Shown: piece by piece, positions 1 to 64,000 of the stretch
Layout: the number at the start of each line of letters is the position of its first letter
How positions within the stretch are numbered: the first letter of the stretch is position 1
Source of the DNA: Candidatus Nitronereus thalassa
Lineage (GTDB): Bacteria; Nitrospirota; Nitrospiria; Nitrospirales; UBA8639
DNA length: 64,000 nt
NCBI RefSeq assembly: GCF_032191465.1
Contig: NZ_JAQOUE010000001.1
Location: 3,007,501-3,071,500, forward strand
Direction: 5' to 3'
Position numbers and translations under genes: made by a program
Notes under the pieces: model-generated
The model's input: only the letters and a program-made list of their open reading frames with translations
What the model was told of the DNA's origin: nothing
Databases searched by the model: none

Positions 1-3000
1 TCCATGACAGTCTGCCACGCCAGCCCAATTCGTAAATCACTTTGTGTGCCAAACATGACACCGATTCGGCCAGTCACGTTATGATACATTTTGCTCCCGC
101 TCCCATAGATCTCAGGATCCACAGTGGAAAAGTAATGCTCCATACTGATCCATTGGATGACGACTCCGGGTGCGGTTAAGATGATCTGCAGGAACTTGCC
201 GGTAGGATCTCCTTGATAATCGTACGAATGCAAGAACGTCCGTCCTTCCAGATTCAAGCCCATGGTCAGGTCTCGGCGTCCCACGATAAAGGCCGCATTG
301 CCAGATAAACCCCATTCGGGTCGAACTTGGGACCAATCCAGGCTGCGATTTTTCACTTCCCGGGCCGCCATTTCAGCAGATAATAATTTCTGCACATCGG
401 GAAATCGACCGCATCGCTCTAGGCTATTTTGTTGACCGGCCTCTTCAAGGTCGAGAATCAACTGTGACAATTGGTGACGATGGGTCGAAGGCACATCCTC
501 TAAATCAAAAAACTGGACGGCATCGGTGGTCGTATCAACCTGCCCAGCAAGGAAATAGGTATCCTGTGGAATCGTAATTCCTCGCTTCTGGAGAAGTTTT
601 CGGATATCAGACTTGTTGGCCATGAATGCAAACGTGCGGGCGTTGGGCATCCCATGATTGCCTCCGCAGGCTCCACAATCGAGGGCAGATTCGAAGGGAT
701 TGTTATCGGAGGTACTTCCATGGCCGCACAACAGGACTAATCGTGCAAAATTTTTGGTGAGACCCATGAGGCGAAGGTTAGTTTCAACATAATTGACTTG
801 CTCTGTTAATGTAAAACCTGTTTGGGTAATGCGATGTAATCGATCTGAGGCGCCGCGCGAATCGATACGGTAGTGGTCGCGGAGGATGCCGATGAAGGCA
901 GTTTCTTGGTCCGGTGTCAACCCAAGGGCCTGGCGATATTTCTCGGGGAGAGGGCCACGGAAATTATTTTCCTCCAATGCATATTGGCGCAAGGTCTCCA
1001 CGATTTCTTGAGTCACTTTTTTGCCAGACAGATTGAGTTGTTCTCGTAACGCACGGCGGATTGTGGGTCGTTGTTCCGCCGCTAACATTCCAAGGGCCTC
1101 CTCCTCGGTCAATTTATTCACGGTAAGGGTCGTGGCAATTGATGGGGCAAAAGACCGCTGAATCCATGATGAAAGTTCCCGATACCACGTGCCGAAAGTA
1201 GTTTTCAAAATAAAAGGAATGCCAAAAAACCATCCCAGCGCTTCGACCATGACATAGGGGGTAATCACATTTTCTTTGAGGTTGTGCAGCAAGTGATGGC
1301 CGGTCTGAAGGAGCTGTATGCCGGCAAGATGTTTTTCGGCTTCCAAGTTTTGATAAGCTCGCGGAACTTCCCGTATCACATGCTTGGGTTTCAGCAGAAC
1401 CGGGCATTGGTCAGTTTCATGATGGGTTCCGAAGGCACGAAAGCGGAAGGGAATTGCAAAAAAACCTGCAAAACCCAACGTTTCATATCCCCCGATTTCT
1501 TCCAAATGCCGACGAAACCCTTCCGAGCGAACATCAATACACAGGATGACTTGGGTTAATGGACGAACTTCGCCATTCTCGACCTGGTCCAGACCAGTAG
1601 TTTTTTGTTTCGCAATAATTTTGGGTCTTAGTTGTTGCAAAAGGGACTTTCGATAGCCCGATTCAAAGGCTTCCAACCAATATGGGGGGTGGAGCTTTTC
1701 TGGAAAATCGTCCATCCAAGACAAAATGGTCTGTAGCTCGCTAGGGGCAGTGTTACTGAGGGTCGCCGGGTCTAAATTCAGAATCTCACACAAACCCAAG
1801 AGGTTTCTGGCCTTCGTTTGTGTTTCTTTGTGGCGATTTTCAAGTAGCATGTCCGCCCTGTATTGTGTGGCAAGTGTTTTCCATGCCTCATTGTTATTTC
1901 CTGAGTACCCGTATCGGAGGCGATCGACTTGATGTATATAATTTCGAGGTAATTCGCCAGTCACGCGGGCTTGGCGCAGGCCGTATACTGATGTTTGGTC
2001 TTGCATAAAGGCCAGCAGGTTGTCATAGGTTCCGGCAAATCCTAGTTCCGCTTGGCATGCCTTCCTGACTAGTTCACTTTCATAAAATAGCCGGATGGCC
2101 AAATATTTGATCAGGCTGGCGGGGTAGACTTCTTGCCACTCATAGCCTGCCTCTTCGGCACGCCATTTGATAAACCCGGTCCATCCTGGCAAGGCGCCAA
2201 GTTGAAGAGAGAGGTAATCCATCCATAAAGCTTTTGGAAGGCCAATGGTTTCAAAAATCATGAGGATGGTATCTTCCGGACGTTCTGGCAAGGCCCGGAC
2301 CTTGTGTGTCCAGTCTGGGATGCCGAGTAATGAACCGTTAAGATCGTGTTCAGCAAGTCTTTTCCATGCATGGTAAAGCGATGATTCGCGATACGGCATG
2401 CCCCAGGCCGCATGACCTTCATCTACAAATGCTCCGCACCACTTGATAAGTTCCCCATTGATTTGTTCAACAATTCTGGTTCCCAGAACGCGATCACACC
2501 ATGTGCTGAGAGTGACGTCCCGTCCTAGGGCTTGAACGTCGGCTTGAGCTTGGGCGTCCTGATTTGGTGGAGGGAGTATCGTTTCCAATCGATTCATGAG
2601 GGTCATCAGGAGAGGGTTCTCTTCGTGAGGACCCTCTTCCTTGTTCCCTTGAATCATGTGAGCCTTGAGTATTTCAAGGTGACTGATGCGTGTGTTGCCT
2701 ATTGTTACGGTTTTGTCCTGTGCCAATGGCCTAAGTGCCGCTTCGAGTTCCTCCCCGCGAATTCGGCCGGTTAGAAAATATTCCCGAAATTGTTCATTGG
2801 AGAGATAGGGCCGACCACCGAGAAAGCGTTGGCCTTGTTGAATGGCTTCATCAAAATCTAAATATTCCAATCCATGGAGAATATTATGGTGAATAAACGT
2901 TCGCATTGGCCAGTAATATGCAATCACCTCGGCTGCGAGATTGACCAGCGAGCGCATTTCCATTTGTTGAGATTCGCTGTACTGACGGGTCGTGAGAGTA

Positions 3001-3005
3001 TCCAT
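1..3005 (-). CDS. dabA: DabA-like inorganic carbon transporter subunit (DUF2309), 3' end cut off
   Basis: Reading the minus strand from the ATG at 3005 gives an uninterrupted frame of about 1001 codons running off the window, so the C-terminus is missing. DabA is the cytoplasmic, zinc-containing, carbonic-anhydrase-like subunit of the DAB pump, which works with a NuoL-family partner to trap CO2 as bicarbonate. The expected ligand set is visible: ILCIDVRSE supplies Cys489 and Asp491, and LLCGHGSTSDNNPF followed by LDCGACGG supplies His762 and Cys777. The 2- and 15-residue spacings within each pair match characterised DabA, as I remember it. The stretch between the pairs is about 270 residues, roughly 100 longer than in Halothiobacillus DabA2. 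The gene begins 2 bases after the preceding membrane gene, so it is the last visible gene of the dab operon. Confidence 0.9.
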   Translation of the reverse strand, partial: MDTLTTRQYSESQQMEMRSLVNLAAEVIAYYWPMRTFIHHNILHGLEYLDFDEAIQQGQRFLGGRPYLSNEQFREYFLTGRIRGEELEAALRPLAQDKTVTIGNTRISHLEILKAHMIQGNKEEGPHEENPLLMTLMNRLETILPPPNQDAQAQADVQALGRDVTLSTWCDRVLGTRIVEQINGELIKWCGAFVDEGHAAWGMPYRESSLYHAWKRLAEHDLNGSLLGIPDWTHKVRALPERPEDTILMIFETIGLPKALWMDYLSLQLGALPGWTGFIKWRAEEAGYEWQEVYPASLIKYLAIRLFYESELVRKACQAELGFAGTYDNLLAFMQDQTSVYGLRQARVTGELPRNYIHQVDRLRYGYSGNNNEAWKTLATQYRADMLLENRHKETQTKARNLLGLCEILNLDPATLSNTAPSELQTILSWMDDFPEKLHPPYWLEAFESGYRKSLLQQLRPKIIAKQKTTGLDQVENGEVRPLTQVILCIDVRSEGFRRHLEEIGGYETLGFAGFFAIPFRFRAFGTHHETDQCPVLLKPKHVIREVPRAYQNLEAEKHLAGIQLLQTGHHLLHNLKENVITPYVMVEALGWFFGIPFILKTTFGTWYRELSSWIQRSFAPSIATTLTVNKLTEEEALGMLAAEQRPTIRRALREQLNLSGKKVTQEIVETLRQYALEENNFRGPLPEKYRQALGLTPDQETAFIGILRDHYRIDSRGASDRLHRITQTGFTLTEQVNYVETNLRLMGLTKNFARLVLLCGHGSTSDNNPFESALDCGACGGNHGMPNARTFAFMANKSDIRKLLQKRGITIPQDTYFLAGQVDTTTDAVQFFDLEDVPSTHRHQLSQLILDLEEAGQQNSLERCGRFPDVQKLLSAEMAAREVKNRSLDWSQVRPEWGLSGNAAFIVGRRDLTMGLNLEGRTFLHSYDYQGDPTGKFLQIILTAPGVVIQWISMEHYFSTVDPEIYGSGSKMYHNVTGRIGVMFGTQSDLRIGLAWQTVM

Positions 3006-3007
3006 AT

Positions 3008-4321
3008 TTAAACCTGTGAAATCCCCAAAGATAATTGCACCAAGGAAATTGAAGGGTCGGCAATTCCGAACCAATCCGATGGAGCCATTCCGAGTATGAT
3101 CAAAAGAGCCAATAGGAGGATGAGTGAAACCTGTTCGTAATGATGAAGATCATGCCCGGACCTAGTCCCCGGTGAAGGATGTCCGAATAGCACTTGTTGC
3201 ATCAGCCGAGGGAAATACCAAGAAGCCATAAGCCAGGCCAGAAGAATTACCACGAGGCTTTTTACGGGAGGTGAGGCGATGCCCAACATCATCTCCATGA
3301 AGGCCGAGAAAATGGTAAAGAAAGGAAGTCCCAAGGCGGCGGTAATGAACAAGACAAAAAGTGTAGAGAACCGAGGCATGATGCGTGCTAAGCCGTGGGA
3401 TATTTGTAAATCTATATGTCCAAAACGCGTCCATATGCAATGGTTCCCTAAGAGCAGTCCGCACATCACGAGGTTCAGACCGACCAAAAATCCAACCGCC
3501 CCTGGAGTTACTGATTGCGTGACTGCGGCGTACCACCATACGATCGCACCAAGTGTCATATGGGCATAAGCTACCAAGGTGTCCATCGAGTCCTGAGCCA
3601 ATGCAAGGAACGATCCGTATATGGCGCTGCCAATAGCGAGAACCCAAAGGAGATTGAACAGGCTATCGGGTATGACGGGGAGTAGGTTGATGAAGCCATA
3701 CAATCCCAGACTCGGTAAGAGAACCGCGAGAAACGCGGGAACCATGCCAGGCAATTGGCTCGCAGAGGCTACAAAAACCTTATGAACAGGCAGTAGCGGC
3801 CAGACGATGATGAGTGGGACCAATAACGTCAAGGTCCTGATAGAATCTGGAAGCACCAGGGAAAGAAAGAGTGCAAGAATACCCATAACCAAAATGCCTA
3901 TGGCAAACCAAGGGATTTCTCGGCTTTGCCCCCCATGCCGAATGAACATGAGGATCAGTAATCCAAAAATCCCGGATAACACAATTTGGGTGGAGGGCCC
4001 TTGACTGGCCACATAGCCTAAGCCTAAGCCTGTAAATAACAGGATGAGGCAAAAGGAGATCGAGGCTTCTTTGTTGGGAGGTTGGCCGAGAATGGTTAGT
4101 AATCCGGTCAATATAATTAAGTGCATGAAGAAGAACGAAAAGTTCCAAGGTAACCCTGACATCCAGAGAGGAACGGTCACGATCAGCCAGGTTGTGGTGA
4201 TCATCAGCAGCCCACAAATCTTAAAGGCCTGAGGCCTTGACCAAAAGATTGTTCCCAAAGCGGCACCAAGAACGGGGGTTGCCATCATCAACATGGCTTG
4301 GACCGACCACCATTCCATCAC
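3008..4321 (-). CDS. Degenerate NuoM/MrpD-like membrane protein of the dab cluster
   Basis: A 437-residue, very hydrophobic protein with roughly 12-13 predicted membrane segments. Its second half lines up with the antiporter-like subunits of complex I: LPVHKVFVASASQLPG matches the PFHTWLPDAHSEAPT region of the NuoM encoded at 16135-17640, ALAQDSMDTLVAYAH matches ALAQTDLKKLVAYSS, and the C-terminal WYFPRLMQQVLFG resembles the NuoM tail. The lysines needed for proton transfer in true NuoM (LLKMGGYG and DLKKLVAYS) are replaced (LLPSLGLYG and SMDTLVAYA). It may therefore be a structural or regulatory subunit, not an ion channel; that is inference. The GTG start overlaps the dabB stop by 4 bases (GTGA); an ATG one codon later is possible. 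It sits between dabB and dabA and is surely co-transcribed with both. Confidence 0.7.
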   Translation of the reverse strand: MMEWWSVQAMLMMATPVLGAALGTIFWSRPQAFKICGLLMITTTWLIVTVPLWMSGLPWNFSFFFMHLIILTGLLTILGQPPNKEASISFCLILLFTGLGLGYVASQGPSTQIVLSGIFGLLILMFIRHGGQSREIPWFAIGILVMGILALFLSLVLPDSIRTLTLLVPLIIVWPLLPVHKVFVASASQLPGMVPAFLAVLLPSLGLYGFINLLPVIPDSLFNLLWVLAIGSAIYGSFLALAQDSMDTLVAYAHMTLGAIVWWYAAVTQSVTPGAVGFLVGLNLVMCGLLLGNHCIWTRFGHIDLQISHGLARIMPRFSTLFVLFITAALGLPFFTIFSAFMEMMLGIASPPVKSLVVILLAWLMASWYFPRLMQQVLFGHPSPGTRSGHDLHHYEQVSLILLLALLIILGMAPSDWFGIADPSISLVQLSLGISQV

Positions 4322-6033
4322 GGCCTCCTCCAGCCTGCGAGGCTATGGTCGAGGCGTTTTGCGAAGTGAATGATATTCTGCGACACGGTGTTATAGAACT
4401 GATCAACATAAAGGCGGTTCATAAAAAGGAGGAAGAGTTGAGGCCTCAGGGCGGAAATCCATCCAGGGAGAAAAATTCTTTGCCCACTTGCCCTGGTATA
4501 AAGAACGGCCCAACTTAGGATAATCAGGGCTGTGACTAGGATCACCAATACATCAAACAATCCGCCATGGAGCGCGGCGACTTGGAAATACTGATGGGCG
4601 ACGCCAGGTTGGGGATATAAAAAGTAGGTGAAGGTTTCTGCTCCCCATAAATAGGTGAAAACGATCATGACCAAGGCCAGCAACATGACCCCGACGACTT
4701 TCCAGGACGCCTCATAGAGTCGATATAAGCTAAACATTGCTTGGGAAGCTGTTACCCAAGCGAAGAATAAAAAGATGACTGCTCCTTGGGCGTCTCGCAA
4801 GGGAATTTTCAATATCCCATGTGCAGCCAAGAGAATAATCAACGGCAAGAGCAATGTGACACCGACTCCCGTAATCCACGTGGCTCGTGAAAATGGTATT
4901 GCGGCTCCACCATGGCTGATCATCGGCTTCTTTGGTTCGTGGCGTGACGCATGGATGACATTTCCTGCATTCAAAAATAGCGTGGCTTTGAACAGCCCGT
5001 GGGCCATGAGGTGAAAAATGGCGAGCGCAAATGCCCCCAATCCGCATTCCATAATCATGTAGCCCATTTGGGCCATGGTCGAAAATCCCAATGTTTTTTT
5101 GATGTCGTTTTGAACCAGCATCATGCTGGCCCCTAAGATCACTGTAAGCATGCCTATGGCAAAGACCACGTGTAGTGTGGTGGGAGATAGGCCATACAAA
5201 GGAGCCAAACGGTTCAACAAAAACCCTCCGGCATTCACGATGCCAGCATGCATGAGGGCAGATACGGGCGTGGGGGTGTCCATGGTGTCTGGCAACCAAA
5301 CGTGCAAGGGAAATTGGGCGGACTTGGCCATCGCCCCGACAAACAATAACAGTGTAATAACAGTGACGGCGCTGACTGACAGGTCACCTCCAGGCCAAAG
5401 AGAAATCATTGTCGCGGTCTCAGCGGCACGGGCAAAGAGTTCTGAGAATTCTAGAGTTCCATATAGGTGATAGGTCAGAAGAATTCCGCCCAAAAATGCC
5501 ACGTCGCCCACTCTATGGACGATTAATGTCTTAAAAGCGGAGTCTACAGCTGGTGGATGAGAAAAGTTGTAGGCGAGTAGGAGATACAATACCCAACTGA
5601 GCAATTGCCAACACACAAACAGCATGAAGAGGTTGGCACTGGAGACCAAACAGAGAATGACAAAAGTCATCAAACCCAGCAGCGCATAAAATCTGGCATA
5701 CCCTCGTTCTCCCTGGAGATAGTTGATGGAGAAGAGGTGGATAATGGTGCTGACGCCGGTAATAAGTACGATCATCACAGCACTCAGGCGATCGATGAAC
5801 AAGCCCAAATGAAACCAACCGGGGGCTTCAGAAGAAAGAGATGGCAAGCCGATGCGAATTGGCCCATCCACACTGACGGCATAGACCAGCCAAAGGGATC
5901 CAAGAAAAGCCATGACTAAAGCAGGTACTCCTACTTTGTAACTCTGTTCTCCTAATTGTTTTCCGAACAGGCCGATGATAAAGGCTGAGCTAATTGGTAG
6001 CAGGGGAATGAGAATGGCGATGAATATCGTCAT
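4318..6033 (-). CDS. dabB: DabB-like proton-conducting membrane subunit (NuoL family)
   Basis: A 571-residue NuoL/ND5-family protein with many membrane helices. The conserved core is intact: MAKSAQFPLHVWLPD, TPTPVSALMHAG and DIKKTLGFSTMAQMG carry the lysines and histidine of an ion-translocating antiporter-like subunit. In DAB systems such a protein couples proton or sodium influx to CO2 hydration by DabA, which is encoded two genes downstream. It is shorter than complex I NuoL and lacks a long C-terminal lateral helix, as is usual for DabB. The start is the ATG at 6033; the upstream 241 bases separate it from purK and contain a dyad at 6072-6089. A stand-alone Mrp or NuoL protein is the alternative, but the DabA neighbour settles it. 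Confidence 0.85.
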   Translation of the reverse strand: MTIFIAILIPLLPISSAFIIGLFGKQLGEQSYKVGVPALVMAFLGSLWLVYAVSVDGPIRIGLPSLSSEAPGWFHLGLFIDRLSAVMIVLITGVSTIIHLFSINYLQGERGYARFYALLGLMTFVILCLVSSANLFMLFVCWQLLSWVLYLLLAYNFSHPPAVDSAFKTLIVHRVGDVAFLGGILLTYHLYGTLEFSELFARAAETATMISLWPGGDLSVSAVTVITLLLFVGAMAKSAQFPLHVWLPDTMDTPTPVSALMHAGIVNAGGFLLNRLAPLYGLSPTTLHVVFAIGMLTVILGASMMLVQNDIKKTLGFSTMAQMGYMIMECGLGAFALAIFHLMAHGLFKATLFLNAGNVIHASRHEPKKPMISHGGAAIPFSRATWITGVGVTLLLPLIILLAAHGILKIPLRDAQGAVIFLFFAWVTASQAMFSLYRLYEASWKVVGVMLLALVMIVFTYLWGAETFTYFLYPQPGVAHQYFQVAALHGGLFDVLVILVTALIILSWAVLYTRASGQRIFLPGWISALRPQLFLLFMNRLYVDQFYNTVSQNIIHFAKRLDHSLAGWRRP

Positions 6034-6071
6034 AATGACATCTCGGATGGGAAATTATTGCCGATCGTGTA

Positions 6072-6089
6072 GGTGTTTGGGTAAACACC
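6072..6089. promoter_or_regulatory. Perfect dyad GGTGTTT-GGGT-AAACACC upstream of dabB
   Basis: A 7-base perfect inverted repeat with a 4-base spacer lies 39-56 bases before the dabB start, in the 241-base gap between purK and dabB. It could be a repressor or activator site for the dab genes or a small hairpin in the leader. No T-run follows on the minus strand, so it does not look like a terminator. The remainder of the gap (6034-6274) shows no convincing gene; an 82-codon minus-strand frame there is not credible. Confidence 0.4.
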
Positions 6090-6274
6090 GTGTTGCCAGA
6101 GGAGCCTGGAAAAAAGCCGCATGCACCGCCAAGCCCGCCAGTTTGAAGCTCCCTCGTTTGGATGATAGTCCGCTACATGACACTTAAAAAGCAATAGGCA
6201 GAAAAAATTCCCTACCTTGGTCTTTGAAAGACGTGGTTTCCAGTATTTTACGTTCAAGTTGACTTGCCAAACTT

Positions 6275-7495
6275 TCATGCAGAGATTTCCAATGGATCTA
6301 ATGGCGGGCGAGGGGAGTCCTCTCCTAGTTCAGCATCTGAGAGATTTCCTTTTGGAGAATTTTCAAGCGTGAGACTTTGGAGTAGCACATTGGCCTGATC
6401 CAATGCGTCATCCGGATTTTCTGCTGGGAGAAGAAGATGCCCCATTTTTCTTCCCGGCCTTGGCTGGTCTTTTCCATACAGGTGAAGTTGGATGTGGGGA
6501 TAAGCGAAGAGGCGATCCCACCGTGGGGGGCCGTTTTGCCAAAGATCCCCAAGTAGGTTCACCATAAGTACGGGGTAGAGGAGCGTAGGGTCACCCAACG
6601 GTAATCCGCAAATGGCCCGGAGGTGTTGCTCGAACTGAGAGGTGTAACAGGCGCCAAATGTGAAATGTCCACTGTTATGAGGGCGTGGAGCAATTTCATT
6701 GATCAGAAGCGTGTTGTCTTCAAGGAGAAAAAATTCAACGGCCATGACCCCGCAGTAGTCAAGAGCCTCGGCGATGGAAACGGCGAGCTCTTCCGCGCGT
6801 GTCCGAGCGGATTCTGTGATGCGAGCAGGAACTATTGTGGTATGAAGCTTATTGAGCTGATGAACGTTTTCCGCAAGGGGGTACAGTCGAATTTCCCGTT
6901 TGAGATTTCGGGCCAGAACCACCGACAATTCTATCTTGAATGGTGCGATGGCTTCCAGAATGGATGGAACTTTACCTACCTCGTCCCAAGCTGCAAGGAG
7001 GTCGTCTCTGCTGCCCACTCGGAATTGTCCCTTGCCGTCATATCCTGATCGGCGTTTTTTTAATATCGAAGGGAAACCCACGCGTTGAGCTGCGTCTGTT
7101 AAACAGGACCGATCCTTCACCGAGGCAAAGGAGGTTTGTGGGTAATTCTTATCTTGAAGAAACTGTCGTTGGACCAATCGATCCTGGACAAGTGCGAGGA
7201 CAAAAGACGAAGGCTGAGTCGTCTTCACTGATTCCAACTGTGCAAGAAGCTTCCATGGCACGAGTTCTGTTTCAATAGTGAGTACATCCACTTGAGCCGC
7301 AAATTCCAAAAGGCGTTGCGTGTCGGTCAGTTCTGATTGCACGGAGAAATCCGCAAACTGAGCTGCCGGACAATGTTCCGTCGGATCAAGAATGCCAACC
7401 CGATACCCCATTCTTCGACCTTCCATGGCCAGCATGCGCCCCAGTTGTCCTCCACCCAAGATTCCGATGGTTTCCCCAGGAAGAATCATAGTCAT
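6275..7495 (-). CDS. purK: N5-carboxyaminoimidazole ribonucleotide synthase
   Basis: PurK condenses 5-aminoimidazole ribonucleotide with bicarbonate at the expense of ATP, giving N5-CAIR for purine synthesis. The 406-residue protein is an ATP-grasp enzyme of normal length. It shows the N-terminal dinucleotide-like loop [11 protein letters not shown] (about residues 11-21), the ATP-grasp segment [13 protein letters not shown] (about 145-157), and the metal and substrate segment [12 protein letters not shown] (about 265-276). The start codon overlaps the purE stop by 4 bases (ATGA), so the two are translated together. Its product is the substrate of PurE, encoded just upstream. Bicarbonate is a substrate, which makes the dab genes next door at least a sensible neighbour, though this may be coincidence. 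Confidence 0.95.
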
Positions 7496-7992
7496 GTGAG
7501 CTCCTCTGGTAGCTGGCGAGTTGTCTGTACATGGTAAGCCCGGAGCCGTTGGCGGATTTCTTGATCAGAAACCGCCAGAATGGCCACAGCCTGTAAGGCG
7601 GCGTTTGCGGCACCATCTTCACCGATGGCATGTGTGCCCACCGGGACCCCCTTCGGCATCTGCACTATGGAGAGAAGCGAGTCCATTCCTTTGAGGGACC
7701 GAGACTGTACTGGAACTCCCAGGACCGGAAGAATCGTTTTTGCTGCGGTCATACCTGGCAAATGTGCTGCTCCGCCCGCTCCCGCGATGATCACGCGAAG
7801 TCCTCGTGTCTCTGCATTAGTGGCAAAGTCGACCATCCGATCCGGTGTTCGGTGGGCCGACACAATGGAGCATTCATGAGGAATCGAAAGCTCAGTTAAT
7901 ATTTCACTAGCATGACGCATAGTTTCCCAATCGCTTTGGCTTCCCATGATAATCGCAACGAGCGGAGAAGAATGTGATGTTTCAGCGTTCAT
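7492..7992 (-). CDS. purE: N5-CAIR mutase, class I
   Basis: PurE moves the carboxyl group of N5-CAIR to carbon 4 to make CAIR. The 166-residue protein has the class I signature: [14 protein letters not shown] near the N-terminus for phosphate binding, SAHRTPDRM with the catalytic histidine (about residues 44-52), and [14 protein letters not shown] (about 70-83). Length and motifs are ordinary. It lies 38 bases downstream of a receiver-only response regulator on the same strand and overlaps purK by 4 bases. Confidence 0.96.
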
Positions 7993-8030
7993 GAGCCTGG
8001 CTCGTTATTTGGGTGGTTCATCATTGTTCA

Positions 8031-8411
8031 TCACAAAAGATATCGAAACAAGGTCATCGCCAATTGGTCAAGTTGTATGGGTTTGACCAGAAAGCTTTGG
8101 ACACCACGGTCGCATAGACGCCTTGCCAGCGTTGGTGTAAACACCTGACTCATCATCACAATTGGGACCAGCGGAGCAATTTGTCTGATAGTGTTTACGG
8201 CGTCTAAGTTCTCCAATCGAGCTAAGTCTACATCCAAGAGCACCAAATCTATCCGGTGTGTGCGAATTGCATCCAAGGCTTCAGGAACAGACTCCACAGG
8301 AATTGGAATGCAATGGAGCCGCTTAACCAAATCGCAAGCTATGGTACGGCACTTGGTGTTTTTTTCCGCAACAACGATTCGAAACTTTTTTTGCTTTCCT
8401 GCTCTGGGCAT
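8031..8411 (-). CDS. Receiver-only response regulator (CheY-like)
   Basis: A 126-residue single receiver domain with no output domain. The phospho-acceptor is Asp60 (LVLLDVDLA), the switch serine is Ser88 (IVMMSQ) and the conserved lysine is Lys110 (FLVKP). The usual N-terminal pair of acidic residues is reduced to a single Glu16 (VVAEKN), so magnesium binding may be altered. No histidine kinase is encoded nearby. Stand-alone receivers act by protein contact or as phosphate sinks; the partner cannot be told from this sequence. It is transcribed towards purE, 38 bases away, and divergently from the LysR gene at 8675. The 263 bases between the two start codons should hold both promoters; I see nothing definite there. 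Confidence 0.85.
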   Translation of the reverse strand: MPRAGKQKKFRIVVAEKNTKCRTIACDLVKRLHCIPIPVESVPEALDAIRTHRIDLVLLDVDLARLENLDAVNTIRQIAPLVPIVMMSQVFTPTLARRLCDRGVQSFLVKPIQLDQLAMTLFRYLL

Positions 8412-8674
8412 CGGTGGTGTGACTTCCAGGGGTCATTGCCGACAAGAATCCTTTTCGCCCTGAGGTGCCAAGCCTCCATGGAATGGGATGCCCCATGATA
8501 GTCGGGGGAACAGATCCTCATTCATTATGCCGTTGTAGCCATCCAGGTTTTGAAAAATTTCAGAAGGATGAATGGCCCTTTCCAATTCTAAATGTCTTAG
8601 CATAAGCGTTTTTGCATTGAATAATAGATAAATTGGCCGTGACACATCGGAAAATTCGATGTATAACTTCTGGC

Positions 8675-9601
8675 ATGGATTGGCTCAATTATCATCATTT
8701 GTATTATTTCTGGACGGTCGCAAGAGAGGGGAGCATTGCAAAGGCTTGCGAAGAGCTTCGGTTGGCACAGCCGACCATCAGTGGCCAGTTGCGCATGCTG
8801 GAAGATGATCTCGGAGAGAAATTATTTAGGCGGGCTGGGCGTGGGTTGGTCCTCACCGATGTTGGGCAAATGGTCTATCGCTATGCGGAAGAGATCTTTT
8901 CACTGGGAAAAGAAATCAAGGAAGTGGTGAGAGGAGCCAAACCTGAACGCTCTCCCAAATTGGTGGTGGGAATCACGGAAGTCCTGCCCAAGCTGGTGGC
9001 CTACCGTCTCCTAGAGCCAGCTGTGAAGGGGACGGATCCCATTGGACTGATTTGCTGGGAAGGAAAGTTGGAAAATTTATTGGCCGAACTCGCTATTCAT
9101 CGTCTGGATATTGTATTGGCGGATGCGCCGTTGCCGCCCATGTTAGGCATTCGGGCGTATAGCCACCAACTCATTGAATGTGGGGTGTCGATCATGGCTC
9201 CTCCTCGAATGGCTCCCAAATATCGCCGGCGATTTCCTCGGTCGCTTCAGGGTGCTCCCTTCTTGCTTCCGACAGATAATACCGTGTTGCGCCGGTCGTT
9301 AGAGCATTGGTTTGAAAGCCATGCGATGCATCCAAAAGTGGTGGGAGAATTTGAAGACAGTGCCTTGCTAAAAGCCTTTGGCCAAGCAGGATGCGGAGTC
9401 TTTGCCATACCTACGTTGATCGAAGACGAAGTGCAACGTCAGTATCGAGTCCATCTTGTTGGTCGAGTGCCGACAATTCGCGAAAGATTTTATGCCATTT
9501 CCATTGAACGCAAGATTAAGCATCCCGCCGTTCGGATGATCTCTCAAGCGGCGCAGGAGACCACCAGGGGAAAAATTAATGGGGGGAACTCCTATGGATG
9601 A
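8675..9601 (+). CDS. nhaR: LysR-family regulator, NhaR-like
   Basis: A 308-residue LysR-type regulator from the ATG at 8675. An in-frame TTG at 8633 would add 14 residues, but MDWLNYHHLYYFW is the typical beginning of NhaR. The winged helix-turn-helix spans about residues 1-65 (GSIAKACEELRLAQPTISGQ), followed by the effector-binding domain. NhaR activates sodium/proton antiporter genes in response to sodium in enterobacteria. Here the gene stands directly upstream, on the same strand, of an Mrp cation antiporter operon, which supports a matching role, though the true target is unproven. The 3' end is followed by about 460 bases before mrpE that hold a structured stretch and a terminator. Confidence 0.8.
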   Translation: MDWLNYHHLYYFWTVAREGSIAKACEELRLAQPTISGQLRMLEDDLGEKLFRRAGRGLVLTDVGQMVYRYAEEIFSLGKEIKEVVRGAKPERSPKLVVGITEVLPKLVAYRLLEPAVKGTDPIGLICWEGKLENLLAELAIHRLDIVLADAPLPPMLGIRAYSHQLIECGVSIMAPPRMAPKYRRRFPRSLQGAPFLLPTDNTVLRRSLEHWFESHAMHPKVVGEFEDSALLKAFGQAGCGVFAIPTLIEDEVQRQYRVHLVGRVPTIRERFYAISIERKIKHPAVRMISQAAQETTRGKINGGNSYG

Positions 9602-9788
9602 GAGCTGTTAAGAGTCGGCCATATTCCTCACATCGTTTCATCGAATCTGCATATCATAATGCCTATTTTGTGGCTCAAAGATTTTTACAAATTTTCTTCT
9701 TCCGATACGAAATTCCTAAGCACTTTCTTGCTTGGACATGCGGACATCTTAGTGCTCAAAGGACTGAGGAACGAAAATGATTTCTGTT

Positions 9789-9999
9789 GTTACCGGAGCG
9801 TAACGTTGGTATAAGGAAGCCAAGGAAGCTAATGATGGAAAGAATCGGTCGGCGATGTTGGTAAGAACCCTTGTCGAACCGATTGCCCATTTATTTGGCT
9901 GGGAGGATCAAAGGCTCTTGGCCTAGGGACTGGGAACAGGACATGCCAACCAGAGGCTGATCGAATATTTGATTCGAAGCACTCGGTTGGCTTTTTTTT
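9789..9999 (+). ncRNA. Candidate structured leader or small RNA before the Mrp operon
   Basis: The 458-base gap between nhaR and mrpE contains no credible gene but several hairpins in a row. GTTAC/GTAAC closes a 6-base loop at 9789-9804. A long arm pairs 9843-9855 (AATCGGTCGGCGA) with 9871-9884 (TTGTCG, a one-base bulge, ACCGATT), with an inner GGT-AAGA-ACC at 9860-9869. A two-tier terminator hairpin follows at 9945-9999. A hairpin series ending in a terminator about 60 bases before the first gene is the layout of a riboswitch or attenuator, but an independent small RNA or simply the nhaR 3' region are possible. I do not recognise it as a known class. The remainder of the gap (9602-9788 and 10000-10059) shows only a small GGGAT/ATCCC hairpin at 10027-10039 next to the mrpE ribosome site. 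Confidence 0.45.
9945..9999 (+). terminator. Intrinsic terminator between nhaR and mrpE
   Basis: GCCAACC (9945-9951) pairs with GGTTGGC (9985-9991); a GAG/CTC pair and an inner TCGAA/TTCGA (9961-9965, 9973-9977) extend the stem, and eight T residues follow at once. This is a textbook rho-independent terminator on the plus strand. It either ends nhaR transcription or serves as the switchable terminator of a leader for the Mrp operon. Confidence 0.8.
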
Positions 10000-10059
10000 A
10001 GGAACTCGAATTTAGGTCAATTTTTTGGGATAAGATCCCAGGAAAATATACGGCCAAAC

Positions 10060-10554
10060 ATGAGACCAATTTCTTCTCAATTCCTTTTTCTAAAAACCCT
10101 TGCCTTATTTGTTGTGTGGATCATGCTGTCGGGATCTTTTGATCCCATCCATTTGGGATTGGGATTTGCCCTATCCTTTTTGGTGGCCTGGCTGAATTCT
10201 GGGCATTCTCCGTTCGTTCCTCGGTTTCGCTTATGGGGAAAGATCCTTTGGTATCTCCCCTGGCTCTTCATCCGCATCGTGCAGAGTAGTCTACATGTGA
10301 CAAGGTTGATCCTTGACCCACGCCTTCCCATTCATCCAAGGCTGATTCAATACACGTCAACCCTCCGAGAACCTCCGGCGGTGGTGTTGTTGGGTAATTC
10401 TATTACCTTGACGCCAGGGACGATTACGGCAGAGGTGAATGGCAATGTCCTTTTGGTCCATGCCTTGGATGAATTGTCGGCTCAGGATGTGACGAGCGGA
10501 CGTATCGAATCAAAAATCGCTGAAGTATTCAAGGAAGAGGTAGGGAGATCATGA
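10060..10554 (+). CDS. mrpE: Mrp antiporter subunit E
   Basis: A 164-residue membrane protein of the MrpE/MnhE family: an N-terminal pair of membrane helices, a PWLFIRIVQSSLHVTRLI segment typical of the family, and a soluble C-terminal part with LGNSITLTPGTITAEV (about residues 111-126). MrpE belongs to the small subunits of the multi-subunit sodium/proton antiporter and is needed for full activity. It is the first gene of a nine-gene operon and overlaps mrpF by 4 bases. The ribosome site is weak (AGGA about 15 bases before the ATG), and a small hairpin lies next to it, which may matter for control. Confidence 0.92.
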   Translation: MRPISSQFLFLKTLALFVVWIMLSGSFDPIHLGLGFALSFLVAWLNSGHSPFVPRFRLWGKILWYLPWLFIRIVQSSLHVTRLILDPRLPIHPRLIQYTSTLREPPAVVLLGNSITLTPGTITAEVNGNVLLVHALDELSAQDVTSGRIESKIAEVFKEEVGRS

Positions 10555-10817
10555 GAGATTTCTTTCTTTTTGTCATGGTGGTATTGACTGGACTGATCGG
10601 CGTCTATCTCTATCGCGTGCTTCAGGGGCCGACGATTTTCGATCGTGTGTTAGGACTGAATGGCATATCCACCAAGGCAATCATTTTATTGGTCGTCATT
10701 GGAATGGTCTATGATCGGGCTGAAATGTTTGTGGATATTTCCACAGGCTATGCCCTTTTGAATTTAGTCGGGGCTCTCGCCGTGGCCAAATTTCTTGAAC
10801 AAAAGGGATTACCGTAG
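10551..10817 (+). CDS. mrpF: Mrp antiporter subunit F
   Basis: An 88-residue protein with three membrane helices. The family features RVLQGPTIFDRVLGLN and DISTGYALLNLVGALAVAKFLE are present. MrpF is one of the small hydrophobic subunits of the Mrp complex. It starts within the mrpE stop (ATGA) and ends one base before the mrpG ATG, so translation is coupled on both sides. Confidence 0.93.
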   Translation: MRDFFLFVMVVLTGLIGVYLYRVLQGPTIFDRVLGLNGISTKAIILLVVIGMVYDRAEMFVDISTGYALLNLVGALAVAKFLEQKGLP

Positions 10818-10818
10818 C

Positions 10819-11118
10819 ATGGAAATACTGTCGATGGTGTTGATCCTGTTAGGATTATTTTTTCTTGTTGTTGCGGCCATTGGGGTAGTGCGATTACCAG
10901 ATGTGTTTTCTCGCTCGCATGCGGTTTCATTGACAGACTCACTTGGGGCGTTTTTGCTGTTAACCGGTCTGGCATTACATGAAGGATCGACCGTGAATTT
11001 TTTCAAAATTCTTGCGGTGTTGGCCCTGCTGTATCTACAAAATCCGGTGATTTCTCATGCGACGCTTCGGGCCGCGGTTCGCGCCGGGTTGAAACCGTGG
11101 GATGGAGAAAAACGATGA
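10819..11118 (+). CDS. mrpG: Mrp antiporter subunit G
   Basis: A 99-residue protein with three membrane helices and the MrpG/PhaG signature GVVRLPDVFSRSHAVSLTDS (about residues 23-42). The ATG at 10819 lies one base after the mrpF stop; an in-frame TTG at 10795 inside mrpF would lengthen it by 8 residues and is less likely. Its 3' end overlaps the following gene by 4 bases. Confidence 0.92.
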   Translation: MEILSMVLILLGLFFLVVAAIGVVRLPDVFSRSHAVSLTDSLGAFLLLTGLALHEGSTVNFFKILAVLALLYLQNPVISHATLRAAVRAGLKPWDGEKR

Positions 11119-11657
11119 CGTTTAGTTTCGAAATTCCCCTGCTCCTTCTTCTGCTCGTCACCGCGGCTGGTGCGATTTTAGTGAAAGATTTGATGAGTGC
11201 TATTTTATTATTAGGCTCCTATGGATTTTGTCTTTCGTTGGTCTGGGCATGGCTGGGAGCCGTGGATGTCGCGTTCGTCGAGGCCGTGGTCGGCGCAGGG
11301 TTAGCGACCGTGCTGTTTCTTCTTACGTTGTTTGGGACTGCTCCGAAAGATGGGCGGCTTCGTCGACCACCGCCCCCCATCGCGGTGCTTATCGGCCTAC
11401 CTCTTCTTGGGGCCCTGATGTTATACGCGGCGAACGATCTGCCAACATTCGGGGATCCCAATTCTCCTTCAAATTCTTATGTGTCGCCAGTTTATTTAGA
11501 ACGCAGTTACTTAGACACCAAGACTCCGAACGTAGTGACTGCGGTATTAATGGATTATCGGTCTTTGGATACCATGGTGGAAACCGTGGTGATTTTTACG
11601 GCGGGACTCGTCTGTGCTTTATTATTGCGGAGAAAATCTCATGGTACGTCCTCATGA
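11115..11657 (+). CDS. DUF4040/MbhD plus MbhE-like subunit (detached MrpA C-terminus)
   Basis: A 180-residue membrane protein. The first half (LVKDLMSAILLLGSYGF through VDVAFVEAVVGAGLATVLFL) is the DUF4040/MbhD domain. The second half (TPNVVTAVLMDYRSLDTMVE, about residues 139-158) is the MbhE-like segment found at the MrpA C-terminus or MrpB N-terminus. In classical Mrp operons these parts are fused to the large NuoL-like MrpA; here they are a separate gene and the NuoL-like part is encoded last but one in the operon. The ATG at 11115 overlaps the mrpG stop (ATGA); a GTG at 11097 is less likely. It overlaps mrpB by 17 bases. Confidence 0.85.
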   Translation: MTFSFEIPLLLLLLVTAAGAILVKDLMSAILLLGSYGFCLSLVWAWLGAVDVAFVEAVVGAGLATVLFLLTLFGTAPKDGRLRRPPPPIAVLIGLPLLGALMLYAANDLPTFGDPNSPSNSYVSPVYLERSYLDTKTPNVVTAVLMDYRSLDTMVETVVIFTAGLVCALLLRRKSHGTSS

Positions 11658-12093
11658 CAGTATTATTGTTCAATCTTTAGGCCGATTTCTCATTCCGGTC
11701 ATCCAAATTTTTGGGTTGTATGTGCTGGTGTTTGGTCAATATGGACCAGGTGGCGGATTTGTGGGCGGTGTGATTCTGGGCACGAGCATGATTTTAGCCA
11801 TTCTTATTTTTGGTCACGATGCCTCACGGAGCCGCATAGCTAAAAAATTGTTGCATGGGGATGGAGTCGGCATGCTGATTTATGCAGGGGTTGGGGGCTT
11901 GTGTCTTATTGGAGGAGGGGAATTTTTAAATTATGGCAATTTGGAAATCCCCGGTATGGAAACCGCCACGCGACGTTTTATTGGAATTCTGTTGACCCAA
12001 ATTGGTGTGGCCGCCGATGTGGCCGTAACCGCCATTTCCATTGTTTTGAGTTTATCCGACCAGGATATCATTGAGGATTCTGCCAATGGCTGA
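11641..12093 (+). CDS. mrpB: Mrp antiporter subunit B
   Basis: A 150-residue membrane protein of the MnhB family with four helices. FGQYGPGGGFVGGVILGTSM (about residues 34-53) is the family hallmark. I chose the ATG at 11641 (MVRPHDSII), which fits family N-termini; frames reaching further upstream lie deep inside the previous gene. It overlaps the previous gene by 17 bases and mrpC by 8 bases. Confidence 0.92.
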   Translation: MVRPHDSIIVQSLGRFLIPVIQIFGLYVLVFGQYGPGGGFVGGVILGTSMILAILIFGHDASRSRIAKKLLHGDGVGMLIYAGVGGLCLIGGGEFLNYGNLEIPGMETATRRFIGILLTQIGVAADVAVTAISIVLSLSDQDIIEDSANG

Positions 12094-12463
12094 AGTATTG
12101 TCGTCGATTTTTTACCGACCAAATTTTCTCACCTTTGTCATTATTTTTCTTTGGGGTTTCTACATTATGGTCACCCGATTCAATTTGGTGAAAAAACTGG
12201 TGGGCATGTATCTTGTTCAAACCAGCGTCATTTTTTTTCTCGTCTCCACCAGTGCTAAAAACGGGGGGACGGTTCCCGTCCTTCTTTCCACGACAGAACC
12301 CGTTCAGGCGATTCAGTATACCAATCCCCTCCCTCATGTATTGACGCTCACGGCGATTGTCGTGGGTGTGGCGACCTTGGGGGTGTCCTTGGCGTTGGCA
12401 GCGGCGATTTACCGAACCTATGGTAGTCTCGACGAAGAAGAAATTTTAAAAAAATTAGAATGA
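12086..12463 (+). CDS. mrpC: Mrp antiporter subunit C (NuoK-like)
   Basis: A 125-residue three-helix protein of the NuoK/MnhC family, with KLVGMYLVQTSVIFFLV and NPLPHVLTLTAIVVGVATLG, the helices that carry the functional region in NuoK. The loop between helices two and three (TSAKNGGTVPVLLSTTEP) is slightly longer than in NuoK, as is normal for MrpC. ATG at 12086 inside the mrpB end; stop overlaps mrpD by 4 bases. Confidence 0.92.
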   Translation: MAEVLSSIFYRPNFLTFVIIFLWGFYIMVTRFNLVKKLVGMYLVQTSVIFFLVSTSAKNGGTVPVLLSTTEPVQAIQYTNPLPHVLTLTAIVVGVATLGVSLALAAAIYRTYGSLDEEEILKKLE

Positions 12464-13929
12464 TTCACCAACTTCCCGTTCTGCTGTTTCTGCTTCCCCT
12501 CTTTGCGGCAATTTCAATGCCGGTGGTGTGTCTGCGGCATAATGAACGATGTGTGCCAATTGCCTTGTCGGTGTCCACCGTCATGGTGCTGTTGTCAATC
12601 CTCAATCTAGTCATGGTCTTGAAGTATGGGGAAGTGCGGTATGCGTTCAGCGGGTGGGCCCCGCCCCTGGGGATTGAATGGGTGGCCGATGGTCTCGCGA
12701 GTCTGATGTTGGTGGCGTTGTCCTTTCTGGGACTTGTGACGCTGTTGTTTTCTCGTGCAACGGTTCCGACGGACCTGGGCCATGGGGTCGTGTATTTTTA
12801 TACCCTGATTCTTTTGTTGATCTCGGCGTTAACCGGGATTGTATTTGCGGGCGACCTCTTTAATCTTTTCGTGTTTTTAGAGGTCGCGGCTTTGGCGAGT
12901 TATGGTCTGGTGGGCGTGTCCGGCGGACGAGCGTTAGTGGCGGCCTTTCGCTATCTCATTTTAGGAACTTTGGGAGCTTCGTTCTATTTATTGGGCGTAG
13001 GTTATTTTTATGCGGCGACTGGAACCCTCAATATGGCGGATATCTCGGAGCAGTTGCCATATTTATTGACCTCCAAAGCCGTAGTGGGTGGCCTCCTATT
13101 TATGTTCATTGGCCTGAGCATCAAAATGGCGCTAGTGCCACTCCATGGATGGTTGCCGGATGCGTATACCTATGCGCCGGAATCGGTGTCCCCCATTCTG
13201 GCTTCCCTCATGACGAAAGTGGCTCTATTCGGTTGGATTCGAATTATCTTTTGGGTCTTGGGAGCAGATGCCGTCGTCTATCATATCCCCATTCTCTTGA
13301 TGATCAACACCCTCGGCATCCTGGCCGCGGTCATCGGAGCCTTTCTGGCATTAACCCAAAATGATGTGAAGCGAATGTTTGCCTATGGCGGCATCTCCCA
13401 TATCGGAATCATTCTTATTGGCGTGAGTCAAGGAAACCGAACCGGATTTGCGGGGGGAGTTTTCTATTTGCTGAATGATGCCATTATGCAAGCTGCGCTG
13501 TTTTTTTTGGCTGGGCTGGCCGTGGTGCAATATGGCGTGCGAGGGGTGGACGATTTATGGAAATTGCGCGGTCAGTCGGGCTGGATCACCGGAGGATTTA
13601 TTATTGCGGCGATGTCGATGATTGGGCTTCCTCCAACCGGCGGATTTTTTGGCAAATGGTACATCATATTGGGATCGCTGGAGGCTAATAATTATCTGGC
13701 GGTAGGAGCGGTGCTCCTCTCCACGGTGTTGACCCTAGCCTACTTTGTCAAACTATTTGAGCGATTGTTTCGGGAGCCTCCAGGCGCTTCCGACCTCCCC
13801 TGGAAAACGATGCCTCTACCTATTCAATGGAGTTTGGGCGTGGTGTCGGTGGTCATGATTGCGTTGGGCGTGTGGAGTGATCCCATCGTGGGATTCTTAC
13901 TGAGTAAGACATTGCCGATGGGACTGTAA
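12460..13929 (+). CDS. mrpD: Mrp antiporter subunit D (antiporter-like)
   Basis: A 489-residue antiporter-like subunit with about 14 membrane helices. The functional core is intact: an acidic helix (LFNLFVFLEVAALASYG), PLHGWLPDAYTYAPESVSP, LMTKVALFGWIRI with the membrane lysine, and LTQNDVKRMFAYGGISHIG. MrpD is one of the two ion-translocating large subunits of the Mrp antiporter. The start overlaps mrpC by 4 bases and the next gene follows after 6 bases. Confidence 0.92.
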   Translation: MIHQLPVLLFLLPLFAAISMPVVCLRHNERCVPIALSVSTVMVLLSILNLVMVLKYGEVRYAFSGWAPPLGIEWVADGLASLMLVALSFLGLVTLLFSRATVPTDLGHGVVYFYTLILLLISALTGIVFAGDLFNLFVFLEVAALASYGLVGVSGGRALVAAFRYLILGTLGASFYLLGVGYFYAATGTLNMADISEQLPYLLTSKAVVGGLLFMFIGLSIKMALVPLHGWLPDAYTYAPESVSPILASLMTKVALFGWIRIIFWVLGADAVVYHIPILLMINTLGILAAVIGAFLALTQNDVKRMFAYGGISHIGIILIGVSQGNRTGFAGGVFYLLNDAIMQAALFFLAGLAVVQYGVRGVDDLWKLRGQSGWITGGFIIAAMSMIGLPPTGGFFGKWYIILGSLEANNYLAVGAVLLSTVLTLAYFVKLFERLFREPPGASDLPWKTMPLPIQWSLGVVSVVMIALGVWSDPIVGFLLSKTLPMGL

Positions 13930-13935
13930 TCTTTC

Positions 13936-16026
13936 ATGTCTGTTTTTGTGTTTATCCCGCTTCTGCCGTTATTGGCCTCGCTTGCCTTGGTGGTGGGGGG
14001 ACGACGGTGGGGAGACCAGGGCCATCGAATCGCCATTCCTGCGATGGGGTTGTCGTTTGCTCTGTCGGTGGGAGCCTTTCTCGAGATATTGAATCATGGC
14101 CCAATCTCCATTCCTCTCTATCAGCTCCTTCAGTCGGGTCCGCTTGCCATTCAGGTTGGGCTGTATCTTGATCAACTGACCGTCTTGCTGTTGTTGTTAG
14201 TCACTGGGGTCAGCGGTGTGGTGCACGTCTTCTCTTCACGCTACATGATTGGGGATCCTCGGTACAATCGGTTTTTTGCCGTGATCTCCTTCTTTACCTT
14301 TTGCATGTTGATGTTGGTGATGAGCAGTAATCTGCTGATCATGTTCGTGTTTTGGGAGATGATGGGGCTGTGCTCCTATTTGCTGATTTCTCATTGGGCT
14401 CAACGGACTCCTGCCGTTCAAGCCGCGACGAAGGCCTACTTGGTGAATGCCATTGCGGATGTGGGGCTGGGTTTTGGCATCATCCTGACCTTTGCCACCT
14501 TTGGAACGCTTGATATTCCTACTATTTTGGCGCAGGCGGAAAGTGTGAAAGACCAGACGGTCAATATTTTGGGGTGGATGGGTGGAGACTTTCAGATCCA
14601 TCCGGTGACTGTCATTCCCTTCTTTTTATTCATGGGGGCGATGGGCAAGTCCGCCCAAATGCCTTTTCATGTCTGGTTACCGTTTGCCATGGAGGCTCCG
14701 ACACCGGTATCGGCCTTGATTCATGCCGCGACCATGGTCAATGCGGGTCCCTTTCTGTTAGTGCGTCTGAGCCCACTCCTAGTCCTTTCACCATCGGCGA
14801 TGAACTTTATCGCGGTCGTGGGTGCGGTGACGGCCTTATTTGCGGCGATGGTGTCCATGACCCAATCGGATATCAAAAAGAACCTGGCCTATTCTACGAT
14901 TAGTCAAATTGGGTTTATGATCATGACGTGTGGGATTGGCGCCTTCGTGGCTGCAATTTTTCATTTATTAGCGCATGGATGTTTAAAAGCGTTTTTGTTT
15001 TTGTCTACTGGCAATGCATTGCGAGCTGTGCAGTCCCATCACCATGGTGAGCCGCAATCGGACCTACCTACAAAAGAAAAAACATGGCTTTCCCTTGGCG
15101 CGTTGATGCTGGCCTGCCTGCCACCGTTTGTGATTTTCTCTGGGCCGTATGAGGTCTTGTGGGCGGCACAGGGGTTTGCGTCCGCTCGAACGGTATTTTG
15201 GGTCATGGGATTGCTGACGGTCTTTTTTACGGCGGTGTATATCTACCGTGGCATTTGGTCTCTGTTCCGGGTTGGTCTAAGCATGCGGGATCGTGAAACA
15301 GGAATCGCGAAACCAGCAGGCCCGCGGTTGTTCTCTCCTTCCCATTTGTTGATGGTGTTGGCGAGTGGGGGAGTGATGGGCGCAATTCTCATGGGGATCT
15401 GGTCTTGGTTCGTTCAATTTTTGACTCCGGCTCTCGCGTTGCCTCCTTCATCGGTTCCGGGAATTGTTACTCCCACAGAAGGGATGGTGTGGATAGTCGG
15501 GCCGTTGGGGGTTGCGGTGCTTGGATGGATTTATGCGTATTCTCGACCGTCCGTGTCATACAAACATGGTGACACCGAGTCTGAGTGGAAAAGAGCGGCG
15601 TATGTGCTTTTCCTCAATAAAGGATATTTCGATGAAATATATGAGGCATATCTTGTTCGTCCGACCCTACGATTCTCGCATTGGCTTTGGCGTCGCATTG
15701 ATGTTCAGGGTGTGGATGGCATCGTGTATGGGCTGGCAACCGTCTCGCTCCGGTTGGCCAGGTGGCTTTGGCAGGTGGTCGACCTCAAGGGCATTGATCG
15801 TTTAACGATTAATATCGGCAGGCAAAGTGTCACCCTCGGACAATGGCTTTGGGAACTAATTGATATTCGTGGGTTAGGAAAAACCATGGATCAGGTAGGA
15901 GTCAGCGCGGATGCGACGGGGCAGTATTTAGATGAAGTCGGGCCTCGTACGTTGCAACATCATTTGCTCGTGATGATTTTTTGGTTGGTGCTCGCCATTG
16001 CCCTGCTCTATATACTGGTGAAATAG
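13936..16026 (+). CDS. NuoL-like large subunit of the Mrp operon
   Basis: A 696-residue NuoL/ND5/MrpA N-domain protein. Motifs: LFWEMM-type acidic helix (VFWEMMGLCSYLLISHW), MGKSAQMPFHVWLPFAMEAP, TPVSALIHAATMVNAG and DIKKNLAYSTISQIG, all typical of an active antiporter-like subunit. The C-terminal part differs from MrpA: it has no DUF4040 domain but instead three units of exactly 27 residues beginning WLW at about residues 583, 610 and 637 (WLWRRIDVQGVD, WLWQVVDLKGID, WLWELIDIRGLG), then a final membrane helix. This resembles the lateral-helix region of NuoL. Together with the separate DUF4040 gene it replaces MrpA. A gap of 108 bases without a gene separates it from the NuoM-like gene. Confidence 0.88.
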   Translation: MSVFVFIPLLPLLASLALVVGGRRWGDQGHRIAIPAMGLSFALSVGAFLEILNHGPISIPLYQLLQSGPLAIQVGLYLDQLTVLLLLLVTGVSGVVHVFSSRYMIGDPRYNRFFAVISFFTFCMLMLVMSSNLLIMFVFWEMMGLCSYLLISHWAQRTPAVQAATKAYLVNAIADVGLGFGIILTFATFGTLDIPTILAQAESVKDQTVNILGWMGGDFQIHPVTVIPFFLFMGAMGKSAQMPFHVWLPFAMEAPTPVSALIHAATMVNAGPFLLVRLSPLLVLSPSAMNFIAVVGAVTALFAAMVSMTQSDIKKNLAYSTISQIGFMIMTCGIGAFVAAIFHLLAHGCLKAFLFLSTGNALRAVQSHHHGEPQSDLPTKEKTWLSLGALMLACLPPFVIFSGPYEVLWAAQGFASARTVFWVMGLLTVFFTAVYIYRGIWSLFRVGLSMRDRETGIAKPAGPRLFSPSHLLMVLASGGVMGAILMGIWSWFVQFLTPALALPPSSVPGIVTPTEGMVWIVGPLGVAVLGWIYAYSRPSVSYKHGDTESEWKRAAYVLFLNKGYFDEIYEAYLVRPTLRFSHWLWRRIDVQGVDGIVYGLATVSLRLARWLWQVVDLKGIDRLTINIGRQSVTLGQWLWELIDIRGLGKTMDQVGVSADATGQYLDEVGPRTLQHHLLVMIFWLVLAIALLYILVK

Positions 16027-16134
16027 CGAATGGAACGGTTGGCGTAAAACCTGGGTGATGTAGAAAAATGGGAATTTCGGTACATTATTTTCGCATAAAA
16101 TCTGGCTTCTCAAGCAAGTCTGAATAGGCATTCC

Positions 16135-17640
16135 ATGACCGTGTTTGCCGATCACATGATTAGTTGGTTGATAGCTCTTCCCTTTATCGGAATGGGCCTT
16201 CTGGCGTTTTTCCGTGATGAAGAGATGATTCGACGTGCGGCGTTGGTTATCACGATGATCGAGTTTGGTCTGGGGGTTGTGTTGTGTCTTCGGTTTGATT
16301 ACCAAGACTCCGGCATGCAGTTTCTTGAGCGCATGGCATGGATGCCCACGTTCAATATCCACTATGCGGTAGGGGTTGATGGGATCAGTATTCTTTTGGT
16401 GTTTCTCACCACCTTGCTTTGTCCCTTGTGTATCTTATGTTCATGGAATTCGATCACGACCAGAGTTCGTGCCTTCATGATGCTCATCCTGTTAGTTGAA
16501 GGCGCCATGATTGTGGTGTTTACAGCTCTCGATTTATTTCTATTTTTCATGTTGTGGGAACTCACGATGATTCCCATGTATTTCCTGATCATATTATGGG
16601 GGGGACCAAATCGGATCGCCGCAGGGATAAAATTCGTCTTGTATAGCCTTACCGGGAGCCTAATGTTGCTGCTTGGTATTCTCGGGCTTTTCCTGGAAGG
16701 GGGGCATACGTTTGATATTCTTGCCCTCGGTCAACATACGTATTCCTCCAAGGTGCAATTCTGGATTTTCTTAGCGCTGTTCTTGGGGTTTGCCATAAAA
16801 ATGCCCATGGTGCCGTTTCATACTTGGTTGCCGGATGCGCATTCCGAAGCGCCGACGGCCGGCAGTGTGATTCTGGCTGGTGTCTTACTGAAAATGGGAG
16901 GGTACGGATTTCTTCGATTTTGCCTCCCAATTTTTCCTGAAGCCTCTGCCCTATTTGCTCCGTACATTTTATGGTTGTCCGTGTTGGCGATTGTGTACGG
17001 CGGGTACATGGCCCTGGCGCAAACCGATCTCAAAAAACTGGTTGCGTATTCTTCGGTGTCCCATATGGGGTTTGTGACCCTAGGAATTTTTGTCTTCAAT
17101 AGCCAGGGCATCCAAGGGGCTATTTTGCAAATGTTTAATCATGGCATTACCACGGGAGCGTTATTTCTTTCCGTGGGACAATTGTATGACCGAACCCATA
17201 GCCGCGCGATCGGTGACTACGGTGGCTTGCATAAACCCATGCCAAAATTCGTGGCGTTCTTTTTCTTGTTTTCTGTGGCCTCCTTTGGGCTGCCCGGCAC
17301 CTGTAATTTTATCGGAGAATTTTTAGTCTTGGTGGGAACGTCTTACACAAGTTTTGCCATGGTTCTCCTGTCCATGGGGGGCATTGTCCTGGCCGCAGCC
17401 TACATGCTGTGGATGTTGCAGCGAGTCACGTTAGGTGAGCCGAATACTAAAGCGGCGGGACTTCTTCCGGATCTGAATCGTCGGGAATTGGTGACTGTGA
17501 CTCCCTTGGCTATTCTAGTGTTGGTGATTGGATTGTATCCTGGTCCTTTGATGGAAATGATGGATGCGAGCGTGACCCAATTGGTGAACCAAGTGGGGGG
17601 CGTCCAACTCGCGCTTCATTCTCAAGACTTCCAGCCTTGA
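16135..17640 (+). CDS. NuoM-like large subunit of the Mrp operon
   Basis: A 501-residue NuoM/ND4-family protein of ordinary length with about 14 helices. It shows LFFMLWELTMIPMYF with the key glutamate, PFHTWLPDAHSEAPTAGS, GVLLKMGGYGFLRF and QTDLKKLVAYSSVSHMG with the key lysines, and QLYDRTHSRAI, the NuoM loop. No other complex I genes are present, so it most likely serves the Mrp-like complex as an additional ion-translocating subunit; orphan complex I use is the alternative. It ends the operon; the 174 bases after it hold a CCCCAT/ATGGGG hairpin (17698-17719) without a T-run. Confidence 0.88.
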   Translation: MTVFADHMISWLIALPFIGMGLLAFFRDEEMIRRAALVITMIEFGLGVVLCLRFDYQDSGMQFLERMAWMPTFNIHYAVGVDGISILLVFLTTLLCPLCILCSWNSITTRVRAFMMLILLVEGAMIVVFTALDLFLFFMLWELTMIPMYFLIILWGGPNRIAAGIKFVLYSLTGSLMLLLGILGLFLEGGHTFDILALGQHTYSSKVQFWIFLALFLGFAIKMPMVPFHTWLPDAHSEAPTAGSVILAGVLLKMGGYGFLRFCLPIFPEASALFAPYILWLSVLAIVYGGYMALAQTDLKKLVAYSSVSHMGFVTLGIFVFNSQGIQGAILQMFNHGITTGALFLSVGQLYDRTHSRAIGDYGGLHKPMPKFVAFFFLFSVASFGLPGTCNFIGEFLVLVGTSYTSFAMVLLSMGGIVLAAAYMLWMLQRVTLGEPNTKAAGLLPDLNRRELVTVTPLAILVLVIGLYPGPLMEMMDASVTQLVNQVGGVQLALHSQDFQP

Positions 17641-17814
17641 TTTTTTCAGATAGCCTTCTTTTGCGATGCACCTTGTTTTCTGCCCATTTCCCTTTTTCCC
17701 CATGTGGATTCGAATGGGGTGGGGGCATTTCTACTGAACATCATGAAATATTTGTCAAGTGAAAAATAAGGCAGACCTTGACTTGTGAATCTCAGGGCCT
17801 TATTAATTTAGTGT

Positions 17815-18531
17815 ATGGATAATAAACAACCACGTGCCTTGAGCCATGACGAGAAAAAAGCTGCGGAAGCTGCCTACCAGGGAAAGCCCTTTCATTCGTC
17901 TTGGTCCAAATCTTCCCGCGCTGTGTATGACGGGATTATAAAAGCTCGCGGCCTACCAATTGATGCACTTGAATCAGCAGAAATGGGCGTCGATCCTTTT
18001 GAGAACCCCATGGTGGCCGAAGGTATGTTTGAAGAAGCCTTATCCCTTGGAACATCACCGGGGAAAAATGCTGAGAGTGATGGAACGGATTCTCAGACGC
18101 CCGCTCATCAGATCACGTCTCGCCAAGAAGCGATTGATGCAGGCTTACTGATCGACGTGACCAACAAGGCCAAGGGCGTTGGGTTTAATTTGTCCGTGGG
18201 TATTACGAAGTCGTTATGGAATCGAAGCATTGCTGAAACGTTAGATAGCGCCAACCCCGAAGGAGAGGCCCGTATTCGGGATATGCTGTTAGCCGTCCGT
18301 TTACGCCTGGCAAGTTTGGATGCCCCGTCACCCTGGGTCGAGGTCCCTGTCCTGTATCCTTCTCAACAAGAAGAGGGCCATGCCAAGATATTTCCCATTT
18401 ATGCGTTGTTTCACAAAGACGCAGTGGCCGAGGAATGCTTGACGTTGATTCATCCCAAAGAAATTTCCTCTATTCGCCCTTCCACGCATTCGAATACCGA
18501 AGAAGAGCAATCTTCAACAGATTTTCTGTAA
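17815..18531 (+). CDS. DUF6573-like protein of unknown function
   Basis: A 238-residue soluble protein. Residues 1-100 are hydrophilic and low in complexity, including a short basic stretch after the start (LSHDEKKAAEAAYQGKPF) that looks like a small surface helix region. Residues about 110-210 carry LLIDVTNKAKGVGFNLSVGITKSLW, a pattern I associate with DUF6573, and a small alpha/beta domain ending LIHPKE. The tail is Ser/Glu rich. No function is known to me. It stands alone, after the Mrp operon and convergent with the gene at 18657. ATG at 17815 follows an AT-rich stretch without a clear ribosome site. Confidence 0.6.
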   Translation: MDNKQPRALSHDEKKAAEAAYQGKPFHSSWSKSSRAVYDGIIKARGLPIDALESAEMGVDPFENPMVAEGMFEEALSLGTSPGKNAESDGTDSQTPAHQITSRQEAIDAGLLIDVTNKAKGVGFNLSVGITKSLWNRSIAETLDSANPEGEARIRDMLLAVRLRLASLDAPSPWVEVPVLYPSQQEEGHAKIFPIYALFHKDAVAEECLTLIHPKEISSIRPSTHSNTEEEQSSTDFL

Positions 18532-18656
18532 CACGTTTCTTCCCTGCGAACCGGCCAATTCCCAAAATCCTTTTCTCCTTGTGTTCTAAATTTAGATAGC
18601 TTTGGGTAATGCGAGATGCGAAAGTGGGCTATTCTTTCCGCCTCACGGTCCACGTC

Positions 18657-19376
18657 TCACGATTTTTGTTTCAGCTCTCCCAGAATTGGCATGTCCTCTA
18701 GATCTTGAGGCGACAGTTTGGTCCAGTCGATTCCCTTCGGTGGCTGTGGTGGGGCCTTCACCTCAATTATCGTGGAGGGTGTGACAACAAAGGATAGCGG
18801 AAGATCTGTCGTCTCCCAAGGAAAATGCTTCACCACTTGAATCGTATGAACGGTGGTGGCTACGGGAATGGGCTTGTGCCCGAGCTCATACAATATGGCA
18901 TATTCCAAGTCCCCATAGCCCTCTCCCTTTCCACATCGATGCCCATTGGGTGTCACGGCAACCGAGCCGGTGACGATGGCATCGAGTTGTGGGAGTTCTT
19001 CCAGGGAAACCAGTTCGCCCCACTGCGTCCCCTTTGATAGACTTGCGGCCTCACGAAGCTTTTCTTGTGGAATTTTATGCGGATCAAATCGTCGGAATCC
19101 CCCTTTCAGTCGTGGGGTTGGCACGAAGATCGTGAGACCGCGTTGGAGGGCGAGTTCTCGCACATACCGTTGTGGGGCATCGGGATTTACTTTGATGCGG
19201 GTGGCATTCTGAAATATTGGGATCGTAAATAACCGTTCGGCAGCTTCTTTTGCTCCAGAAAAATTTGGGATGCGCCCATGGGGAGGAAACGGGAATCTGG
19301 CAATGTGATCGGACGCTAGTTGGTCCCACACGGCTTGGCGGGCAGCCTGTTTGGTCGTGAATTTTCTACATTCCAT
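18657..19376 (-). CDS. 5-formyltetrahydrofolate cyclo-ligase family protein
   Basis: A 239-residue protein related to 5-formyl-THF cyclo-ligase and its MTHFSD-like relatives. Visible are an N-terminal helix rich in basic residues (RQAVWDQLASD), the phosphate/substrate segments FVPTPRLKGGFRRFDP and VAVTPNGHRCGKGEGYGDLEYA (about residues 160-181), the latter being the family's glycine-rich metal/ATP signature. The length exceeds the usual 190 residues of the bacterial enzyme, closer to the MTHFSD-like subgroup, so catalytic identity is not certain. It is monocistronic, convergent with the gene at 17815 and divergent from the membrane gene at 19588. Confidence 0.75.
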   Translation of the reverse strand: MECRKFTTKQAARQAVWDQLASDHIARFPFPPHGRIPNFSGAKEAAERLFTIPIFQNATRIKVNPDAPQRYVRELALQRGLTIFVPTPRLKGGFRRFDPHKIPQEKLREAASLSKGTQWGELVSLEELPQLDAIVTGSVAVTPNGHRCGKGEGYGDLEYAILYELGHKPIPVATTVHTIQVVKHFPWETTDLPLSFVVTPSTIIEVKAPPQPPKGIDWTKLSPQDLEDMPILGELKQKS

Positions 19377-19403
19377 ACGGTGTCTTTTTCTCTATATCTC
19401 TTT

Positions 19404-19508
19404 TGTCATCCTGAATAAAGTGAAGGATCTGTTTTTTCTTTCCTTGGAAATTCTTATGTGAATAAATAGGTCGTGAAGAAGAGATTCTTCGCAATGCTCA
19501 GAATGACA
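19404..19508. repeat. Palindromic interspersed repeat of the TGTCATYCTGA type
   Basis: TGTCATCCTGAATAAAGTGAAGGATCT (19404-19430) is mirrored, imperfectly, by AGATTCTTCGCAATGCTCAGAATGACA (19482-19508), with about 50 bases between. Repeats with these exact arm sequences occur in many unrelated bacterial genomes and give spurious short proteins. It lies in the divergent gap between 19376 and 19588 and is probably a miniature mobile or REP-like element. Confidence 0.6.
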
Positions 19509-19587
19509 AGAGACGTTTTCTCCTTTCGAACCGAGCTCAGCTGAATCCCCGTGCGCGAGCCAAAATGAATATGATAGGGTGACGCTT

Positions 19588-20022
19588 ATGTCGTATACAC
19601 CATTCTTTTTAGTCAATGCCGTGCTCGGGGCCATTGCCGTCACGGTAGGTCTGTGGTTTCTCCAAGGAGATCTTTCTTCAGCCGTCACCATTATCCTTAT
19701 CGTTGGCCTGACGATTCTTTATGCCAAAGTCTGCCCGAGTACTGCCCATGTGTGGATGTGGTCTACGTTGCTTCTAGGTTTAGAAAGTTTGGCTTGGCCT
19801 TTTCAAATGTTGGGTGAACTTCAACAGTTCGGTCCCGAACCTCCCATTGAAGAAATGAGCAAAGTCTTTACCGCCGTGTTGTTTGGGTTGTTTTCTGGCA
19901 TTTTTTGGCTGACTTTTGCATACGGTGTCTACCGTCGCACGCAACCCAAAGTTGAAAGCTCTTCATCTGGTGAGCCCCTCACCTCCAATCAAGCCAAAGC
20001 CCAACGGAAAAAACGTCGCTAG
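19588..20022 (+). CDS. Small integral membrane protein, function unknown
   Basis: A 144-residue protein starting at the ATG at 19588 (a GTG three codons upstream is possible). Four hydrophobic segments are visible: about residues 5-25, 29-47, 54-74 and 93-117. A short strongly charged C-terminal tail (KAQRKKRR) ends it. I recognise no family. It is monocistronic and followed at once by a long inverted repeat that may end transcription both from this gene and from priA, which runs convergently. Confidence 0.6.
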   Translation: MSYTPFFLVNAVLGAIAVTVGLWFLQGDLSSAVTIILIVGLTILYAKVCPSTAHVWMWSTLLLGLESLAWPFQMLGELQQFGPEPPIEEMSKVFTAVLFGLFSGIFWLTFAYGVYRRTQPKVESSSSGEPLTSNQAKAQRKKRR

Positions 20023-20099
20023 TCGCTCGTTGCTAGTAAAAATCAGACAAGAAACGACAACCTGCCTTTTTCTTCACTAGCAACGAGCAACCAGCGACG
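20014..20099. repeat. Long inverted repeat between convergent genes
   Basis: GCTCGTTGCTAGT at 20025-20037 is the perfect reverse complement of ACTAGCAACGAGC at 20076-20088, and outer arms CGTCGC (20014-20019) and GCGACG (20094-20099) extend it. The 38-base middle contains CCTTTTTCTTC. It overlaps the end of the membrane gene and lies just after the end of priA, so it could act as a bidirectional terminator, or be a dispersed palindromic repeat. Confidence 0.6.
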
Positions 20100-20107
20100 G
20101 GTTTCCC

Positions 20108-22378
20108 TCACCCCATTTCCATCGGGTCGACATTGATGCCAAATTGCAATCCTTTGTGGTGTTTGTCGGCTGCCATGGATTCATACGTGTGGCGAATGAG
20201 AGTCTTGGCCTGACCAACATCATCAGCTTTAAAAAGAATGGTTTCCCGAAACAGTCGTCGATGTCGAAGCCCCTGGGTAGCTATGGGCCCCAAAATTTTT
20301 GTGTCCATAGCCAGGGAAGATTTGTTGTTGGAAGTCTGGGAGGCCAATTGACTGGCCAAAGTTTGCACCCATCGTCCTGCGGCTTCTTGAACGGTGACCT
20401 GATTGGCCCCCGATACTGTCATTTGTATAAAGTGAATGAAGGGGGGATAACCCACTGCTTCACGAAAGGCGAGTTCGTGGTCATAAAAAATTGAGGGCTG
20501 TTGTTGGGCGATGGCGTGCATCACATGATGAGAGGCCAGTCGGGTCTGAATGACCACTTGGGGTTCCATGCCGTGGTGCGTCACAAGCTGAATCGCAGAT
20601 TGGAGATGGTGATACAACCGTTCGGCTGATCGGAAGTCCGGCAGATGGAGCCCAGCGTCTGCATAGGGGATGCCTACGAAACGCACTGGCGACAAAGGCA
20701 TGCCATGAAACAACATTTCCGTGCCCACGAGTATCTGAATGCTTCCCTTGATGAATTGTTCCCGAATCACCCGCGCATCAGATTCGGTGCGAACATTATT
20801 GCGGTCCAAGCGACCAATGTTGGCCTCAGGGAATTCCCGACGGAATTCTTGTTCGAGACGTTCCGTGCCAAAGCCGCCGGGTTCAAGGTGGGAGCCGGAG
20901 CATTCCGGGCACACAAGCGGGACTGATTCTTCCTTCCCACAATAGGGACATCGCATATGCGGTGGAGAGGTGAGGAGCCTCATTGGGACTTGGCAGCGGG
21001 CACATTGCCCAGTCATTCCGCAATCACGACATACGAGGGAGGATGAAAATCCCTTTCGATTATGGAAGATAATTATCCCGCCTCCTGCCGCGAGTGCTTG
21101 GTTTACTCCCTGGCGCATTTCTTCAGAAATCGTGACGCCATAGGGCATTTGAAGATGATCCACGACTTGAATGGTACTCTGTTGGCCTATCGGCTGTGAT
21201 AGTTCGAAATTCGGGGCGGAGGTGAAAGAACAACGATGCACCGTCTCTAAGGAAGGGTGCGGGGAATGCAAGAGCAAGGTGGCGTGACTGAGACGAGTTC
21301 GTTCTCGTGCCACTTCTCGTGCGTGATAGTATGGCGCTTGCTCATCTTTGTAGGTGGAGTCTTCCTCATAACTGAGGCAGATGAGGCCTAGGTAAGGAAC
21401 CGGAGCAAACACAGACATTCGCGTTCCGACCACAACCTGATAGCGGCCTCGTTGGATGGCCTGCCATTCCTTCATGCGAAGAGGGTCAGGCATCCCGCTA
21501 TGATACAGCCCAATATTGATACCCAGTTTTTCTTGCAAGGTGTGGGCGCAAGCCCTTGCCTGAAAAATATCAGGCAAGATGACTAGCACTGTTCGTTGTT
21601 GCTTGAGGGTTTCTTGGATAGAGTGCACGAGAAGAGAAGTGAAGCCCTGGCCTTTGGTGTTTGTAAAGAATTCTCCAAACGATGGCTGAGACAAGTGACG
21701 TTGGAAATTCTTCCACCACGGTGGATGATCAATGGGTTCAGTGCCTTTGGCCGAATCTTTTTTGTCTAAATCTGAGGGTGTTCTCTCGGATAGGGCAGTG
21801 GGGGGTTCACTACGAGAAGGGACGGAATAAAGGTGAACTTCTTCCACCCACTTCTGACGCTTCAGTTGGGTAAGGGTTGAGGAGCCTGTAGGGATATTTT
21901 TTTTAAGAGTCTGGAGAGTCAATCCTTTTGGTTTTTTGTTCAAAATGCCCAAGAGGTTTTTGGCAGCGTTCGCAAGGCGTCCTCTTTCAAGAGCTTGTTG
22001 CCCTAACTCTGTGATCCGTAGGCGCGATGTGGTTTTAAAAGGTGGTTGAGGAGGTTGGATCAATTGAAAACAGACCCCAACGGGTGCAATGTAATAGTCG
22101 GCAATCCATTCGGCCAGGGCGATCATTTTGGGATCAAGATCAAACTCTGGTGTCGGGGTCAGGTGGTCTTTTAACTCACGAATTTTGCTTAAGGGTATGG
22201 CAGGGTTCAAAGAGTCTTCGTAAAAGGAGACGACAAAGCCGGGACGGGCTGTGCGTCCAAAGGGAGCCAAGATCCAGTGGCCGACCTTTAAGGTGTCCTG
22301 CCAAGTCGATGGAACGCGGTAGGTGAAGGATTGAGTGGAACGTTGGGGAAAAATGACATCGGCAAAGGTTGGTGGCAT
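20108..22378 (-). CDS. priA: PriA-like primosomal protein lacking helicase motifs
   Basis: A 756-residue PriA with the expected order: N-terminal DNA-binding domain (about 1-105), winged helix, two helicase lobes, and a zinc module whose eight cysteines are at about 450, 453, 459, 462, 477, 480, 490 and 493 (CRDCGMTGQCARC and CPYCG...CPEC). PriA restarts collapsed replication forks. The ATPase motifs are gone: where GVTGSGKTEVY should be there is NTKGQGFTSLL (about 240-250), DEEHD is SYEED (about 336-340), and QVAGRAGR is QSAIQLVTHHG (about 593-603). Loss of all three implies no ATP hydrolysis; actinobacterial and Deinococcus PriA proteins show comparable losses, from memory. A 157-base gap separates it from the divergent gene at 22536. 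Confidence 0.88.
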   Translation of the reverse strand: MPPTFADVIFPQRSTQSFTYRVPSTWQDTLKVGHWILAPFGRTARPGFVVSFYEDSLNPAIPLSKIRELKDHLTPTPEFDLDPKMIALAEWIADYYIAPVGVCFQLIQPPQPPFKTTSRLRITELGQQALERGRLANAAKNLLGILNKKPKGLTLQTLKKNIPTGSSTLTQLKRQKWVEEVHLYSVPSRSEPPTALSERTPSDLDKKDSAKGTEPIDHPPWWKNFQRHLSQPSFGEFFTNTKGQGFTSLLVHSIQETLKQQRTVLVILPDIFQARACAHTLQEKLGINIGLYHSGMPDPLRMKEWQAIQRGRYQVVVGTRMSVFAPVPYLGLICLSYEEDSTYKDEQAPYYHAREVARERTRLSHATLLLHSPHPSLETVHRCSFTSAPNFELSQPIGQQSTIQVVDHLQMPYGVTISEEMRQGVNQALAAGGGIIIFHNRKGFSSSLVCRDCGMTGQCARCQVPMRLLTSPPHMRCPYCGKEESVPLVCPECSGSHLEPGGFGTERLEQEFRREFPEANIGRLDRNNVRTESDARVIREQFIKGSIQILVGTEMLFHGMPLSPVRFVGIPYADAGLHLPDFRSAERLYHHLQSAIQLVTHHGMEPQVVIQTRLASHHVMHAIAQQQPSIFYDHELAFREAVGYPPFIHFIQMTVSGANQVTVQEAAGRWVQTLASQLASQTSNNKSSLAMDTKILGPIATQGLRHRRLFRETILFKADDVGQAKTLIRHTYESMAADKHHKGLQFGINVDPMEMG

Positions 22379-22535
22379 AGGGAGGGGTATTGTGCCAGAC
22401 CCACGGCGGCCTCACAATGTGAGACTGACTTTGGGCCAGCGAATGTTAACCTGCAAACTCGTAAGATCATTTGGTAAGATACAAAGGGTTCCATAACAAT
22501 GGTTCTGAAGGAAAGCAAAGGGAGGATGAACACCA

Positions 22536-23078
22536 TTGAAATCTAGAATATTTTCTTTAAGGGCATGGGTCGGACTGGTTCTCTTGTTCACCGTTTTCCC
22601 GGGTGCCTTGGTCTTTTCTGGTGAAGATCCTTCATCTTTAACACCAGTGGGGGTCGGGTCTGAATCACCTCTTGATCTTGAACAAGGCAGCCAGTTACGG
22701 GACTATTCTCCCATTCCGATAGAACCCGAGGAATTTGATAATCGAGAGGTCAAGGCCTATTACGATTGGCGCAACGACCTATTCTTTCGAGAATTCGACA
22801 TGAAAGGAGTGGGTCATGTGGATTACATGACCGCCCGGCGCACTTACAAAGTCTGGCTTGATGAATTTGGTACGCCCGTGGTGATTACCGTGGGCTCACC
22901 CTTATTTTATTGGGTGGATCGCAATGGGAATGGAAAGTTCGAAACGTCCAAAGGCGAAATGTGGTCAGATCCCAATGAGGATGGCATTACCGGCGAGGAA
23001 CGTATCTACGATACCAGCCATTTAGAAAACCAACCTTCTCGTATTCCGATGTGGGAAGCACCTACCCCAAATCAATAA
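22536..23078 (+). CDS. Exported protein with EF-hand-like loops
   Basis: A 180-residue protein with a signal peptide (about residues 1-28: SLRAWVGLVLLFTVFPGALVFS). The mature part is acidic and carries EF-hand-like calcium loops: DMKGVGHVDYMTAR (about 88-101), DRNGNGKFETSKGE (about 129-142), the clearest, and DPNEDGITGEE (about 147-157). No family is recognised. The start appears to be TTG at 22536 with GGGAGG 10 bases upstream; no ATG exists early in this frame. It is divergent from priA. Confidence 0.6.
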   Translation: MKSRIFSLRAWVGLVLLFTVFPGALVFSGEDPSSLTPVGVGSESPLDLEQGSQLRDYSPIPIEPEEFDNREVKAYYDWRNDLFFREFDMKGVGHVDYMTARRTYKVWLDEFGTPVVITVGSPLFYWVDRNGNGKFETSKGEMWSDPNEDGITGEERIYDTSHLENQPSRIPMWEAPTPNQ

Positions 23079-23106
23079 TTCCATTTTTTAATAGCGGGCT
23101 TTCGCG

Positions 23107-23143
23107 CCCGCGCGACGAAGTTCTTTTGTTTCGCCAAAAGAAC
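23107..23143. repeat. 37-base direct repeat, copy 1
   Basis: Begins CCCGCGCGACGAAG and ends CAAAAGAAC. A second copy with two mismatches is at 24083-24119 in the same orientation; the two flank the toxin-antitoxin genes. The core would translate as DEVLLFRQKN on one strand, a peptide seen only as a by-product of the repeat. Confidence 0.75.
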
Positions 23144-23454
23144 TCAAAAGCGTTCTTGCCTGTGCGCGTCCCTTCCAACCCTGCTCTGAGAAGGGTTTCC
23201 AGGGTCCCTCCACCTCCGCCCCGAATCAAGATGGCTCAGGAACTCGCTTCGAGGTAAAAGACACCTCGCCGCTCAAACAGCCTTCGCCAAGAAGCCGATT
23301 CGGGCCTCCAGCTCCGCCGCACCCAACGCAGGGGAAAAATTGTACAAATTCCTTAATTTCCCTTCCTGTTATGCCCGACTTCCTTTTTCGGGGATCCAGG
23401 TTTTCTATGGCTTGAGATCAGTTTGGTGAGTTTAGTATAGGAAAATTTTATCTC

Positions 23455-23482
23455 TTGCCATATCCTCTTTTCTGTATATATA
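23455..23482 (+). promoter_or_regulatory. Sigma-70-like promoter of the toxin-antitoxin pair
   Basis: TTGCCA at 23455-23460 and TATATA at 23477-23482 are 16 bases apart, in an AT-rich stretch 16 bases before the toxin ATG at 23499. The ribosome site before the toxin is very weak, while the antitoxin has AGGTG at a good distance. Confidence 0.45.
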
Positions 23483-23498
23483 TTATTAAGTATAATTT

Positions 23499-23771
23499 AT
23501 GTGGATCGTTTTAGAAAAGAAGTCTGTGTTGAAAATCATCGATAGGTTGCCTGCCGATGTGGTGTTAAAATATGAGGCATGGAAACGCATTGTTGAATTG
23601 GAAGGGCCAGCTGGTCTTCGTCAAATCAAAGGGTTTCATGATGAAGCACTGAAGGGAGACTGGAAGGGGTTTCGCTCTTCCCGGTTGGGTAGGAAATGGC
23701 GGGTTATTTATGTTATTGCGAAAGAACAATTTGAAGTTTTTGTAGTTGAAGTAAATCCTCATGACTATTAA
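23499..23771 (+). CDS. higB: RelE/HigB-type toxin
   Basis: A 90-residue protein of the RelE/ParE fold. The pattern is an N-terminal helix (VLKIIDRLPADVVLKYEAW), a loop GFHDEALKGDWKGFRSSRLGR, and the final strands KWRVIYVIAKEQFEVFVVEVNPHDY. The basic residues of the strands and the HDY end match RelE-superfamily toxins that cleave mRNA on the ribosome. It precedes its antitoxin by 17 bases, the HigBA order. The translation start has almost no Shine-Dalgarno sequence. Which RelE subfamily it belongs to cannot be fixed by eye. Confidence 0.8.
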   Translation: MWIVLEKKSVLKIIDRLPADVVLKYEAWKRIVELEGPAGLRQIKGFHDEALKGDWKGFRSSRLGRKWRVIYVIAKEQFEVFVVEVNPHDY

Positions 23772-23788
23772 CTAAGATAGGTGAACAA

Positions 23789-24055
23789 ATGAAGGTAAAC
23801 AAGAAAGATTTTGTCCGGGCTAAGGTGAATCGTAAGATTTCTCCTGGTGAGATGCTTAAAACACTCAGAGAATTACAGGAATTGACTCAAAAGGACTTAG
23901 CTGACCAAACTGGCATTTCCCAATCCAACATCTCCGCAATGGAAAATAATGTCAGTCAAATAGGTCGAGACAGGGCATTAGCCCTAGCCAAAGTGCTGAA
24001 AGTACATCCTGCCGTTATTCTGTTTCCAGACTTTGATATTGCCCACGTCGCGTAG
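23789..24055 (+). CDS. higA: HigA-type antitoxin with XRE helix-turn-helix
   Basis: An 88-residue protein with an XRE helix-turn-helix at about residues 25-80 (LRELQELTQKDLADQTGIS followed by QSNISAMENNV). The N-terminal 22 residues are basic and possibly the part that covers the toxin. Such antitoxins neutralise the upstream toxin and repress the shared promoter. The ribosome site AGGTG lies before the ATG. The pair is followed within 30 bases by the second copy of the 37-base repeat. Confidence 0.82.
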   Translation: MKVNKKDFVRAKVNRKISPGEMLKTLRELQELTQKDLADQTGISQSNISAMENNVSQIGRDRALALAKVLKVHPAVILFPDFDIAHVA

Positions 24056-24082
24056 GTGAGGGATTATATGCTAGGTTTCGTC

Positions 24083-24119
24083 CCCGCGCGACGAAGTTCT
24101 TTTGTTTCGGCAAAAGGAC
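24083..24119. repeat. 37-base direct repeat, copy 2
   Basis: Same orientation as copy 1 at 23107-23143, 976 bases away, differing at two positions (G for C, G for A). It sits in the 285-base gap between higA and phoH, which also holds the sequence CGGTCGAATCCCGAC near 24222; I see no other feature there. Confidence 0.75.
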
Positions 24120-24340
24120 CTCGTCATGCAGGGGCGAAACCCTGCTATAAAAATAAACCTGTATTCCCAAAAAAATGTCGGGAACGACGGTTAGGAACAC
24201 TTTCAGGCCGTATCCAGTTCGGTCGAATCCCGACATAAAATCATTGAGAACGGATGTTTCTGTTGAGCCCCCCACCCCCCTTTGCTAGAATGACCTTGTT
24301 GTGTATTCCTAAATAATTCAGGAGGTTTCGAACGTCTCAC

Positions 24341-25318
24341 GTGCGGAAAGTTAAACTTCGCGAAGGTGTGGATCTGGCTAATCTCTATGGGCCGCGGGAT
24401 ATGCATCTGCGGTTAATTGAGGATGGCCTGCGGGTTCGGGTATCGGCCAGGGGTGATGAAGTTACGCTCGAAGGCTTGCCGGAGGCGGTCGGTCGTGCCG
24501 AGCATCTGTTATGTGAGTTGGCGGAACGCACAATCGGTCGGCGTCAATTAAAGTCCGAAGATATTACGCGGGCGCTTCGTGCAACCGAAGAGGATTCCTC
24601 ATCCAAGCCTGACTTTCCCAACCCTGCCCCTCTCTTTACGCCTAAAGGGTCCGTGGTTCCCAAGACCCCTTCTCAGCATGTGTATGTGGAGGCCATTCAA
24701 AAACATGATTTGGTCATCGGAATTGGTCCGGCTGGAACCGGCAAGACGTATTTAGCCATGGCCATGGCATTGGGCGCATTGATGCGGAAAGAAGTGTGTC
24801 GGATTGTGCTGGCGCGACCGGCGGTTGAAGCTGGGGAGCGATTGGGGTTTTTGCCTGGTGATATGTTTGCCAAGGTACATCCCTATTTACGCCCGCTGTA
24901 TGACGCTTTGTATGGCATGATGGAGATGGATCGGGCTAATCGCCTGATTGAGCGGGGGGATATTGAGATGGCCCCTTTGGCATTCATGCGGGGACGCACA
25001 CTCAATGATGCCTTCGTGATTTTAGATGAAGCGCAAAATGCCACAGCAGAACAAATGAAAATGTTTTTGACGCGCCTTGGATTTAATTCAAAAGCCGTGA
25101 TTACTGGTGATATTACCCAAGTAGATTTGCCACCGGATCGGACCTCGGGATTAATCCAGGTCACCGAAATTCTCCGGGCGGTGGAGGGTATAAAATTTGT
25201 GTATTTTCATGAACGCGATATCGTGCGGCATCGGTTAGTGCAGGATATTATTAAAGCCTATAATCAATATGGAAATGGGGCTGGGGATAGTCAGACACGA
25301 TCCGACGGTCCGAAGTAA
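24341..25318 (+). CDS. phoH: PhoH-like ATPase
   Basis: A 325-residue PhoH/PhoL protein. An N-terminal KH-like region (about 1-85) precedes the ATPase domain with Walker A GPAGTGKTYLA (about 131-141), LARPAVEAGERLGFLPGD, Walker B AFVILDEAQNAT (about 223-234) and the sensor segment VITGDITQVDLP. PhoH-family ATPases take part in RNA metabolism; a place next to ybeY is a conserved pairing and points to ribosome or RNA quality control. The start is GTG at 24341 with GGAGG 15 bases upstream; no alternative start in frame is visible. Confidence 0.92.
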   Translation: MRKVKLREGVDLANLYGPRDMHLRLIEDGLRVRVSARGDEVTLEGLPEAVGRAEHLLCELAERTIGRRQLKSEDITRALRATEEDSSSKPDFPNPAPLFTPKGSVVPKTPSQHVYVEAIQKHDLVIGIGPAGTGKTYLAMAMALGALMRKEVCRIVLARPAVEAGERLGFLPGDMFAKVHPYLRPLYDALYGMMEMDRANRLIERGDIEMAPLAFMRGRTLNDAFVILDEAQNATAEQMKMFLTRLGFNSKAVITGDITQVDLPPDRTSGLIQVTEILRAVEGIKFVYFHERDIVRHRLVQDIIKAYNQYGNGAGDSQTRSDGPK

Positions 25319-25384
25319 TCGTCTTTTCCTTCCTCACTGTTCGCGACCATTTTCTCAACAGCCTTTCAATCACTGACTTGCAGA

Positions 25385-25849
25385 ATGGTGGGTCCCATGC
25401 CAGTCTTCGTTCATAGCCAAGTGCGTCGAGTTGTGATTCAAACGGCTGTTGTAAGTCGAGTGGTTCAGAAGCTACTTACCCTGTTAGGGGAGACGGCCTC
25501 CGAAGTGAGTATCGATTTTGTGGGAGATGCCCGCATGCGACATTTGAATCGTGCATATCGGCGAAAAGACAGAACAACGGATGTTCTCGCGTTTGCGAGT
25601 CGAGAGGCGGGTGGTCCTCATTCCCCAATGCTTGGGGATGTCGTGGTGTCAGTCCCGGCGGCTATGCGTCAGGCCAAAGAATTGGGTCACGCATTAAATC
25701 AAGAGCTGGCTCGTTTGTTAATTCATGGTTTATTGCATTTAGTGGGCTATGACCATGAACTTGGAGCCAAGGAAGCGCAACGGATGCGACGCAAAGAAGA
25801 GAAACTTTTTGCCGCCCTCAAACCCTTACCGAAATTGGTGACTTGTTAA
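25385..25849 (+). CDS. ybeY: Endoribonuclease YbeY
   Basis: A 154-residue YbeY. The zinc site HGLLHLVGYDHE (about residues 117-128) and the core KDRTTDVLAFASRE and LGDVVVSV are present. YbeY acts in 16S rRNA 3' end maturation and 70S ribosome quality control. The start could be the ATG at 25385 or the ATG four codons later (MPVFV). The stop codon overlaps the ftsY ATG by one base (TAATG), so the two are translationally coupled. Confidence 0.93.
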   Translation: MVGPMPVFVHSQVRRVVIQTAVVSRVVQKLLTLLGETASEVSIDFVGDARMRHLNRAYRRKDRTTDVLAFASREAGGPHSPMLGDVVVSVPAAMRQAKELGHALNQELARLLIHGLLHLVGYDHELGAKEAQRMRRKEEKLFAALKPLPKLVTC

Positions 25850-26754
25850 TGGGGTGGATTGATCGTCTCAAAGAAGGGTTGACGAAAACCCGGAAGAACG
25901 TTCATCGGTCGATGCTTGAGTTGGTCGGCCAGGGCCATGATCCGGCCGTATTAGAGGATGTTGAAGCCTCGCTGTTGGGAGCCGATGTTGGGGTGCGGGC
26001 CGTCGATCGGTTGATGACCCGTCTACGGGATGAAGTGGGAAGTGATCCCATTCAGACTTTAAAAGATACCTTGGTGGAAATTCTGAATCCGGCTCAATCC
26101 GATTCCTTGGAAACAGTGATTCGTTCAGGGCCCAAGCCGTTTGTCATTTTGGCGGTTGGCGTGAATGGGGTCGGGAAAACCACGAGTATGGCCAAACTGG
26201 CGAGTCGATTGAAGCGTCAAGGATTAACACCCTTACTGGTGGCCGCTGATACGTTTCGCGCTGCAGCGACGGAGCAATTGGAAATCTGGGGCACGCGGAT
26301 TGGCGTGGATGTGATTAAACATCGGCAAGGCGCCGATCCTTCTGCCGTTGTCTTTGATGGGCTCGCGGCGGCCAAGGCTCGTGGGGTAGATGTTGTGTTA
26401 ATCGATACGGCCGGTCGGTTGCATACCAAAGTGAATTTAATGGATGAGCTAAAAAAGATGAAGCGGGTGCTTGATCGCGAAATGCCCGGGGCCCCGCATG
26501 AAGTGCTGCTCACCTTGGATGGAACAATTGGACAAAACGCCCTTGCGCAAGCGAAACAATTTCATGAAGCCGTAGGTGTCACGGGCTTGGCGTTGACCAA
26601 GCTCGATGGTACGTCCAAGGGCGGAGTCGTGGTTGCCATTGCCGAAGAATTGGCAATCCCTGTGCGTCTCATTGGCGTCGGCGAACAGGAAGAAGATTTG
26701 CAAGATTTTCATGCTCGAGAGTTTGCGGACGCCCTGCTTGGAGTTCAAGCCTAA
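25849..26754 (+). CDS. ftsY: Signal recognition particle receptor FtsY
   Basis: A 301-residue FtsY without the long acidic A domain of the Escherichia coli protein. The N domain (about 1-85) is followed by the GTPase domain: GVNGVGKTTSMAK (P loop), DTFRAAATEQLEIW, VVLIDTAGRLHTKVNLMDEL, LTKLDGTSKGG and the closing PVRLIGVGEQEEDL. It docks ribosome-SRP complexes at the membrane. The ATG at 25849 overlaps the ybeY stop; TTG two codons upstream is unlikely. It ends directly before the next ATG at 26755. Confidence 0.95.
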   Translation: MGWIDRLKEGLTKTRKNVHRSMLELVGQGHDPAVLEDVEASLLGADVGVRAVDRLMTRLRDEVGSDPIQTLKDTLVEILNPAQSDSLETVIRSGPKPFVILAVGVNGVGKTTSMAKLASRLKRQGLTPLLVAADTFRAAATEQLEIWGTRIGVDVIKHRQGADPSAVVFDGLAAAKARGVDVVLIDTAGRLHTKVNLMDELKKMKRVLDREMPGAPHEVLLTLDGTIGQNALAQAKQFHEAVGVTGLALTKLDGTSKGGVVVAIAEELAIPVRLIGVGEQEEDLQDFHAREFADALLGVQA

Positions 26755-28902
26755 ATGAGCCGATTGATTGTGGCAGTGGCCTGTAGTGTACTGATATGGC
26801 TAGGTCTTGGTGTATCGAGTGCCGCTGCCGAGTTGATAATTCAACATCATGAATTAGTAGTAGAGCTGAATCCAACGAATCATACGATTACGGGCCAGGA
26901 CACCATTCAATTGGTTGGAGTGCCCGGTGATCATCCGGTTGTTCATTTGAATTTGCATCCGGATCTGGAAATTCAAGAGGTGTTGGTGGGTGGGAAGGCC
27001 TTAGATTTCTGGGAAGAAGCTCTTCAAGCTTCCAAGAACGGTCCAGGTGTCGAACCCTCTATGGTGACGCGAACAGTTGAAATTCCTATTCCTTCTCTCT
27101 CTGATACTCAAAAGAGAATATCTCTAAAAATATCATATCGTGGAGAAATTAATGATCCCCCTCGTGCTGCGCCCGGTTTGCGTTTTGTGCGACCCGATAA
27201 AACCAACGGACATATTGGTGAGGAGGGCGTGTATCTCACGTCTGAAACTTCTTGGTATCCGGACATTCTTGGATCGCTGGCGACTTTTCATGTCACAATC
27301 ACTCTCCCTAAAGAGTGGAGGGCTGTCACCCATGGCCGTGAAACGTCGTATGTCGTTGAAGGGGATGCCTCAACCGCTGAATGGCATATTGAGGCGAACA
27401 CTGAAGCCTTAACATTGGCGGCCAATCGATTTGTGAAACATCAACGGCTATGGCAAGGCATTGAACTGTCAACCTATTTGTTGGAGGAGAATGGTCATTT
27501 AGCTGAGCAGTATTTAGAGGCCAGCGCTGGGTACCTGGCATTCTACTCTGAGATGTTAGGACCATATCCCTTTCCTAAATTTTCCGTGGTGGAAAATTTT
27601 TTCCCAAGCGGGCTAGGTCTGCCCTCGTTTACATTATTGGGGAGCGGCGTGATAAGGCGCGGGTATACGCAGCCCTATTCACTGGGTCATGAAGTAGTGC
27701 ATTCCTGGCTGGGGAATTCCGTGTTGAACCAATTTGAAACGGGTAATTGGGTGGAAGGCCTGACCACCTATCTCTCGAATTACTATTACGAGGAACGTTT
27801 CGAGGGCCCTGAAACTGCTGTGGCGCATCGCCAGAGGATGATGGTGGAGTATAGTTTGTACAGCTCACCGAAAAATGATTATCCGGTAGTGAAATTTCAC
27901 CACAAGGAAAATCGCTTGGATAATGCTATTGGGTACCAGAAGACCGCGATGGTGTTTCATATGTTGCGACGGCGGATTGGTGACTATGCCTTTTTTCGAG
28001 GGGTTCGTCAGTTGGTGGCGGATTATACCGGTCGCTATGCCGGGTGGAATCAAGTGCAACGCCAGTTCGAATTGGCTGCAAGAGAAGATCTTTCATGGTT
28101 TTTTACCCAATGGGTTGAACGGCCTGGGGCTCCGAAACTGGCGATTCGAGAGGCACAGATCGAACCTGGAGATGGATCGGGGTTTTGGATTCGTCTTCGA
28201 GTCTCTCAGGGAAAAGAGCGGTTCCGCTTGCAAGTACCAGTTGTCATTCAATTGGGTCAGGGTAAAGATTTTCGTGTGCTCCTTGACCTTCGAGAGAAGG
28301 AGCAACTGATGTCGGTATGGGTGCCAGCCAAACCAGTCCGCCTCACGCTTGACCCAGAATTTCAAGCCTTTCGTCGTTTGGCAAGAAACCAAATTCCTCC
28401 CATGCTGAACCTTTGGGCCACGGATGAGCATCGAGCCGTGTCTTCCCCGCCATCTGAAGCGGATCAAGAAGCGTATCGAGCTGCCCTTGATCGCATTCAC
28501 TCTCAAGAGGAGGAAGTCGTGTGGTTAAAAACGGGGGCTCGGTTTAAAAATTCGCAATCAGTGTTGGCATTTGGCGGGCCTGAGCAGAATGCAACGACGG
28601 CCGAGGTGATTGGCTGGTGTGGTTCGCGCATAAAAGTGGACGGACAGGGGGTTACGATTGAGGGCACAACCTATTCCGGAGAACAGACGGCGATACTGGT
28701 GAGCTGTGCGAACCCCAAACAGCCTTCTCATGTTGGGACGGCGTTTTTTGGGTTATCCCCAGGGGCCGTTAGGCATGTGGCCCGGCTTCTCTTTTTTTAT
28801 GGATGGGATAGTTATTTGGTGTATCAACATGGAAAAGTGGTGGCCCGCGGTTCATTTGCTCCTCAGGTCAAAGAGTTTACCGTGAAATTGCAAGCTGCCT
28901 AA
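26755..28902 (+). CDS. Exported M1-family metallopeptidase
   Basis: A 715-residue protein with a signal peptide (about 1-25, ending SSAAAE). It has the M1 beta-sandwich domain (residues about 26-220), then the gluzincin domain with HEVVH at about 312-316, and the third zinc ligand in GNWVEGLTTYL 18 residues further, a spacing I know from bacterial M1-like proteins. The GAMEN substrate motif is replaced by FFPSGLGLPSF, so substrate range may be unusual or aminopeptidase activity doubtful. The last 130 residues form a separate domain without recognised family. It starts directly after the ftsY stop. Confidence 0.85.
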   Translation: MSRLIVAVACSVLIWLGLGVSSAAAELIIQHHELVVELNPTNHTITGQDTIQLVGVPGDHPVVHLNLHPDLEIQEVLVGGKALDFWEEALQASKNGPGVEPSMVTRTVEIPIPSLSDTQKRISLKISYRGEINDPPRAAPGLRFVRPDKTNGHIGEEGVYLTSETSWYPDILGSLATFHVTITLPKEWRAVTHGRETSYVVEGDASTAEWHIEANTEALTLAANRFVKHQRLWQGIELSTYLLEENGHLAEQYLEASAGYLAFYSEMLGPYPFPKFSVVENFFPSGLGLPSFTLLGSGVIRRGYTQPYSLGHEVVHSWLGNSVLNQFETGNWVEGLTTYLSNYYYEERFEGPETAVAHRQRMMVEYSLYSSPKNDYPVVKFHHKENRLDNAIGYQKTAMVFHMLRRRIGDYAFFRGVRQLVADYTGRYAGWNQVQRQFELAAREDLSWFFTQWVERPGAPKLAIREAQIEPGDGSGFWIRLRVSQGKERFRLQVPVVIQLGQGKDFRVLLDLREKEQLMSVWVPAKPVRLTLDPEFQAFRRLARNQIPPMLNLWATDEHRAVSSPPSEADQEAYRAALDRIHSQEEEVVWLKTGARFKNSQSVLAFGGPEQNATTAEVIGWCGSRIKVDGQGVTIEGTTYSGEQTAILVSCANPKQPSHVGTAFFGLSPGAVRHVARLLFFYGWDSYLVYQHGKVVARGSFAPQVKEFTVKLQAA

Positions 28903-28916
28903 GGAGAATGTGGCAT

Positions 28917-30017
28917 ATGAAAAAAGCGAAAATCGCTGTCGGAGTGGTCGCGTTAGGTGTGGTGAGCTTAGGTTCGTGGGCCTATGAAAGCGGGGCAGGG
29001 GAATCACCGGTAGTTGAATCCGCTGCCCCTTCGGGAACCGAACGCCACTTGGCAAATATTCGACAACTGACTCATGGTGGGAAAAATGCGGAGGCGTATT
29101 TTTCGTTCGATGGGGACCGTTTAATTTTTCAGTCGACGAAAGATCCGGCAAGTCAAACTCTCCAAGACTGTTATCAAATGTATGTTATGGATCTAAACGG
29201 GAAACACACGTATCGGGTGAGCACGGGGTATGGCAGCACCACCTGTGGCTATTTTTTCCCCGGAGGTCGACGGGTGCTTTTTTCATCCACACATGCAGCG
29301 GATTTGAAATGCCCCCCTAAGCCTGAGCGTACGGCGAAGTATCGGTGGGCGCTGGACGACTATGATATTTATTCGTCCCGACTTGATGGGCGGGAAATGC
29401 AACGTATGACGATGACCCCGGGATATGATGCCGAGGCGACGATTTCGCCTGATGGACGCTCTATTGTGTTTACTTCGGTCAGAGATGGCGATATCGATCT
29501 CTATTCCATGAAGACAGATGGTACGGGTGTGAAGCGTTTGACTACCGAAGTGGGTTATGATGGCGGGGCCTTCTTTTCCCCGGATAGCAAGCGAATTGTG
29601 TACCGGGCTCAGCATCCTCAAACTCCAGAAGAGCTTCAAGCCTACAAAGACCTGTTGGCTAAAAATTTGGTAGAGCCTGGCAATCTTGAAATTTTCATCA
29701 TGAATGCGGACGGGTCAGATAAGCGGCAAATTACCTCGAATGGCGCATCAAATTTTGCCCCCTATTTTCATTTTGATGGGCACCGCATTATTTTTTCTTC
29801 AAATTTGTCGAATCCTCCAGATGCCAAGGGGCGGCCATCGTTTCAATTGCATCTTGTGAATGAAGATGGCACTGGCACGGAACAGATCACCTTCATCGGC
29901 CATTTTAACAGCTTTCCCATGTTCTCTCCCGATGGGAAAAAACTCGCCTGGGTATCGGATCGCAACACCAAGGCCCGCGGTGAATTTAACGTCTTCCTTG
30001 CGGACTGGGTTCCGTAA
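28917..30017 (+). CDS. TolB-like beta-propeller protein (PD40 repeats), exported
   Basis: A 366-residue protein. An N-terminal hydrophobic segment (AVGVVALGVVSLGSWAYES-like, about residues 6-24) is a signal peptide or anchor. The remainder consists of six or so propeller blades of the PD40 type: FSFDGDRLIFQSTKD, ATISPDGRSIVFTSVRDGDIDLY, FFSPDSKRIVY and MFSPDGKKLAWVSDRN. Four cysteines lie between about 90 and 145. I chose the ATG at 28917 with AGGAG 10 bases upstream; an ATG at 28908 is too close to that site. It follows the peptidase gene by 14 bases, so they form one operon; a periplasmic partner role is inference. Confidence 0.82.
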   Translation: MKKAKIAVGVVALGVVSLGSWAYESGAGESPVVESAAPSGTERHLANIRQLTHGGKNAEAYFSFDGDRLIFQSTKDPASQTLQDCYQMYVMDLNGKHTYRVSTGYGSTTCGYFFPGGRRVLFSSTHAADLKCPPKPERTAKYRWALDDYDIYSSRLDGREMQRMTMTPGYDAEATISPDGRSIVFTSVRDGDIDLYSMKTDGTGVKRLTTEVGYDGGAFFSPDSKRIVYRAQHPQTPEELQAYKDLLAKNLVEPGNLEIFIMNADGSDKRQITSNGASNFAPYFHFDGHRIIFSSNLSNPPDAKGRPSFQLHLVNEDGTGTEQITFIGHFNSFPMFSPDGKKLAWVSDRNTKARGEFNVFLADWVP

Positions 30018-30068
30018 GGAAGGACAGCTTTTTACCTCTTTGTGTTCTGATGTTCCCATGAGGGTATA

Positions 30069-31100
30069 TTGAGTCGATTCAAACCCTTCGTCATTGTTTT
30101 TCTTTCCTGCCTGGTTTTTTTTCTGTCCCTCTATGCCGTGTCTCAGCTGGATTATCGAGCAATTTTGTTTGTGCGCTCGTTAAATGAGCCAGTCATCGTC
30201 GAATTAGGAAATCTGGGGAATCGTCTTGGGGATGGCGTCACGTTGGTCCTGCTGAGCCTAGGCTTTTTTCTTGTGGGATACGTGTGGAAAAAGGACGCGT
30301 TTCGCCAAACTGGTATCGATAGCCTGGTGGCCCATGCCTTAGCTGGCATTGCGGTGCAAATTCCTAAGCACCTGATTGGACGTCCCCGACCTCGATTTGC
30401 GCACCAAGATGCATTTGACTATGGACCGTCGTTTCAAGGCGGTCTCGATGCGTTTCCTTCGGGGCATTCCGCGGCATCCTTTGCCGTGGCCGCGGTATTG
30501 GCCCGGTACTTTCCTCAGATGTCCTGGCTCTGGTACGGCGCGGCTTTCTTTGTAGCCTTGAGTCGCTTTCTGCGGGGTTCTCACTTCCCGACAGACGTGC
30601 TCGCTGGTGCAGCACTTGGATATTTGGTCGGATACGTTTGCGCACGACCTTATAAGGAATGGCGACAGTCGTTGTGCCAGGCGCTTCCGCCGGGATTGCC
30701 TCTCCTGGTTGGCGGGCTTGCTCTTTTCTGGATTACCTTCCGTCAGCCTCTTTCCGGAGGATTGGCGGTAGCGATGGATTGGGTCGGCCTGCTAATGCTG
30801 TTTGGTGGGATTGCGGCGCGCTGGAATTTTGTCTGGAAAAATCTTTATGCGCCAGTATCCTCACAAGGTATCATGTTTCAAGGTTCGTTATGTATTGGAT
30901 TGGGATTGGCGTTGACCACGCACTCTCTCTTGGTAGTGCTGTTGGCTGGCTTTGCCAGTGTGGTGTGGTGGATTCAGTTTTTTGGGGAAGAAGAAACCCT
31001 TGATCAACCTTCGATGGCCCGAGAAATTTTCCTGGGTGTGTTTCTGGTTGGGGCGATGATTACTTTGCGAGGGCTCAACGGCCTAATTCCCTTGCAATAG
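30069..31100 (+). CDS. PAP2-family membrane phosphatase
   Basis: A 343-residue membrane protein. The three catalytic motifs of type 2 phosphatidic acid phosphatases are visible in the first half: KHLIGRPRPR (about 98-107), FPSGHSAAS (about 129-137) and SRFLRGSHFPTDV (about 160-172). The second half contains four more hydrophobic segments, longer than a minimal PAP2. Members dephosphorylate lipid phosphates such as undecaprenyl diphosphate or lipid A. The start is TTG at 30069; the only ATG nearby upstream is closed by a stop. It is 51 bases after the propeller gene and convergent with the ArnT-like gene. Confidence 0.88.
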   Translation: MSRFKPFVIVFLSCLVFFLSLYAVSQLDYRAILFVRSLNEPVIVELGNLGNRLGDGVTLVLLSLGFFLVGYVWKKDAFRQTGIDSLVAHALAGIAVQIPKHLIGRPRPRFAHQDAFDYGPSFQGGLDAFPSGHSAASFAVAAVLARYFPQMSWLWYGAAFFVALSRFLRGSHFPTDVLAGAALGYLVGYVCARPYKEWRQSLCQALPPGLPLLVGGLALFWITFRQPLSGGLAVAMDWVGLLMLFGGIAARWNFVWKNLYAPVSSQGIMFQGSLCIGLGLALTTHSLLVVLLAGFASVVWWIQFFGEEETLDQPSMAREIFLGVFLVGAMITLRGLNGLIPLQ

Positions 31101-31232
31101 GGGAAACGTGAACCGTAAATCGGGATGCGTAATCCGTGAATCCCAAAGTAATCTTTTAATTAATCGATCCTTTTGTGACCTGCCTACCTTGTTTCCTCCG
31201 CTTCAGACGTAACGTCTTACGTTTTACAACAT

Positions 31233-32966
31233 TTAATGAATCAATGCTTCACTCGAGAGCAGAATCCAACCATAGCGTTGCAGCACTGGGGTAAATTGAG
31301 AAACCGGATGGGGGAGTCGGGGGTGGTGATTGGATTGGAGAATTACCATCAGGCGGCCCTTTTTTTCTAAATGCGGTTGAAACAGTTCATCCTCCCCAGG
31401 ACTTATGAAGTGGACCTTGCGTTTTGAGTAAAACACTAAGGATGGACGTTTTCGTCCAAATTGAATGAGCGTATCTTCTGGTCCAAGATTGAGCCCGGCG
31501 ATGGTGGCCAACTCTTGGGGAGGATTAATGAAATATTTACCATAGTGAGGCAAGGCAAAGGCGACGATCATAAGGAGCATTATTCCTATGGCACTGGAAA
31601 GAAACCAAAATGCATTCGGTCGTTTCGTGTCGTGCCCTACCAAATGACGAAAGATGACCACGGTAAGAAAGACTCCTGCGCCTAAGACCAGTGGCGTATA
31701 TCCCACTCCGACTTTTTCAGCCACCGGAAATTCCTGGGCGATTTTGGATTGAAAGGTTTCGTAAATCGCCGGGAGCGAGACCAAGGCAATGCTGAGCAGG
31801 TAGCCCGTGCCTAGGATAATGCGAACGGAAAGTTTGAGCCCGGAAGGGGATTCTTCTGTGAGACAACGGGACCACAATACGGCGACCATCAATGAAGCCG
31901 CCGGAAAAAGCGGTAGAATATAATGAGGGAGTCGCGTTGCTGAAATGGTAAAAAATATTAAAACGCCAATGATCCAGAGCGCCGCAAACAATAGCAGGCC
32001 ATCTTCTCCTTTGGCGAGTTTCTGTCCCGATCGGAATAATTTCCAGTCCTTCAGCGATTGATAGAGCGCCACAGGAAGAAAACCACTCCAGGGGAAAAAT
32101 CCCACCAATAACACGGGGAAGTAAAATAGCAAGGTTCCGCCATGGCCTTCCATGGGATTTGCGAAACGTCCCGTCGTGTTCGCATGAGCGGCAGCGGCGT
32201 AGTCTGCGCCGTGGATTACAAACATGGCGATGTACCAGGGCGTCGCGATCATGAGAAACAGCACCCAGCCGACAATGGGGTGGCCTTGGGAAAAATAGGA
32301 CTTCCACTGACGGGTCAGCGTGAGATAGGGGATGACGGCAAGCAAGGGGATAATGAGGCCAACCGGGCCTTTCGCGAGCATCGCCATGGCCATGCCAATG
32401 TAAAACAGCCAGAGAAAATGGCGTTGGCGACCTTCGCCATGAAAGCCCAGCCAAAAACTATATGTGCTCAAGGTTGTAAAAAATACGAGTTCGGGGTCGG
32501 TCATGACCATGCGATGCAGACCGACGAATTCTGCATTCAGCAAAAGAATGAATGATCCGCAAAGGGCAATGGTCGATCCTAATACTCGATTCAGAAACCA
32601 ATACTGGAGAAAAAGTAAGCCGAGTCCGAATAGGGCCGATGGCAAGCGCGCAGTAAATTCATTGATGCCGAGCAAGGCATAGGTGCTACTGATGACCCAA
32701 TACACAAACGCTGGTTTAGCATACCGGGGCTCGTAATTGAGGGTAGGAGAAATCCAATCTCCAGTTTCGAGCATTTCGCGTGCGGCTTCGGCATTGCTGC
32801 CTTCGTCGCGGTCGGTGAGGCCGATGTCGCCAAGCCCGATCAATAAAAGCAAGACTCCGAAGATGAGAAGAAAAACAACATGGAGCGTTTGTGTGGAAAA
32901 CGGGAGGGAATGGGATTCGGTTGGAGTGGGGTGATCAACCACTGGCGATTCGCTTTCCTTTGCCAT
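31233..32966 (-). CDS. ArnT-like glycosyltransferase (GT83/GT39 type)
   Basis: A 577-residue membrane glycosyltransferase with a GT-C fold and about 12 membrane segments. The catalytic loop after the first helix is LTDRDEGSNAEAAREML (about residues 50-66), and YAKPAFVYW follows, as in ArnT. HRMVMTDPELVFF is the second loop. These enzymes move a sugar from undecaprenyl phosphate to lipid A or a surface glycan in the periplasm. The soluble C-terminal part is about 100 residues. It overlaps the LpxB-N-like gene by 32 bases and is last in a three-gene set with a GT2 enzyme that could make the lipid-linked donor. Confidence 0.85.
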   Translation of the reverse strand: MAKESESPVVDHPTPTESHSLPFSTQTLHVVFLLIFGVLLLLIGLGDIGLTDRDEGSNAEAAREMLETGDWISPTLNYEPRYAKPAFVYWVISSTYALLGINEFTARLPSALFGLGLLFLQYWFLNRVLGSTIALCGSFILLLNAEFVGLHRMVMTDPELVFFTTLSTYSFWLGFHGEGRQRHFLWLFYIGMAMAMLAKGPVGLIIPLLAVIPYLTLTRQWKSYFSQGHPIVGWVLFLMIATPWYIAMFVIHGADYAAAAHANTTGRFANPMEGHGGTLLFYFPVLLVGFFPWSGFLPVALYQSLKDWKLFRSGQKLAKGEDGLLLFAALWIIGVLIFFTISATRLPHYILPLFPAASLMVAVLWSRCLTEESPSGLKLSVRIILGTGYLLSIALVSLPAIYETFQSKIAQEFPVAEKVGVGYTPLVLGAGVFLTVVIFRHLVGHDTKRPNAFWFLSSAIGIMLLMIVAFALPHYGKYFINPPQELATIAGLNLGPEDTLIQFGRKRPSLVFYSKRKVHFISPGEDELFQPHLEKKGRLMVILQSNHHPRLPHPVSQFTPVLQRYGWILLSSEALIH

Positions 32967-33258
32967 GAATCAACATCAAATTGCGAAGGTACACAAAGGA
33001 CCCGATGCCCTGCCCGACCATAAATACCGGATCGCGGCGATGGACAGCATAGGCAAAGACAATGAGGCCGCCTATGAGACTCATGTACCAAAAGGCTAAC
33101 GGCATTTGGCTTTCGGCTTTACGCTCGGAAGAAATCCATTGGATAATCCATCGAGAAAAGAACAGGCTTTGCCCGAAAAATCCAATACCAAGCCAAACGG
33201 TTTCCACAAAGGTCAATCCGGCAAAGTAGGCGTTGATATCAGAGAGAAATTCGCTCAT
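32935..33258 (-). CDS. Lipid-A-disaccharide-synthase N-terminal-domain protein (LAB_N)
   Basis: A 107-residue protein with three membrane helices. FGQSLFFSRWIIQWISSERKAES is split by the helix end (motif GFFGQSLFFSRWIIQW, then SERKAES), and PLAFWYMSLIGG follows; this is the small domain found at the N-terminus of some LpxB proteins and as stand-alone proteins beside ArnC- and ArnT-like genes. Its job is thought to involve lipid-linked sugar modification; not proven. It overlaps the ArnT-like gene and lies 99 bases after the GT2 gene. Confidence 0.82.
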   Translation of the reverse strand: MSEFLSDINAYFAGLTFVETVWLGIGFFGQSLFFSRWIIQWISSERKAESQMPLAFWYMSLIGGLIVFAYAVHRRDPVFMVGQGIGSFVYLRNLMLIHGKGKRIASG

Positions 33259-33357
33259 TCCTTGAATCCTAATCAGTACACAAAAAGAAGAAGGCGGTAG
33301 ATGTACCTCACTCGGGAGTGGTTTGTCGAGGAACGAATGGGATTGAGGCCGAAGAGG

Positions 33358-34128
33358 TCATTGAAGTTGTGAGGGCGGAGGGTCGGCGGATTTTGTCTGG
33401 TGGTTCACAATTTCATAACGAAAACACCGTTTTTGCATCCATCGGACAGCGATGAGATCGTACAGACCGGCAAAGAGGCGATTGCCAATGCCGTATTTGG
33501 ATGTTCCATGGGCTCGCGGAAAATGTTGCACCGGAACTTCGGTAACAGAAAAACCATACATTTTGGCGAGTGCAGGAAAGAATCGATGCATGTTGTGAAA
33601 AAGAGCAATGCGCTTAATCACGGATTGTCGAAATATTTTTAGGGAGCACCCGGTGTCATGAATGCCATCATGGATGACGGCGTTTCGAATCAAATAGGCG
33701 GTCCGTGAAGAAATTTGTCGAATGAGATTGTCCAGTCGTTTTTGGCGCCGGCCACAGACCAGATCGTAATCTTTGGTGAGGGGCAGGAGCTTGGTAAGGT
33801 CTGCTGGATCGTATTGAAGATCTCCATCCAACGTGGCAATCAGTTCGCCCTTGGCATGGCGAAATCCTGCATCGAACGCAGCTGTTTGCCCGTGATTTCG
33901 ATCGAGATGCAAGACCCGTACTTCTGGGGTCTGTTGGCTGATTTCATCTAATAATACCGAACTCCCGTCCGTGCTCCCATCGTCGATATAGACAATTTCA
34001 AAAGGGGCGCTCTGCGACTGCTCCAGTTCTCCTAATACTTTTGTGAGTTGATTGGTTAAGGGATGGAGGTTGTCCCGTTCATCTTTAATGGGAATGACGA
34101 TAGAGATCCAGGGTGGAGGGGATGTCAT
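33358..34128 (-). CDS. GT2 glycosyltransferase (ArnC/dolichol-phosphate-mannose-synthase type)
   Basis: A 256-residue GT-A enzyme of family GT2. It shows ISIVIPIKDERDNLHPL at the N-terminus, VYIDDGSTDGS (about residues 47-57), FDAGFRHAKGELIATLDGDLQYDP with the metal-binding aspartates (about 85-108) and GCSLKIFRQ (about 160-168). There are no C-terminal membrane helices, so it resembles the soluble Dpm1 type, which transfers a sugar to a polyprenyl phosphate at the inner membrane face. It is the first gene of the set with the LAB_N and ArnT-like genes, and likely makes the donor used by the latter. Confidence 0.87.
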   Translation of the reverse strand: MTSPPPWISIVIPIKDERDNLHPLTNQLTKVLGELEQSQSAPFEIVYIDDGSTDGSSVLLDEISQQTPEVRVLHLDRNHGQTAAFDAGFRHAKGELIATLDGDLQYDPADLTKLLPLTKDYDLVCGRRQKRLDNLIRQISSRTAYLIRNAVIHDGIHDTGCSLKIFRQSVIKRIALFHNMHRFFPALAKMYGFSVTEVPVQHFPRAHGTSKYGIGNRLFAGLYDLIAVRWMQKRCFRYEIVNHQTKSADPPPSQLQ

Positions 34129-34288
34129 GAGCGGCTGGTATCTTTCAATGGCAAGTCGGGATTGTTTCTTTAAGAATGAAACGTTCGGAAATGTGTTTGC
34201 GCTGGGAGGAAATCTATTTGATCAATTAGTTGAAGTATTCTACTCAAATTGCAAAAGAAGGGTCAATTAAGGTGTATTAAGGATATAA

Positions 34289-35005
34289 CTAAGAATTCTG
34301 GGTGACACGGAATCGCATAGTGCCCATTTTTGTGACCGCATTGGCTTCATATCCCACATAAATATCAATGCGATATTGCCCGGCTTTCCATCCAGTTTCT
34401 GGGGGAGGGAAAAATTTAAGATACCCGCTCTCATCTTCCAATGACAGGTACACTACATCTTCATCGAGCATTTCTTCATTGGGCCACTCCGCAATCGTAT
34501 CAGGAAACATCTGCCCAATGACTTGATATGCCGCGAAATGCTTGAACACACGAAAGACGACATAGACTGCTGGAGAATTGATGGAAAATTCTTCCGTGGG
34601 CCTAACGGGGTAATAGAGATTTCCACGACGAAATTCTAGGTCTTCATCAAAATCCTCTGCCAGCGTGATATCTAAAAACAATCCTTCGGGTTTTTGGTCC
34701 AAGGATGGCTGATTTTTGGAATCCGAATCTTCGTGCTTTTTATAATAGGGCAGTGGTGTGGGAAGGGTTTCAGTTGGGTTGGAAGGGAGAGTCTCGAATT
34801 CAGAAAACCCATGTCGCGTTTCTTTTGGATCGAAGGGTGCCGGCAATTGGGGCGCCACGGTGTTTTGTTCCTGGGTCTGGGCTAAACCTGGTTTGATCAC
34901 AAGGGGAGTGAGACTGAATATTATGAATAGAAAACTAATCAGCCTTTGGTGGCCAGGAGGAAATATAAAATAGGCGCGGAAAGATTTTTTGTTCAAGGGG
35001 TTCAT
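34289..35005 (-). CDS. Exported protein of unknown function
   Basis: A 238-residue protein from the ATG at 35005 (MNPLNKKSF). A longer frame starting at 35080 would add 25 residues before the basic signal-peptide start and is unlikely. A hydrophobic segment (LISFLFIIFSLTPLVIKPGLA, split here as LISFLFIIFS and LTPLVIKPGLA, about residues 19-39) precedes a likely cleavage site at AQT. A proline- and acid-rich linker (about 45-105) leads to a beta-rich domain with AVYVVFRVFKHFAAYQVIG and YRIDIYVGYEANAVTKMG. It looks periplasmic. I know no family. It stands alone, 160 bases upstream of the GT2 gene and 180 bases divergent from the methyltransferase gene. Confidence 0.6.
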   Translation of the reverse strand: MNPLNKKSFRAYFIFPPGHQRLISFLFIIFSLTPLVIKPGLAQTQEQNTVAPQLPAPFDPKETRHGFSEFETLPSNPTETLPTPLPYYKKHEDSDSKNQPSLDQKPEGLFLDITLAEDFDEDLEFRRGNLYYPVRPTEEFSINSPAVYVVFRVFKHFAAYQVIGQMFPDTIAEWPNEEMLDEDVVYLSLEDESGYLKFFPPPETGWKAGQYRIDIYVGYEANAVTKMGTMRFRVTQNS

Positions 35006-35185
35006 GAAGTGTAGGTAAATGCAGAACCTAAATTCGAGAAAATGTTCACGGACCATCCTCTCTACCCAGCATGCTTTCATTCTGTCAAGAGGAAGTCACT
35101 TGCTTGCGGGCCCAAAAACCGGTTTGTTAGAATCCGGTCCCCTTGACCTGATTGTTCATAACTAGACTTCTCCGAGGTGTATTAT

Positions 35186-36616
35186 ATGGCAGCTGAAGCA
35201 GCCGCAACCGATGATGCTCTTCCCCAACTTCTAGGCGATTTTTCGCCTGTTGATGTGTGGCAAGTTCACATGAATCAGTTGTTCTATGCTCTACGGGGTG
35301 GGCAGCTTCGTGATCTCTATCAAACCTTTGCCGCTGCCGATTACCGTTTGGGCTTTGCCCTCGCGGCGGATTATGTGGCGCGGGTGCAACAACGCGAGAA
35401 ATCCAATCCTTCGGCAGCTTCCCGGGCTCTCATCATTATGGAGTGGGGAGCTGGCAATGGAAATCTGGCGGCCTGCTTTTTAGACCATGTCCAGGCCTTG
35501 GATGCTGCAGGTACTTTGTATCCTCGTGTCGAATATATTCTCGTCGATTCATCGGAGGTGGTACTCGAAAGCGCCAAAGCCAACCCCGATTTGTCCAAAC
35601 ATCAAGCGAAAATTAGGTTTGAGCAAGCGCAAGTGCCAGATTTGAAGGCCTTTGCCGATGGGTCGCTGGACCGAATTATTTGTAATGAATTTTGGAATGA
35701 ATCTCCCACCAAGTTGTTATTACGAAAAGCCGGGGACATCATGGAGGAGCATGTACGTCCCAATCTGAAAGAAACGCGGTTAAAAGATTTTCCCGATTGG
35801 CCCGGGTTTATTCATGCATTCGAAAACATTGATGTGCCAACGCTCAAAGGGTTGCCAGTTTTTTTGGAAGACATTGTTTGGGAGAGGGAATATCACAAAA
35901 TCGAAGCCAAAGACGTGCCGTTTCGTCGTCTCATCACCGATTTTTTAAAGGGAATTGATGAAGAAGTTTTAGTGCCCGCCAATATTGGTGCGGCATTATC
36001 GCTGAACGAAGCGAAACGGCTCTTGGCGTCCGATGCGATAGGGCTAAGTGCCTTCGACGCAGGGACCGCAGATCTCTCTGTATTAAATGATCCTGAAAAG
36101 CCGTGCTATAACCTCCTTGGTGGGCAATTTAGCTTCATGGTGAATTTTGCCCTCCTTGAAGATGTGGCCAATCAGGTAGGTGGTGGAAAGGTCAACATCG
36201 AGGCGCAAAAAGAATTTGTCGGGAGGAATCTTCGAACCAATGTGATGAGTTTGATGGATGTCCTGGCCTCACACCCGCGGTTGCCGGAAGGCGATCAATG
36301 GGAGGTAGATCGGTTTATCTTGAAAACGATTGGGGCGATTAACAGTGCCTACCAGAGTCCCTATGAGCGGAAAATCGAATTTCCGATTCCACCGAGTTTG
36401 TCCGAGGGACATCGAAAAGAGCTCCAACAACTTCTCGACAGTTTTCAATCAACAGGCGTGCCGGATACCATTGCGTATTTAACGGAAGAAGAAGTGATGG
36501 GGGTAGCAGGAAAATTAGAAGAGTTAGGTTATGATCGGGAGACTCTGCGGGCCGTTCTCAAGGCTCCGGCGCAACCCGTAGATTATTTCCATTTCTTTTT
36601 TGTCCCAACGGCATAA
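35186..36616 (+). CDS. SAM-dependent methyltransferase, MidA/NDUFAF7-like
   Basis: A 476-residue protein. The SAM-binding motif IMEWGAGNGNLAACFLD (about residues 83-99), the acidic strand YILVDSSEVV (about 116-125) and ICNEFWNESPTKLL (about 163-176) match the MidA/NDUFAF7 family, where the last corresponds to NELFDA. NDUFAF7 methylates an arginine of complex I; the bacterial target is open. The C-terminal 200 residues have no recognised match and make it longer than usual. ATG at 35186 with GAGGTG a good distance upstream; a GTG three codons earlier is possible. The gene is alone, with a repeat-rich stretch downstream. Confidence 0.75.
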   Translation: MAAEAAATDDALPQLLGDFSPVDVWQVHMNQLFYALRGGQLRDLYQTFAAADYRLGFALAADYVARVQQREKSNPSAASRALIIMEWGAGNGNLAACFLDHVQALDAAGTLYPRVEYILVDSSEVVLESAKANPDLSKHQAKIRFEQAQVPDLKAFADGSLDRIICNEFWNESPTKLLLRKAGDIMEEHVRPNLKETRLKDFPDWPGFIHAFENIDVPTLKGLPVFLEDIVWEREYHKIEAKDVPFRRLITDFLKGIDEEVLVPANIGAALSLNEAKRLLASDAIGLSAFDAGTADLSVLNDPEKPCYNLLGGQFSFMVNFALLEDVANQVGGGKVNIEAQKEFVGRNLRTNVMSLMDVLASHPRLPEGDQWEVDRFILKTIGAINSAYQSPYERKIEFPIPPSLSEGHRKELQQLLDSFQSTGVPDTIAYLTEEEVMGVAGKLEELGYDRETLRAVLKAPAQPVDYFHFFFVPTA

Positions 36617-36664
36617 TAAGGAACACGAAGGGTTAAAAAGGTTTGGTTGTTTTGAACGAACCCT

Positions 36665-36767
36665 TGTAGCTGCCCCATCTCATGGCACTTCGATTGAGAA
36701 CGTCATTGGCGGGATTGATAAGTAGGTAGTTAGTTTAGCAGAGGCAGCACGAGATGCTGCAGCTACA
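36665..36767. repeat. TGTAGC/GCTACA palindromic repeat, copy in the gap before the tat genes
   Basis: TGTAGCTGCCCCATCTCATGGCA (36665-36687) and GAGGCAGCACGAGATGCTGCAGCTACA (36741-36767) form opposed arms; the right arm is itself a hairpin (GCAGCAC-GAGAT-GCTGC). It lies in the 387-base gap between the methyltransferase and tatA. The remainder of the gap (36768-37003) is AT-rich and probably holds the tatA promoter; I see no gene there. Confidence 0.65.
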
Positions 36768-37003
36768 TTACAAGATTATTTGAATAAAAAGCGTACTATC
36801 ACCTAGGTCAATTTAGCTTGAACTGGAAGAATTAAGTTTCGGGACACAAAAAGTAGGGATGTTTTGAATATCCGTTGATAAATTTTTCTTTCTGTTTTGT
36901 GAATTTTTTGTAGATTTCTTGAAATTGAACGAGTATACTGCGCCCGTTTGGTATGGTGCCAATTTGGCGCGTAAGTAAAGTATTACCACGAATGAGGCTG
37001 TGA

Positions 37004-37321
37004 ATGATTGGTTCGTTTGGTTGGATGGAACTCCTTCTCATTTTGTTTATCGTGCTCATTATTTTTGGGGCGGGTAAAATTCCGCAACTTGGAGAAGGAT
37101 TAGGAAAAGCCATCAAAGGGTTCAAGAAATCTGTGAATGAACCAGACGCCATGGATGTCACGCCGCAACCTGGGCAAGAAGGTTTTGAGCAGGGGGCTCC
37201 TATGTCTACCCAACAGGTTGCCGACCAAACTGCGGAGCAAGCAAACGTGCCACCTCCTCAGCCTGCGCAACCTGCGCAACAGCCACCAGCGGCGGAACCT
37301 CAGGAAACCAGGCAAGGGTAA
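37004..37321 (+). CDS. tatA: Twin-arginine translocase subunit TatA (first copy)
   Basis: A 105-residue TatA/TatE-type protein: a short N-terminal membrane helix ([19 protein letters not shown]), the [16 protein letters not shown] hinge and amphipathic helix (about residues 21-45), then a disordered tail rich in glutamine, proline and alanine ([15 protein letters not shown]). TatA forms the pore that exports folded proteins such as periplasmic redox enzymes. The tail is longer than in minimal TatA. A second homologue follows 124 bases downstream; tatC is not in the window. Confidence 0.9.
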
Positions 37322-37445
37322 GACGACCGCCATCAATAGTGAAAGCAGGATTTCTTACGGGAGAAATAGGGCGTGGAGGGAAATGTCCAGCAAACACGGT
37401 CCTCTCGATACACGGCAAACATTCAACAATTAGTGGGTGAGACAT

Positions 37446-37739
37446 ATGTTTGGGCTTGGGGCAATGGAAATCTTGATCATTTTGGTCATTGCGTTTCTAT
37501 TGTTCGGTCCCAAAGAACTTCCTGAAATTGGGAAGCAAGTTGGAAAGGCCGTCAAAGGATTCAAAGAGACGGCTGATGATCTTCGGCAGTCGGTTGAACC
37601 AGAGATCAACATGATTCAGCAAGAAGTGAAAATGGTTGAGCAAGATTTTGAGTCCTCAATTAAAGAGGCAGAGGAAACCGTCAAAGGCGCGGGAGATTCG
37701 GCAACATCAGGAATCAACGACGGACCAAAAATGGGGTAA
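37446..37739 (+). CDS. Twin-arginine translocase subunit TatA/TatB (second copy)
   Basis: A 97-residue TatA/TatB-family protein from the ATG at 37446 (MFGLGAMEILIILV); a GTG three codons upstream is less likely. The membrane helix, the LFGPKELPEIGKQVGKAVKGF hinge (taken as LFGPKELPEIGK then QVGKAVKGF) and a long, acidic, helical C-terminus (QQEVKMVEQDFESSIKEAEE) are visible. The long second helix is more like TatB than TatA, and the FGPKELPEIG motif has the proline of both. Whether it acts as TatB is undecided. Confidence 0.85.
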   Translation: MFGLGAMEILIILVIAFLLFGPKELPEIGKQVGKAVKGFKETADDLRQSVEPEINMIQQEVKMVEQDFESSIKEAEETVKGAGDSATSGINDGPKMG

Positions 37740-37750
37740 AGGTTGTTGTT

Positions 37751-37775
37751 TGTAGCGGCAGCATCTAACGCTGCC
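37751..37775. repeat. TGTAGC-type repeat, half copy
   Basis: TGTAGCGGCAGC-ATCTAAC-GCTGCC forms a small hairpin (GGCAGC/GCTGCC) starting 12 bases after the second tat gene, with the same opening as the other copies at 36665, 40037, 44200 and 44929. It may double as a terminator. Confidence 0.55.
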
Positions 37776-37843
37776 AAAATTAGAACATTAAATCGCATTT
37801 ATCGTAGAGAAAATTCATCAATAAATAGTGAAATGTTGTGTTT

Positions 37844-37862
37844 TTCACACAGTAATTGTGAA
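37844..37862. promoter_or_regulatory. Dyad TTCACA-N7-TGTGAA upstream of the sigma-54 promoter
   Basis: A perfect 6-base inverted repeat with a 7-base spacer is centred about 73 bases before the GG of the sigma-54 element, close to position -98 from the expected transcript start. That is where activators of sigma-54 promoters usually bind. The stretch between is very AT-rich, which would favour bending. Confidence 0.5.
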
Positions 37863-37923
37863 TTTAGAAAGAATAGAAAAAATTAAACAATAATACAATC
37901 AAAGGGTTGCAATAAAAAACAAT

Positions 37924-37940
37924 TTGGCATAAATTTGGCA
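37924..37940 (+). promoter_or_regulatory. Sigma-54 promoter of the porin gene
   Basis: TTGGCATAAATTTGGCA has the invariant GG and GC at the exact 12-base offset of the -24/-12 consensus YTGGCACGRNNNTTGCW. The expected start of transcription is near 37951, giving a leader of about 300 bases before the porin ATG. Confidence 0.65.
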
Positions 37941-38257
37941 TTAAGAATTGTCACTAGTGGGCATTATCTAGGATGTTTTACCCGAGTGCCCTAAGGCAAC
38001 CCATTTAAACCAAAGGAGGGAGGGGACACGAAAAAATTAGAAAGGCATTGCAGGAAAATGGATGTTTTCCTAAAGATTTCAAAGTCCCGTGCCGAACGTG
38101 AAGGGACACTAAGGGAAAGAAAGTAAGTAGAATCAACCTTGATTGTCATTTATTAGCTGCAGTCAACACATTAAACATTGGGGTAGTAACGTTGAAAACC
38201 AACAACAATTTAGCGAAGAACTATCCCGCGGGGGAACTAACCTACAGGAGGAGTGCA
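37941..38257 (+). other. Long 5' leader of the porin gene
   Basis: About 300 bases without a credible gene. There is a purine-rich run (AAAGGAGGGAGGGGACACG, around 38015) that looks like a ribosome site but is followed by no start codon, and CCGTGCCGAACGTGAAGGGACAC near 38086. I recognise no riboswitch class. Confidence 0.45.
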
Positions 38258-39868
38258 ATGAAAGGATTTAGCAACGGTCTCAAGTGGACCACGGCTGCTG
38301 TCTTGTTCGTATCGATGACAGCCGCTCCAGCTTTTGCCGCAAAAACCACACCGGCCACGGACAAAAAGACTGATGTCCCGGCCGTCCCACGTGCCATTCC
38401 GGATTTAATTCCGTATCACAAGTTCGATCCACCCACAAGCAAGATGTTCGACATCAACAACCTGAACATCACCGGGGATATTCGGGTACGCCCTGAGTTC
38501 AGGAATAATACCGCATTTGGTACGGGTGGTTCTATTGCGGTTGGGGCCAATCCGTCGAGTACCTCGCAAAACAATGATTTCTTTGTCCAGCAATGGGTTC
38601 GCCTTGGATTTCATTACACTATATCCCCGGATGTCGTATTTTTCTTTCAGCCCCAATATTCTAAAAACTGGGGAGATGCCTCTCCCGCGGCTGGTGCTGG
38701 GGACCCAAATGCTAGCAATGGTGAGGGTAACGACATTTTTGCGCGTCAAGCTTTCATGTTGATCCGAAACTTTGGTGTAAAAAATTTAACAGCCAAAATT
38801 GGTCGCCAATTAGTTGTATGGGGTAACCACCGCATGTTTGGTCATTTCGACTGGAACAATGTTGGTTGGGCCTTCGATGGTGCTTCATTGCACTATACCG
38901 TGAATCCAAACATTTCAGTCGAAACTGCGTGGTTGAGAGTGAGGGAAGGTGAGTGCGCTGGTTCCGGTGCCGGTTCTTGTACTGGTTCGGCTGTTACTAC
39001 AGGAGGTGGTGTGCCTACCGGTAGTGGTACCGCTGGAGATGCCAACATCATTTTTGTTCGCGCTCCAATGAAGTTTGCAGGTGTGGTGTTGGAACCAACC
39101 TGGATTTGGCATGATAGTGGAACGGGTGGTGCTTTGTCAGGTGCCCGTCCGTCCAATCAATCTCGTCATACTATCGGTGGTCGGGTGACTACCACTCAAG
39201 CCATTTCGAAAGTCCGTGTCGATGTGACCGGTGAAGGGTACTACCAATTTGGAGAGATTGGCGCCCCTGGCTTAGCACGGTTACAAGACATTGAAGCTTA
39301 TGCCCTGCATTTCGATGGAGGGATCACCCTTCCTGTGCCTATGCAACCGAGAATCGGTGGTGAATTTAACATCGCCTCAGGTTCTTCTGATGCAAATTCT
39401 TGTAGTACCGGTACTGGCACTGTGGCTAATGGTGGTTGTAATTCCGATTGGAGAGGTTTTGATCAATTGTTCCCGACGAACCATATTCACTTCGGGTACA
39501 TGGACCGCATGGCCTGGAAGAATATGATTCATTTTGCGGCAGGCTTGCAGTTGCGACCGACTGCGGATAGCCACCTGGAAATCACCGGACACAAGTTCTA
39601 TCTGAATGAAACCAATGACAACTGGTACCAGGCGACTCAGACTGTCTATATTACATCACCAGCCGGAAACCAAGAGGATGACCTTGGTAGTGAAATCGAT
39701 GTGGTCTATACCATGTTCTTCACACCAGGAAACCATGTGGCTTGGCAAATTGGTGGTGGTGTGTTTTTCCCAGGTGACTTTATTGACGATAATCCCCAAT
39801 CTGGATTTAACAATGTCGGGGTTGGCAATGAATCCTGGGGTTACACACAACTCTGGATTAACTGGTAA
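38258..39868 (+). CDS. Outer-membrane porin, alginate-export family
   Basis: A 536-residue protein from the ATG at 38258, which has AGGAGG 4 bases upstream; an in-frame TTG at 38192 would place 22 extra residues before the signal peptide. The signal peptide is TTAAVLFVSMTAAPAFAA (about residues 13-30). The mature protein is rich in aromatic and glycine residues with alternating beta strands, e.g. FFVQQWVRLGFHYTISP, TAKIGRQLVVWGNHRMFG and the closing SWGYTQLWINW. This is the Alginate_exp (AlgE-like) type of barrel, a common abundant porin in Nitrospira. A glycine/serine/threonine-rich loop with two CTG/CAG-type cysteine pairs (about 233-260) probably is extracellular. Transcription seems to be sigma-54 dependent and ends at a strong terminator. 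Confidence 0.85.
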   Translation: MKGFSNGLKWTTAAVLFVSMTAAPAFAAKTTPATDKKTDVPAVPRAIPDLIPYHKFDPPTSKMFDINNLNITGDIRVRPEFRNNTAFGTGGSIAVGANPSSTSQNNDFFVQQWVRLGFHYTISPDVVFFFQPQYSKNWGDASPAAGAGDPNASNGEGNDIFARQAFMLIRNFGVKNLTAKIGRQLVVWGNHRMFGHFDWNNVGWAFDGASLHYTVNPNISVETAWLRVREGECAGSGAGSCTGSAVTTGGGVPTGSGTAGDANIIFVRAPMKFAGVVLEPTWIWHDSGTGGALSGARPSNQSRHTIGGRVTTTQAISKVRVDVTGEGYYQFGEIGAPGLARLQDIEAYALHFDGGITLPVPMQPRIGGEFNIASGSSDANSCSTGTGTVANGGCNSDWRGFDQLFPTNHIHFGYMDRMAWKNMIHFAAGLQLRPTADSHLEITGHKFYLNETNDNWYQATQTVYITSPAGNQEDDLGSEIDVVYTMFFTPGNHVAWQIGGGVFFPGDFIDDNPQSGFNNVGVGNESWGYTQLWINW

Positions 39869-39914
39869 TTTCATGTAAGGAGGGGATTTTAACTTCCTTC
39901 CCGTTATCCTAAAT

Positions 39915-39951
39915 CCCCGCTGAGGTTAACCCCTCAGCGGGGGTTTTTTTT
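39915..39951 (+). terminator. Intrinsic terminator of the porin gene
   Basis: CCCCGCTGAGG (39915-39925) pairs perfectly with CCTCAGCGGGG (39932-39942) across a 6-base loop, followed by a G and eight T residues. It starts 46 bases after the stop codon. Confidence 0.93.
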
Positions 39952-40036
39952 GTGGGATGTAACCGCATTCCCTCACATGGAACACGCCCTACCCATCATG
40001 CTACCAAGCGTTTACAAAAAAACTATGGCCTACTCC

Positions 40037-40305
40037 TGTAGCTGCGGCTTCTTCCTGTCCTGAGCCATGCCGAAGGGATGCCTCCTCTTATCCCCTTTAA
40101 AAACAATGGGCGCCGTAAGACGGCGCAGCTACAGAAAACTGGTTGTGGTATCTCGCTGTGCTTTCCCAATTACCAATAACAATGTATGACGCGTAGCGGC
40201 GTAGCTACAGAAGAATGTTTTGTAGCCGCAGCGTCTCACGCTGCCTCTTCCTGACAGCATTGGTTGTACGGGAAAGAAGAGGCACGATGAGATCGTGCGG
40301 CTACA
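40037..40305. repeat. Cluster of TGTAGC/GCTACA palindromic repeats
   Basis: At least three arms or pairs are packed in the 430-base gap between the convergent porin and pseudo-caspase genes: TGTAGCTGCGGCTTCTTCC from 40037; GGGCGCCGTAAGACGGCGC then AGCTACA at 40108-40133; and a full copy from 40221 (TGTAGCCGCAGCGTCTCACGC) to 40305 (GAGATCGTGC then GGCTACA). The inner hairpins (GCGCCGT-AAG-ACGGCGC, GCAGCGTCTCACGCTGC) are stable. No gene is visible in 39952-40382. Confidence 0.65.
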
Positions 40306-40382
40306 AAAGAAAAAATTAACGTTGGTTGGGAGAAAAGAACCTTAGACTGAAGTGAGTTTTTTACGGGAACACAGGTGGGAAA

Positions 40383-42224
40383 TTACTGTGCTAATGGGAT
40401 TAACGCTTCTGGTGATTGTTTTGGTGGAGGTGATGTGATTTCGGACTTGGATTTCACATCATCAAGAAATTCTGCAAGGGTAATAGTTCCATTGCCATTG
40501 GCATCGGCTCTTCCTAAAAGACCAGCGAGAATCTCGGCTGGTCCGTCGTTTCGCCCCCGTGGATTGTGACGAATCTGAATGACCTTCGTTCCCTCCTGAG
40601 ATGAGAGGGGAAGGCCACTTGCCCATTTAATGGGGATCGATCCATTGGGGCCAACGCTTCCAGCCTGGCGAAGTAGAGAGGTAACCGGAGTATCGAGGAT
40701 GAGTAAGGTCAGGCGATTCTCCATTTTGCCTAACACTCGTTGGAGTGTTCTGAGAGAGATCAGACGCTTGGCAGAAGCGGTGGGAGATCCTTCAAAAGGG
40801 ACAAGATACACTTCGCCAGTCGTGGGATGGCTAAGGGCTTGTCCGGAAAAATGAAAAATTAAAACGGAGTCTTTCCCTAAACGCTGGCGGCCCCAGGAAA
40901 GCAAGGCTTCTTCAATGTCTGTCCGGGTGGCATGAGATCCTTGAAGCACACGAATATTGTCATCGGAAAATAATCCCGTAGTTCGTAAGGTATCCTTCAA
41001 GCCTTGCAGTTGCCTCTTCTGAACTTTATACGCCTTTGGCCATTTTTCACGATACTGGTCCAACCCTATGAGGAGGGCCACATATTTATTGGATGAAGAT
41101 TTTGGGGCAGGTGTAGTCGCGCCCTGTACCGGAGGGACTTGTCCGCCAGAAGGGTTAGCGGATTGAAGAGCGGTGACAATACGGTGTGACCCGACAATTG
41201 AGCCATTGCTGGGCTTTAACGTCACTATCAGTTCACCCTTAGTTTCTGAAATTTGAAAGGGCATTCGTCCGCGGATCTCGGTGGTTTTCGTTTCCCCAGA
41301 TTGAAAGTCACCAAATAAAATTGGAGATGGCGTCAATTCTGAAAATGCTTTGAGGAGGGTAGGGCTTCCCTCGAGTTCAATATTGACTCCAGAAAGTGTT
41401 TGAGCTCCGGAGTTTGTCGCTTCAATTTGCAGGGCCAATGCTTCCCCACCTTCTAAAATAAGATTGTTATTCCCATCCTTGAGCATGGTGCGAAACTTCA
41501 AAGCGGGAAGGGTCTGTGTGCGAATGGAGTTTTGTCCCGGAGTAGTCGCCTGAGCCGTCACCGGTTGAGGTGCGTTCTGTCCCATAGCCTGTGGGACCAC
41601 TGCCACCAGCTGTCTGGCCAATTCTCCAGCCCCTCTGCTGATTTCGTCGTCAAAAGACGATGTGACGCAGGACACGGAGGAGCTGGTAAGGGCAGGGGTC
41701 CAAAGTGACGCTTGCGCGCTGTAATTTAACGGCGTTTGAGCCACCTGGTTTCCAGTGGAGTCCATGAAAATCGCCAGCATCTGTAAGTTAACAAAAGCAA
41801 TATAGGTGTCTTCCTGAGCCATTTTGGTGGCTGGCTGAAAAGATTGATTGATGAGTTGCAAGTGAATGGTCAAATCATTTTGTTGGGAGGCTTGCACCGC
41901 CTGTCCTGACCCTGAAAAGGCTGCAACAGAGGCAAACTTTTCCTTCCCGATGGCTAAGAAAGCTTGAGGAATGATTTCTCCCGAGTTGATGGTATAAGGC
42001 AATCCGCAGGCATCCACTTCCAAAGTTGCCTGGGTCACGCTGGGATCGAAGGCATAGGCCACAGAAATTTGGAGTGGGGGCTCGGCTTTTTCGCCAAACC
42101 CAATGTTGGGCATGTTGAGTTCAGGTATGGCCAGTTCGGGCATGTTTACGCTATTACAACCAAAAAGGGTGTAAATCGCCGTCAATCCTAGTATGGTTCT
42201 CAATACTACGGAGTGTCTACTCAT
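40383..42224 (-). CDS. Lipoprotein with a catalytically dead caspase-like domain and an EF-hand
   Basis: A 613-residue protein. The signal ends in a lipobox (YTLFGC, Cys23). Residues about 50-230 and 235-350 form two beta-rich domains, the second with the pattern LQIEATNSGAQTLSGVNIEL of a CARDB-like fold. Residues about 380-560 are a peptidase C14-like domain (KYVALLIGLDQYREKWP, IFHFSGQAL, TLLILDTPVTS). The catalytic His of HYSGHG is Gln462 and the Cys of LDACRS is Pro513, so no protease activity is expected. Residues 574-585 (DANGNGTITLAE) are a perfect EF-hand loop. It is divergent from two paralogous lipoprotein genes and could be a scaffold with them; that is inference. Confidence 0.75.
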   Translation of the reverse strand: MSRHSVVLRTILGLTAIYTLFGCNSVNMPELAIPELNMPNIGFGEKAEPPLQISVAYAFDPSVTQATLEVDACGLPYTINSGEIIPQAFLAIGKEKFASVAAFSGSGQAVQASQQNDLTIHLQLINQSFQPATKMAQEDTYIAFVNLQMLAIFMDSTGNQVAQTPLNYSAQASLWTPALTSSSVSCVTSSFDDEISRGAGELARQLVAVVPQAMGQNAPQPVTAQATTPGQNSIRTQTLPALKFRTMLKDGNNNLILEGGEALALQIEATNSGAQTLSGVNIELEGSPTLLKAFSELTPSPILFGDFQSGETKTTEIRGRMPFQISETKGELIVTLKPSNGSIVGSHRIVTALQSANPSGGQVPPVQGATTPAPKSSSNKYVALLIGLDQYREKWPKAYKVQKRQLQGLKDTLRTTGLFSDDNIRVLQGSHATRTDIEEALLSWGRQRLGKDSVLIFHFSGQALSHPTTGEVYLVPFEGSPTASAKRLISLRTLQRVLGKMENRLTLLILDTPVTSLLRQAGSVGPNGSIPIKWASGLPLSSQEGTKVIQIRHNPRGRNDGPAEILAGLLGRADANGNGTITLAEFLDDVKSKSEITSPPPKQSPEALIPLAQ

Positions 42225-42618
42225 GACGGTAACCTACCTGATGGATTCGGGCGATGCAACATCCGTTTATCTCACAACACAATCATCTTTTTTGATTAAA
42301 AATGTAGTTATCAGAAAGGAGAAAATGTGGTTGATTCTTGCCAAAATTCCGGCCTCCTAGGAGGTACCGTACCCTTTTAAGTACTGTATTGCAGAGTGTA
42401 AAAATTGCATACCCCTCTGGAGGTTTTAGTGATTACTTCCGGATTGAGTATGGGATCCTGAAAATAATTTCAAAAAACAGGCAACCAAAATCCTGTGAGG
42501 AACGACTTACCAGAAAAGGGAAGGAAGTGGCCCTCTTGACGGACCTGACCACTCCCCGCGAAGATATTTTATCACCTTAATGATGTTTTCGAAGAAAGGT
42601 GTCACAAAGGAGGTTCCC
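42225..42618. other. Divergent promoter region between lipoprotein genes
   Basis: About 390 bases without a gene between the divergent pseudo-caspase gene and the first tandem lipoprotein gene. It contains the perfect 12-base palindrome CCTCCTAGGAGG at 42353-42364 and the related CCTCTGGAGG near 42414-42423, possible sites of one regulator. A good ribosome site (AAAGGAGG) precedes the ATG at 42619. An in-frame ATG at 42580 would give a longer form, less likely. Confidence 0.5.
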
Positions 42619-43365
42619 ATGGGTATCTATCGCATGTTAACGGCAGCGGTTGTTTTGAGTATTTTCTCGGTGGGATGTTCCTCGACTTGGCCTCAGGCGC
42701 GTTTGGCCAATTTCCTTGGTCCTATTTCTTCTTCAACCGAGATCGCCAAGCAGGGAAAGGTCTCGACTGGACTTGTGGTCATCAATGATACTTCCGCGCC
42801 TCGTTCCGCACCGCAATTGTCGGAGGAGTCCCTTAAAGCCATAACACAACATGTGCAAGCTCGGTTGTCGAAGGAAGTGTTTTTGAACTTAGTCGCATTA
42901 GATGTTCCCAACCCAACAGCACTACCAGGGGACATGGCATCCTTCCTTCGCCATGCACAAGAGCATCAGATGGAATACCTTGTTCTGGCTGTGGTGTCCA
43001 GTTCGGAAATAGAAGTCCCGGACCGATTGCCATTACAAGGTGCCCTCGTTGGTGGAATCGGACGAGGGTTGTTGAATGGATATCGAGCGGAAAATTACGC
43101 CTTGGCGGAGTTGGCACTACTCGACGTCAAGACTGGTCAGGGACTGATGTTCGCTGATGGCCAATCCTGGGCCTCTCTAGAACGATTGGCTGTTCCGCTC
43201 AAATCAAATGTGTATCCTGTCGTTCGGCGCAATCTGGAAGTCCCACCCATTTACCCGACGAGTGAAGAGGTCGCTCATGACGTGATGCGGGCGGTGGCAA
43301 GCAGCGAGGCCATCGATCAAGCCGTCATGCATTTTCGAGAGTCGTGGAAGCAAACCAAAAGCTAG
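42619..43365 (+). CDS. Lipoprotein of unknown function, first of two tandem paralogues
   Basis: A 248-residue protein with a lipobox (LSIFSVGC, Cys about 20), so it is anchored in the outer or inner membrane. The body alternates strands and helices: KVSTGLVVINDTSAPRSAP, HQMEYLVLAVVSSSEIEVP, YALAELALLDVKTGQGLM. The pattern resembles the CsgG/LpoB-like periplasmic fold, without proof. The next gene encodes a clear paralogue with the same blocks. The ATG at 42619 has AAAGGAGG 8 bases upstream. No function is known to me. Confidence 0.65.
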   Translation: MGIYRMLTAAVVLSIFSVGCSSTWPQARLANFLGPISSSTEIAKQGKVSTGLVVINDTSAPRSAPQLSEESLKAITQHVQARLSKEVFLNLVALDVPNPTALPGDMASFLRHAQEHQMEYLVLAVVSSSEIEVPDRLPLQGALVGGIGRGLLNGYRAENYALAELALLDVKTGQGLMFADGQSWASLERLAVPLKSNVYPVVRRNLEVPPIYPTSEEVAHDVMRAVASSEAIDQAVMHFRESWKQTKS

Positions 43366-43389
43366 ATTCTCTTGGAAGGGAGAAGGGCC

Positions 43390-44109
43390 ATGGATCGAAA
43401 AGTTATTCTGTTAGGATTTTTGGCATTGCTCGTGAGCATGGTCTTGGTCTCTGGATGCCAAACCAAATCTTTACGATTGCCAGCCTATGTGGGCCAGATT
43501 GAAGGGTTCGGAGAGGCTGATGGACATCGTCCCCAGTCCCTGCCAACTGCGATGCATCGAGTCGGTGTCATGATCATCACCGATTCGTCATTCCCCCGTG
43601 CTGCCCCGGCCTTGAGCCCTGATATGCTGGCGATTTTAGAAAATCGGCTGGTCAAAAAAATGGATGAATACTTTTCGATCCCGGTCACGCGTATGCGGAC
43701 TGAGACTCCGATTCAACCAACAGGAGCGACGCGTCCATTTACTGAATTGGCGAAAACTCACCAGCTCGATTTTTTGTTATTGGCCGTGCTGTCCAGCACG
43801 GAGGTGGAAAGTCATATTGAAATTGGAGAGGAAACCATGATGACGCGGATGTCGGGTGTGGAAATTGAGAACGGGGCACAAGCTGAACTGGCTCTCCTCC
43901 ATACGGATTCTGAAAAAATCTCTCTCCATGCCGTTGGGGAAGGATCAGAAAGCATGGAACAACTCGCAGCGCCTATTGGCGGGGATTACCCAAGAAAAGA
44001 AGATGCGAAAGATATTTTACGGGCGAACGCTGCCGAAAAAGCCCTGGATCAGGCTCTGCTTTCGATGCAACGGCAGTGGGGACGAAGTTTAGTGACCGGG
44101 AAAATATAG
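43390..44109 (+). CDS. Lipoprotein of unknown function, second of two tandem paralogues
   Basis: A 239-residue protein with a lipobox (LVSGC, Cys about 23). Its blocks match the upstream paralogue: HRVGVMIITDSSFPRAAPAL, HQLDFLLLAVLSSTEVES, AQAELALLHTDSEKISLHAVG and the end ALDQALLSMQRQW against AIDQAVMHFRESW. It follows the first gene by 24 bases, with GGAAGGGAG as a ribosome site before the ATG at 43390. The pair arose by tandem duplication and then diverged strongly. Co-transcription is almost certain. Confidence 0.65.
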   Translation: MDRKVILLGFLALLVSMVLVSGCQTKSLRLPAYVGQIEGFGEADGHRPQSLPTAMHRVGVMIITDSSFPRAAPALSPDMLAILENRLVKKMDEYFSIPVTRMRTETPIQPTGATRPFTELAKTHQLDFLLLAVLSSTEVESHIEIGEETMMTRMSGVEIENGAQAELALLHTDSEKISLHAVGEGSESMEQLAAPIGGDYPRKEDAKDILRANAAEKALDQALLSMQRQWGRSLVTGKI

Positions 44110-44199
44110 GGCTCTTCCGGAAATTGCGCAGGATATCAACTTACCTTCATTGAACATTGGCGAGAAGGCCTGATGAGGGATGGCGCATGATTCCTGGGG

Positions 44200-44265
44200 T
44201 GTAGCTGCGCCATCTCATGGCGCCTCTGACACGCATGGGAGGCAGCATGAGATGCTGCGGCTACA
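44200..44265. repeat. TGTAGC/GCTACA palindromic repeat, complete copy
   Basis: TGTAGCTGCGCCATCTCATGGCGC at the left (with its own GCGCCAT/ATGGCGC hairpin) and GGCAGCATGAGATGCTGCGG then CTACA at the right (with GCAGCAT/ATGCTGC). This is the most regular copy in the window. It lies between the convergent lipoprotein and yajQ genes. Confidence 0.75.
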
Positions 44266-44384
44266 AAATCACGGTTGTTCATGAACCGGTATTCGCCTTT
44301 CCGCCCATATTCAATGGTGATCACAACGGCCACCATCTGATGCTCTTACGATTTCATGATGAGCGAAAATTATGAGGTCTTCAA

Positions 44385-44882
44385 TTATCGAAAATTTTCG
44401 AATTGCAGGTCGAGGCCAAAATCCTGTTGTTTGAGAAAGGCGATGACGGCCTGCAGTTCGTCCTTGCTTTTACTTTGGACTCGAACCTGGTCGCCTTGAA
44501 TTTGCGCCTGGGCTTTAAACTTTTTCTCTTTAATGCTTTTGGCAATTGCCTTGGCTTTGTCATCAGGGATGCCGCTTTGAATGGTAATGTGTTGCCGCAC
44601 CGTCCCACCTAAAGCTTGCTCAATTTTTCCATAGTCCAAAGCTTTAAGGGAAACATTTCGTTTCACGCATTTGGCTTTCAAGATTTCTAGCACGGCTTTG
44701 AGTTTATAATCGTCATCCGAGACCACGTCCAAGACTTTTTCCTTCTCCTTCAGGGTCAATTCCGATTTTGTCCCTTTAAAATCGAACCGCTGTCCCAGTT
44801 CCTTTAAGGTCTGGTCAACGGCGTTTTTTACTTCCTGCATATCCACAGTGGAAACTACATCAAACGAAGAAGTATCTGCCAT
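44385..44882 (-). CDS. yajQ: YajQ-family nucleotide-binding protein
   Basis: A 165-residue YajQ (DUF520). The start MADTSSFDVVSTVDMQEVKNA, split here as SSFDVVSTVDMQEVKNAVDQ, and the segments RFDFKGTKSEL, CVKRNVSLKALDYGKIEQA, and VRVQSKSKDELQAVIAFLK are characteristic. YajQ proteins have two RNA-recognition-like domains; some bind cyclic di-GMP. AAGGAG precedes the ATG. Monocistronic, flanked by two palindromic repeats. Confidence 0.93.
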   Translation of the reverse strand: MADTSSFDVVSTVDMQEVKNAVDQTLKELGQRFDFKGTKSELTLKEKEKVLDVVSDDDYKLKAVLEILKAKCVKRNVSLKALDYGKIEQALGGTVRQHITIQSGIPDDKAKAIAKSIKEKKFKAQAQIQGDQVRVQSKSKDELQAVIAFLKQQDFGLDLQFENFR

Positions 44883-44928
44883 GGTTCTAGCTCCTTATGG
44901 GTCTATTAGAAAATTTTCCTCGCCGTGG

Positions 44929-44989
44929 TTGCAGCATCTTAGGCTTCCTCCCCTGTGTGCTAGAATTGGCATGAGATGATGCGGCTACA
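44929..44989. repeat. TGTAGC/GCTACA-type repeat, decayed copy
   Basis: TTGCAGCATCTTAGGCTTCC at the left and GGCATGAGATGATGCGGCTACA at the right, 61 bases in all, with several mismatches to the other copies. It lies between yajQ and cstA. Confidence 0.5.
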
Positions 44990-45058
44990 AAAAGATTTCT
45001 TATGTTGCATGAGTGAAAATCAGAGGGCTATGGAAAACCCTTTAAGATAAAAAGGGCG

Positions 45059-47011
45059 TTAACAGCAAGGCCCTGCCGGAATCCGAATGCCATCACCGTC
45101 AACAACCTCTGTGCTGGTATAGGGACGTTTCATAACGAGGTATCCATACCATTTTATCAAGCTCTCTGTCAGGACAATTAGCGCAAGGATGGCTACCAGG
45201 CCTACGAGGCCCGCATTCACATACATGGTGATGGCTTCCGCGGAGTCAGTCGCATTTGCCGCGCGGTCCCAAAAAATCCACCACAATTCATAACATCCAG
45301 TCAGGGTGATAAGGCCGACAAAGACCATAGGAATGGCCGTGACCCATAGGAAGCGCGCTTTCCCCATTTTGATTAACAATGTAGTGCCAATGCAGAGTGC
45401 CAGGGTTCCCAGGAGTTGATTCGCAGTACCGAACATGGGCCAGATCGTGGATATACTTCCAGTGGCAATCAGGTATCCCCAGGCTCCCACGACGAGGGCA
45501 CTACAGGAAAGGACCCCAGGCCACCAATTGATTTGACGAAGCGGCTGGTATAGCCGTCCTCCCAATTCCTGCACGAGATACCGGGCGACTCGAGTGCCGG
45601 CATCGATCGTGGTTAATATAAATAAGGCTTCAAACAAGAGGGCAAATTGATACCAATAGGCCATCAGTCCAGCCATGCCGGGCAACGCAGAAAAAATCCA
45701 GGCCATGCCCACGGCCAACGAAACCGCACCACCGGGACGCCCACTCACATCGACTTCGACGAGTTGGGAGAGTTCCTGGATCTTGCTGATGGGGTATCCT
45801 AACGCCGCTAGAGCCTCGGCGGAGAGTCGTGTGTTGATGGCCAAATAATCACCGGGGATAAGGATACATGCGGAGATGAGGGCGATGACCCCAACAAAAC
45901 TTTCTAAGAGCATGGCCCCATATCCCACCATGGCTTGGGATTCGCGAGCAATCATTTTTGGGGTGGTGCCTGAGGAAACCAAGGAATGAAATCCAGAAAT
46001 GGCCCCGCAGGCAATCGTGATAAACAAGAATGGAAAAATGGGTCCAGGAATGATGGGCCCGCCTCCGTGAATGAATTCTGTTACCCTTGGCATCTGAATA
46101 TCCGGAGCCATGAGAATGATGCCTACCGCCAGTAGGGCAATCACGCCGAGTTTCATAAAGGTAGAAAGATAATCTCTGGGAACGAGAAGCATCCACACGG
46201 GGAGTACCGATGCCAAAAACCCGTATCCCGCTAGGAGCCAGACTAACGTAGTTCGATCAAAACTAAACCAGTCGCCGATCGATGATTGAACAATACTCTT
46301 TCCAGCCACGATGGTGATGATCAGCAATACCAGGCCGATCATCGACATTTCTCCCACTTGTCCTGGGCGAATGTTGTGATGATAAAATCCCATCAAAAAG
46401 GCGATGGGGATGGTCATGGCAATGGTAAAGGTCCCCCATGGGTTGTGGAAAATGGCATTCACGACGGCGAGGCCGAGTCCAGCCAAGGCCACTACGACGA
46501 TGAAGAGTACTGCGACGGCCGTGGCTGTGCCGGTGATCCATCCGATTTCTGCACGAGCAATTTCTGGCAACGACTGACCATTCCGACGAAGAGAACCTAC
46601 AAGAATGACAAAATCCTGCACGGCACCTGCCAGGACAGCACCGATCACAATCCAGAGAAAACCGGGTAAGAATCCGAATTGTGCGGCGAGGACCGGGCCG
46701 AGCAGCGGTCCGGCGCCGGCAATCGCGGCGAAATGATGTCCAAAAAGCACGTATTTATTGGCAGGATAATAATTGGTGCCGTCGTTCAATCGAAAAGCGG
46801 GGGTGGTCCGTTGGTCATTCAGTTCCATGACCCGGTCTCTGAGAAACCTTCCATAAAATCGGTAGGCCAATATGTAAGAACATCCCGCGGCTGTAACCAA
46901 CCATAATCCGTTGACTTTTTCCTCGGGGCGGAGGATTCCCGTGACGAAGGCCATTGCCACCGCACAAAGCAATGAAATGGCAATCCATACTATTGGGGCA
47001 AACAGGGCCAT
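45059..47011 (-). CDS. cstA: Carbon starvation protein CstA-like transporter
   Basis: A 650-residue CstA/BtsT-family membrane protein with about 16-18 helices. NYYPANKYVLFGHHFAAIAGAGPLLGP is seen as YPANKYVLFGHHFAAIAGAG followed by PLLGPVLAAQFG (about residues 80-110), and GFHSLVSSGTTPKMI (about 345-359) and TIDAGTRVARYLVQE (about 468-482) are family hallmarks. These proteins import pyruvate or peptides under carbon limitation. The C-terminus ends GPCC, an unusual cysteine pair. ATG at 47011; the gene stands alone on the minus strand. Confidence 0.92.
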   Translation of the reverse strand: MALFAPIVWIAISLLCAVAMAFVTGILRPEEKVNGLWLVTAAGCSYILAYRFYGRFLRDRVMELNDQRTTPAFRLNDGTNYYPANKYVLFGHHFAAIAGAGPLLGPVLAAQFGFLPGFLWIVIGAVLAGAVQDFVILVGSLRRNGQSLPEIARAEIGWITGTATAVAVLFIVVVALAGLGLAVVNAIFHNPWGTFTIAMTIPIAFLMGFYHHNIRPGQVGEMSMIGLVLLIITIVAGKSIVQSSIGDWFSFDRTTLVWLLAGYGFLASVLPVWMLLVPRDYLSTFMKLGVIALLAVGIILMAPDIQMPRVTEFIHGGGPIIPGPIFPFLFITIACGAISGFHSLVSSGTTPKMIARESQAMVGYGAMLLESFVGVIALISACILIPGDYLAINTRLSAEALAALGYPISKIQELSQLVEVDVSGRPGGAVSLAVGMAWIFSALPGMAGLMAYWYQFALLFEALFILTTIDAGTRVARYLVQELGGRLYQPLRQINWWPGVLSCSALVVGAWGYLIATGSISTIWPMFGTANQLLGTLALCIGTTLLIKMGKARFLWVTAIPMVFVGLITLTGCYELWWIFWDRAANATDSAEAITMYVNAGLVGLVAILALIVLTESLIKWYGYLVMKRPYTSTEVVDGDGIRIPAGPCC

Positions 47012-47120
47012 AGGGTGCCTATGCTAACGGGCGTCATGTCTGATGTAAAGTATTTGGCCAAACGAATAGTGCCGGGACGTTTGATCATGAGAAACGCCAA
47101 AGCCAAGGTTCGTGGCTGGT

Positions 47121-47591
47121 TCAATTTGAGCTTGTGGAGGCAGGGGCGGTTGGAGGATCAAACGGGGGCTTGCCGCATTTGGCGCGAATTGCATTCATTG
47201 CTTGGAACACTGTTGGCTGAGTCAGCAGTTTATGTTCCAACTTCCGTTTACCCGGGAAATCTAAGAGGGAAAGGCCAATGACCATCGTTAAAATTCCTTG
47301 ACCAGGAAGCAGCAGCATGGCGAGACCGGCCATAAGAAAAATTATACCTACAGTGTTTTTTACAATCAGTCCCATAGTTCTCAAGAGGGGAGGGTATCCT
47401 TCCATCCAAAGATGTTCGAGGTCATGTTGAAAATAATTGGTCGGCAATCGGCTTAAAATGATTGGAATGGCCACGAGGGTCCCCACAAACATGATGGTGG
47501 ACAAGATCCCAATTACAATGAGGGTTTCTTCTGAAATCACCGCCGTCAGGCTGGCGTAGGAACTTTGGAGGGTGGCAATCAACGAATCCAT
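47121..47591 (-). CDS. PGPGW-motif transmembrane protein
   Basis: A 156-residue protein with three hydrophobic segments (about residues 22-48, 76-92 and 93-110). LLLPGQGILTMVIGLSLLDF followed by PGKRKLE is the PGPGW-type signature, here PGQGI. The C-terminus is Pro/Ser rich (FDPPTAPASTSSN). Function unknown. It precedes cstA on the same strand by 109 bases, but any functional link is unproven. Confidence 0.75.
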   Translation of the reverse strand: MDSLIATLQSSYASLTAVISEETLIVIGILSTIMFVGTLVAIPIILSRLPTNYFQHDLEHLWMEGYPPLLRTMGLIVKNTVGIIFLMAGLAMLLLPGQGILTMVIGLSLLDFPGKRKLEHKLLTQPTVFQAMNAIRAKCGKPPFDPPTAPASTSSN

Positions 47592-47776
47592 AAATGTGGT
47601 GGGAGAGATACCATGTTCATATCATGGGGCACAAATATTCTTGGGCGCTGGGGAAGAATCTTAGAGGGGAGGTTCGTAGTGTATTGCTGCCAAAGGAAGA
47701 CAGCCATTGAAGGTCGGAGAGATGAAAGAGTAGGATTATGACCTCTCTGCATTAGGTAAACGGAGGTTGGAAATTC

Positions 47777-48265
47777 ATGCCCAATTATTGGCTCCTAAAA
47801 TCCGAACCCTCGGTTTTTTCCATTGACGACTTGTCTCAATCTCCGCGACAGACGACCTGTTGGGAAGGCGTGCGAAATTATCAGGCCAGAAATTTTCTGC
47901 GAACCATGGCCGTTGGGGATCTTGCGTTTTTTTATCATAGCAATGCAGACCCTCCTTCGATTATTGGCATCGTCGAAATTGTGAAGGCGGCGTATCCGGA
48001 TCATTTTGCCTGGGACGCTAAAAGCAAATATTTCGACAAGAAAAGTTCTCCCGAGAATCCATCCTGGTCCATGATTGATGTCAAATTTTTGGAAAAATTT
48101 TCCACCCCGTTATCCCTTGAGAGGCTAAGAAGCATCAAAGCTTTGGAGCATATGGAGTTGTTGCGCAAGGGAACGCGCCTATCGGTCCAGCCGGTTCGAG
48201 AACGTGAATGGAAAGCGATTTTGAAACTAGCTCAATCGGGACCAGTAGAAAAAAAGACAACATGA
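47777..48265 (+). CDS. EVE-domain protein
   Basis: A 162-residue stand-alone EVE domain: YWLLKSEPSVFSIDDL at the start, CWEGVRNYQARNFLRTM, GDLAFFYHSNADPPSIIGIVE and PSWSMIDVKFLEKF. EVE domains are PUA-like and read modified bases in nucleic acids. The tryptophan and tyrosine residues expected to line the pocket are present. Monocistronic, ATG at 47777 with GGAGG about 10 bases upstream (ACGGAGGTTGG). The precise ligand is unknown. Confidence 0.9.
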   Translation: MPNYWLLKSEPSVFSIDDLSQSPRQTTCWEGVRNYQARNFLRTMAVGDLAFFYHSNADPPSIIGIVEIVKAAYPDHFAWDAKSKYFDKKSSPENPSWSMIDVKFLEKFSTPLSLERLRSIKALEHMELLRKGTRLSVQPVREREWKAILKLAQSGPVEKKTT

Positions 48266-48354
48266 GAAAAAGGTTGATGAAATTTGATCCTTCGGAATGG
48301 ACAACCCATCGTGGGGTGGGGTTCAGGAGGGAGGTAGCAGCAACACGCCTGTTA

Positions 48355-48636
48355 TCAACCGGGTTCTTCAGGAAGCACTTGTGTAAATGGATGGACCTCC
48401 ACTCGTTTAAAAATTCCCTCCTTCACGTATGGATCACCCTGAGAAAAGGCTTCAGCTTCGTCTAAGGACTCGGCTTCGATAATAATCAGGCTGCCTGCCT
48501 GGTCCGAAAAAGGACCGGCGCAAATGAGTTGCCCTTTTTCCTGGAGTGCTTTGAGACGTTCCAGATGTGCTGGTCTATGCAACGGTCGTTTGGACTGGCC
48601 TTCAGGCCCATCCCATCCAATGATGACAAATTTCAT
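48355..48636 (-). CDS. YciI-like protein
   Basis: A 93-residue YCII-family protein. MKFVIIGWDGPEG, RPAHLERLKALQEKGQLICA, GPFSDQAGSLIIIEAESLDE and FSQGDPYVKEGIFKRVEVHPF are the typical blocks. The putative catalytic histidine (HLERL) and the DPY segment are present. Activity is unknown for most members. It is convergent with the EVE gene and lies 63 bases after the DUF2203 gene on the same strand, so these two may be co-transcribed. Confidence 0.88.
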   Translation of the reverse strand: MKFVIIGWDGPEGQSKRPLHRPAHLERLKALQEKGQLICAGPFSDQAGSLIIIEAESLDEAEAFSQGDPYVKEGIFKRVEVHPFTQVLPEEPG

Positions 48637-48699
48637 GAAAATTAAGTTCTCTCATGGTCAAGGGTTGGCCCTGAAAAATACTGATATAATGAACATGGG

Positions 48700-49116
48700 C
48701 TAACGGGCATCTTTGGGGATCGCCTGGCGTCCCGAAAAGCCTGTGGTAATTTCGTGCCACCACTCAATTTTGTCTTCGCCTAATTTCCAGCACAAATAGA
48801 CAATACGACCGTCGAGCAGGTAGGGAAAATCACAAAGCCCCATTTCTAGGTCTTTGACGATAACTCCCAACTCTTGAATCTTTTGAAGGTTTTCGTGCAG
48901 GTCCTCCAACGCCGAAATATATCGAGGCCCCACCACACTGCCTCCGCCGAATTGGGCCTTTGCGCAGGCTTTGGTGATTTCCTCTTTGGTGTGCAGAAGA
49001 ACGGTGCGCCCATTTTTGGCTTTAGTCAGAAAGGTTTCGAGTTGAGGAAGGAGGGCCGTCGCTTCGGCGATGGTAAAGAGACGATCATGAGAAATGTCTT
49101 CGTCGTGTGAGGCCAT
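48700..49116 (-). CDS. DUF2203 family protein
   Basis: A 138-residue protein. Its blocks RLFTIAEATALLPQLETFL, LHENLQKIQELGVIVKDLEMG and LCDFPYLLDGRIVYLCWKLGE then IEWWHE match DUF2203, a soluble, mostly helical family without known function. The long helix at about 65-90 is of coiled-coil type. ATG at 49116. It faces away from rho; 761 bases lie between the two starts. Confidence 0.85.
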   Translation of the reverse strand: MASHDEDISHDRLFTIAEATALLPQLETFLTKAKNGRTVLLHTKEEITKACAKAQFGGGSVVGPRYISALEDLHENLQKIQELGVIVKDLEMGLCDFPYLLDGRIVYLCWKLGEDKIEWWHEITTGFSGRQAIPKDAR

Positions 49117-49375
49117 GAGAAATTTTAAAATCTATCTCAAGAGTTGTTTGAAGAGGGGGACTTTATTTTCTTCCTTTATCATAAAGGGTTCGCTCCCGCA
49201 AATAAGGGGGTGGCATGAAGGGAAATGTTGTGGGGGGCCGCATGGAGTGATTCATGTCCTTAGTTTTGCTAGGGAAACTTGGCAAGGGCTTTGGTCAAAT
49301 GCCGGATAAGATTTTTCTGCACCAATCTCCACCATCTTTCCTAAAGTTCAAAAAACAATTGTCCGAAAGAAACTA

Positions 49376-49403
49376 TTGACATTAAGGAGAGTCATGGTAT
49401 ACA
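49376..49403 (+). promoter_or_regulatory. Sigma-70-like promoter, distal, for rho
   Basis: TTGACA (49376-49381), a 16-base spacer and TATACA (49398-49403). Transcription would start near 49410, giving a leader of about 470 bases before the rho ATG. Confidence 0.55.
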
Positions 49404-49747
49404 AAATATTTATACCTTCCACGAGCTTAAAGGAATCCACTTCTCCCTACATGACTTTCCGTTTCTTCTAAATCTAAATTTTAGATCTAATTTTTTATCG
49501 CCACCTACACTTCTTGATCAATGACTATTGCGTTACCGTTTAATTCTTATACTCGTTGTTTTGGTGAATTGTTGAATGCCCGGGGCAAGTGTTCCCGCAT
49601 CTCAATGTGGGATTTCCCCCCTATTTAATCTGGTTTTAGTTTACGACACATCTGGAAACGACTTCATAATCCCTTGAATCAGTCGTCATGAGAAGACGAC
49701 GAATTTTGTTCGTAATCCTGAAGTAACAGCATGAATGGGAATTTTCA

Positions 49748-49776
49748 TTGACAACACATGGATGCCTTTTTATGAC
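49748..49776 (+). promoter_or_regulatory. Sigma-70-like promoter, proximal, for rho
   Basis: TTGACA (49748-49753), a 17-base spacer and TATGAC (49771-49776). Transcription would start near 49783, about 95 bases before the rho ATG. Confidence 0.5.
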
Positions 49777-49877
49777 AAAAATTAAACATAGACCGAAGAA
49801 TCATTTAATAAAATTCCAACCGGGACGGCCGTGACAATAACAACCATCCCACGTAACCCCCACCCTAGGAGACGGAT

Positions 49878-51128
49878 ATGCACCTCGCCGAATTAAAACA
49901 AAAATCAATTAGTGACCTGGCCGACCTGGCGCGCACCCTCAAAATTGAAGGCGCGGCCAATCTGCGAAAGCAAGAACTTATTTTTGCCATACTCCAAGGA
50001 CAGTCTGAGAAAAACGGTGTGATTTTTGGAGAGGGTGTCTTGGAAACATTGTCCGATGGGTTTGGGTTTCTGCGAGCCCCCGATTCAAATTACTTACCAG
50101 GGCCCGACGATATTTACATCTCCCCTTCCCAAATTCGCCGGTTTAGCCTTCGGACCGGGGACATCGTGTCTGGACAAATTCGCCCTCCAAAAGACGGGGA
50201 GCGATATTTTGCTTTACTCAAGGTGGAGAAAATCAATTTTGACGAACCGGAAATTCAACGCGATAAAATACTCTTTGATAATCTTACTCCACTGTATCCC
50301 GAGGAACGGATTGAGTTGGAGTTCGATCAAGAAGAGTACTGCACGCGGGTCATGGATCTTACGACGCCGATAGGCAAGGGCCAACGGGGACTTATTGTCG
50401 CAGCCCCACGAACTGGGAAAACCATGTTGTTGCAAGCCATCGCGCGGTCAATTTTGGTCAATCATCCGGAAACCATATTGATTGTTCTGCTCATTGATGA
50501 GCGTCCTGAAGAGGTGACGGATTGGCAGCGCCAGGTGAAAAGTGCTGAAGTCATTAGTTCCACATTTGATGAGCCGCCCCAACGCCATGCGCAGGTAGCG
50601 GAAATCGTCATGGAAAAAGCCAAGCGATTGGTTGAGCATAAACGAGACGTGGTGATTCTTTTGGACAGTATTACCCGACTCGCCAGGGCCTATAACACGA
50701 TTGCCCCGCCAAGTGGAAAGGTTTTGTCTGGAGGTCTAGATTCTAACGCGTTGCAGCGTCCCAAACGGTTTTTTGGGGCAGCTCGGAATATTGAGCATGG
50801 TGGCAGTCTAACCATATTGGCCACTGCCTTGGTGGACACCGGTAGCCGGATGGATGATGTCATTTTTGAAGAATTCAAAGGGACTGGCAATATGGAAGTC
50901 CATTTGGATCGTCGATTGGCTGACAAACGCATTTTCCCAGCCATTGATATTAGTCAATCAGGGACTCGGAAAGAAGAGCTGCTGGTGGATCGTGACCGGT
51001 TAAATAAAATGTGGATTCTCCGAAAGGTGTTGAGTCCTCTCGGGACGATGGAGGCGATGGAGTTTCTCATGGATAAAATCGCCGGGACCAAAAACAATCA
51101 GGAATTTTTGCAGTCCATGAATCGTTAG
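49878..51128 (+). CDS. rho: Transcription termination factor Rho
   Basis: A 416-residue Rho of normal length. Order: N-terminal helical Rho_N (about 1-45), cold-shock RNA-binding domain ([20 protein letters not shown], about 61-80), Walker A APRTGKT (about 176-182), Walker [17 protein letters not shown], the Q loop and the closing [14 protein letters not shown]. The hexamer ends transcription of untranslated RNA. GGAGA precedes the ATG (AGGAGACGGAT). The next gene is rpmE, a common pairing. Confidence 0.97.
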
Positions 51129-51228
51129 TTGCCCCCCTCTATAGGTTTTGCCAACCACTCGTCATTCATGGTACACATACTGGGTAAACCCCCAGGTTCG
51201 GACATTCGTGTAAGGGAGACCTATTGTC

Positions 51229-51438
51229 ATGAAAGCAGGTATTCATCCGGATTATCGTGAGGCGACAGTGAGTTGTGCATGTGGATCAAAATTTCAGACC
51301 CGTTCCACGGTCGGAGATTTGAAAGTCGATATTTGCTCCAGTTGCCATCCCTTCTTTACCGGGACCCAAAAGCTTATGGATACAGAAGGACGGGTGGAGC
51401 GATTCAAGAAGAAGTACGCGAAAAAGGCCAAGGCGTAA
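51229..51438 (+). CDS. rpmE: Ribosomal protein bL31, zinc-binding form
   Basis: A 69-residue bL31 with the four zinc cysteines: CAC at about 16 and 18 and CSSC at about 37 and 40. The HPFFTG and RVERFKKKY segments are typical. The basic C-terminus (KKYAKKAKA) contacts rRNA. It sits between rho and prfA; a ribosome site AGGGAG precedes the ATG. The presence of the cysteines marks the C+ paralogue, replaced by a C- form under zinc limitation in many bacteria; no such second gene is in the window. Confidence 0.97.
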
Positions 51439-51516
51439 TTCCCTCAGGTACTTCGAGGCTTTGGCCTCTCGTCCAACGTTTGCGCAACCGCATCGTATTT
51501 CCACTCAACTAATCCT

Positions 51517-52638
51517 ATGTCCGGAAATCAGAAGGATGATGTTCGTGTCGAGGGATGGCTGTCCCAATGGGAGGCTGTGGCTAATCGCTATGAAAACCTC
51601 ACCCATCAATTGGCCGATCCGGTCGTATTGAGTCAACCGACGGTCTTAGTGGCGGTCAATAAAGAGCGGGCCGAGCTCGAAGAGACGAGCGAACTATTCT
51701 TTCGACACCAAGCCTTGCTCAAAGAGGTTCAGAATACCACTCGCATGTTGGGCGATCCCCAACTCGACCCCGAACTTCGAAAGATGGGAGAGGAGGAGCT
51801 TCTTTCCCTCCAAACTCAATGCCAGCAGTTAGAGCAGCAAGCGTTAGAATTACTCCATCCTAAAAATGCGGAAGATGATAAAAACTCATTTATCGAAATT
51901 CGTGCGGGGACTGGAGGAGAAGAGGCGGCGTTGTTTGCAGGGGCGTTGTTGCGGATGTATACGAGGTATGCGGAGAAAAAAGGGCTGCGCATCGAAATGG
52001 TTGATTCCAGCGAGACGGGGATCGGCGGATTTAAGGAAGCGGTCTTCCTTGTTGAGGGAAAAGGTGCCTACGGATGTTTTCGGTATGAAAGCGGCGTGCA
52101 TCGGGTGCAACGTGTTCCGACAACCGAAGCCAGCGGGCGTATTCATACCTCCACAGCGACAGTGGCCGTTATGCCTGAAGTCGAAGAAGTCGATGTCCAC
52201 ATTGATCCCAAAGATTTGCGCATCGATACCTTTTGCTCATCGGGCGCTGGTGGTCAGAGTGTCAATACTACGTATTCGGCAGTGCGAATTACGCACATTC
52301 CTACGGGCGTCGTGGTCTCTTGCCAAGATGAGCGATCACAATTAAAGAACCGGGAAAAAGCCATGCGCACGTTACGTTCTAGAATCGCGGATGCTGAACG
52401 CGCAAAACAGGAAGCCTCGATCGCCGAACATCGACGGTCTCAAGTGGGCACCGGAGAGCGGAGTGAAAAAATACGCACCTATAACTATCCGCAAAATCGA
52501 ATCACTGATCATCGAATCGGTGTAAGCCTTCATAAATTAGAAGCGATTCTTGATGGCGACCTTGATGAATTGGTCGAAGCCTTAAAAGCGGCAAGCGAAG
52601 TGGAATCACTTCGCGCAGACAGCGTGACAAAATCCTAA
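51517..52638 (+). CDS. prfA: Peptide chain release factor 1
   Basis: A 373-residue class I release factor. The GGQ loop is [15 protein letters not shown] (about residues 244-258), the early motif is [15 protein letters not shown]. The stop-codon reading tripeptide is PTT (VQRVPTTEA), of the PxT type of RF1, not the SPF of RF2; no frameshift site is present. It ends translation at UAA and UAG. The following gene is prmC, which methylates the GGQ glutamine. The N-terminus is about 10 residues longer than in Escherichia coli. Confidence 0.96.
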
Positions 52639-52702
52639 GCGCATGATCACTTCCAATACCATGAACATTTCAAGGCCTCCAGTCATTTCTAAGGAAAGCC
52701 CA

Positions 52703-53569
52703 ATGACCTATGCCTCTGCATTTCGAGAAGGTGTGGCCTGTTTATCCACGGCTGGAGTGGCCAATGCCGCAAATGAAACGGTGTGGTTGCTGGAAGCCAC
52801 CTTGGGAATTTCGAGATTAGATATTCACGTCAAACCTCATACCTTGTTGAATGATTCGTCCTGGACGGAGGCCACGCACGTATTAAGCAGGAGGGCGGAG
52901 GGAGAGCCCCTTCAATACATACTCGGCACTCAAGAATTTCGAGGGTTGGATATGTCTGTGCGACCGGGGGGACTCATTCCACGGCCAGAAACGGAACTTA
53001 TTCTAGACGAGGTTCATTCCCTTCCGTTGAATCGGGATCATCTTCAAATAGCTGATATTGGGACAGGATCTGGCTGCCTTGCTGTTGCTCTGGCCAAAGA
53101 GATTCCTGGAGCGATGATTTACGCTACGGATTGTTCCGAAGTGGCGTTGGAATTGGCAAAACACAATGCCAGTCGCCACAAGGTTCAAGATCGTATCACG
53201 TTTCTACATGGGGATTTGCTTGAACCTTTTAATGCCATGCCGGAGCGTGCCGCGGAAATTTCCGTTTTAGTGGCAAATCCTCCGTATATCCCGACTGGAC
53301 AACTAGACTGCCTGCCCAGTGAGGTTCGAGACTATGAGCCCCACTTGGCTCTTGATGGAGGGTCCGATGGGTTGATGTTTTACCGACGACTCCTCCGTGA
53401 AGCGTTGCTCATGTTACCACCTGGAGGATGGTTGGTGTTGGAATTTGGGGAAGGGCAGGCCTCGTCTATCTGTGAAGATGTCAAACATCTATCGACTTGG
53501 AACATCCGAAACATTCGTCCCGACAATGCGGGTATTGAACGGGTCATTTCTCTGGAGCGGAAGGGTTAA
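52703..53569 (+). CDS. prmC: Release factor glutamine methyltransferase
   Basis: A 288-residue PrmC/HemK. ATG at 52703 has AAGGAA 6 bases upstream and gives the usual N-terminal helical domain (MTYASAFREGVACL); an in-frame ATG at 52643 directly after prfA would add 20 atypical residues. Motifs: RPETELILDEV (about 102-112), ADIGTGSGCLAVALA (about 122-136), YATDCSE and the catalytic VANPPYIP (about 202-209). It methylates the glutamine of GGQ in release factors, matching its partner gene upstream. Confidence 0.94.
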   Translation: MTYASAFREGVACLSTAGVANAANETVWLLEATLGISRLDIHVKPHTLLNDSSWTEATHVLSRRAEGEPLQYILGTQEFRGLDMSVRPGGLIPRPETELILDEVHSLPLNRDHLQIADIGTGSGCLAVALAKEIPGAMIYATDCSEVALELAKHNASRHKVQDRITFLHGDLLEPFNAMPERAAEISVLVANPPYIPTGQLDCLPSEVRDYEPHLALDGGSDGLMFYRRLLREALLMLPPGGWLVLEFGEGQASSICEDVKHLSTWNIRNIRPDNAGIERVISLERKG

Positions 53570-53584
53570 CCCTTCTCGAACGTC

Positions 53585-54844
53585 TTGACGCAAATCACCA
53601 TCACAGGAAGGCGCCCTTTACGGGGTCAGGTCCGAGCGGCCGGAGCGAAAAACGCGGCCTTGCCAATTTTGGCATCCACGCTTCTTGGGGGTGGTGATTG
53701 TCAGGTGACCAACCTCCCCTTGGTTCGTGATGTTGCCACCATGAACACCTTGCTTGGGCTATTGGGAGCGACGGTTAAGCAAGATAGAAACCAGGTGGTG
53801 ATTAATACGGATACGGTTCAGTCCCTCGAAGCACCGTATGATCTTGTCAAAACCATGCGTGCCTCCGTGCTGGTTTTGGGACCCTTGTTGGCACGTTTTG
53901 GGGAGGCCGTGGTTTCCCTTCCAGGAGGATGTGCTATTGGTCAAAGACCGGTGAATCTACATTTGGATGGACTCAAAAAACTCGGTGCGACGATTGAACT
54001 TGAACACGGATATATCCGTGCGCATGCCTCGGGGCTTAAAGGTGAACGGATCGATTTGGAAACCCCGACAGTGACTGGAACGGAAAACCTCATGATGGCA
54101 GCCTGTTTGGCAAAGGGAACGACAATTATTAATAATGCGGCGATGGAACCGGAAATCGAAGATTTGGCCAAATTTCTGAATAGACGAGGAGCGAATGTTT
54201 CAGGTGCTGGCTCGAGCCATATTGTCATCGAAGGGGTCACGAAGCTCCAGGAAACGGAATATTCCGTGATGCCTGATCGCATAGAAACGGGAACCTATTT
54301 GATCGCAGGAATGGTGACGGGCGGTGATGTCGAGGTGAGTGATTGTATTCCCGGACATTTGGATTTACTGACTTCCAAGCTGCGAGAGTCGGGAGCCGAA
54401 GTGTTGGAGACGCCAAATTCCGTGAGAGTCAAAGCTCCAAAAAGGATCCAGGCGTTGGATGTGCAAACCTTTCCCTATCCTGGGTTCCCCACGGATTTGC
54501 AAGCCCAGATGATGGCCATGATGTGCGTGGCTGATGGGACGAGTGTGATAACGGAAAATGTGTTCGAGGGGCGATTCCTTCATGTGTCCGAACTTCAACG
54601 AATGGGCGCGTCTATTACCGTGGATGGGTCCAGAGCGGTGGTGAAAGGCGTGTCACAATTAACCGGCGCACCAGTCATGGCTTCAGATCTTCGGGCTAGT
54701 GCTGGCTTGATCTTGGCCGGGTTGGCTGCGGAGGGTGACACTCATATTACGAGAGTGTATCACCTCGAACGTGGGTATGAACGCATGGAAGATAAGCTGC
54801 AAGGGTTAGGCGCCCTGGTGAAACGGGAGCCCTCATCCGTATGA
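53585..54844 (+). CDS. murA: UDP-N-acetylglucosamine 1-carboxyvinyltransferase
   Basis: A 419-residue MurA, first committed step of peptidoglycan synthesis. Visible: GAKNAALPILAS (Lys22-type residue, about 20-31), the loop LPGGCAIGQRPVNLH with the phosphoenolpyruvate-binding cysteine (about 112-126), PDRIETGTYLIAG and FPTDLQAQ (about 306-313). The cysteine predicts fosfomycin sensitivity. The start is TTG at 53585, 15 bases after prmC; no ATG is available before the conserved MurA N-terminus. The stop overlaps hisG by 4 bases. Confidence 0.96.
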   Translation: MTQITITGRRPLRGQVRAAGAKNAALPILASTLLGGGDCQVTNLPLVRDVATMNTLLGLLGATVKQDRNQVVINTDTVQSLEAPYDLVKTMRASVLVLGPLLARFGEAVVSLPGGCAIGQRPVNLHLDGLKKLGATIELEHGYIRAHASGLKGERIDLETPTVTGTENLMMAACLAKGTTIINNAAMEPEIEDLAKFLNRRGANVSGAGSSHIVIEGVTKLQETEYSVMPDRIETGTYLIAGMVTGGDVEVSDCIPGHLDLLTSKLRESGAEVLETPNSVRVKAPKRIQALDVQTFPYPGFPTDLQAQMMAMMCVADGTSVITENVFEGRFLHVSELQRMGASITVDGSRAVVKGVSQLTGAPVMASDLRASAGLILAGLAAEGDTHITRVYHLERGYERMEDKLQGLGALVKREPSSV

Positions 54845-55491
54845 GTGAAACGGTCATTGTGGCGCTATCCAAAGGAAAGTTGCTTGATCCAACGATCGAA
54901 CTTTTTCGCCAAGCGGGATATGCTGGCCCTGATTTGGATGCAGATCCCAGGCGGTTGATTTTTGAAGTCCCGCAATCGGGTCTCACCTTTCTCATCGTTC
55001 GTCCAACGGATGTGCCGACATACGTGGAGTATGGGGCAGCCGATGTTGGGATTGCCGGAAAAGATTTGCTCCTGGAACAGCGGAGCGACGTCCATGAACC
55101 GTTGGACCTACGGATTGGTGGATGCCGTATTGCCGTGGCGGGGCTTCAGGATTGTGAAGGTTCGACTCGCTTATCGTCCAAGCTGCGTGTGGCTACTAAA
55201 TATCCCAATATTACCGAACGGTATTTTAACCAAAAGGGTATCCCTGTAGAAATCATTAAATTGTACGGGTCAATGGAATTGGCGCCGCTCGTGGGGTTAG
55301 CTGATCGCATCGTAGATTTGGTCTCCAGCGGTCAAACATTGAAAGCAAATAACTTGAAGGAGACTGAGGTAATTGAATGGTCTACCGCACGGTTGATTGT
55401 GAATCGGGCCAGCCTCAAGATGAAACATCGAGTAATTTCTCAAATGATTGAACGGTTGAAGAAATGCCGTCCCAAAACCATGCAATGTTAG
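54841..55491 (+). CDS. hisG: ATP phosphoribosyltransferase, short form
   Basis: A 216-residue HisG, the first enzyme of histidine synthesis. Blocks: VALSKGKLLDPTIELFRQAG, ADVGIAGKDLLLE, RVATKYPNITERYF and ADRIVDLVSSGQTLKAN. It lacks the C-terminal regulatory domain, so it belongs to the short type that normally works with HisZ; hisZ is not in the window. The ATG overlaps the murA stop (ATGA). It starts a run of his genes. Confidence 0.95.
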   Translation: MSETVIVALSKGKLLDPTIELFRQAGYAGPDLDADPRRLIFEVPQSGLTFLIVRPTDVPTYVEYGAADVGIAGKDLLLEQRSDVHEPLDLRIGGCRIAVAGLQDCEGSTRLSSKLRVATKYPNITERYFNQKGIPVEIIKLYGSMELAPLVGLADRIVDLVSSGQTLKANNLKETEVIEWSTARLIVNRASLKMKHRVISQMIERLKKCRPKTMQC

Positions 55492-55498
55492 GCAGTTG

Positions 55499-56782
55499 AT
55501 GAAAATTATTTCCTCTAAAGATCGTGAGTTTAAAAAAACCCTCGATCAGGTATGCCGTCGTGGCTCCCAACAAAATGCCAAGATTGAGGGGCGGGTCAAG
55601 CAGATTCTTCAGGCGGTCGAGCGTGGAGGCGATGCCGCAGTCTGTCGATATGTAAAGCAGTTTGACGGTCTTCGCCTCACCCCTCGTGGAATTAAGGTAC
55701 GCAGAGAGGAGATCGTGCATGCCTATAAATACCTTTCTATATCCGAGAGAAACTCACTTCGATTCGCCGCGAAACGTATTCGGTCGTTTCACGAACGTCA
55801 GCGCACGAAAACTTGGGTGCATACGGACAAAGGCGTCAAACTTGGGCAAATGATCACCCCACTGGATGTGGTCGGGCTCTATGTGCCAGGAGGAAAGGCC
55901 CTGTATCCATCGACCGTCTTGATGAATGCCATTCCCGCCAAGGTTGCGGGTGTTGGTCGAGTGATCATGTGTACGCCGACGACCAGTGGTGAAATTCATC
56001 CTTATCTTCTCGCTGCCGCCGATATCGCTGGGGTTGATGAAATTTATCGTATCGGTGGTGTCCAGGCTGTAGGGGCGATGGCCTATGGAACTCGGACAAT
56101 CCCCAAAACCGACAAAATTGTTGGGCCAGGCAATATGTATGTGGCTGCCGCCAAACGGGTGGTTTATGGAACAGTCGATATCGACATGATCGCGGGGCCT
56201 AGCGAATTATTGGTGGTTGCGGATGAAACCGCCAACCCGTTGCATTGTGCCGCTGATTTGCTCTGCGAAGCCGAACATGATGAAGAGGCACGCGTCTATC
56301 TTGTGACGACTTCGCTGAGAGTTGCCAAAGCTGTGGTCAGGGAGGTCGCCAAGCAATTACCCAAGCTCAGTCGTAAACAGATTGCCACCCATTCCGTAAG
56401 GCAGTATGCTATAGCGTTTGTGACCTCAACCATGGAGCAGGCATTCGACGTGGCCAATGCCATTGCCGCCGAACATCTCGAGTTGTTGGTGAAGCGTCCC
56501 TTGGAGGCTGTAAAAAAAGTCCGACATGCCGGGGCAATTTTTGTTGGTCCTCATACTCCTCCTGCCGTGGCGGATTATGTGGCCGGTCCCAACCACGTGC
56601 TTCCAACAGGAGGGTCAGCCCGATTTTTCTCCGCGTTGTCCTTGGATGATTTCGTGAAGAAGACCAATATTGTGATGTATAACCAAAAGCAGCTCAAAGA
56701 GGTTCAGGCGCATGTGACTTGCCTGGCAGGCATGGAAGGTCTGCAAGCCCATGCCCGTTCCATTGAAAGTCGGAGTGAGTGA
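55499..56782 (+). CDS. hisD: Histidinol dehydrogenase
   Basis: A 427-residue HisD catalysing the last two steps of histidine synthesis with NAD. Visible: [64 protein letters not shown], and [10 protein letters not shown] with zinc ligands, AEHLELL and [14 protein letters not shown]. The zinc-binding His and Glu positions are present. ATG at 55499 directly after a TTG codon also in frame. It is 7 bases after hisG and 2 bases before the hisB ATG. Confidence 0.96.
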
Positions 56783-56784
56783 CC

Positions 56785-57381
56785 ATGTCAAAAAATTCTC
56801 GGAGTGCCAAAGTTAATCGAACGACTTCCGAATCGTCTGTGCATGTGGAATGGAGTTTGGATGGGACGGGGACAGGGAAGGTCAATACCACCATTCCCTT
56901 TGTGGATCACATGCTGAACCTGTTGGCCAAGCATGGGTTGTTCGATTTGGTCGTGGAAGCCAAGGGCGATACCGAGATCGATCATCATCATACGGTGGAG
57001 GATATCGGGATCGTGTTAGGTTCGGCCCTCAAAGAGGCTTTAGGGGAAAAAACAAAAATCCGTCGTTTTGGTTGGGCTATTGTCCCGCTTGATGAGACGC
57101 TGGCGGAAGTGGTGGTTGATCTGAGTGGTCGGCCGTTTCTCGTCTACAACGTAGAATTTCCCCACCGACAGGTAAAAGACTTTGATTTGGGATTATTTGA
57201 AGATTTTTTCCAAGCCTTGGTTAGCACCGGAGCCTTAAATCTTCATGTGAACGTGAAATATGGACGCAACTCGCACCATATTATCGAGGCGGTGTTTAAG
57301 GCGTTTGCTAAGGCCCTCGACCAAGCGACCATGATAGATGATAGGGTATCAGGTGTTCTGTCCACGAAAGGCTCGTTGTAG
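56785..57381 (+). CDS. hisB: Imidazoleglycerol-phosphate dehydratase
   Basis: A 198-residue single-function HisB (no histidinol-phosphatase domain). The metal-binding motifs are [16 protein letters not shown] (about residues 66-81) and [20 protein letters not shown] (about 157-176). [13 protein letters not shown] is typical. The ATG at 56785 lies 2 bases after the hisD stop; a GTG two codons earlier overlaps that stop. After it, 137 bases with an inverted repeat precede hisH. Confidence 0.96.
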
Positions 57382-57412
57382 AAGAAAGTATCTCGTATTT
57401 CGTCTCTTGAGT

Positions 57413-57509
57413 CTCGTGAAACAATAAGAAATCCCCATAGATACTATACGTTAGGCAAGATTATTCCTGAGATTCTTTCTTTAACGAGATACGAGATTCG
57501 TTTCACGAG
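57413..57509. repeat. Inverted repeat CTCGTGAAAC/GTTTCACGAG inside the his cluster
   Basis: CTCGTGAAAC at 57413-57422 and GTTTCACGAG at 57500-57509 pair perfectly over 10 bases, with 77 bases between. TATCTCGT (about 57389) and ACGAGATA (about 57484) extend the symmetry in a different order. No T-run follows. It looks like an inserted palindromic repeat and not a classical terminator; hisH starts 10 bases later. Confidence 0.55.
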
Positions 57510-57518
57510 TTCTGACTT

Positions 57519-58139
57519 ATGATTGCCATCGTTGATTATGAAATGGGAAACCTCCGGAGTGTGCATAAGGCCTTCGAAGCCGTTGGGTGTGATGCTGTGG
57601 TGACACGAGACCCCACCGTCTTAGATCGGGCTTCGCATATGGTCTTACCTGGGGTCGGGGCGTTTGGTGATTGCGTGAATAATTTGAAACGGTTCGGACT
57701 TGTAGAGCCGATCCGTCGTTCCATTTCCCAAGGAAAACCATTTTTGGGAATTTGTTTGGGACTTCAAGTGTTATTTACAGAAAGTGATGAGTTTGGCTCA
57801 CACCAGGGATTGGATATTTTGAAGGGAAGGGTGAAACGTTTTTACTTTTCGGAAGGCCAAGGGAAAGGGCTGAAAATTCCTCATATGGGATGGAACACTG
57901 TCCAGGCTCGTATTCCTAGTCCCCTCTTAAAGGAAATTCCTCAAGATTCGTTTGTATATTTCGTGCATTCGTATTATGTCGAACCGGTCGAGGCTGAAAT
58001 TATCTGTACAGAAACAACTTATGGCATTCCCTTTGTTTCTAGCATTGCCAGAGATAATATTTTCGCTTGCCAATTCCATCCGGAAAAAAGCCAACGTATT
58101 GGGCTTCAACTTCTTCGTAACTTTGGAGCATGGAATTGA
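57519..58139 (+). CDS. hisH: Imidazole glycerol phosphate synthase, glutaminase subunit
   Basis: A 206-residue class I glutaminase. The catalytic cysteine is in FLGICLGLQVLF (about residues 80-91), the histidine and glutamate in ACQFHPEKSQRIG (about 185-197). VDYEMGNLRSV and VLPGVGAFGDC are the N-terminal blocks. It supplies ammonia to HisF, encoded downstream. The stop overlaps the ATG of the lipoprotein gene by one base (TGATG). Confidence 0.96.
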   Translation: MIAIVDYEMGNLRSVHKAFEAVGCDAVVTRDPTVLDRASHMVLPGVGAFGDCVNNLKRFGLVEPIRRSISQGKPFLGICLGLQVLFTESDEFGSHQGLDILKGRVKRFYFSEGQGKGLKIPHMGWNTVQARIPSPLLKEIPQDSFVYFVHSYYVEPVEAEIICTETTYGIPFVSSIARDNIFACQFHPEKSQRIGLQLLRNFGAWN

Positions 58140-58909
58140 TGAAGGTGTTCTCAAAAATTACAAGAGATGAACGGAAGAGAGGAGTCGGTTTAGGCCGACA
58201 GGTGGCATGGGTTATGGTGCTAGGCCTCATCGGCTGTGCGCCTGATACGGTTTCGGTAAAAACCCATCCCACGTTTTCTCCAACCTCCATAACCGTTATC
58301 GGGGTGGTTCCCTTTACGGCGGCAGAAGGGGCTCCAGGCGTTTCTCAAGCGGTGGGGAAACTTCCGCCACCGGATGTGGGAAATTCCGATATTCAACCTT
58401 CATTTTCTACGTCACCTGGTCCCATTCCTCATCGGTCCGAGGTCTCGAAAATTTCCGTTCCTTCTGGAGCCGAAGAAAAAGTGACCGACATGGTATTCGC
58501 CAATTTGAGACTTCGACCTGGGGTAAAAGTTATTTCTCCCAATGAAATAACTCAGTTCTTTCAAAGATCCAACCTGAAGTATTCACGAATGAAGGCCCAA
58601 CAGCTGGCACAGGAATTAGGGAAAGCTTTATCCCTGGACGTGGTCCTGGTTGGTCAAGTGCGGGTCTATCGTGAGCGTGCCGGGAAGACATTTGCAGCTA
58701 TTCCCGCAGCGGTCGGCTTCGATGTGCAAGTGATCAATGCCAAAGATGGGACCGTGGTCTGGATGGGCGATTACTTCGAAGAACAAAAACCCTTCACCGA
58801 AGATTTTCAAGGAATGGTGGAGCGTGGCGGAAAATGGGTCACCGCTGAAGAATTAGCCCGGTCAGGAGTCAAGCGAGTCATGCAACGTCTGCCGATAGGG
58901 AAGTCCTAA
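58139..58909 (+). CDS. Lipoprotein of unknown function within the his operon
   Basis: A 256-residue protein from the ATG that overlaps the hisH stop. The signal region (VAWVMVLGLIGC) ends in a lipobox with Cys about 33. After a low-complexity stretch rich in proline and serine (about 60-110) comes an alpha/beta domain: EEKVTDMVFANLRLRPGVKV, AQELGKALSLDVVLVGQVRVY, FDVQVINAKDGTVVWMGDYF. The arrangement recalls CsgG/LpoB-like periplasmic lipoproteins, as in the pair at 42.6-44.1 kb. Nothing ties it to histidine synthesis except position. hisA follows after 8 bases. Confidence 0.65.
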   Translation: MKVFSKITRDERKRGVGLGRQVAWVMVLGLIGCAPDTVSVKTHPTFSPTSITVIGVVPFTAAEGAPGVSQAVGKLPPPDVGNSDIQPSFSTSPGPIPHRSEVSKISVPSGAEEKVTDMVFANLRLRPGVKVISPNEITQFFQRSNLKYSRMKAQQLAQELGKALSLDVVLVGQVRVYRERAGKTFAAIPAAVGFDVQVINAKDGTVVWMGDYFEEQKPFTEDFQGMVERGGKWVTAEELARSGVKRVMQRLPIGKS

Positions 58910-58917
58910 AGAGCCTC

Positions 58918-59655
58918 ATGAGTATGGTTGTCATTCCAGCTATCGACTTAAAAGACGGACGGTGTGTTCGTTTGCGACAAGGTGATATGAATCAGGAGAC
59001 CTCCTATTCTCAAGACCCTCCGGCAATGGCCCAACACTGGGAAGGTTTGGGTGCGCAACGACTTCATGTGGTAGATTTGAATGGCGCGGTGGATGGCAAA
59101 CCAAAAAATTTTGATCATGTTTTGGCTATTACTCAAGCCATTTCCATCCCGGTGCAAGTAGGCGGTGGAATCCGTTCCTTAGATACCATTCGGGAGTATT
59201 TGTCACATGGCGTCAGCAAGGTTGTGCTGGGAACCGCGGTCTTAGAAGATCCATCGTTACTAGAAGAGGCGAGTCGAGAATTTCCCGACCGTATTTTGAT
59301 TGGTGTGGATGTGAAAGATGGGATGGTGGCCGTCCATGGTTGGACGAACGTGTCTGACTCTACCCCTGAAGATGTGTTTCAATCTCTGAAACCCTATGCG
59401 CTGTCCGGGGTGATTTTTACGGAGATCAGTCGAGATGGTATGCTCGACGGTCCCAATTTACCGGCGTTGGAGCATGCGGCGCGGAATTCGCCATTTCCCG
59501 TAATTGCGTCAGGTGGAGTGACGAGGGTGGAAGATATTCACGCCGTGAAAAAATTAGGTCCAAATATTTGCGGTGTGATCGTTGGGAAAGCGCTTTACGA
59601 GGGAACATTGACCTTGTCGGCCGCCATGGAAGCTGCGTCCTCAGTTCCATGTTGA
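58918..59655 (+). CDS. hisA: ProFAR isomerase (phosphoribosylformimino-AICAR ribotide isomerase)
   Basis: A 245-residue (beta/alpha)8-barrel. [19 protein letters not shown] at the N-terminus holds the catalytic aspartate, [11 protein letters not shown] and [12 protein letters not shown] the phosphate site, and HGWTNVS with VIASGGV the second half. A tryptophan in HGW and the aspartate in [14 protein letters not shown] are conserved. The last codons overlap hisF by 7 bases. Confidence 0.96.
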
Positions 59656-60437
59656 CCAAGCGAATCATTCCATGTCTGGATGTCAAAGATGGTCGAGTCG
59701 TCAAAGGCGTGTCTTTTGTCAATCTTCGTGACGCGGGCGATCCCGTTGAAGTCGCAAAACTGTATGATCAAGCGGGGGCTGACGAACTCTGTTTCTTGGA
59801 TATTACGGCCTCGCATGAAGATCGAGGGATTCTCCTTGATGTTGTATCTCGCACTGCCGAACAAGCGTTCATGCCTTTGACGGTAGGTGGAGGCGTTCGA
59901 ACCATCGATGACATTCGGCAATTGCTCAATGCCGGAGCAGATAAAGTCAGTATCAATACCGCGGCAGTTCGAAGTCCCGAGTTTGTCACCGAGGCAGCCA
60001 ATCGATTCGGGACCCAATGTATTGTCGTGGCCGTAGATGCCAAACAGGTTTCTTCTGCAACAGCGTCCCAACCGCGATGGGAAATCTTTACCCATGGCGG
60101 ACGAAATCCAACTGGTCTCGATGCGATTGAATGGGCCAGGCAAATGGAAGCTAAAGGTGCGGGAGAAATTTTGCTCACAAGTATGGATCAAGACGGTCAG
60201 CAGGGTGGGTATGATCTTCCGCTCACGGCGACGGTGTCCGATGCAGTGTCAATTCCCGTGATTGCTTCTGGTGGCGCAGGGACATTGGAGCATCTCTATG
60301 ATGCCCTTGCCATTGGGAAGGCTGATGCGGTGCTTGCTGCCTCAATTTTTCATTTCCGAACGTATACCGTGTCTGAAGCAAAAATCTATCTTAGGCATCG
60401 GGGGGTTCCCATTCGACAAGTGAGTGGTAATGCCTAG
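59649..60437 (+). CDS. hisF: Imidazole glycerol phosphate synthase, cyclase subunit
   Basis: A 262-residue barrel paralogous to His[55 protein letters not shown], and [20 protein letters not shown] show both catalytic aspartates and both phosphate sites. The ATG at 59649 inside the hisA end gives the family N-terminus; upstream frames are spurious. It forms the synthase with HisH. It overlaps hisIE by 8 bases. Confidence 0.96.
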
Positions 60438-61125
60438 CATTTCCAGTGAGGCAAAAAAGCAAATCGTGGACCAGCTCAAGTTTGATAGCCAGGGACTCAT
60501 TCCTGCCGTGGTTCAAGATTGGAGAACGGGAACGGTTCTCATGATGGGGTTTATGAATCAGGAAGCATTGGATCGTACCCTGGAAACCAAATTTGTCCAT
60601 TTTTGGAGTCGCAAGCGTGAACGGTTATGGCAAAAGGGAGAGGAGTCCGGGAATCATCTGCAGTTGAAACGACTTTTTGTTGATTGCGATGGTGATACTT
60701 TGCTAGTGAAAGCCGAACCCATGGGACCGACTTGTCATACAGGAAGCCGGTCTTGCTTTTTTTCTGAAATATCGGAAACAGGTATACGCACGGAGCCAAA
60801 AACCGAAGATGCCAATGGGACGATACTCGACTTGCTGTATGAGATGGTGTTGACCAGAAAACTCGACCCAAAAGCTGAGTCTTATGTCGCGTCGCTATTG
60901 CAAGGGGGTGACGATCGGGTATTGAAAAAAGTTACCGAAGAGGCAGGCGAAGTCTTGTTGGCAGTTAAAAATCATAACCAAGAAGAAATTGTCTATGAAG
61001 TGGCAGATCTTTTGTTTCATACCATGGTGACTCTCGGGCATTGCGGTGTACCATTTACAGATGTTCAGGCCGAGTTGGGCCGGCGGTTTGGTCGGTCTGG
61101 CTTCAAGAAGAAGTCAGAGTCATAG
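60430..61125 (+). CDS. hisIE: Bifunctional phosphoribosyl-AMP cyclohydrolase / phosphoribosyl-ATP pyrophosphatase
   Basis: A 231-residue fusion. The HisI part (about 1-120) has [30 protein letters not shown] and the metal residues in DCDGDTLLV and [12 protein letters not shown]. The HisE part (about 130-225) has [29 protein letters not shown] and [12 protein letters not shown]. The enzymes carry out steps two and three of histidine synthesis. ATG at 60430 within the hisF end; GTG two codons before is possible. It ends the his run; a 200-base gap with the dnaG promoter follows. Confidence 0.95.
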
Positions 61126-61210
61126 GCAGTGGCATGAAATCCATGATGGCTAAGTTTGGGCGTGATGCCCCTGTGGATGATTCCAAATCATTTTTCCTTC
61201 AAGCGAGCAG

Positions 61211-61239
61211 TTGACTTGTTTTTCGCCCCTTGTTATAGT
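61211..61239 (+). promoter_or_regulatory. Near-consensus sigma-70 promoter of dnaG-rpoD
   Basis: TTGACT (61211-61216), a 17-base spacer and TATAGT (61234-61239). The start of transcription would be near 61246, 80 bases before the dnaG start codon. Confidence 0.75.
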
Positions 61240-61325
61240 TCGATAAATTGTCTTTATTTTACAATCACTTACAAAGAATCTGCCCTTCACAAAGCTGGTT
61301 AGCGGAGAGGCCTTAGGGAAGAGCC

Positions 61326-63173
61326 TTGGCAACCGATCGGGGTGGAATTCCACCTACCACGCTCCAACAAATCCGTGACACGGTTGATATCGTGGATGTC
61401 GTATCCCGCTATGTCACCTTGTCCAAAGTCGGCCAGAACCATCGGGGCCTTTGCCCCTTTCACAACGAAAAGACCCCCTCCTTTAATGTGAACCCTGGAA
61501 AGCAGATGTTTTACTGCTTTGGTTGCGGTACAGGGGGCGATGTCTTTTCCTTCCTCATGAATAGAGAGCGATTCAGTTTTGTGGAAGCTGTGAATGAGCT
61601 GGCTCAACAAGCAGGCATCGAACTCCCTACGACTTCCATCCAGCGCACCTCGGGATTCGACCGTGATCAACGAAAAACCCTAGAGCATCTCCATCGTCTT
61701 GCCCATGCCTGGTTTCAACAAAATCTTCATGAATCCACTCAAGGGCAAGGAGCATTAACGTATCTCCAAGACCGTGGTTTGGCATTGGACACGGTAAAGG
61801 ATTTTGGAGTTGGGTATGCACTCCCTTCCTGGGATGGATTGTTGCACTACCTTTGTAAAAATGGAGCAAAGGCCGCCGATCTGCTTCAGGCTGGTTTGGT
61901 CGTGGCTAAACAGCCAAGTACATCAGGAGAATCAAAACGAGATGGATATTATGATCGGTTTCGTTCACGCGTGATGGTTCCAATTATGGATTTACGCGGA
62001 AACGTGATAGCCTTTGGCGGGAGGATTCTCGAAGAGGGAACCCCGAAATATTTGAATTCCCCGGAAACGCCACTTTTTAACAAAGGGCGAAATTTGTTCG
62101 GTATGGATCGCGCGCGTGAGGCGGCAAGCCAACTCAATAACTTGTTAATTGTCGAAGGATACTTTGACGTGATGGTGCTGCATCAGCATGGCATTCGTCA
62201 TGCGGTGGCTCCGTTGGGGACAGCACTGACCGCGGAGCATGTGTCGTTGCTCCGTCGCTTTGTGAAAAATGTGGTCTTAATGTTTGATGGCGATGCCGCT
62301 GGACTCGGGGCGACTTTGCGAACCATGGATGTGTTCATCAATACCGGCGTCACGGTCAAAGTCGTCCGTTTGCCGGCAGGAGAAGATCCAGATTCGTATG
62401 TGAGAGCGCATGGGGGTGATCAGGTGTTGGCCCTCCAACAGCAAGCCCGCCCTTTAGTCGAATTTGCCGTGGAACAATGCCTCGAAGGGGCGACGAAAGC
62501 TTCGGTGGAAGAACGGACGAGACGGGTTGATGACGTGCTCCGTATTTTGGCCAAAGTATCTCACCCGATAGAAAAAGAAGAATATTTTAAACAGGTGGCC
62601 GAGCGATTAGGGATCTCACAGTCCCTTCTCATGCAACGTTCTCCTGTGCTGCTAGCGCGGCAGGTCTCTCGTGACTCTCGGCAACAATCGTCGCCGAATC
62701 TTCCGGCCAGGGGCCGGGTTCAAGACCAAAAAGGAAGCAGGGAAGAACGTGACTTAGTCACGCTATTGATACAAGGCATGATTGAGCCTGATCAAATTTT
62801 GGCGTTGCGCCCTGAGGATTTTCTCAATCCTGAGTATCGCCGTCTTGTGACCATGAGTTTGGCCCATGTCAATCAGGATGGAGTTTTTGACTCGGAAGCC
62901 CTTCTGGCCGAAGCCGCAATGAATCAAGACTTTTCGGCCTTGGTGGCTCAATTATCGGTGTCTGAACAACATTTCGATGATTGTCGGGATTACGTAAAAG
63001 GTTGCCTGAACGTCTTGGAACGACGACGTCTTAAAACCACCTTGGATGAATTGATTGCGCGGCTCCGCATCGCGGAACGTGAACATCATGTCGAACAAAT
63101 TGCTGAAATTAATGCAGAGATAGATTCCTTGCGCGAGCAAAAGGCCGGGCTCGCTATTTCTCCTCAAGCCTAA
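61326..63173 (+). CDS. dnaG: DNA primase
   Basis: A 615-residue primase. The zinc module is [15 protein letters not shown] with [14 protein letters not shown] (about residues 38-75). The catalytic core has [21 protein letters not shown], the toprim motif [14 protein letters not shown] (about 275-288) and [10 protein letters not shown] (about 317-326). The C-terminal DnaB-binding part (about 450-615) is present. The start is TTG at 61326; no ATG precedes the zinc domain. dnaG next to rpoD is the classical macromolecular-synthesis pair; rpsU is absent. Confidence 0.96.
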
Positions 63174-63192
63174 CCTAACGAGAGGACGGTTT

Positions 63193-64000
63193 ATGGCGAA
63201 AACCAAACTGTCGAGGACATCGAAAGTGGTTCTAGCTTTTGAGAAAAAGAAAAAACGGACTCCATCGAAGCCGATGAAGTCCGCAGTTCAGGCCATTGTA
63301 TCATCCGCTACCCATTTTACGAATTTGGTCATGGCGATGGAAGCACAGGATCAAGAGAGTCCTGAAGTTGGCTCTCGGAAGGCTTCGTCTCAATCCTCTC
63401 CCTCTAATGATTTGGCAAGAGATGACGAACGTCCTGATGAGCGAGAAGGGTCTTCGGATGACAACGAACGAGAGATCGATCTTACCCCTGGTGATTTAAG
63501 TCGGACCGATGATCCGGTGCGACTCTATTTGCGCGAAATGGGCAGTGTTTCGTTGTTGAGTCGCGAAGGGGAAATCGAGTTAGCCAAACGGATCGAAGAG
63601 GGCAAGCATGAATTAGCCTTGGCTGTGGCCGGGATGCCCATGACCCTGACCTATCTGGATGCGCTGCGACTGGCCATGAAGAAAGGCGAATTGCGCGTTC
63701 GGGACTTGGTCTTTGTCCAAGAGGCGACGGAAGAGGAAGAGCTTGACGAAGAAGAGGTTGAAGACGATCAAGATGAAGAAGAATTAAAGGTGCGTACCTT
63801 GGCAGAGCTTGAAAAAACCCGACGGTTGGGTAAAAGCTTGCTGACCCTCTATGCCAAGCGACGGAAAGCGCCCCAAGCTCAGCAGGCCCGTCTGGCTAAG
63901 CAGCTCCAGAGCATTCAATTACAGATTGTCGAACGGCTGGAAGCATTGAACTTGCAACCTGAAGTGCGGGAAGAGTTGTTGCGTCGGATTAAAGAGAAGG
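63193..64000 (+). CDS. rpoD: RNA polymerase sigma factor RpoD, 5' part
   Basis: The first 269 residues of a primary sigma factor, running off the window. A basic start ([19 protein letters not shown]) and an acidic linker lead to region 1.2, [21 protein letters not shown] then [17 protein letters not shown] (about residues 95-138). The non-conserved insert is very acidic ([18 protein letters not shown], about 178-195). Regions 2-4 lie beyond the window. The ATG is 19 bases after the dnaG stop with GAGGA upstream. Confidence 0.92.

Follow-up and report, generated by a model that had tools for sequence, protein, structure and literature searches.

The dab operon at the left end of the window (the whole stretch of 64,000 nucleotides of Candidatus Nitronereus thalassa analyzed here) raises the question of which role a third membrane protein, encoded between dabB and dabA, could play in a CO2-hydrating complex. 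To our knowledge DAB complexes have been described as heterodimers, and the sole structure has been solved for a heterodimer. The features concerned are:

3008–4321, reverse strand: third membrane subunit (437 aa, GTG start), with a NuoM fold but lacking the proton-path residues
4318–6033, reverse strand: dabB, NuoL-like subunit serving as proton conduit, DAB2 key residues all present; 571 aa
1–3005, reverse strand: dabA, catalytic β-carbonic-anhydrase-like subunit; extends at the 3′ end for about 230 bases beyond the window, to genome position C1:3007272
4318–4321, reverse strand: GTGA, the 4-base overlap of the dabB stop and the third-subunit start

The GTGA overlap is preceded by GGAGG, and the ATG of dabA at position 3005 follows 2 nt past the TAA of the third gene. 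A previous inspection of the letters alone (the sequence-only reading) had reported a NuoM-like frame of 437 residues with a 4-base overlap to dabB and a 2-base gap to dabA, all of which is confirmed on the sequence. Apart from the third gene and dabB, nuo genes are absent from the operon. Directly 3′ of dabA and on the same strand lies a PII gene (PF00543, 86 bits; L093:12862-13197, equivalent to C1 3006861-3007196, outside the window), while purK and purE (window 6275–7992) are found directly upstream of dabB, again on the same strand. The AIR carboxylation route of purine synthesis has been related to CO2 supply (PMC10880623).

Sequence tools detect a NuoM likeness of the third subunit in the TM7–14 region only. 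PF00361 (Proton_antipo_M) matches residues 160–359 alone, above its gathering threshold (34.1 versus 21.5 bits), and is matched by 33 of 38 third-subunit homologues at E≤0.001; the best NCBIfam is NuoM (TIGR01972, NDH_I_M), at 91.3 bits below the curated cut-off of 263.8 bits. The AlphaFold model, for which an alignment of the 38 homologues served as input, contains 14 TM helices (pLDDT 89.7, pTM 0.89) and depicts a complete NuoM fold, superposing on E. coli NuoM (3rko_C) with a Z-score of 40.4 and 2.5 Å over 415 residues. The third subunit would descend from a NuoM-type antiporter subunit of which the fold has been kept and proton carriage lost. It thus shares with NuoM/ND4 of complex I the full 14-TM architecture and a recognizable sequence over TM7–14, but differs from it in the absence of equivalents of K234, K265, H322, H348 and E407, in the location of its gene outside a nuo operon and in that half of the protein suffices in the DabB fusions described below.

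The proton route of E. coli NuoM comprises E144/K234, K265, H322 and E407 (PMC9271201). According to the alignment, K234 is replaced by V173, K265 by S204, H348 by L282 and E407 by F341 in the window protein, while at H322 one alignment shows a leucine and a separate one a gap. The TM5 glutamate (E144) is absent as well, a loss less firm than the others because around TM5 the N-terminal part of the alignment cannot be relied on. None of about 120 homologues keeps the path residues, which answers the question, raised by the sequence-only reading, of whether orthologues share the loss: charged residues or histidines account for 2 of 599 residues at the five positions K234, K265, H322, H348 and E407. 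The K234 position is occupied by Leu, Met, Phe, Ala or Ile, the K265 position mostly by Ala, Val, Thr or Ser, the H322 position mostly by Phe, the H348 position mostly by Val or Ile and the E407 position by Phe, Leu, Tyr or Ile; the commonest replacements are K7 by Leu (102/120 homologues), H10 by Phe (100/120) and E12 by Phe (94/120). Nearly all type-specific residues are kept in the NuoM, NuoN, NuoL and MrpD controls of the same genome. As the path residues are missing family-wide, their loss is ancestral.

The earlier claim that both functional lysines have disappeared holds for the window protein, where the loss is even wider than claimed, but the second of the two was only in part correctly assigned. 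The TDLKK lysine is not the TM7 lysine of NuoM; it matches K310 of DAB2 DabB, and its position is taken by Asp in the window protein but by Arg in 74 of 120 homologues. The gene at 16135–17640 that had served as the genuine NuoM for this comparison is NuoM-like, but belongs to an operon of Mrp type. Further members of the NuoM family are encoded elsewhere in the genome, at C1 1.01 Mb and 1.76 Mb.

Away from the path, the histidine of the TM7 loop is kept in 113 of 120 homologues. Lys or Arg at position 239 (118/120 orthologues) and Arg at position 245 (99/120), both at the cytoplasmic end of the predicted helix TM9 and off the mid-membrane path, are missing in the window copy, which is therefore somewhat more degenerate than its relatives. 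From the orthologues, residue 239 possibly points to a charge-based role near the cytoplasmic side. Within the family of the window genome, the third proteins of same-locus relatives are only about 28% identical and have a shorter N-terminus, the accompanying DabBs being 59–66% identical.

The partner proteins are intact. The dabA product is a full PF10070 protein (822 bits) homologous to 9rd0_A, with a conserved zinc site (C489, D491, H762 and C777) and, in its transmembrane finger, E588 aligned with Glu444, a position that is Glu in all DabB-linked DabAs. The dabB product is homologous to 9rd0_B; K235, K310, H339, H343 and K347 are kept in 176–177 of 177 sequences, with agreement at H260 as well. 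Given that the DabB key residues as well as the zinc site and the finger glutamate of DabA are retained, proton-driven CO2 hydration can presumably run as in DAB2 of Halothiobacillus neapolitanus (DabA2–DabB2, 9rd0). As in DAB2, no glutamate is present in TM5 of DabB. Its position is occupied by Gln in every DabB linked to a third gene and by His, Val or Ile in two-gene DabBs, a pattern that derives from only few phylogenetic events and would fit a changed lateral face of DabB. In contrast to the window operon, DAB2 forms a 1:1 heterodimer that contains no NuoM-like subunit, and the window DabA is longer owing to an insert of about 100 aa between its two catalytic halves. The two-subunit composition does not apply here: the third gene is part of the operon, and in 14 loci it is fused to dabB.

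Strong third-gene matches number 87 in a set of 296 Nitrospirota genomes. Of these, 82 immediately precede a listed DabA in the same orientation, and the remaining five are accounted for by contig ends or by DabA copies absent from the list. The order dabB–third gene–dabA is conserved in essentially all 80 named loci, i.e. wherever the contig is long enough, including those of Nitrospira (Ca. N. defluvii), Nitrosomonas nitrosa Nm90 and Nitrosomonas sp. Nm51. Tandem dabB genes occur in 24 of the 80 loci (L113-L192, e.g. L117:4246-7977). Both tandem DabBs keep the proton-path residues, and the position of DAB2 S256 is always Thr in the first and always His in the second copy, which identifies them as specialized paralogues.

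In the 14 fusion loci the part of the third subunit joined to DabB is its C-terminal half (residues ~143–418, TM7–14). The carriers belong to several Nitrospirota families, to Ca. Scalindua and to a MAG labelled Deltaproteobacteria. The fused DabBs form one clade of the DabB tree (100/99), so that a single fusion event suffices. In the fusion model, for which pTM is only 0.70, the C-terminal half superposes on residues 188–459 of ND4 with a Z-score of 30.8 and 2.4 Å. At the level of sequence, these natural fusions are strong evidence that the third subunit and DabB would reside in one complex, and together with the conserved gene order they support the three-part DAB variant postulated at the outset.

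Functional dab clusters lacking the gene in close relatives had been named as counter-evidence to this variant, and in part they exist. Two-gene DABs with intact DabA and DabB occur in the same taxonomic order. They constitute a sister clade that shares its family, and often the very genomes, with the main Nitrospira group; its DabAs are 46–51% identical to that of the window. A further family has two-gene DABs of shorter length. Since two-gene DABs exist and DAB2 works as a heterodimer, the third subunit is no general DAB requirement; it characterizes a single DAB lineage. One gain with subsequent loss in the two-gene clade and at least two gains both fit the unresolved tree. Three loci (L039, L099 and L133) that had appeared to encode two-gene DabBs with the TM5 Gln were rejected, the third gene being present and long overlapping or split frames having misled. 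In L072, L077 and L088, DabAs of the two-gene clade are found without a recognizable DabB within 1.5 kb upstream.

The third protein is probably a lineage-specific DAB (DAC) subunit of nitrite-oxidizing and some other bacteria. It would conduct no protons, dock on DabB in the way NuoM is attached to NuoL, and act structurally or as an insulator. Within complex I, NuoM turns its C-terminal half towards the TM5 side of NuoL; the fusions retain precisely this half, and docking on DabB is favored for this reason. Also where the two are separate polypeptides, the third subunit may associate with the TM5 face of DabB, the contact being made by its C-terminal half (TM7/8–14). DabB and the finger helix of DabA would stay the sole proton path, and the third subunit may stabilize or insulate the DabB–DabA assembly. 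Wild-type DAB2 fell apart in purification and was unstable without an engineered fusion (PMC13144422), which makes a stabilizer plausible. In complex I, one model has E407(M) act on the ion pair of NuoL, opening K229(L)/D178(L) (PMC9271201). Co-variation between DabB and the third subunit (APC-corrected mutual information, 110 pairs, Neff 45) yielded noise, with no helix pair prominent. Of the structural or gating role suggested by the sequence-only reading, the structural part is the best-supported reading, and gating remains a suggestion.

The predominance of hydrophobic replacements, which would line the former proton channel with Leu, Val and Phe, also allows for a conduit guiding CO2 through the membrane to DabA. 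The model for this is the tip of cyanobacterial NDH-1MS (NdhF3–NdhD3–CupA), in which the channel of NdhF3 is now non-polar and has been proposed as a CO2 passage (PMC6981117). Like this tip, DabB, the third subunit and DabA combine a NuoL-like, a NuoM-like and a CO2-hydrating cytoplasmic subunit, with one antiporter-like subunit having a non-polar former proton channel. There, however, the NuoL-like NdhF3 is the non-polar subunit and NdhD3 keeps its proton channel, the cytoplasmic subunit is CupA instead of DabA (PF10070), and the assembly is attached to a redox complex, of which the dab operon holds no further genes. Furthermore, the CO2 tunnel T1 of DAB2 runs from DabA to bulk solvent and not via the membrane subunit (PMC13144422), the fusions with TM7–14 only cannot form a full channel, and hydrophobic substitution would be expected of a purely structural subunit as well. 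A CO2 conduit, the chief competing reading, is thus considered unlikely, and delivery of CO2 from the membrane to DabA in the manner proposed for NdhF3 quite unlikely; if true, the three-part DAB would represent a second, independent proton channel turned gas channel.

A regulatory or gating function, for instance as a PII docking site or a conformational lever, could be read from the PII gene directly after dabA and from conserved charged loop residues outside the membrane core (R299, D302, R383, D391, E396 and K/R239). In the accessible part of the 2017 COGNAT study, though, PII genes stand beside dab operons with no third membrane gene mentioned (PMC5700660), so that PII need not depend on the third subunit, and no conserved regulatory-site signature was found in the latter. 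This function is therefore regarded as quite improbable.

The homology to NuoM, the second intact DabB in 24 of the 80 loci and the COGNAT proposal that the number of membrane subunits follows the number of ions (PMC5700660) would suit an additional ion pump that increases the ion:CO2 stoichiometry, yet this is extremely unlikely in view of the practically uncharged path positions of about 120 homologues and of fusions devoid of the TM4–8 half-channel; the stoichiometry idea may apply to the tandem DabBs instead. Equally remote is the reading as an old NuoM that is decaying and survives in the operon by chance: the third gene does evolve faster than its neighbors and is split into two frames in one genome, but 18 pairs of relatives give a dN/dS of about 0.14 (dabB 0.09, dabA 0.08), which rules out decay for the family, a signature of P175, P178, G206, W262, G301, G310, M315-P316, P333, G380 and E396 is invariant, and fusions and gene order are conserved across several phyla. 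The conserved residues also include W262/W263 and W363/W368. The split gene (L099:5228-6476, genome G253, a single contig) reflects a frameshift or a sequencing error. The initial notion of a dead antiporter-like subunit that is nevertheless kept is therefore borne out by the family-wide path-residue loss, the gene order and the DabB fusions.

No description of the third subunit was found in the open-access literature searched. MpsABC of Staphylococcus aureus is likewise a three-gene operon with DabB and DabA homologues, but MpsC is dispensable and not collocated outside staphylococci (PMC6689103), as judged from its published description. The COGNAT study, as far as accessible, places NuoM-family genes near ybcC (dabA), in clade C operons with COG0659 and COG1008 (PMC5700660). 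Clade C thus resembles the window in having a NuoM-family gene near a DabA gene, but its order (ybcC upstream of nuoL, with SulP and NuoM) fits that of the SulP–DabA–Mrp–NuoL–NuoM cluster of this genome family and not dabB–third gene–dabA; as a prior description of the third gene it was rejected. The non-operonal, lowly expressed nuoL and nuoM genes of a Nitrospira transcriptome (PMC6606698) may be dabB and the third gene, and the larger DAB has probably entered annotations so far as scattered complex I genes. This larger DAB, with up to three antiporter-like subunits, is encoded by most Nitrospira, which have a major part in nitrification. With a proton-dead subunit and half-antiporter fusions at hand, the docking and transport parts of the antiporter fold become separately testable, and the natural fusions are candidates for stable complexes on which CO2 capture could be studied structurally.

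The neighboring cluster mentioned above is split in this genome. A SulP transporter gene followed by a second DabA gene (1009 aa; L093:5572-7203 and 8038-11067, C1 2999571-3005066) lies 2.4 kb left of the window. This DabA has no adjacent DabB, and in 10 of 10 such SulP-linked DabAs the finger Glu is Asp. Window positions 10060–17640 hold an Mrp-type operon, followed by genes for NuoL (696 aa, with a long extension at the C-terminus) and NuoM, the products of which are a possible membrane partner of the SulP-linked DabA. In relatives the Mrp–NuoL–NuoM operon is found directly downstream of SulP–DabA, so that here the dabB–third gene–dabA operon separates the two parts of the cluster. Next to the SulP–DabA pair, four genes for small heat-shock (HSP20-like) proteins and one for an HtrA-like protease were recognized by eye (L093:751-4777).

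Follow-up and report, generated by a model that had tools for sequence, protein, structure and literature searches.

PriA without ATP-motor motifs in Candidatus Nitronereus thalassa: a candidate pseudohelicase of an order of Nitrospirota, with a parallel in a second group of the phylum

The window considered here is a stretch of 64,000 nucleotides from Candidatus Nitronereus thalassa (contig NZ_JAQOUE010000001.1, positions 3,007,501 to 3,071,500), whose reverse strand carries a priA gene (Table 1). The product matches the NCBIfam priA profile TIGR00595 with 360 bits (cut-off 230), and the domain models PF17764 (PriA_3primeBD; 59 bits, 4e-16) and PF18074 (PriA_C; 35.6 bits) each score above their Pfam cut-offs. 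In a phmmer search of the PDB, residues 240-659 align to PriA structures. The AlphaFold2 model, computed from an alignment of 77 proteins (the window protein and fetched loci), has the overall fold of PriA, with a pLDDT of 90.1 and a pTM of 0.91. Structural comparison of the model (VIA) returned PriA in rows 1-5 (Z 30.5-31.9), the closest matches being those of E. coli and Klebsiella, while the next family, Mfd, reached 18.2. The motor lobes are thus predicted by the model to be still folded despite the lost ATP site.

Convergent with priA lies an open reading frame for a protein of 147 residues without a Pfam match above the cut-off. In the priA loci fetched from relatives, tblastn matched it 48 times, and the neighbourhood is therefore conserved. 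A pair resembling a RelE-like toxin and an HTH antitoxin is also encoded in the window, and no match to it was found in the same fetched loci.

Table 1. Coordinates of priA, its parts and neighbouring genes in the window
Feature	Position	Strand	Remarks
priA	20108..22378	(-)	756 aa; ATP-motor-deficient PriA, from profiles, alignment, AlphaFold2 model and structural matches
3' DNA-binding domain, residues 1-110	22049..22378	(-)	Retained; PF17764; Y20, G33, Y96 and G101 kept in both motor-deficient lineages
Motif I (Walker A) relic, residues 239-250, TNTKGQGFTSLL	21629..21664	(-)	Phe replaces the catalytic Lys
Motif Ib region, residues 316-327	21398..21433	(-)	Retained; G318 and R320 in 55/55 proteins of the order
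Motif II relic, residues 336-340	21359..21373	(-)	SYEED replaces DEEHD; E338 (second Glu) kept in 52/55
Post-motif II segment, residues 343-355	21314..21352	(-)	Retained; R354 in 54/55 proteins of the order and 42/42 of the second group
Motif III relic, residues 371-375	21254..21268	(-)	HSPHP replaces GSATP
Motif IV, residues 437-444	21047..21070	(-)	Retained; R441 in 54/55 proteins of the order
Cysteine-rich zinc region, residues 447-499	20882..21040	(-)	Eight Cys retained; 156/156 proteins
Motif VI relic, residues 594-603, SAIQLVTHHG	20570..20599	(-)	Arg in column 598: 0/55 of the order, 58/58 canonical
C-terminal domain, residues 641-756	20111..20458	(-)	Retained; PF18074 above cut-off
147-aa protein	19579-20022	(+)	No Pfam match above cut-off; convergent with priA
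RelE-like toxin and HTH antitoxin-like pair	23499-24055	(+)	

Aligned with the PriA of PDB entry 4nl4, the window protein has GQGFT for GSGKT, SYEEDSTYK for DEEHDSSYK, HSPHP for GSATP, and SAIQLVTHHG at motif VI. When 156 PriA proteins are aligned, all 58 canonical ones carry Lys, Asp-Glu and Arg in the columns concerned, and the window protein carries Phe, Ser-Tyr and Leu instead. The signature of an active SF2 DNA helicase (GxGK[ST], the DE of Walker B, QxxGRxGR) is not found in it. A relocation of the motifs to other places in the protein is ruled out, as the same alignment columns hold the replaced residues. A preliminary description of this DNA had proposed that Walker A, the DEEH box and QVxGRAGR were all replaced while the eight zinc cysteines and the N-terminal DNA-binding domain remained, and both statements are borne out by the alignments, the cysteine count (8/8) and the PF17764 match. 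Its phrase "without any helicase motif" is right for the ATP motifs but too strong as a whole, because motif Ib (VVGTRMSVFAP), motif IV (FHNRKGF) and parts of motifs V (VGTEML) and Ia survive. The Walker A residues G243, G245 and T247 and the motif II residue E338 are also still present. The retained segment after motif II is, by its position, presumably the aromatic-rich loop of PriA.

The loss is older and wider than one genome. The TIGR00595 search covered 198 genomes of the phylum; from the loci fetched, 156 proteins were aligned, two loci being left out as partial (L137, L194) and three for want of a PriA frame (L139-L141). GxGK[ST] stands at the Walker A columns in 58/58 canonical proteins and in 0/98 of the others, which divide into the window's order (0/55; families f1 and f2), the related family f7 of the same class (0/1) and a second group of eleven families (0/42). 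The other seven PriA proteins looked at within the window's class (families f3-f6, f8 and f9) are all canonical. None of the 98 non-canonical proteins combines Lys246, Asp336 and Glu337. Two proteins of the order, L076 (genome G165) and L084 (G195), hold D-E-E at motif II without a Walker A, so decay has been uneven, and they are possible intermediate states of it. A regular expression for motif VI gave eight matches in the order, all of them chance matches at other places, and the column test was used instead.

A long open PriA frame is present in 55 of the order's 56 genomes. The exception is G105 (family f2; 2.0 Mb, 99% complete), in which neither TIGR00595 nor a relative's protein as query found PriA; an assembly gap is possible there, because the genome is in 80 contigs. 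A scan of genome contigs yielded 23 loci, of which L213 lacks both the Walker A and the DEEH patterns; in 12 others the DEEH pattern matches but the Walker A pattern applied does not. L213 is the nearest named record, a PriA of 67% identity whose motifs are also gone; it is labelled as a Nitrospinota MAG, possibly in error.

At least two independent losses have occurred in the phylum. An rpoB tree of 40 genomes (42 were requested; G028 gave no match and G194 a partial one) requires three changes, at least two of which are forced by well-supported branches; the position of f7 is poorly supported. In that tree, the nearest canonical relative of the second group is family f32 (support 80). In a PriA tree built without the ATP-motif columns, for which the program flags long branches, two changes suffice: the order groups with f7 (SH-aLRT 99), and those members of the eleven families that were tested form a clade of their own (100). 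Forcing all motor-deficient proteins into one clade is rejected (AU p 0.040), and with it a single horizontal origin, at a p value only mildly below 0.05 and in the presence of long branches. The simplest reading is one loss along the branch leading to the order plus f7 and another along that leading to the second group, which makes the motor-deficient state of the window's lineage no younger than the order plus f7.

Both lineages have lost largely the same residues. Among 84 columns that are near-invariant in canonical PriA, the order has lost 31 (below 50%) and the second group 26, and 24 columns are shared by the two sets (Fisher P 1e-12). This overlap is partly built in at the motif columns, because the groups were defined by motifs; the overlap among the kept residues is not. 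Lost in both are the whole Walker A block, D336, E337, G371, A373, T374, Q434, R442, G559, Q594, G597, R598, G600, R601, R711 and a few neighbours, a set made up almost wholly of ATP-site residues. Losses of W91 and Y95 were also noted. Kept at 90% or more in both are 29 of the 84 columns, including all eight Cys, four residues of the 3' domain, G318, E338, R354, P375, G443, E586 and R639, and the C-terminal domain is mostly kept in both. An interpretation of the R711 loss as loss of the SSB-tail contact Arg697 was dropped: according to a table in the accessible part of PMC6618814, Arg697 sits in a Ser-Arg-Val-Arg stretch, which is taken to lie further downstream.

Purifying selection maintains the gene of the order, which changes faster than in canonical lineages and is partly relaxed in lobe 1. 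For pairs sharing no genome (22 from the order, 18 canonical, 6 from the second group), overall omega is 0.234, 0.225 and 0.200, respectively, a measure that cannot separate a function in restart from another function; a separate run covered 79 non-independent pairs of the order. In the order, omega is 0.257 in lobe 1, 0.164 in lobe 2 and 0.154 in the zinc region, versus 0.180, 0.168 and 0.199 in canonical lineages. The ratio of nonsynonymous differences in lobe 1 to those in the rest, calculated with a pseudocount and replacing the omega ratio of lobe 1 to lobe 2, is 1.37 in the order versus 0.90 in canonical lineages (Mann-Whitney p 1.3e-4); for the second group, no difference from the canonical ratio is seen (p 0.41). 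The PriA/rpoB distance, as medians over non-independent pairs, amounts to 5.71 in the order, 4.7 in the second group and 2.07 in canonical lineages, so that PriA of the order has changed about 2.8 times faster relative to rpoB. With lobe 1 relaxed and the gene changing at this rate, a partial functional decay is possible. The earlier argument from a full-length frame to selection is insufficient by itself; selection as such is backed by the dN/dS values.

No second PriA was found in the genome that holds the window (4.0 Mb, 2 contigs, 98.7% complete), where the PriA_C model has one match and TIGR00595 has four, the window frame being the only one of the four located by place. In 30 other genomes in which all TIGR00595 matches could be located, the extra ones are mostly short, lie in frames of other lengths and are taken as other helicases. 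A second PriA covering for the deficient copy is rejected on the single PriA_C match; a second canonical gene had been named in the preliminary description as something to look for.

The same description had proposed looking for PriB, DnaT and PriC. In the genome in question, the searches for PriC and DnaT gave 0 matches, and the PriB model matched only an SSB (so named by NCBIfam), below the cut-off and flanked by frames read as ribosomal S6 and S18. The partner set of the PriA-PriB-DnaT primosome was not found there. The C-terminal tip of SSB, of the DIPF type, recruits PriA and other proteins. An SSB at L243:1351-1755 (-), beside ribosomal-protein-like frames, ends in ...HSYDGGDYA and lacks the usual tip of this kind. 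A DnaC-type loader may be encoded, judging from one weak DnaC/IstB-like match to PF01695 above the cut-off and one below. DciA is present (E 7e-18) and was found in 188/198 genomes; it does not explain the motor loss, because it is equally common in canonical genomes.

Full-length PcrA/UvrD was searched for in 33 genomes with TIGR01073, full length being defined as a match that extends to positions 722-725 at the C-terminus of the model. It is present in 11/12 canonical genomes and 10/10 of the second group, and in none (0/11) of those from the order plus f7, whose best matches stop at about 630-654. In a tree of 40 fetched proteins, 11 of the 13 from the window's clade, one for each of 11 genomes, fall into a paralogue clade of the UvrD family (support 100) that also contains second copies from canonical genomes; the remaining two sit on long branches and lack the C-terminal tail. 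The corresponding locus in the window's own genome is C1:3317797-3319683 (L273). From these matches, the window's clade appears to have lost both the PriA motor and full-length PcrA/UvrD, and the second group only the PriA motor. As a single event, this co-loss is a lead rather than a rule.

A PriA pseudohelicase as a kind is already known from Deinococcus radiodurans. In the accessible text of PMC4504706, biochemistry of that PriA is described: it has no ATPase or unwinding activity and binds single strands, forks and DnaB, while the PriA motifs are otherwise well conserved among 100 PriA proteins from 18 phyla. The D. radiodurans protein binds forks with a Kd in the range of about 100 nM. 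Like the window protein, it has lost ATP motifs and kept its DNA-binding domains, and D. radiodurans has no clear PriB or DnaT. The differences are the phylum, the kind of evidence (biochemistry there, sequence analysis here) and the extent of the loss, which in D. radiodurans is a change of the Walker A Lys to Arg and in the window protein takes in Walker A and motifs II, III and VI altogether. Actinobacterial PriA has lost its helicase domains, according to UniProt notes. The part of PMC1193525 that is accessible calls it only "smaller and very divergent". It is divergent like the window protein, which scores far below the cut-offs of the PRK14873 models. The earlier statement that similar losses are known therefore stands biochemically for Deinococcus (PMC4504706) and only in that general wording for Actinobacteria.

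The E. coli mutants K230A and K230R are engineered point mutants that have no ATPase and still assemble the primosome on model substrates; for K230A, DnaB loading in vitro is described in the accessible text of PMC10175261. They work with PriB, DnaT and DnaC, whereas the genome studied here yielded neither PriC nor DnaT and, for PriB, nothing but an SSB match. In fork-bound E. coli PriA, the lagging single strand passes, in the same portion of that source, through a pore formed by the zinc module, the second lobe and the C-terminal domain, and these are parts that the window protein has kept. The proposal of the preliminary description, that replacement of the helicase would leave PriA as a platform or restart to another helicase, is consistent by analogy with the K230 mutants. 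It had also stated that no report for this lineage was known, which agrees with the literature searched: no report of PriA motor loss in a Nitrospira or Nitrospirota lineage was found there, most subscription papers lying outside its reach. Within the searchable literature, three things look new: the lineage, the repetition of the loss, and the disappearance of full-length PcrA/UvrD alongside it in the window's clade.

As an orthologue of PriA that has lost its catalytic motifs and whose gene is kept by selection, the window protein can be called a PriA pseudohelicase. Judging from the sequence evidence, it is likely that this sole PriA found is a selected, vertically inherited pseudohelicase that serves, independently of ATP, as a structure-specific platform for recognising forks and loading DnaB, probably together with DciA. 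The 3' domain, the C-terminal domain, the zinc module and, on both helicase lobes, the surfaces facing the DNA would recognise the abandoned fork. PriA would then recruit DnaB, probably with the loader DciA, onto the single strand of the lagging side, which would be already exposed or be exposed by another helicase. It is quite possible, if somewhat against our expectation, that another helicase (RecG, the UvrD-family paralogue or a further one) unwinds the lagging strand in trans and PriA only marks the fork, an arrangement compatible with the platform function. RecG scores above the cut-off in the window's own genome and the paralogue occurs in all 11 genomes tested from the window's clade, but neither is special to the motor-deficient lineages, and the same 11/11 genomes yielded no full-length PcrA/UvrD.

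That priA is decaying because restart no longer needs it is very unlikely. Its faster evolution, the relaxed lobe 1 and the genome G105 without a detected PriA point in this direction; against it stand the long frames in the remainder of the order, the eight cysteines in 55/55 of its proteins, an overall omega of about 0.23 that equals the canonical value, and a motor-deficient state no younger than the order plus f7. A residual or altered ATPase or nucleotide binding with unusual motifs is highly improbable, even though the window protein holds G243, G245, T247 and E338, the last of these is found in 52/55 proteins of the order and 41/42 of the second group, and two relatives keep D-E-E. Within the order, however, the catalytic Lys is missing from 54/55 proteins, the single remaining one standing outside a GxGK context, and the motif VI Arg from 55/55; the Walker A letters vary even between genera, and the change of K to R alone abolishes the ATPase of E. 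coli PriA, as stated in the accessible text of PMC4504706. A sequencing or assembly artefact is practically negligible, as the same loss recurs in 55/55 proteins of the order from separate assemblies.

Beyond the platform reading, a broader and tentative one, which we consider rather doubtful, is that restart in the order plus f7 has been rebuilt without ATP-driven 3'-5' fork motors. The PriA motor and full-length PcrA/UvrD would have been lost on the common stem, and PriA would have turned into a clamp that needs no ATP, passes DnaB on to DciA and selects forks by binding alone; the second lineage would have reached the same PriA end state independently while keeping PcrA.

Whether bacteria need the motor of PriA in restart is an old question, and the E. 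coli mutants show it to be dispensable in the laboratory. Within one phylum, the same ATP-site residues have been removed at least twice and the rest has been kept, so that motor and platform function are told apart at the level of single residues. Those near-invariant residues that both lineages kept, 29 of 84, are thereby candidates for fork recognition and for contact with DnaB or DciA.
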